DNA from: Saccoglossus kowalevskii
Lineage: Eukaryota > Hemichordata > Enteropneusta > Harrimaniidae
Direction: 5' to 3'
Assembly (NCBI RefSeq): GCF_000003605.2
Contig: NW_003155746.1
Location: 77,481 to 99,524 of the forward strand
DNA: 22,044 bases
This document shows, in pieces, positions 1 through 22,044 of the stretch. The first letter of the stretch is position 1; every line of letters begins with the position of its first letter. The notes under the pieces were generated by a model. The model saw only the letters and a program-made list of their open reading frames with translations, was not told the DNA's origin and did no database searches. The translations under genes were made by a program, and so were the position numbers.

Positions 1-81
1 TAGGCCGAAGTAACTGACCAATCCCTAATTCACACATGATTAAAGAGCACATATATATCTTCTGTAGTTATTTACACATAC
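1..81 (-). other. USP37 intron 12 (partial)
   Basis: Starts with GTATGT at 81 and runs off the left edge. Nothing else is recognised. Confidence 0.85.
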
Positions 82-246
82 CTACAAAGCACAGGTTTTC
101 TTTCAGCTGATAAAGGAACTTCTGTCTTTGTTGTACAATGCAGTGATAAAGTTAGATAATTTGGAATCCTTATATTCTGTGCTAATTTGGTGTTTTTCAA
201 AGTGGACAAGTTGTAGCTGTATCTCTTCAAATGTAATATCAATATT
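82..246 (-). CDS. USP37: USP37 exon 12 (LHLKRY segment), last exon in window
   Basis: 165 nt, phase 2 in and out, acceptor ATCTTACAG and donor GTATGT. It encodes ILILHLKRYSYNLSTLKNTK, then RIPNYLTLSLHC, matching human VLILHLKRYSFN, IIPRYLTLSSHC. The tail (TTKTEVPLSAERKPVLC) begins the stretch that in vertebrates leads into the UIM insert. The next exon is beyond the left edge. Confidence 0.96.
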
Positions 247-3200
247 CTGTAAGATGAATTGTTTTGATCACATTAATGAATCTGTAATCATACCATATGA
301 TGTTTATTTCCCACCTATTGTTTTACCAGTAATACTGTGGACGTGTGAATGAAAAGAACACCTAATTACCAACATGGTCAGCAAACTTGCCTGTGCTGAT
401 TCAAACTGGCGTCTGGCTCGTTATCAGATTAGCCCATGCCATTTTTAATAGGAGGCCAAGATACTTTTAGAAAGGAGCATGATCGATATATGAATTTTCC
501 ATAATAATTGTTGTCGTCGTTGTAATTGTACTTTATAATTTATTACATTTAAAAAAGGCAAAATGAGAAAAAATATGAAAATCTAGCATAAAGTAATGAC
601 TTGAGATTGTAACATTGCCTCCTTTTGAGATTGAGGTGGCCCAAAGTGTTTCAAATTCAAAACTACCTCCAGACATCAATACAGGCGATTCGTTGGCAAG
701 TTTACTGACGATATTGGTAATTAAGTGTTCCTTTCATTCACACATCCACAGGAAGAATCGACTACGACACAACTTGATGGGGGGGGGGGGTAACAGTATG
801 CAACCTAAGAAACTATGACATGCCATTGATGCACAGAGATTTGCTGTGCGGCAACGAGTTATGCTAATTCACTGATATGTCATTGACGCAACAGGAAATC
901 ATACACTGATATAGTGTTCTTGGGGAAAAATCCAACAATAGTTATGAAATTTGTAATTTGGTATAATGAAACTTACATTTCATAATCAAAATTAGTGTAA
1001 AAACTAAGAAAATCAGGGGCTGCAACATTTTTGTTTATACCTCAAGTCACCTATACAGCCATCTACAATTTTATTTTATTTTATTTCTGAAGACCGACCT
1101 CCCGAGCAGTCAACAATCTGACTCAATTTTAAGGGATCATCCCTCTCTCTCTCTTTGACATATTATGCCAATGACGTCTTTCCAATGCAGGGAGCCATTT
1201 TGGGCAATATTCTTCTCCAGCTGCTAGGGTGTCATCTTTATTACCTGGAATATTTTACCCCTATGAATTTCTAGGTTACTGTTTTTAAAGCCAATTTCTT
1301 TCAATGATCAATGAATCAATGATAACTTTCGCATTTTGCTTTGACAAGATAAGGAAAAAAGAATGCTTTTTGACAGATTAGTGGATTTGTTGAATATTTA
1401 CTAGTAGCACCTTGTTCTCGATTTGCGGTGGCGCTGATTCGCAGGTATGTTAAAATAGATTTCACAGTTAAAACATTGGAACTAAGGTCATACGAGTTTG
1501 ATTTGTAATCAAGACATTTGAGGTTTTTGAATTGCTGTCAAGAACACTGTTAGTCAGAACTCTCCATTTGGGGGGGGGCAGTTTATAATCAGAATGCAGT
1601 TAATAAGATTTTAAAGGTAATCTGAAAAATTGACTTATAAGACAAGAGTATTGAAGTGCATATTGCAAGATAATCAGTGTCATAATCATTGGACATTTTC
1701 ATGAATTTCATGAATTTTTCGTTTTTGAATATAACGTATATATCCGGGTATAAGCCCAGGATCCTGAACATAGAAAATTGTCAAAAAACACGCAGATTGA
1801 ACTGCGGCAGGGAATAGAACGGCAAATGAAAACATGCAACAGAAATAAATTAACAATATGCAACATTAGAAGTAAAACAAAACTAATGTATTGCTTACAA
1901 TGTGACAAATAAACCAGAAATAATAAAAATCGACAGTGAGGAATCATATGAATCAGGATTTTCCCGCCGACAAACACGCCCAATACGCGTGAACTCAAAA
2001 AGAATTAAAATGTCAGGGGTTAAACTAAGGGGTTAAAGAGACAAGAAAAATGGGGTCGCTCTGCTGCGATGGCACACGATGCTTTTGTTTACAGTCTAGC
2101 AATCATCTTTGACTTTTATGCATTTGCTTTACTACTTGGCTAAGAATGACATCACTACTAGTATTTCATCATGAAGGTCAAATCGTGACATTGCTTTCTT
2201 ATCAGACTCAACGCTTATCACAATCACAGTGAAAGTTATCATTCAGCAAGTTCCAGCGGTTGGAATATCTGTGGGCTTGAAATAGGAAGTTAATTTTTTT
2301 ATCCAACGATAGAAGAATAGTTTTCTTGACAGAAATGCAAGAGCGGTGATGAAAGATGGTTAAAAAGTTCTTCGGCGTGACATTGCAAAATTGCTGGCAC
2401 CAGTTATGGATTCTCAAGCTGCTACCAAATATTTTATAAAGCCAAAATAACGTGATTTCAACCACTCTTCCAGGTACATGTTGCTACAATATTGCAACAT
2501 TGGTTTCATTGTCGACGACACTAAAGTCGAACGAGTGACATTATATATATATATATTTTTAAAGACTTGCTGACTGTTATGATTCTGAAAAAAAACAATC
2601 TTGAAAAATAAATGTAAATCAATTATATTTAAAGAATTTTTATAAGAAAGTCAAGTTAATACAACCACAATCAGCAAATAGAAAATAGTTTTTTGTGTAG
2701 AAAAAGACCCCCTGGGTGTGTGCCCGGATATAACGTCAACTTCTTTATTATGTCAAAAGTGGTGGGTGAGCGTTTGCTCCAGCATGGGCTCTTACCTGGA
2801 TAAGTGAGATAATGATAATTCCAAGCATCAAATGCATGCATTAATGCTACTGGTTAGAAGTGCAAGATGACTTTGATCTTCATCTCATAATACGCCACAT
2901 ATATTTATGCATTCAGGGGGAAACGAGGCTGCTACAAAGTATGGGCAATTAAAGGATCAACCATATGCATGTTACCATAGTGATAAACTGTGATCTCTGA
3001 CCTACCTTGGTAACCGAGTAAACTTATGTGTGACAGTAGCTTGTCTGTAATGGCATTCACTGCAATCATATTCAATTTTCTCATCCCTGAAGAATTGGTC
3101 GATGGTATACTGAATGGATTTGATTTCACTCGCATCTCTGGAGAACAAGACATTGTAAATGATGAGATCATGATTTTACATGTTGATGAGTAATGAATGG

Positions 3201-6200
3201 TTTTATTGTATAGCGCCCCCTGGAGGGTGATAGTGAAAGCTAATTTTGTTTATTGTTATTTTGGTACTTATGCATCAAGCATTTAATTATTCGTTATTTC
3301 CACATTTTATTTGTGCTATTGCAATAGTTCCAAGTCATGTCACGAAATGAGTTCCTGTTATTAGTCGGCAATTTTAAATCAGATCCAGTTCCGGAATTGC
3401 AGAAGAAATGCTTGATTATAGGATTTTGACATAAAATGACTGTCATTCACCCATCTGGAATCAGATCATAAAACAAATGTGTGTCCAATATAATGTCTGA
3501 TGTATGTGCGAAGTTTGAACTTGATCAGCCTAAGCATGTGTGAGATATGGCTGGATAGGAACTGATGCACATATGCATGAAAGTCAATCCATAAGTCCCT
3601 GTTATCGGACTTTATCAGAAAGTGGACTAAAAAACATTAACCAGGGTGAAAAAAAACAACACAACATGACACAACACTACACACGGGGAGCACTTACCTC
3701 TTTTTTGGCATATCCACCGATAGATCATAAAACTGTTCTGTTTTAGTCACCACTTCATTACACTGATTGCACGTAATTACATGACACACTTCAAACTCAA
3801 AATTCTGTGTTACAGGACAGCTGTGATATACAGGTGGCTTGTCATCACCTGTAATCTTGGCTTCAAAGTCTTCTTTCATATCGTTGTTCAGTTTTTCAAC
3901 ATCTTCTTTGAGCTGATCCAGACACTGACCCAGGAATTCATGCGCATCCTTCCAAGAGGAAAATAAATCAAAATTTGGAAAGTAATCATTAATAGAACAT
4001 ATGCTGGTTTTTGCTGCATGTGATGTTCTTGTTTTATTACATTAGCAGGACTGCTAATGTATTTAATTACATGAACAAAAATATATACTGTAAAATCTGT
4101 ATTAAAAGCCGCGGCATCAACTAAAATGGTACAATACAACAGATGGGGATGTGGCTTCTATTAGAGCATCTACACATATGAGAAATGGGGTCTCAATTGT
4201 TCAAAAAGAATGGGTGCAGCTTCTATTAGGGATGCAGCTTCTAATACAGATTTTTCGGTAGTTTTAATAATGTTCTTCGATACTCTGCATGTTGATGTCC
4301 AAATCTGATTTATCGTAGCGTAATAGTTTCTTGATGATCATTGAAAATATTAAAATGCAAATACAGTGATTGTTATTGTTCTATTAAAAGAATCATCATA
4401 TATGCAGATAACAAAGGAAATTGTTTCATCAAAAAAATACTCAGTTACGTGTTACATTAACATAATTAGTATTTAGATCATGATAGATCATAATGTAATG
4501 TCATCAATGAAATATCAGAAAGAAATATTGAGAATTATATATCCATACAACATTTTTTAAAATTTGGTTGACATGACAACATCATTTGCATTTCCCAAAG
4601 AATTTGTGATTACATACACATTTAGAAGATTGTTTACAGCAAGTCTCATACTTATGTTTGGGAAGAAAGTTCAAGGGTCAATATAGAAGTCTGCTCATCA
4701 GGGACAGATGGACAGACTTCTATATCTGTCCCTGATCAGCAGATTTTAGCTGGAATAGGTAAATGTACAAACTGTCTGTCTCTGAGGACAGATGATTTCA
4801 AGTTTTTACTAACTGACCAAATTAGGTAGTTTGACTTATGAAATGATGAACAGCCAAGAATTAACATTTTATTTAAAATAATAAGTCATCATCAATTAGG
4901 ACAGGCACTTTTATTCTCCCAACCAGTCCAATAGACAGGCAACCTTAATTCAATTTAATATCAACCCCCGAAGTTTGACTTGCTCACTAATTTACCAACG
5001 TATTCAGTTTGGGAACAGCAACTGATAACTCTTATCATGTATTTAATATTTACGTGTCCATAATTGTGCTTGTAATTTCCATCATGACCACAGTAACATT
5101 GGCATTTCCAAAAAAGGCATAACACTATGGCACTAGCCTACTTTCTATTATTACAGAAATATACAAAATTGTTCAAAAACTACTTTACAGTATATGCCCT
5201 ATTGGAAGCACATAACCCTTGGGATAATTTACTATAATAGGGTGTGTCTACATTGCGCATTAATATTTGCATATAACATTAGCACGTAACAAAGATTGTG
5301 ATGAAGGAAAGAGTGGTACATGTATAAAGAAAGATCAGTGATTACTTGAAATTGATACCAGGAGGGGGGGGGGTGGTAAAAGAAAAGTTATACAACATTT
5401 TATTATTTAATAATTTATTAAAATACACAAGTTTGTCCAACTCCCTGTGCACATAATATAAAATTCATTCGTTGTATGTATTATTGAATCATTAAAATAA
5501 TACTCATTTTGACCACAGAAACACCTCTGTAATTTATTTACACATATTAATCGAAAAAATACACTGATGCATTCTGGGAGAATGATACTAATACTCACAT
5601 GCTGCAGAAAACCTGAAAATCTTTCAGCACTGGAGGAGATTGCCAACTTGACACGTTTTAATAAAAGACTTCTTTCATCGGACAACATCAGTTTAGAAGA
5701 TCTTCTCACAGATAATAAATATGCGAAGCATCTATCAAAGAAAAAAAAATATGCAACCTAAAATATTTTGGTAAATTGTCAACATCTTATTTTGAAAAAA
5801 TCTGTTGAAAATTGGGAAGTCACTTATTACAGACTAATAATGAGTTGGCATTACAAGCTGCGACTTCTATTAAAATGGTACAATGCAACAGAAGGGATGC
5901 ACTTTCTATTAGAGCATCTACACATATTTATCTCAATTGTTCAAGAAGGATGGGTGTGACTGATACCCATTTTACGGTACATAATGCTATAAATCTAGCG
6001 AACTTCTCATGGGCGCTATACATGAATAACCCTGGTCACTGGACAAAATAAATAAATCTATAAAAACCATCTTTAACCCCCTTGGAGAAGAGGGTTATAG
6101 CCAGAAAACAGAAAGTGATGGAATTTAGACGTGTTTTATATACAATTAAAACAAAATATTTGTATAAATTTTTGTAATACATTTGGAAATGAGATCCATC

Positions 6201-9200
6201 ATGGATTGTGTCAGGCAGTTGTAGCGCCCATCCCGTACAATAGACAAGCAACTTTCAATTCGTACAGAGACTAGCAGCCATTATTGGAATTGACAATATT
6301 ACGTACCTGTAAAGACTGGTTTTGGGCATTTTTTTGAAGATATCACCATTTAAGACATCGTTAGCAAATGTTTCCAAACCGAACAAAGATTGTAAAATGG
6401 CATTCATATAACATGTATTTCCGAGATTGGAAAATCTACAGAGAAGACAATTGACATGATTATGAGTCCACACTAGATAACCTGACATAGTGTATATTAC
6501 CAGGTATCAAAGTCGCATACTTTCAGCTTATAAATTATTGATAAAAATGATATAAGGTTATTACGAGAATACCTCAAAGTATGCACGAAGACAGTATAGC
6601 TGGAGTATACGCCGACGTGCAGCGTTACTGTCTGAGTGCATACTTTGAGATATCTTCGTAATAACCTTATTATTATACACTTTTCAAGGATACATCATGG
6701 GAATGCCAAAATCCAAAAAGTTTAGAACAAAATCAGCGAACTTCTTTGTGTGGAGTCGGTCAAACGCTAATGGCAGCCATGTTTTTTTTTATTAAAGGAT
6801 GCTTACACGCTGTAACTTATGCTGTTACGGTGACAGATGTATAATAAATACATATACACTAATATGAATCAGAACAGTAAGACAATTAGAAGTATAATAA
6901 AAATATTTTTAAATTGAAAACAAATGAGATAAGTTTTTACTGACCCTTGCAAACTAACTTGTGATGTTTTATTTGTCACCAGTTTATTTTTGTTGCCCCA
7001 TCCTTCATAGTTTTCACTAAGTCTTTGACTTTTGGTGAGGTGTGAAGGATCAGAGAGAAATCCTAGTGGTCGACGTGACTTCACTGGACTATTCCTGAAA
7101 TAGAATTATGATAATTACTATTATCATTAACCTAAACTCTCTACAGATGTAACCATTAACCCTCCTTTTTCAATGTGACATTTGACCCAATCCCCGTCTG
7201 TCAATTTTAACCATCCTTTCCCACATATGGTGTGACCTCCAATGCCTTCACATGGGATGAGATTTCAATCATTTCAGAGGTGGTGTGACCTCCAACCCCT
7301 TCACATGAGGTGAGATTTTTACCATTTCAGAGGTGGTGTGACCTCCAACCCCTTCACATAAGGTGAGATTTCAATCATTTCAGAGGTGGTGTGACGACCT
7401 CCAACCCCTTCACACGTGGCGAGATTTTTACCATTTCAGAGATGGTGTGACCTCCAACCCCTTCACATAAGGTGAGATTTTTACCATTTCAGAGGTGGTG
7501 TGACCTCCAACCCCTTCACACGTGGCGAGATTTTTACCATTTCAGAGATGGTGTGACCTCTAACCCCTTCACATGGGATGAGATTTTTACCATTTCAGAG
7601 ATGGTGTGACCTCCAATCCCTTCACATAAGGTGAGATTTCAATCATTTCAGAGATGGTGTGACGACCTCCAACCCCTTCACACGTGGTGAGATTTCAATC
7701 ATTTCAGAGGTGGTGTGACGACCTCCAACCCCTTCACACGTGGTGAGATTTTTACAATTTCAGAGGTGGTGTGACCTCCAACCCCTTCACATAAGGTGAG
7801 ATTTCAATCATTTCAGAGGTGGTGTGACCTCCAACCCCTTCACACGTGGCGAGACTTTTACCATTTCAGAGATGGTGTGACCTCCAACCCCTTCACATGG
7901 GATGAGATTTTTACCATTTCAGAGATGGTGTGACCTCCAACCCCTTCACATAAGGTGAGATTTCAATCATTTCAGAGGTGGTGTGACCTCCAACCCCTTC
8001 ACATAAGGTGAGATTTTTACCATTTCAGAGGTGGTGTGACCTCCAACCCCTTCACATGAGGTGAGATTTTTCCCATTTCAGAGGTGGTGTGACCTCCAAC
8101 CCCTTCACACGTGGCGAGATTTTTACCATTTCAGAGATGGTGTGACCTCCAACCCCTTCACATGGGATGAGATTTTTACCATTTCAGAGATGGTGTGACC
8201 TCCAACCCCTTCACATAAGGTGAGATTTCAATCATTTCAGAGGTGGTGTGACCTCCAACCCCTTCACACGTGGTGAGATTTTTACCATTTCAGAGATGGT
8301 GTGACCTCCAACCCCTTCACATGTGGTGAGATTTTTACCATTTCAGAGATGGTGTGACCTCCAACCCCTTCACATGAGGTGAGATTTCATACATGTATGA
8401 TTGTAACTGTAATCATTGACCCTTTCTAAACGTATTGCATAACTTAACAATATACACCCTTGATGACATTGGTACAATAACAATACCATACCTTAGTGAT
8501 AAAAATGTATTATTCCGTCCATAGTTTACCATCTGTTGTCCACGATTATTGTAAAATCCACCAACAGCCAGTTTAGGTGCTACAATGTATGGAGAAAAAG
8601 TCATTGCAACATTCAGACATTGCGTTAACCACATATTGTGCTTCCCGAACTCCCAATATTAGAGAAAGAGACACATATATATTGTCAATTCATTTCATTT
8701 TTGCATCAGGACTCGCTACGTGAAACTAACTGTACATCATTATATATTTTCACTATTTTGATGTTTTGAGCATATACATTATCTTATTTTCCCGAATTTG
8801 TCAAGAAAACAATGAGTTTTATTATTATTTAACATGTTCACATAGATTTAATTTAGTGGATTTTATTAATCAGCGAAAATAGCAAAATTAAAACCCAGTA
8901 AATAATTAATGCATTTACAGTATGTGAATTATATATATATTATCACATGCATTTTTTCACAATAAAATTTATATAAGCCTGCAAGCTCTGCGTGACCTAT
9001 AAGCAGCACGTACTATGAATAAAAAAAATTACGTCAGCAAACATTTGAAGACGCACAAAGTTTTTTCAATAGAGGACGTTGGATGAAAGAGGGTCACTAC
9101 TTACTAGAGGTCGTTGGATGAAAGAGGGTCACTACTTACTAGAGGTCGTTGGATGAAAGAGGGTCACTACTTACTAGAGGTCGTTGGATGAAAGAGGGTC

Positions 9201-12200
9201 ACTACTTACTAGAGGTCGTTGGATGAAAGAGGGTCACTACTTACTAGAGGTCGTTGGATGAAAGAGGGTCACTACTTACTAGAGGTCGTTGGATGAAAGA
9301 GGGTCACTACCAGTACTTACTAGAGGTCGTTGGATGAAAGAGGGTCACTACTTACTAGAGGTCGTTGGATGAAAGAGAGTCACTACTTACTAGAGGTCGT
9401 TTTTTCCTCAAGCTGCTTCTGTTTCTCATTAAAATCTTCAAGGAAGTGGGAAGATGTGGTAGATGATATCTTTCGTTCCGATAGCGCTTTCCTTTCAGAC
9501 CGAGGTGACGTAATCCTAATGACATACAAAAGGTTTATGAGACAAAGTGAATGCACAAATTTCCAATAAAAGTGTATATATAAACCCCTTAGCTGTGTAT
9601 TTTATTTTACAATAGATTTACACAAGCATAAGTAACATACATTAGTGCGATGCTGCGAGAAATCGTCGAAATATCTTCTTTTCTCTTTATGTAAGGCATT
9701 GTATTGTACAGTATAAGTTTATTGTGATCCTTCATGTGTTTGTAATATTATTTAGCATTCTGTGTAGTTGATTAACCTTACTGTATCTTAATGTAGTTTA
9801 TTTTATTTTATTTCTATTTTTATACGACCATAGAACAACTCACTGTAGATTGTTTTAGTGTTGAATGAATATTATTATTATTATTATTATAAGCATATAA
9901 AGTAACAGAGGTGTACTGCAGAACACTTAATTTGCGCTTAGAATTGATTTTCGCTATAGAAATGATTCAGTGAATATAAAATCCAGCGAATATACTTGTT
10001 TTCTTATATTTTACATTCAACTCATCAAAAAACAGTGAAAATAAATTCCATACAAAACACCCAAAAAGTCTATTCAGCGAAAATTAATTCCAGCTAAAAA
10101 AGTGTTTTACAATATCTATGATCAAAATAAGGTATATGTTTAATGATGCAGTGTTCAGTTGTTAGTTTGTGTTCTTCTAGTAGGAATGTGATTCTGAATG
10201 GTGGAAATCAGTGTCAGCACTTGGGGGAATTATCCAAAAATATCTGTCCCAAACTTGAGATGACACCACAACAATGGTTGTTAAATTTAATGCTGTGATT
10301 GCAAGTACAATGTGTATAATTTGAAACATAGCATTCTGAAGTTTGTGGTTATTATCAAATCATAATTTTCACTAGACCAGCACACTCTAATATAAACAAA
10401 TGTACTAATAAATCCACCAGCCTCATCACTACAAGAGAAATCTGAATGTATCCTTCCACATGAACACAATAAAGTCCTATACAAACCTGACAATTCCTTT
10501 ATTTTCTTTGTTTTTCTTGTGTTCGTCTGATGTTTTAGGGGGCACGGAACGCGAGAAATTATATGACATTGGACGTTTATGAGGTGTAAACGTAGTTTGC
10601 TGAGGCGAAAACACTTGGCCATTAGGCTCACCCTGCATGAATTGTAACAAGAATAGCAATATATAGTTAGTAGGTGACTTTCCGTTCAACTGCGAGATCT
10701 CGTAAGATGCATGAAAGACGCGCATCGAACGTATGCCGCAAAAATCGAAAGATTTGATTTTGAACTCTAATTTCTTTAATTCGTAGCTCACATCGACCGG
10801 CCGATCTTCGGAAGAGGAATATTGCTTTTGAATACCCTGACTTAATAGAAATTGTCTATCATCATGGAAATGCCCCCCAAAATATTTCTGCGTTTGTCGA
10901 ATCCCAAGCGATGTTTGACGCCACTACAACGTTATGACATTTGTTTGTCGTGTTTTTATGTTTGATTTCACGCATAACGCGTGATTCTCGCAGTGAACGG
11001 AAAATGATCTATTGGTGTGGTATGTTAAAGCACATTTCATACATGGACTGTAAATTTCTGAAACACTACTTGTAGCAGAAAATAAATGGTTTAAACATTC
11101 AAATATTGTATTTATCCGGATAAGAGTCCATGCCTGGGCAAATGCCCCCCCCCCCCCAAATTTTTCCTACACTTGTATAAAAAAAATAACAAAATAGCAA
11201 AATAGGTAATTTTACATTTATTTTTCAAGATTTTTTATCAGAAAAGTTTTTATGACAAGACAAAACCAGCTCAAAGCAACTTCAGAGTTAAGTTAAGACT
11301 ATGCTGCAGATTGTTTTACAGTGAATGCTTACCTTACTGATCATTGTTTTAACTGGAGTCATGGAAGAAAACCTACTAGAGCCTACAAAGAAACCCAAAC
11401 AAACTTTATTAACATTCATAAAGTCAGAAAAAAACATTTGTCAGAAAGTAAATGTCACCAGTGTAAGAAAAAAATTTTAACAAATTGTAATGATAATTTC
11501 AGAATAATAATAAGCCACCTATGCGTGCCAATTTTAGAAAAATAAATTAACCAGAAAAAGTGAAGAAAATAGTTTTGTCTCTGCCTAAAACAGACATGGT
11601 GGCTGGAAACTGACAAGGTGACACATAAAGAGCCAACATGACCTCAGATGCCGGACAGAAAAAAATCAATCAACATGCATTTCATTTTAATTTTTTTTTT
11701 TTAATTTTTTCCAAACTTCTGATAAAATGCACCCCAAAAAAAGCACACATCCCCTGGTTTCCTCAATTTATTTTGGGTAATCTGCTATCAGGGCCTGTCA
11801 AAGTGTTAAACTAACATGTGTAAAAAACTATACTCACCAGGTTGAGAATCCATTTTCAATTCATTCAGGTAGGCAGACATGCCTCTGACAATATCAGGGT
11901 TATTCGCTTGATCCAAGTGTATACTGTTACCATTCCTCAAGCAGATTATAATTCTTCGTCTATTAGTACTTGCTTCAGATAAACTTTTAACATTATTTTT
12001 CAGCTGAAATAACGCAAAAACTAAAAATTAATTTTGCTGACTCAATTAATGTTGCATTTCAGGATACACAGATGGAAAACTTATAACGATTTGATGGACT
12101 TTGTCATATCAAAAGTGCCTTCCATGAGTGAATTACTTTTTCAACTGCAGTTTGAAAATGACGAGGGTATGATGATTGATATTATGTCTAGTTCATTTTT

Positions 12201-14116
12201 GTAAGAGGTAAAACTGACTAAAATTAACGAGGGATTGACATTTTCGACAAATTTAAGCAACACACAACTTGCGATTTTTAAAATTACTGAAAATAATTAC
12301 AATATAAATATAAAAAATAAAAGGTTGCTGTATATGCACGCTAGATAATACTTGCAATTCACCATGCCGACAAACCTTATGAAATAGTAATCCCAAATGA
12401 CGCGCCCCTCAATCAAGTGGCGCTGAATAATTCTCAGAACGGCTGTAATTGCAGAATATGAATTCAATTCTTAAATAAATTAAGTTATCGGTAGATTTGT
12501 AAATAGACATACCAGGGATTTTTTTAAACAAAGGAACTGGGGTTCAGCGCCCCCATGCGATGGCCAAGGAAGCCATAGAATGCTCCAATTTAACTTACAA
12601 TTATCAAAAACTCCACACCCTGGTAGGGAGATCTTTTTTTCTAGAAAAAAAACTGAATACACTCACAAAAGACTGTGTTTGTTTTGATTACGTAGGCTTT
12701 TCAGCACAGACCAGTACTCATTTTGGTTGGCACTGTCCATATATTCAAGTTTGGACACCAACATGTTTTTATATTCTCTTTTTTTTATATTTTATAAGTT
12801 TTGTATAATGCTTTTTAAGGGTATAATATTGGTGTTTGATATATGGGTTGGTTGGTTGTTTTGTTAGCAACTTAGAGGTACATGTACTAATTAATTCCCT
12901 TTTTATTGTAGAAAACGACTTATCAAACCATTGTTGTTTTTGATAACAAATAATAATAACAAATTTAAAAAATCCTTGCCGACCAACCGACCAAGAATTT
13001 TATCAGACTGTTACTGAAAACATCAAATTTTGTTTTTATTTGGCCTTGAGGGACTGATGAACCTGGGTGGTGTTAGCAGGAATTGTGTTTATATTCTGTA
13101 TGAAAACATAGAACCTCTTATCATAAAAGCTAATGGGGGGACTGTTGGGGAAGCCCATGTTTTTCATGATTATATAATGCTCCAGTCAAGCAAATCAATC
13201 CATCAGACCTCACTATCCTTGAGTGTGTACCAGCACCTATCAAGTTTGCTTGTTTTTGGTTGGAATTTGTCCGATGTTCTTGTCCCAAGGAGTGGGAGGC
13301 AAGCATTCAGAATATATCAAAAAACTAATTTCCAAATCACGTACAAAACACAGAGGTAGGGTGGCAACGAGTGGATAGTAATAGTATTTATTAAAATTGG
13401 TGTTGGTTTGCGATTCATAATGTCAGTCAGCCGAAAAACTATAATTGACAGATTCTCTAAGACAGACCGGAAACGGAAACGAGACAAAAACAAAAGATTT
13501 TTCAAGTTAGCGTGGGGGAAATAACGTTGCTAAATATTATCGTCAAGGAAAGCTATTGTTTAAGCTAGTCTGTGATTGGTTGCTGGCAATGTTTGGGGGA
13601 TTTTGACCAGTTTGTGACGTAGGCTTGTCTTAGAGGTTATACCATGGAAGGTACCTTCATAGCTATATCATTATCAAGGAGCTAAAAAAAGAGAGAGAGA
13701 GAGCTCCATTACTATCATAACGGTATGTATTATATGAATTATGTACCTTTTCGGGGGAAAAAACTGATGACATCACCGGACTCACTAACAGGTATAAACA
13801 TTAAGTTACTAAAACACTACGTTTATGTTTTTGGTTGTTGTTGGCAGCTGGCCAGGAATGTTGACATCCTTGGCGAACACAGCTCAGACCTCAGGGTCAT
13901 TCAACATCGCAATGACTGAGTGCTATATGATTTAACGATTATTCGAAAAGTTAGGAAATCATGACGTACCGGATATGTCTTTTGCGTCCCAAACTTTGGC
14001 TTGAATAATATAAAAGGTGCTCCCCTCTCATTGAAGATGTGTATGTCGCCTTCCTTCCATTTCGATTGTCCATGGTCGAGGCCAGTGTGCTTCACTTTTC
14101 CGCTAACGCGAAACAT
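82..14116 (-). CDS. USP37: Ubiquitin carboxyl-terminal hydrolase 37-like gene, 5' part (12 exons, 3' end off window)
   Basis: Predicted cysteine deubiquitinase of the USP (C19) family. In vertebrates USP37 removes ubiquitin from cyclin A and other cell-cycle proteins and is controlled by E2F, CDK2 and APC/C-Cdh1. Seen here: twelve exons (13970-14116, 11838-12003, 11333-11382, 10487-10632, 9391-9515, 8492-8579, 6945-7094, 6307-6435, 5599-5731, 3698-3948, 3006-3137, 82-246) whose phases join without a stop into 560 codons plus two bases. Order: PH-like N-domain (residues 1-104), low-complexity linker (105-290), Cys box GFSNLGNTCYMNA with nucleophile Cys299, DAHEFL box at 379, CxxC pairs at 438/441 and 487/490, and LHLKRY at 510-515. 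The UIMs and the catalytic His/Asp boxes must lie beyond the left edge. The linker seems shorter than in human, where I recall the Cys at about 350. An in-frame TGA nine bases before the ATG supports the start. Identification is from remembered family sequence, not a search. Confidence 0.95.
247..3005 (-). other. USP37 intron 11 (2.76 kb)
   Basis: AT-rich with no coding potential that I recognise. It holds a G-run at 780-790, a CT-repeat near 1142-1154, a G-run at 1570-1577, an AT-repeat near 2544-2557, and two members of a dispersed family with a TATCCGGGTA core (near 1740 and 2715-2805). The ORFs here (for example the one at 2208-2465 on the minus strand) have no USP features. Confidence 0.8.
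3006..3137 (-). CDS. USP37: USP37 exon 11 (second zinc knuckle)
   Basis: 132 nt, phase 2 in and out, acceptor TTGTTCTCCAG and donor GTAGGT. It encodes SIQYTIDQFFRDEKIEYDC, then SECHYRQATVTHKFTRLP. The YDCSEC pair (487/490) completes the zinc ribbon. The segment aligns with human SIQDSLDLFF and HKFNRLPR. Confidence 0.96.
3138..3697 (-). other. USP37 intron 10 (560 nt)
   Basis: Bounded by GTAAGT and TCTCCAG. The central part (about 3495-3560) resembles the segment near 15930-15970, including a shared GTTTGAA and TTGATCA. It looks like an old dispersed repeat. No exon is seen. Confidence 0.75.
3698..3948 (-). CDS. USP37: USP37 exon 10 (DAHEFL box and first zinc knuckle)
   Basis: 251 nt, phase 0 in and phase 2 out, acceptor TCTTGGAAG and donor GTAAGT. 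It starts at DAHEFLGQCLDQLKEDVEKL and contains FEFEVCHVITCNQC (CxxC, residues 438/441), then TKTEQFYDLSVDMPKK. These are the USP helix lining the ubiquitin groove and the first half of the zinc ribbon. Confidence 0.97.
4086..4260. mobile_element. 175-bp mariner-like MITE
   Basis: The ends form terminal inverted repeats of about 24 bp. The left reads TACTGTAAAATCTGTATTAA and the right, reverse-complemented, reads TACCGAAAAATCTGTATTAG, with 20 of 24 positions matching over the full arm. The termini begin and end with TA, as expected for Tc1/mariner-type insertion. There is no transposase frame, so it is non-autonomous. The interior repeats GCTTCTATTA. Confidence 0.6.
4681..4743. repeat. Overlapping double inverted repeat (bistable hairpin)
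   Basis: 4681-4693 is a perfect 13-bp inverted match to 4713-4725. The overlapping arm 4690-4709 matches 4724-4743 inverted at 19 of 20 positions. The order A-B-A'-B' means the two stems compete or form a pseudoknot-like topology. It lies in intron 9 of USP37. Confidence 0.8.
5599..5731 (-). CDS. USP37: USP37 exon 9 (catalytic domain)
   Basis: 133 nt, phase 2 in and phase 0 out. The acceptor has a strong T-tract (TTTTTCTTTGATAG) and the donor is GTGAGT. It encodes CFAYLLSVRRSSK, then LLLKRVKLAISSSAERFSG and FLQH, matching the human FAHLLVKKD, LLKKVKNAISATAERFSG and YMQN segments. Confidence 0.95.
5732..6306 (-). other. USP37 intron 8 (575 nt)
   Basis: Contains the truncated MITE at 5855-5979. 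The remainder is AT-rich with no exon or RNA gene seen. Confidence 0.8.
5855..5979. mobile_element. Left-truncated second copy of the 4086-4260 MITE family
   Basis: The TAAAATGGTACAAT segment and the TTCTATTAGAGCATCTACAC segment occur in the same order as in the copy at 4086-4260. This copy also ends in a CGGTA terminus. It lacks the left terminal repeat. It lies in USP37 intron 8. Confidence 0.6.
6307..6435 (-). CDS. USP37: USP37 exon 8 (catalytic Cys box)
   Basis: 129 nt, phase 2 in and out, acceptor TTCTCTGTAG and donor GTACGT. After the split glycine it encodes FSNLGNTCYMNAILQSLF, the USP Cys box with nucleophile Cys299 and oxyanion Asn, then GLETFANDVLNGDIFKKMP. Near identity to vertebrate USP37 over this box makes the family assignment secure. 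Confidence 0.97.
6436..6944 (-). other. USP37 intron 7 (509 nt)
   Basis: More than half is taken by the foldback element at 6550-6847. The remaining flanks are AT-rich. Confidence 0.8.
6550..6847 (+). mobile_element. Foldback element, copy 1 (inside USP37 intron 7)
   Basis: Begins with a hairpin of about 119 bp (6552-6670) whose arms (ATAAGGTTATTACGA and its complement, then TCAAAGTATGCAC and AGACAGTA) pair over about 45 bp. About 180 bp of unique tail follows, ending ACGGTGACAGATGTATAATA. The same hairpin, tail and end occur inverted at 19306-19725. Relative to that copy, this one has lost roughly 100 bp of the tail. Confidence 0.75.
6945..7094 (-). CDS. USP37: USP37 exon 7 (linker end, RPLGFL motif)
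   Basis: 150 nt between acceptor ATTTCAG and donor GTCAGT, phase 2 in and out. NSPVKSRRPLGFLSDP aligns with the human TPSAKRSLGFLPQP segment, and NYEGWGN aligns with DYTGWNK. It holds an SPVK CDK consensus (Ser243) and an RxLxF cyclin-docking-like motif (RPLGF, 249-253). It leads directly into the catalytic domain. Confidence 0.93.
7095..8491 (-). other. USP37 intron 6 (1.4 kb)
   Basis: Almost entirely occupied by the 53-bp minisatellite (7222-8391). About 130 nt of single-copy or degenerate sequence separates the array from exon 7, and 100 nt separates it from exon 6. Confidence 0.85.
7222..8391. repeat. 53-bp minisatellite, 22 units
   Basis: The unit reads (plus strand) GAGATTTTTACCATTTCAGA followed by GGTGGTGTGACCTCCAACCC and CTTCACATGAGGT. 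I count 22 CTTCACA blocks. Some units carry a 3-bp expansion (GTGACGACC). Three sequence variants at the unit end (CGTGGCG, ATGGGAT, ATAAGGT) recur in fixed order, showing block duplication. Degenerate units extend left to about 7150. There are no unique spacers, so this is not a CRISPR array. Confidence 0.97.
8492..8579 (-). CDS. USP37: USP37 exon 6 (linker)
   Basis: 88 nt between acceptor TACATTGTAG and donor GTATGG, phase 1 in and phase 2 out. It encodes TPKLAVGGFYNNRG and VNYGRNNTFLSLR. This is low-complexity linker similar in tone to the SSSFYGSRAGS region of vertebrate USP37. It is flanked by the two minisatellites in introns 5 and 6. Skipping it would shift the frame into a TGA within five codons of exon 7. 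Confidence 0.82.
8580..9390 (-). other. USP37 intron 5 (811 nt)
   Basis: The exon-5-proximal 320 nt is the 35-bp splice-donor minisatellite. The remainder up to exon 6 is AT-rich, with an AT-repeat near 8931-8940. Confidence 0.85.
9071..9398. repeat. 35-bp minisatellite containing copies of the exon 5 splice donor
   Basis: Nine units begin at 9078, 9113, 9148, 9183, 9218, 9253, 9288, 9329 and 9364. A partial unit lies at 9071-9077. The 9288 unit carries a 6-bp insertion and the 9364 unit a G-to-A change. On the minus strand each unit reads ACGACCTCTA then GTAAGTAGTGACCCTCTTTC, i.e. the last bases of USP37 exon 5 plus its 5' splice site. The unit at 9364-9398 contains the real exon end (9391). 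Confidence 0.97.
9391..9515 (-). CDS. USP37: USP37 exon 5 (linker)
   Basis: 125 nt between acceptor GTCATTAG and donor GTAAGT, phase 2 in and phase 1 out. It encodes a polar linker, ITSPRSERKALSERKISS followed by HFLEDFNEKQKQLEEKTTS. The SPRS and RKAL (RxxL, D-box-like) motifs are visible. Its last ten bases and the donor are reproduced in the 35-bp tandem array that starts here and runs into the intron. Confidence 0.85.
9516..10486 (-). other. USP37 intron 4 (971 nt), with a possible retroelement 3' tail
   Basis: AT-rich. The stretch from about 9640 to 9891 ends in an (ATT)n run (9870-9891), a pattern typical of a non-LTR retrotransposon 3' end on the plus strand, but no coding remnant is visible. 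Otherwise nothing is recognised. Confidence 0.5.
10487..10632 (-). CDS. USP37: USP37 exon 4 (linker with CDK site and KEN box)
   Basis: 146 nt, phase 0 in and phase 2 out, donor GTTTGT. The acceptor CATGCAG is preceded by a perfect TACTAAC branch-point sequence 34 nt upstream (10666-10672). It encodes a basic, disordered stretch with FSPQQ, FTPHKRP (a TPxK CDK consensus, Thr137) and KNKENKG, a KEN box at residues 163-165. KEN boxes in vertebrate USP37 recruit APC/C-Cdh1. The open frame continuing upstream to 10791 is intron read-through. Confidence 0.88.
10633..11332 (-). other. USP37 intron 3 (700 nt)
   Basis: Contains the TACTAAC branch point (10666-10672), a C-run at 11144-11157 and a third member of the TATCCGG-core dispersed family (about 11108-11150). 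No further exon is needed, because exons 3 and 4 join in phase. Confidence 0.8.
11333..11382 (-). CDS. USP37: USP37 exon 3, 50-nt microexon
   Basis: Acceptor TTTCTTTGTAG and donor GTAAGC flank 50 nt that convert phase 1 to phase 0. The split glycine and the following residues read GSSRFSSMTPVKTMISK, which resembles the SGSFGAIL region after the vertebrate PH domain. It is too short to appear as an ORF. It was found because exon 2 (phase 1) cannot join exon 4 (phase 0) without a stop. It contributes a TPVK CDK consensus site (Thr113). Confidence 0.85.
11383..11837 (-). other. USP37 intron 2 (455 nt)
   Basis: Bounded by GTGAGT and TTTGTAG. It contains A/T homopolymer runs, and nothing else is recognised. 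Confidence 0.8.
11838..12003 (-). CDS. USP37: USP37 exon 2 (second half of PH-like domain)
   Basis: 166 nt between acceptor ATTTCAG and donor GTGAGT, phase 0 in and phase 1 out. It encodes LKNNVKSL, then RRIIICLRNGNSIHLDQA and a MSAYLNELK helix. This matches the LSHNIKNVVL, LMLTLQDNSFLSID and MRLFLDAVHQ elements of the vertebrate domain, i.e. the last beta strands and C-terminal helix of the PH fold. Confidence 0.92.
12004..13969 (-). other. USP37 intron 1 (1.97 kb)
   Basis: Single-copy-looking AT-rich DNA. It holds an unmatched 109-codon plus-strand ORF (13030-13359), a GA-repeat at about 13688-13702 and a 12-bp palindrome GAAGGTACCTTC near 13647-13658. A CCAAT-box-like ATTGG and a TGACGTA near 13575-13620 could be intronic enhancer elements, but this is speculation. 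Confidence 0.7.
13970..14116 (-). CDS. USP37: USP37 exon 1 (start codon, first half of PH-like domain)
   Basis: 49 codons, ATG to CCG, followed by donor GTACGT (phase 0). The ATG has G at -3, and an in-frame TGA lies nine bases upstream. The SKWKEGDIHIF segment matches the ITKWKEGSFEI stretch of the vertebrate N-terminal PH-like domain. The lead peptide before it (MFRVSGKVKHTGLDHGQ) aligns with the vertebrate N-terminus in length, so no earlier start is needed. Confidence 0.92.
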
Positions 14117-14391
14117 TGCGCGTCAAATTAAAATTAATGTTCGTCACACAAAATATGACACTCTAATCGTTACCATCTAACCTTACATGTGTGTAGTAAA
14201 AAACGAAAGTTAACATCGACGTCAGCTGAGTGAACTATTTTTTTTATCGTTACACGACGCGATGTTTACATCTTCTGCGCTCCGCCATTTTGAATGAGAA
14301 TAAAAATGGCGGGAAATAGATGACTCAATGACACCGTTAGTTGGCGCTGTTTTAATGGCCTGCAGACTGAGCGGTGGGTGCTGAGTTGTTA
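14117..14391 (-). promoter_or_regulatory. USP37 5'UTR and core promoter region with E2F, YY1 and AP-1-like sites
   Basis: Upstream of the start codon the minus strand holds TTTCCCGCC (14308-14316), a perfect E2F site. Two ATGGCGG YY1-type motifs flank it (14282-14288 on minus, 14306-14312 on plus). TGACTCA (14321-14327) is an AP-1 match and TTGGCGC at 14341-14347 a weaker E2F-like site. There is no TATA box at a sensible distance. Human USP37 is E2F1-induced, so this fits S-phase control; the TSS, probably near the YY1 motif at about 14285, is inferred. A MITE boundary at 14392 limits the conserved promoter. Confidence 0.6.
14250..14288 (-). promoter_or_regulatory. Candidate 12-codon upstream ORF at the YY1/TISU-like motif
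   Basis: The YY1-type motif CAAAATGGCGGA contains an ATG in good context (A at -3, G at +4). It opens a 12-codon frame ending in TAA, before the main ATG at 14116. It matters only if transcription starts upstream of 14288. The motif is close to the TISU element consensus, which combines promoter and initiator roles. Confidence 0.35.
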
Positions 14392-15360
14392 TCACAGTCT
14401 CTCCACACCGGTGTTGAGGGACTGTGGTTGATGTACAGGGAGAGTTAATTTAAAAAAAGAACACAAATTACACAAATTATTATGATATCATTAATTACGC
14501 AATTATACTTTTATTTTTTGCTATGGTGAAAATAAGTTTTTTTGAAAACGTTATTATGATGTTTACAAATATAATTATGCAACGTATTTTTGTGACGTCA
14601 TAAAAACGATCTGAAAAAACATGAAATCAAAACATTATATAATTACGTCATTATAACGTAATTTTCTACAATGTATTTATTATGTTATTAAATATCAGTA
14701 TTGGACTATCATTACATAATTTCTCATCAATGTTTTTACATAACGTATTTATAATGTTTTTATTTCAAACGTTATAATAACGTAATAAAATGAGGCTCAG
14801 TATGAGCTATTTTAAAACATTGATGATGCAATTTTGTACACTCTTATTATAAGGCCAGACTTTTATTATCCCTTGTTTCGCGAACCCGCCGAATGGCCAA
14901 AAATTAAATAAAAATAAAATTTAATTTCAGCGTAATTTCTTGTGTCCGCCGACTTGTAAGCGCAAAAAATTGCTAAAAAAATATTATTTTATCTTCATTT
15001 TTTTACCGCCCGCCACATGACAAATCCGAGTTGCATTTGCGTGGGAGTATCATGATCAAAGTATCGAAGTCCCGCGCAGATGAGAAACAAGGTTATACAT
15101 AAAATAAAATTTGATTTCATTTCTTCTCTCCGATCAATGATCTCACTTACAATTCTTTGAGAATCTCACAAATCTAATGGGAAAAAAAAAAGAATCTTTT
15201 TCCGCCCTCCTCAAAAAAATTGCCTTATAAAAACCCGTGAAATAATATATAACAAAAGTCTGGCCTAATGGTCTCAAACAGAAACGTTATTACAGCATAA
15301 TTCTATTCAAATAACAATTTTCACAAAACTGTTATATCATATATTATAGAGGGACTGTGA
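14392..15360. mobile_element. PIF/Harbinger-like outer element (969 bp) with TTA target duplication
   Basis: Left end TCACAGTCTCTC (14392-14403) and right end GAGGGACTGTGA (15349-15360) are inverted repeats matching at 11 of 12 positions. TTA flanks both sides (14389-14391 and 15361-15363), the target-site rule of PIF/Harbinger elements. The left end also holds a 34-bp near-palindrome (14393-14426, 15 of 17 pairs). There is no transposase; the interior is AT-rich with repeated AACGTWAT-like motifs and contains a nested element. Confidence 0.5.
14853..15265. mobile_element. Tourist/Harbinger-like MITE (413 bp) nested in the outer element
   Basis: Left end GGCCAGACTTTTATTAT and the reverse complement of the right end GGCCAGACTTTTGTTAT match at 16 of 17 positions. 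The flanks are TAA on both sides (14850-14852 and 15266-15268). GGCC termini with a TWA target duplication fit the PIF/Harbinger Tourist class. The interior has two AAATAAAATTTRATTTC blocks and no coding capacity. Confidence 0.7.
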
Positions 15361-15707
15361 TTAGTGTTTTGTAACGACTTGCCTTTTTCAAAATCAAAGT
15401 ATATTGAAATCATGATCTTCGCATAGTAAGTGGTCAAATAGTTGTATAATCTATACAGATTGTTCTCTAATATTAATATATATGATTCAGACAAAGATTT
15501 TACTCAGAAAACTATGATTATTCAAGCTTATCAATCAGAAAGATGGTTGCTACGCAAGGCAGAGACCGGCCATTTTGAACTTGCAGGCAATTTTGTTCTC
15601 CCCTGTGTTGGTGTTTCGGGGACATATTGTATTTGAATGAACTTACTTTTGTAACATTTCTTGCTTTGTTTGCGTTTCAGAATAATGTTGTTGGAAAAGG
15701 AAATTAA

Positions 15708-15832
15708 AGCGCGGTGGTCGTCGTGCAGCGCGTGTTCGAATTGCATGTAAATAAACAATGTATTTTACACGCGTTGTATACGTCGCTATGAGTCCCATAT
15801 CGAACAGGACGCGGCACGACGACTGCCGCCCT
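15708..15832 (+). mobile_element. TTAA-flanked foldback MITE, copy A (125 bp)
   Basis: TTAA lies at 15704-15707 and at 15833-15836. The ends (AGCGCGGTGGTCGTCGTGC and the reverse complement of the right, AGGGCGGCAGTCGTCGTGCC) pair over about 37 bp, broken by a few mismatches. TTAA target use is piggyBac-like. A related copy lies at 18242-18337. Confidence 0.6.
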
Positions 15833-18241
15833 TTAAATGATAATATGTCCGAGTGCTGCTGCCAAAAAATCAAGATTTTTTTTGACCTAATCACAAAATC
15901 ATTGCTCCTTGCATAGATAATAGACCGAGTTATTAAGTATGTGTAAGGTTTGAAAAGAATTGATCAAGGTATGTCTGAATACAGCTTTGTACTCGCACAC
16001 ACAGACGGACAGACAGACTCACACACAAAGGCTATATGTTCCTGCATCTGATTGAAGAATAAAGCCCTGCTGAACTCCTCCCGTCATGAGGGCAGCCTGG
16101 TAATTAATTGTTAGATATAAAACACTTCAAACAATAAATAGGTCTGTTGATGACATAAATGAAAACCTGAGCAGTTGTGTACAAACCAGTTTAATCTTCA
16201 TAAAACAGTACAGCCTGACAAATTTAATTTCCTGTAAGGACGCAGTTTTGTTTCTCTGACAAAAACAATAAAACACAGTATCTCAAACACCAGCTAATAT
16301 GTAAGAAACATACAAGAAAAAGATTACGCTGAATTGTATTATATAATTTGTCATTGAAAATGCTCATTTGCATAACCAATCATTGCATGTTGGGTTAGAT
16401 AATAAAAGAACCTTATCACCACCAGACTTTCTCGTCCAAATTTTTCAATACTTTTTTCTCATATTCTCAAATATTTCTGGAAATGAATCCTAATTTTGGA
16501 GCCAACAGACAAAATTTGGGTCAATTTTTAGCTTTTACTCAAAATATTTGGCTATTTCTGTCCCAATTTTTTAAAGGAAAGTGCAGACTACAAACAGGAC
16601 TATTTTGTGAATTTGTGATGAAAAGAGGAAACTGATGGTGAAAAGGCTAATGTTCTGTGAAGTGATGTACAGATTGATGTGCATACCACCAAGTACGTGT
16701 ACAATAATTGTATGACCTCAATAATTTATGTATATTTTATTGTAAATTTATAAACATTATCTCATTTTGGGGCGATTTTCTGGTCTGTACACAATAAATG
16801 GGACTGTATGTAGATTTGCAAGAATATAAAATAAATTTTTATCAAAGATATCAAATGAACAAGGGTCTCATCGCCCCCCCGACCTATACTATTGTCAGCT
16901 GTATAGTCATCAGAAACAGAAATCTCCTCTTCATATTTTCATGAAAAAAAAAATGTTATCCAAGGTAATACTGTGAGATAGACCATTCTCTTTTCACTGC
17001 GAAATCCCATGTGTGAAATCAAATGTAAAAAGTCATAGCATCGAAGTGGTGACAAAACATTGCACTTGCAAACGCTGAAATAAAAGTACTATTCCCTCTG
17101 TGGATGATTACTATTTTGACATGAGCAGGTGAATCAACCGTGCTGTGCATGTCACGAATTTGGCCAGATCTCGCAGTGACTGGGTAATCACATTATACTA
17201 GGTATCTACAACTGTACATACTGGTAATGTTATTTAATGTAATCGACACACACACAACTACACTATATTAATCACACATGGATGGAAAGTCAGCGTCATT
17301 TCATTTATTTTTTCAGTCATTTATTTCCAGTGAATTTTTGAAATCACGATTCTTCCTAAAAAGACACACCAGTTTAAATACTGAGTATTCATATACCAGA
17401 CCTGAGTGAGAGGAAGCCTGATATTATAAATTGAATGATTTGTACTAAGTTTCCTGAATATGGTTCGGTTTCGTGAAATATAATTTTTAAAAAGATCCAA
17501 TTTGCAAATGGTCGTCTAGATCTTATTTAGAGTAAGAAAGCCACAGGACTTTTTTTTCCTCCGCTAAATAATGTTCCATTCTTTACTGTCACTATCCGTT
17601 AACCATGGAAACCAAGATATATGGTCAAGAGGACGTGATCGCAACAGCGGATAAAAATCATATCGCTCTCTCCCTCTAAACAAGATCTCAACATTCGTTT
17701 ATGAATAAGGTGTAATGATTTATTGCGATGTGGAGTCACCAAATTCAGATTTGTATTGAAAGTTGATATCTAAGAAAGGAGTCTTCAAGTGACGTCTAGC
17801 AGTGGGAAAGCTGGAACAACTGTTAAGTCAAGTACATAAAACAAAACATCAAGACCAAGCGCTTCCTAAAAATAGATTTTCTGGGGTTTTGAAAACTGAT
17901 AAATTTTACAAGATAATAGCATTTGCATAATTGCAATGTGCTTTTTTTAGTAGCTTTCGCTGATGCCGACTACTTTTGTCATTCTCTGTTTTGTTATTGA
18001 AGTTTAGTAATTAGTAAATTATTTTGTTAATTTTGAACTATATTGATGTAATTTCAGAATGGCAAGTTTTAATCAAAATTTGTGAATAAAGGGTGTATCA
18101 TTGTTGTAGAAGCGGCAAGACTCGACTCGAGAAGTAAAGATTATTTTCGAATCAACTGGTTAAAGGGGCATACATTGTATGCTGCATTTATTACCAATCT
18201 GTTTATATTTTTCAATTCATGTAATATTGAGAGAATTTTAA

Positions 18242-18337
18242 AGGCGATGGTCGCATCACAGTTGTACACAATGCATGTAAAATGCATGGTTAGTCTACAT
18301 GAAATTCAAACATGCACTGCGTGACGACCACCTCCCT
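18242..18337 (-). mobile_element. TTAA-type MITE, copy B (96 bp)
   Basis: The reverse complement shares GGTGGTCGTC, GCATGTTTGAATT-like and GCATTTTACATGCATTGT blocks, in order, with copy A. TTAA precedes it (18238-18241) and a mutated TCAA follows (18338-18341). It is shorter and lacks the right inner arm. Confidence 0.55.
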
Positions 18338-18419
18338 TCAACTTTTGTGGTACCAAACATAAATGTAAATGCATAGCGATATGTCAAATTACGTACGTTT
18401 ATGAGTCAAATTTGTGTTA

Positions 18420-18788
18420 GTGACACCTCTATATAACAGCACCTGCTTATAGTGACCATTATTAGGCAGACCACAAGGCATAACATATAAACAAACTTGT
18501 GTTTAAAGACCACCTGTGTTATGTGACAACCCTGTCGGCAATACTTTCGCTTCGCCTTCATTTAGATACCAAAATAATAATTAACATTCTGTTCCAAAAA
18601 CAATTTTTAATTTCCTTAGGTCAAACTTAGGTCAAATCTGGTTTTGTTGCAACAGTACCATCTTATTTTCTGAACAAAAGTATGTTTTGGCAATCCATGA
18701 AAAAACCTTCATATAAAGTCCACCTGTTTATAAAAAAAAAAAACATTTTAATGAAGTCCTTTGGGTGGTTGCTATACACAGGTTTCAC
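18420..18788. mobile_element. Possible TIR element with GACCACCTGT-like repeats
   Basis: The left end GTGACACCTCTATATAACAG resembles the reverse complement of the right end, GTGAAACCTGTGTATAGCAA. Internal copies of a RTCCACCTGTNTATA / GACCACCTGTGTTAT motif lie at about 18509 and 18719. Ends of the form GTGRAACCTCTNTATA recall pogo/Tigger-type DNA transposons, but the match is imperfect and the target duplication is unclear. Confidence 0.35.
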
Positions 18789-18993
18789 ATTAATAGCAAT
18801 CAAAGATAGCTCGATTTTTTTAATTAATTAAAATATAATTTTCTATTCTAGTAGCTGCTTGCACATGCTGAGAATAAACATTCTACCATTTCACTTGTGT
18901 ATTCAAATTTGGCACCATGAAATTAATTTGGGTCAATATTAAACAAATTAAAAAGTATGAAATAATTGACAATGTACGCAGTTCACGCCCCCT

Positions 18994-18999
18994 TTTATT
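18994..18999 (-). terminator. AATAAA polyadenylation signal of ZC3H15
   Basis: Minus-strand AATAAA about 100 nt after the TAG stop at 19099. It is followed by a G/C-containing segment (AGGGGGCGTG) that could lie before the cleavage site. It is the nearest canonical signal, so the 3'UTR is probably about 120 nt. Confidence 0.6.
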
Positions 19000-19098
19000 G
19001 TTGTGGTATAATATTCTTGTGGGTTCTCAGAACCTAATAGTTTGTGAATGACTTGGCAGAACAAAAAAAACAAAAACAATCATGGAATAAACGGCAGA

Positions 19099-19283
19099 CT
19101 AGTCTTCTAGGTCTAGATCATCTAGTTCTTCGTCTAATTCTGCGTCAAATAATTGTTCGTCAACCGCTACATCATCTGTAAATAATTGTTCATCGATTTG
19201 CACACCGTCCAACGACGGATCTTCAACTGGCGTCGATGATGACGGAGGTAAGGCAGCAGCTTCATCTAATTTATTATTTTCCT
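19099..19283 (-). CDS. ZC3H15: ZC3H15-like (DFRP1) terminal coding exon
   Basis: Acceptor TTATTTTCAG, then two bases that complete a Glu codon, then 60 codons and TAG. The acidic C-terminus (VDEQLFDAELDEEL, ending DDLDLED) matches the human ZC3H15 end (VDENLFTGEDLDELEEEL, ending NTLDLEE). ZC3H15 binds and stabilises the GTPase DRG1 and associates with translating ribosomes. The zinc fingers and DFRP domain lie upstream, off the window. The DEQLF motif occurs twice here, against one DENLF in the human protein as I remember it. Confidence 0.85.
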
Positions 19284-20902
19284 CTGAAAATAAAGCATAT
19301 GTTAAATTATTATACATCTGTCACCGTAATGCTATAACTTACAGTGTGCAATAATTTTGTGGTATTGCACTGGGTATTTTCATTCTACCATATAAGGAAA
19401 TGCAAATTCCAAATATGAAATGATTACGCACATAAGCGTTCTGTAATGATAAAAACAAACATGGCTGCAACGAGGGTTTGACCGGACTCCACACAAACAA
19501 GTTCGTTGATTCTCTTCTAAACTTTTTGGATTTTGGTATTCCCATGATGTATCCTTGGAAGGGAAAGATGTATAATAATAAGGTTATTACGAGGATAACA
19601 CAAAGCATGCACTCAGACAGTAAGACGTCGCATTGACCTCCGCTGCACGTCAGTCAATGCTCCAGCTGTACTGTCTTCATGCCTACTTCGAGATATCCTT
19701 GTAATAACCTAATATTATTATACATTTAGTTTTTACCAGTATGCTGAATATTACTTTTATTTACATTCTTTCAAAACATATATGTATATGCATTTCATCA
19801 AGCGTTTGCTTTTATTTGAGCAGTCATACATTTCGAATTTATGCATCATACTTTTTGAAATAGGCATCACAAACACTTGTAATTGACAGTAAATAAAATA
19901 CCCCAAAATTTCAATATAGTGTATTGGTCTTACTTTTGTTGAGAATGAAATCAGTGCTTGATATAAAACAACGAATATTACAATTAGGTTTTGTAACTTA
20001 CTTGACGTATTACAAATATTGACGATGATGAGCACAAAATCAATCATTAGTTTGTTGCAATATACAAGTGAAATTTAACTTATCATAAGGGAATGATTTG
20101 AGGGAACCGAAAAAAATGATATCGGCCATGTTTTGAGTTGACCTAAAACTGTGTCCTTTACTCTGACATGTCAAGTTGGTCCTGAACTGAGAGTACCAAG
20201 GAAGGATCTAAAACACAATTGCACTAGTTTGATTTATCTATTTTCCCAGCACTACAAATAAAACAATATACACTGGAATCAGCCTTTCTGAGTATACTCA
20301 ATGACGTGGTGAATCACTAGGCCAAAAAAAAAAATTTTTTTTTTGCCTTCAGCGACTGACCGAAAAACATCTGGTCACGTTTTTTTTGTTTGTTTTTTTT
20401 AATAGGCCCAAATATTAAAAACTCTCCATTTTAAGCAGTAAAAAAGTGTTTCCTTTAAAAATTAACGTTGCTTGATCCCAAGGGTCCGGGGGGTGGGGGG
20501 ATAAGGTTGATCTGTATTTAAATACAAAAGACTGAAAGAAACACTTTGATTTTTGTGTTTAATATCTAGCATGCGTTTGATTGATTCCCATATACCTTGG
20601 CTATTTACGACACCCTTAGTTTTCACAAGTTAAAAAAAAAAAAAAAAAAAAATCTGGTGGACCGACCCAATTTTTCAATTTTCCGACTTGAGGGCGAAAT
20701 GAGAACTGTGTTATCAATGATTGGCTGTCTCCATGACTTCAGTACAATACCATGGGAATATGCACACACAGACTGACCATTAGGCAAGTCCTGCTGACAA
20801 CACTTTAGGCCGATTCACTAGTCTATTATTCATAGATATTTCAAAGTCTCACAATCATGAACGCCATCTAGGCTAAACACAATAATAATGCTGCAAACTT
20901 AC
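19284..20902 (-). other. ZC3H15 last intron (1.62 kb)
   Basis: Contains the foldback element copy 2 directly upstream of the acceptor. Poly-A/poly-T runs at 20324-20344 and 20631-20651 and a G-rich tract near 20486-20501 lie further upstream. Short GACCGACC-like repeats flank the homopolymers. No exon is detected. Confidence 0.75.
19306..19725 (-). mobile_element. Foldback element, copy 2 (abuts the ZC3H15 3' splice site)
   Basis: Inverted relative to copy 1. The hairpin (about 19578-19713) starts AGGTTATTACAAGG on the minus strand. The tail includes CCAAAATCCAAAAAGTTTAG, shared with copy 1, and ends ACGGTGACAGATGTATAATA. The direct repeat ATTATTATACAT (19306-19317 and 19714-19725) flanks it. 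Its end is about 22 nt from the acceptor at 19284. Inner GCATTGAC/GTCAATGC arms extend the hairpin tip. Confidence 0.75.
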
Positions 20903-21050
20903 CTTCTTGATTCGATGGTTGTGATGTATTAATATTTTTATCTATATTATTCGTTAATTGTTGAGATTTTCTGGATGTGATGCCGCTACTATCAGCTTGT
21001 GTGGCCGAGGCAGCAAGGGCTTCTAAAGTTAACTCTACAGCTTCGACATC
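20903..21050 (-). CDS. ZC3H15: ZC3H15-like penultimate coding exon
   Basis: 148 nt between acceptor TTGTTGTTGCAG and donor GTAAGT, phase 0 in and phase 1 out. It joins the last exon without a stop. It encodes DVEAVELTLEALAASATQAD followed by a polar, low-complexity stretch (SRKSQQLTNN, NTSQPSNQE). DVEAVELTLEAL aligns with DVDETGITVASL of human ZC3H15. The preceding exon is beyond the right edge. Confidence 0.75.
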
Positions 21051-21079
21051 CTGCAACAACAAAACATGCATCCAAAGAT

Positions 21080-21164
21080 TATGACCATATTTTCTTCATT
21101 ACGATTTCTAGTTTGCAATAATATAAAAATTGATTGCAGTTGTTCAAGAAAAATATGGTCACAA
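21080..21164. repeat. Small foldback repeat (85 bp)
   Basis: TATGACCATATTTTCTT at the left pairs with AAGAAAAATATGGTCACA at the right, about 15 bp of stem with one bulge. It may be a MITE remnant; no clear target duplication was identified. Confidence 0.5.
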
Positions 21165-21677
21165 TTCTTTCAATTGTGGTAACCATTGTTTCTACATGGA
21201 ATTTAATTTTTGCAAAGTGACAAATAATTCATCATTTTTTTTTTTATGAGCTACAGTTTCTGTTTTTGCTTGTTTTTTGTTTTTGTTTTTTAATTTAGGG
21301 TAATTAATATGCATAGATTTCAATCAAACAGGACTGTGCATGGTCCTAGATCAACTATGTACAAAGTTTTATTAAAATTTAACATAGTTGTGTTATGAGC
21401 TATCGGTGGAACACACGCACAGACTGTGTGATAACAATGACTCCAATTGTGTGCTATAAAATGTTCATGCCCCTTTGATAAATAAGATACGATCAGTTTA
21501 GAAGACACTGTTTCCATGGCAACACAGATCACTTAAACCAAGTCATTGTCAATGATGGAGTTTGTATTTGACTGAATTGCCTTGTGAGAACACAAAATTA
21601 ACGAATTGACAGAAATTTTGATGAATTTTCAATATTAAAATGCAGTGTTCTCCCCAGCATTCAATTTGTGTGCGGGG

Positions 21678-21750
21678 CCCGCCACGCTGCTTTCCCTGCC
21701 TGCCACTGTGGTCCTGAGCCGCCACGGTGATTAGTAAGACCGCCACAGTG
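21678..21750. repeat. GCCAC-rich irregular repeat block
   Basis: Four GCCACNSTG-like blocks occur at roughly 20-25 bp spacing. The block is GC-rich in an AT-rich intron, suggesting an inserted repeat. Its identity is unknown. Confidence 0.4.
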
Positions 21751-22044
21751 CTTTTTTCATTGTTCATCCTGTGAACTGTATTACGAAATATAGAAAGAAA
21801 TACGTAGCTATCAGGGATCTTGCCACGCTTCCGACCAGGACTATTGTCCGACGTACCGACCGACACGCATCCTGCCAGTCGTGGATTATAATTTGTAATC
21901 AATAGACATAGTCGCACGATGTGGTAATGGCTTATAAACAATACAAGTTAATTTTGTAAAATTAGCACCTCTTTGTTCGTAAGTAAATACTTTGACGATC
22001 GACGCAGTCTTTAGATTGAAAGCTAACATTTTGCAAAATCAATT

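Follow-up and report, generated by a model that had tools for sequence, protein, structure and literature searches.

In the human gene IFI6 (6-16), a minisatellite with multiple splice donors was reportedly described by Turri et al. in 1995, and its unit is 12 bp long. Junction-spanning minisatellites are also known from lancelets, where such mirages have been described in Adh3, troponin C, the globins BflGb6 and BflGb9, and PGBD5, with tandem units that span the exon-intron boundary and copy its splice signals (10-72 bp per unit in Adh3; PMC3087553, PMC3902484). According to these reports, the authentic boundary is located where the cluster begins or ends, and regular splicing is undisturbed. 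The model of Rogers, in the outline given by one of these reports, derives intron gain from tandem duplication of exon sequence bearing AG/GT (cited in PMC3087553). Among the open-licence papers searched, no junction-spanning mirages outside lancelets were found besides human IFI6.

Here we analyzed a window of 22,044 nucleotides of the hemichordate Saccoglossus kowalevskii (contig NW_003155746.1), in which a minisatellite starts at the end of a coding exon of a USP37-type gene (Table 1). The spliced model protein matched the Pfam domains UCH_N (PF16674, 7.1e-9, 35.9 bits against a cut-off of 25) and UCH (PF00443, 2.2e-23), with the USP37 N-terminal domain preceding the catalytic domain as expected for this type. 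The gene, which extends to the left beyond the ten-exon model, had been named USP37 in a first-pass annotation; the domains agree with a USP37-type identity, and USP26/USP29-type paralogues may fit them too. Reading phases are consistent across exons 4-10 of the model and, together with the open frame and the domains, uphold both the exon end from which the annotation had derived the repeated donor and the acceptor that it had assigned to the following exon. The exon adjoining the array is coding exon 5 when a candidate 50-nt exon (11382-11333) is included and coding exon 4 without it.

Table 1. Features of the USP37-type locus, in window coordinates
Feature	Position	Strand	Remarks
USP37-type gene model of ten exons, reaching from the first exons to mid catalytic domain	3698..14116	-	
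USP37-type coding exon whose 3' end is the start of the array	9391..9515	-	Phases, open frame, protein domains
Next coding exon, joined in phase to 9391	8492..8579	-	Phases
Minisatellite of nine units, eight 35 bp and one 41 bp long, with a terminal 11-mer	9070..9401	-	
Exonic 11-mer AACGACCTCTA, proximal array edge	9391..9401	-	
Modelled authentic donor GTAAGT	9385..9390	-	G at 9390
Eight decoy donors	9099..9355	-	G at 9355, 9320, 9279, 9244, 9209, 9174, 9139, 9104
Distal 11-mer AACGTCCTCTA, far array edge, without a donor after it	9070..9080	-	

Tandem Repeats Finder returned the array with period 35, 9.3 copies, 95% matches and a score of 596, and by a string identity check its minus strand consists of exactly nine units followed by the 11-mer. 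The unit is composed of the 11 terminal exon bases AACGACCTCTA, GTAAGT and 18 further intron bases. The 41-bp unit is the third and thus interior, units 2 and 4-9 (seven of the nine) are identical, and units 1 and 3 as well as the distal 11-mer each have private variants. Searched against its own genome, the array with its flanks matched only itself. The first-pass annotation had correctly recognized the array and a 35-bp unit joining the exon end to the donor, but its limits (9071-9398) and its count of ten exon bases needed amendment to 9070-9401 and 11. Its eight decoys with the same core as the real donor were confirmed by the count of nine GTAAGT, and its prediction that any distal donor would read into TAG within three codons agrees with the in-frame TAG common to all eight, which ends the tail EEKTTSSK.

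These nine copies of GTAAGT lie in 332 bp, and the remaining 10,088 nt of the gene contain one, against 2.8 expected under a first-order random model of that sequence; the clustering is beyond chance. Donor positions -3 to +8 are the same in all nine, except that the copy at 9320 differs at +8. Pairing with U1 is weak and equal for the decoys and the real donor, and the predicted strength of the array donors is the second weakest among the ten modelled donors. The array RNA is predicted to be unusually weakly folded, since under the stricter control, tandem arrays built from shuffled units, only 2 of 150 were as weak. Despite this weak fold, real and decoy donors are predicted to be about equally unpaired and accessible, and RNA structure as a selector of the donor was rejected. 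Recursive splicing was rejected as well, because the copied sites read CTA/GTAAGT and not AG/GT.

As in the lancelet mirages, so far as their published text describes them, the repeated unit spans the boundary and the real boundary lies at the cluster edge: the real donor belongs to unit 1, unit 1 and the distal 11-mer carry variants, and units 4-9 are identical, yet the 41-bp variant is unit 3. On the other hand, the USP37 array belongs to a hemichordate, lies in another gene than the lancelet cases, and is known here from its DNA sequence; the lancelet globin and PGBD5 units are longer (60-160 bp), some of them copying the acceptor side. A lancelet as the source of the sequence was rejected on the mitochondrial contig of this genome: COX1 is inverted and contains neither AGA nor AGG, its single AAA falls at a Lys site, tRNA-Lys carries the anticodon ttt, and nine aligned AUA sites are matched by Ile (5), Val (2), Leu (1) and Met (1) in the best PDB chain, 7o37_a. 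These features agree with Saccoglossus (PMC3121625) and disagree with the published lancelet gene orders (PMC2034537, PMC7055842). The USP37 array shares with IFI6 minisatellite units that may act as donors, but the latter is a vertebrate gene in which the available account has downstream units used to produce protein isoforms, while the USP37 decoys all meet a stop (PMC4526556). The duplicated stretch carries a splice signal, as in the Rogers model in its cited form; in contrast to that model, no new intron or exon has formed, the copies lie within an existing intron, and the site differs from AG/GT.

Among the matches listed, 3 of the 16 GTAAGT arrays whose flank could be read start at an exon end. 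Arrays of the same build adjoin exons of spermidine synthase and 3-hydroxyacyl-CoA dehydrogenase (HADH), both supported by homology, and the C260 array probably also starts at an exon end, as judged by anatomy only. The units of these three arrays are unrelated, and the copies at these exons have diverged. The 16 comprise C380 and 15 arrays from a first listing (among the matches listed, first contigs only), in which 18 clusters were reduced by C93:44339, which is not tandem, and by C29 and C260:231k, whose flanks are N. From a second listing we left out C704 (contig edge), C741 (flank still array), C284 (not tandem), C285, C359 and C644, which are (GTAA)n, and C133, already counted. Flanks were assessed by eye after translating up to 240 nt in three frames, so that an exon could be missed beyond the degenerate units that reach further upstream at C224 and C176, and homology searches covered four candidate array-flank peptides. 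Outside the count of 3 in 16, the C181 array (L041) begins at the GTAAGT belonging to a possible exon of 26 nt, and upstream of the C58 array (L035), at a distance of about 110 nt, lies an exon-like frame that had no Pfam match. The 49-bp arrays of L002 carry GTGAGT on the minus strand, and no exon was seen at their edges. At gaps of 15-45 nt there was no excess of GTAAGT triples (11,144 versus 32,461 for the reversed pattern), because the hexamers themselves are less frequent (66 versus 156 in a sample without the array). At gaps of 27-31 nt (3,264 versus 4,010) an excess per hexamer was present, but the matches listed were largely (GTAA)n tracts, and neither comparison weighs for or against a donor-enriched class of arrays.

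Within the unit, the donor hexamer does not clearly stand out for its preservation. Within the HADH, spermidine synthase and C260 units, intact GTAAGT falls outside the best-kept hexamers, its rank being ordinary in these three arrays and poor in C181. The six donor bases had a slightly higher mean identity than the rest of the unit in four of five arrays, all chosen by exact GTAAGT (HADH 0.964 versus 0.943, spermidine synthase 0.990 versus 0.974, C260 0.981 versus 0.956, USP37 1.000 versus 0.993), the fifth being C181 (0.819 versus 0.959).

We consider it likely that the array is a neutral minisatellite of the mirage type, arisen between two 11-bp direct repeats, and that it probably does little. 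The last 11 exon bases and a copy 24 bp into the intron would have allowed slippage or unequal exchange, duplicating a 35-bp stretch together with its donor, and further rounds would have led to nine units. Coding constraint would halt the array at the exon edge, and therefore the exon-side copy would remain the working donor, splicing proceeding mainly from it by analogy with the lancelet mirages. If a decoy were used leakily, the mRNA would gain 35-286 nt together with the TAG and would be expected to be destroyed. This neutral origin is supported by the same 11-mer at both edges of an exact unit structure, by the exon phases and protein domains, by the single match of the array with its flanks in its own genome, by decoys that equal the real donor in U1 pairing and predicted accessibility, by the unexceptional intactness of GTAAGT in the HADH, spermidine synthase and C260 units, by the similarly built arrays with unrelated units at spermidine synthase, HADH and probably C260, and by analogy with the lancelet precedents, for which normal splicing is reported. 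The slightly better kept donor bases in four of five arrays, the unusually weak fold and the third rather than edge position of the 41-bp variant count against it.

It is unlikely that the array is instead a noisy or regulated switch, in which U1 would occupy several of nine equal donors, a share of decoy-spliced mRNA would gain the TAG and be degraded, and array length or the level of U1 or SR proteins would tune USP37 output. The equal, weak predicted strength of the donors, the stop shared by all decoys and the weak structure would suit such a switch, as would in vitro work in which, of two U1-bound donors, the intron-side one tends to win. In IFI6, two downstream repeat units are reported to act as donors (PMC4526556), but the lancelet mirages are reported without splicing disturbance (PMC3087553, PMC3902484), and comparable arrays show no exceptional preservation of GTAAGT. 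A selected platform for U1 recruitment, whose donor copies would be kept because bound U1 aids exon definition or guards against early polyadenylation, is very improbable: nine predicted-accessible donors within 332 nt and the slightly better kept donor bases would fit it, but U1 pairing is weak, GTAAGT intactness is ordinary in other arrays and poor in C181, and seven of the nine units are the same from end to end, so the donor is not singled out in the USP37 array. Least probable is misassembly as the source of the array or its copy number. The contig has many gaps (of 269,524 bases, 128,150 are without readable sequence, N and gaps among them), an N run starts just past another minisatellite (L002), and a lancelet mirage is described as misassembled in a draft genome (PMC3087553); private variants that mark units 1 and 3 and the distal 11-mer, and the same build with diverged units at other exons, argue against an artefact, and assembly doubt is really confined to copy number. 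Among the three readings offered at first pass, neutral slippage is thus favored, while a U1 platform and a polymorphic switch find little in the equal U1 pairing and accessibility or the ordinary intactness of GTAAGT to support them. The accompanying view that an exon-junction origin is unusual was only partly right, given the lancelet mirages, human IFI6 and two homology-supported cases in this genome.

The presence of several such arrays in S. kowalevskii suggests that mirages occur beyond lancelets, and therefore the boundary-duplication route to intron gain becomes testable in a second phylum. The USP37 array is a natural counterpart of duplicated-donor constructs for spliceosome choice among equal 5' splice sites, with nine donors that are almost identical and a stop codon already in place to report the outcome. 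A broader and rather doubtful possibility is that in this hemichordate minisatellites arise repeatedly at exon ends and leave many genes with runs of spare donors, in parallel to the mirages of lancelets and perhaps of the same age as the deuterostomes. If this were true, such exon ends would continually supply unstable alternative donors, poison extensions, and new introns.

Ten exons modelled on the minus strand of the window yielded a spliced product of 461 amino acids without a stop, which matched two Pfam families, UCH_N (7.1e-9), the N-terminal domain of USP37, and UCH (2.2e-23). The catalytic part gave USP matches among solved chains, the top one being a USP46 chain (1.8e-12). The third exon was picked to restore phase between its neighbors and is therefore less certain than the other nine. 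Reading phases were consistent across exons 4–10, so that the exon bearing the array ends at 9391 and is joined to 8579, which bears out the exon 5 end and exon 6 acceptor claimed in the first-pass annotation.

Modelled USP37 exons in the window and exon-end GTAAGT arrays on other contigs of the same genome
Feature	Position	Strand	Remarks
Exon 1	14116-13970	minus	gene model
Exon 2	12003-11838	minus	gene model
Exon 3, candidate	11382-11333	minus	50 nt, SSRFSSMTPVKTMISK; phase and splice signals only
Exon 4	10632-10487	minus	gene model
Exon 5	9515-9391	minus	gene model; array at its end
Exon 6	8579-8492	minus	gene model
Exon 7	7094-6945	minus	gene model
Exon 8	6435-6307	minus	gene model
Exon 9	5731-5599	minus	gene model
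Exon 10	3948-3698	minus	gene model
Spermidine synthase array	C253:454918 onward		41-bp units, 16.6 copies, 15 in-register GTAAGT; starts ~34 nt inside exon
3-Hydroxyacyl-CoA dehydrogenase array	C93 upstream of 65423	minus	31-bp units, 45.4 copies, 37 GTAAGT; starts ~4 nt inside exon
C260 array	C260:332246 onward		31-bp units, 9.7 copies; repeats last ~22 nt of candidate exon

The repeat array claimed at exon 5 proved real: in the one allele of this gappy assembly, the minus-strand reading of 9070–9401 consists exactly of nine units and an 11-mer. The unit comprises AACGACCTCTA (the final 11 bases of the exon), GTAAGT, and 18 further intron bases. Eight units measure 35 bp and the third 41 bp, and seven of the nine (units 2 and 4–9) are identical. 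Of the nine GTAAGT in the array, the one at 9390 is the modelled donor and the other eight are decoys; the remaining gene sequence (10,088 nt) contains one (2.8 expected under a first-order random model). The suggested origin of the repeat from a splice donor was confirmed. The far edge, AACGTCCTCTA, is a near-match to the exonic 11-mer and has no donor after it. We infer that the simplest birth would be slippage or unequal exchange between two 11-bp direct repeats lying 24 bp apart, in which the donor would have been duplicated because it was located between them.

Other features were noted in the window. The next USP37 intron holds a second minisatellite (7228–8387; 53 bp × 21.7, 89% matches) with several unit types in mixed order, some of which look like splice sites on the plus strand (donor GAG/GTGAGA, acceptor TTTCAG), although the gene lies on the minus strand. 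AT-rich look-alikes at ~6545–6700 and 19560–19730, which by eye share ..ATAAGGTTATTACGAG.. with a mirrored end, are perhaps copies of a dispersed element. An open frame on the minus strand at 19099–19320, with the very acidic end DEQLFDAELDEELDDLDLED, is possibly the last exon of a neighboring gene.

According to the model, use of a decoy would extend the exon by 35, 70, 111, 146, 181, 216, 251, or 286 nt. The first-pass expectation that distal donors read into a TAG held, since all eight decoys reach one common TAG in the model's reading frame. The rule of thumb for NMD is 50–55 nt, and further junctions lie downstream of this TAG, so mRNAs spliced at decoys are predicted to be NMD targets. 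U1 pairing energies, computed with the U1 5′ end sequence, were −7.2 kcal/mol for eight of the nine copies, the real donor included, and −7.0 for the decoy at 9320; the ten modelled donors span −5.1 to −11.8 kcal/mol, the array donor being the second weakest. In the predicted fold, mean unpaired probability was 0.50 for the real donor and 0.40–0.53 for the decoys. The array RNA was predicted to fold weakly (−27.7 kcal/mol; 200 dinucleotide shuffles averaged −59.3), and under a stricter control, in which units were shuffled and then arrayed in tandem, 2 of 150 were as weakly folded as a perfect array of the unit. Neither U1 strength nor predicted structure separated the real donor from the decoys across all nine copies; what singles it out would have to be its position and exon context.

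A 501-bp query including the array matched nothing but itself in the 572-Mb genome. Its contig, sampled over 269,524 bases that take in the window (141,374 of them not N), held nine minisatellites (period 10–100, ≥3 copies), one of them with GTAAGT. In the same genome, GTAAGT triples with 15–45 nt gaps numbered 5,801 + 5,343 versus 15,610 + 16,851 for a backward-pattern control; given the imbalance of the hexamers themselves (66 versus 156 in the sample, array excluded), this indicates no excess of triples. At 27–31 nt gaps (1,767 + 1,497 versus 1,681 + 2,329) there was a per-hexamer excess, and since the listed places were mostly (GTAA)n tracts we claim neither enrichment of GTAAGT arrays nor its absence. 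We examined 16 arrays drawn from the clusters listed, namely 15 tandem arrays whose 5′ flank could be read, among the 18 clusters of the list, plus one on contig C380, and three started at an exon end. Two of these exons were identified as spermidine synthase (49-letter peptide; Pfam 1.6e-9, phmmer 8.6e-26) and 3-hydroxyacyl-CoA dehydrogenase (39-letter peptide; Pfam 1.2e-11, phmmer 1.7e-12). The third, on C260, is a 68-nt open frame preceded by a good acceptor; its peptide had no match in Pfam and PDB searches, so that it counts as an exon from its anatomy alone. The exon frame reaches a stop inside the first two units in each of the three arrays. Near C181:100532, the GTAAGT of a possible 26-nt exon marks the beginning of a 38-bp × 22.5 array, most of whose inner units have lost the donor; this possible fourth case was left out of the count. 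The window has ten further GTAAGT beyond those of the array, of which one serves as a donor in the gene model (a lower bound, only the USP37 gene being modelled), and 3/16 is therefore not clearly above blind seeding. Separately, 49-bp minisatellites at 8097–9048 of a further stretch of the USP37 contig (L002) end beside an N run.

Under selection for decoys, GTAAGT should outlast the remainder of the unit. It was intact in 37 of 46 copies in the dehydrogenase array (14/30 other phases better kept), 15 of 16 in the spermidine synthase array (7/40), 8 of 9 on C260 (11/30), and 7 of 23 on C181 (32/37). In the USP37 array, where variation is almost nil, all nine were intact and no phase was better kept. 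In four of five arrays the six donor bases had a slightly higher mean identity than the other unit positions, a result biased upward because exact GTAAGT had served to find the arrays. Overall, these sequence comparisons gave no clear sign of selection on the GTAAGT copies, and the functional roles proposed for the decoys appear unsupported.

The mitochondrial contig C4830 (17,037 bp) bears on the placement of the genome. COX1, located by a Pfam search, runs against ATP6, COX3, ND3, ND4, ND5, CYTB, ND1, and COX2, which were recognized by eye in translation. The contig also carries a tRNA-Lys with anticodon ttt, its COX1 lacks AGA and AGG, and AUA falls mostly at positions that are Ile in the top PDB chain. 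According to passages of PMC3121625, Saccoglossus kowalevskii reads AUA as Ile and AAA as Lys, leaves AGG unused, has tRNA-Lys UUU, and shows an inverted COX1, whereas AUA stands for Met in cephalochordates; the gene orders that passages of PMC2034537 and PMC7055842 describe for lancelets are different. If the contig is part of this genome, its source is most likely an enteropneust near Saccoglossus.

Passages of PMC3087553 describe lancelet genes with tandem repeats across exon–intron boundaries, named mirages; RT-PCR data for Adh3 and globin suggest regular splicing despite them, the Adh3 mirage is somatically unstable, and a role of mirages in intron gain is proposed. For the human IFI6 minisatellite, passages of PMC4526556 report two downstream repeat units acting as donors. 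Like the lancelet mirages, the USP37 array is a tandem repeat over an exon–intron boundary, and judged from its sequence it is best read as a neutral minisatellite of this type. It thus belongs to a known kind, as a new case in a phylum that seems new for mirages.
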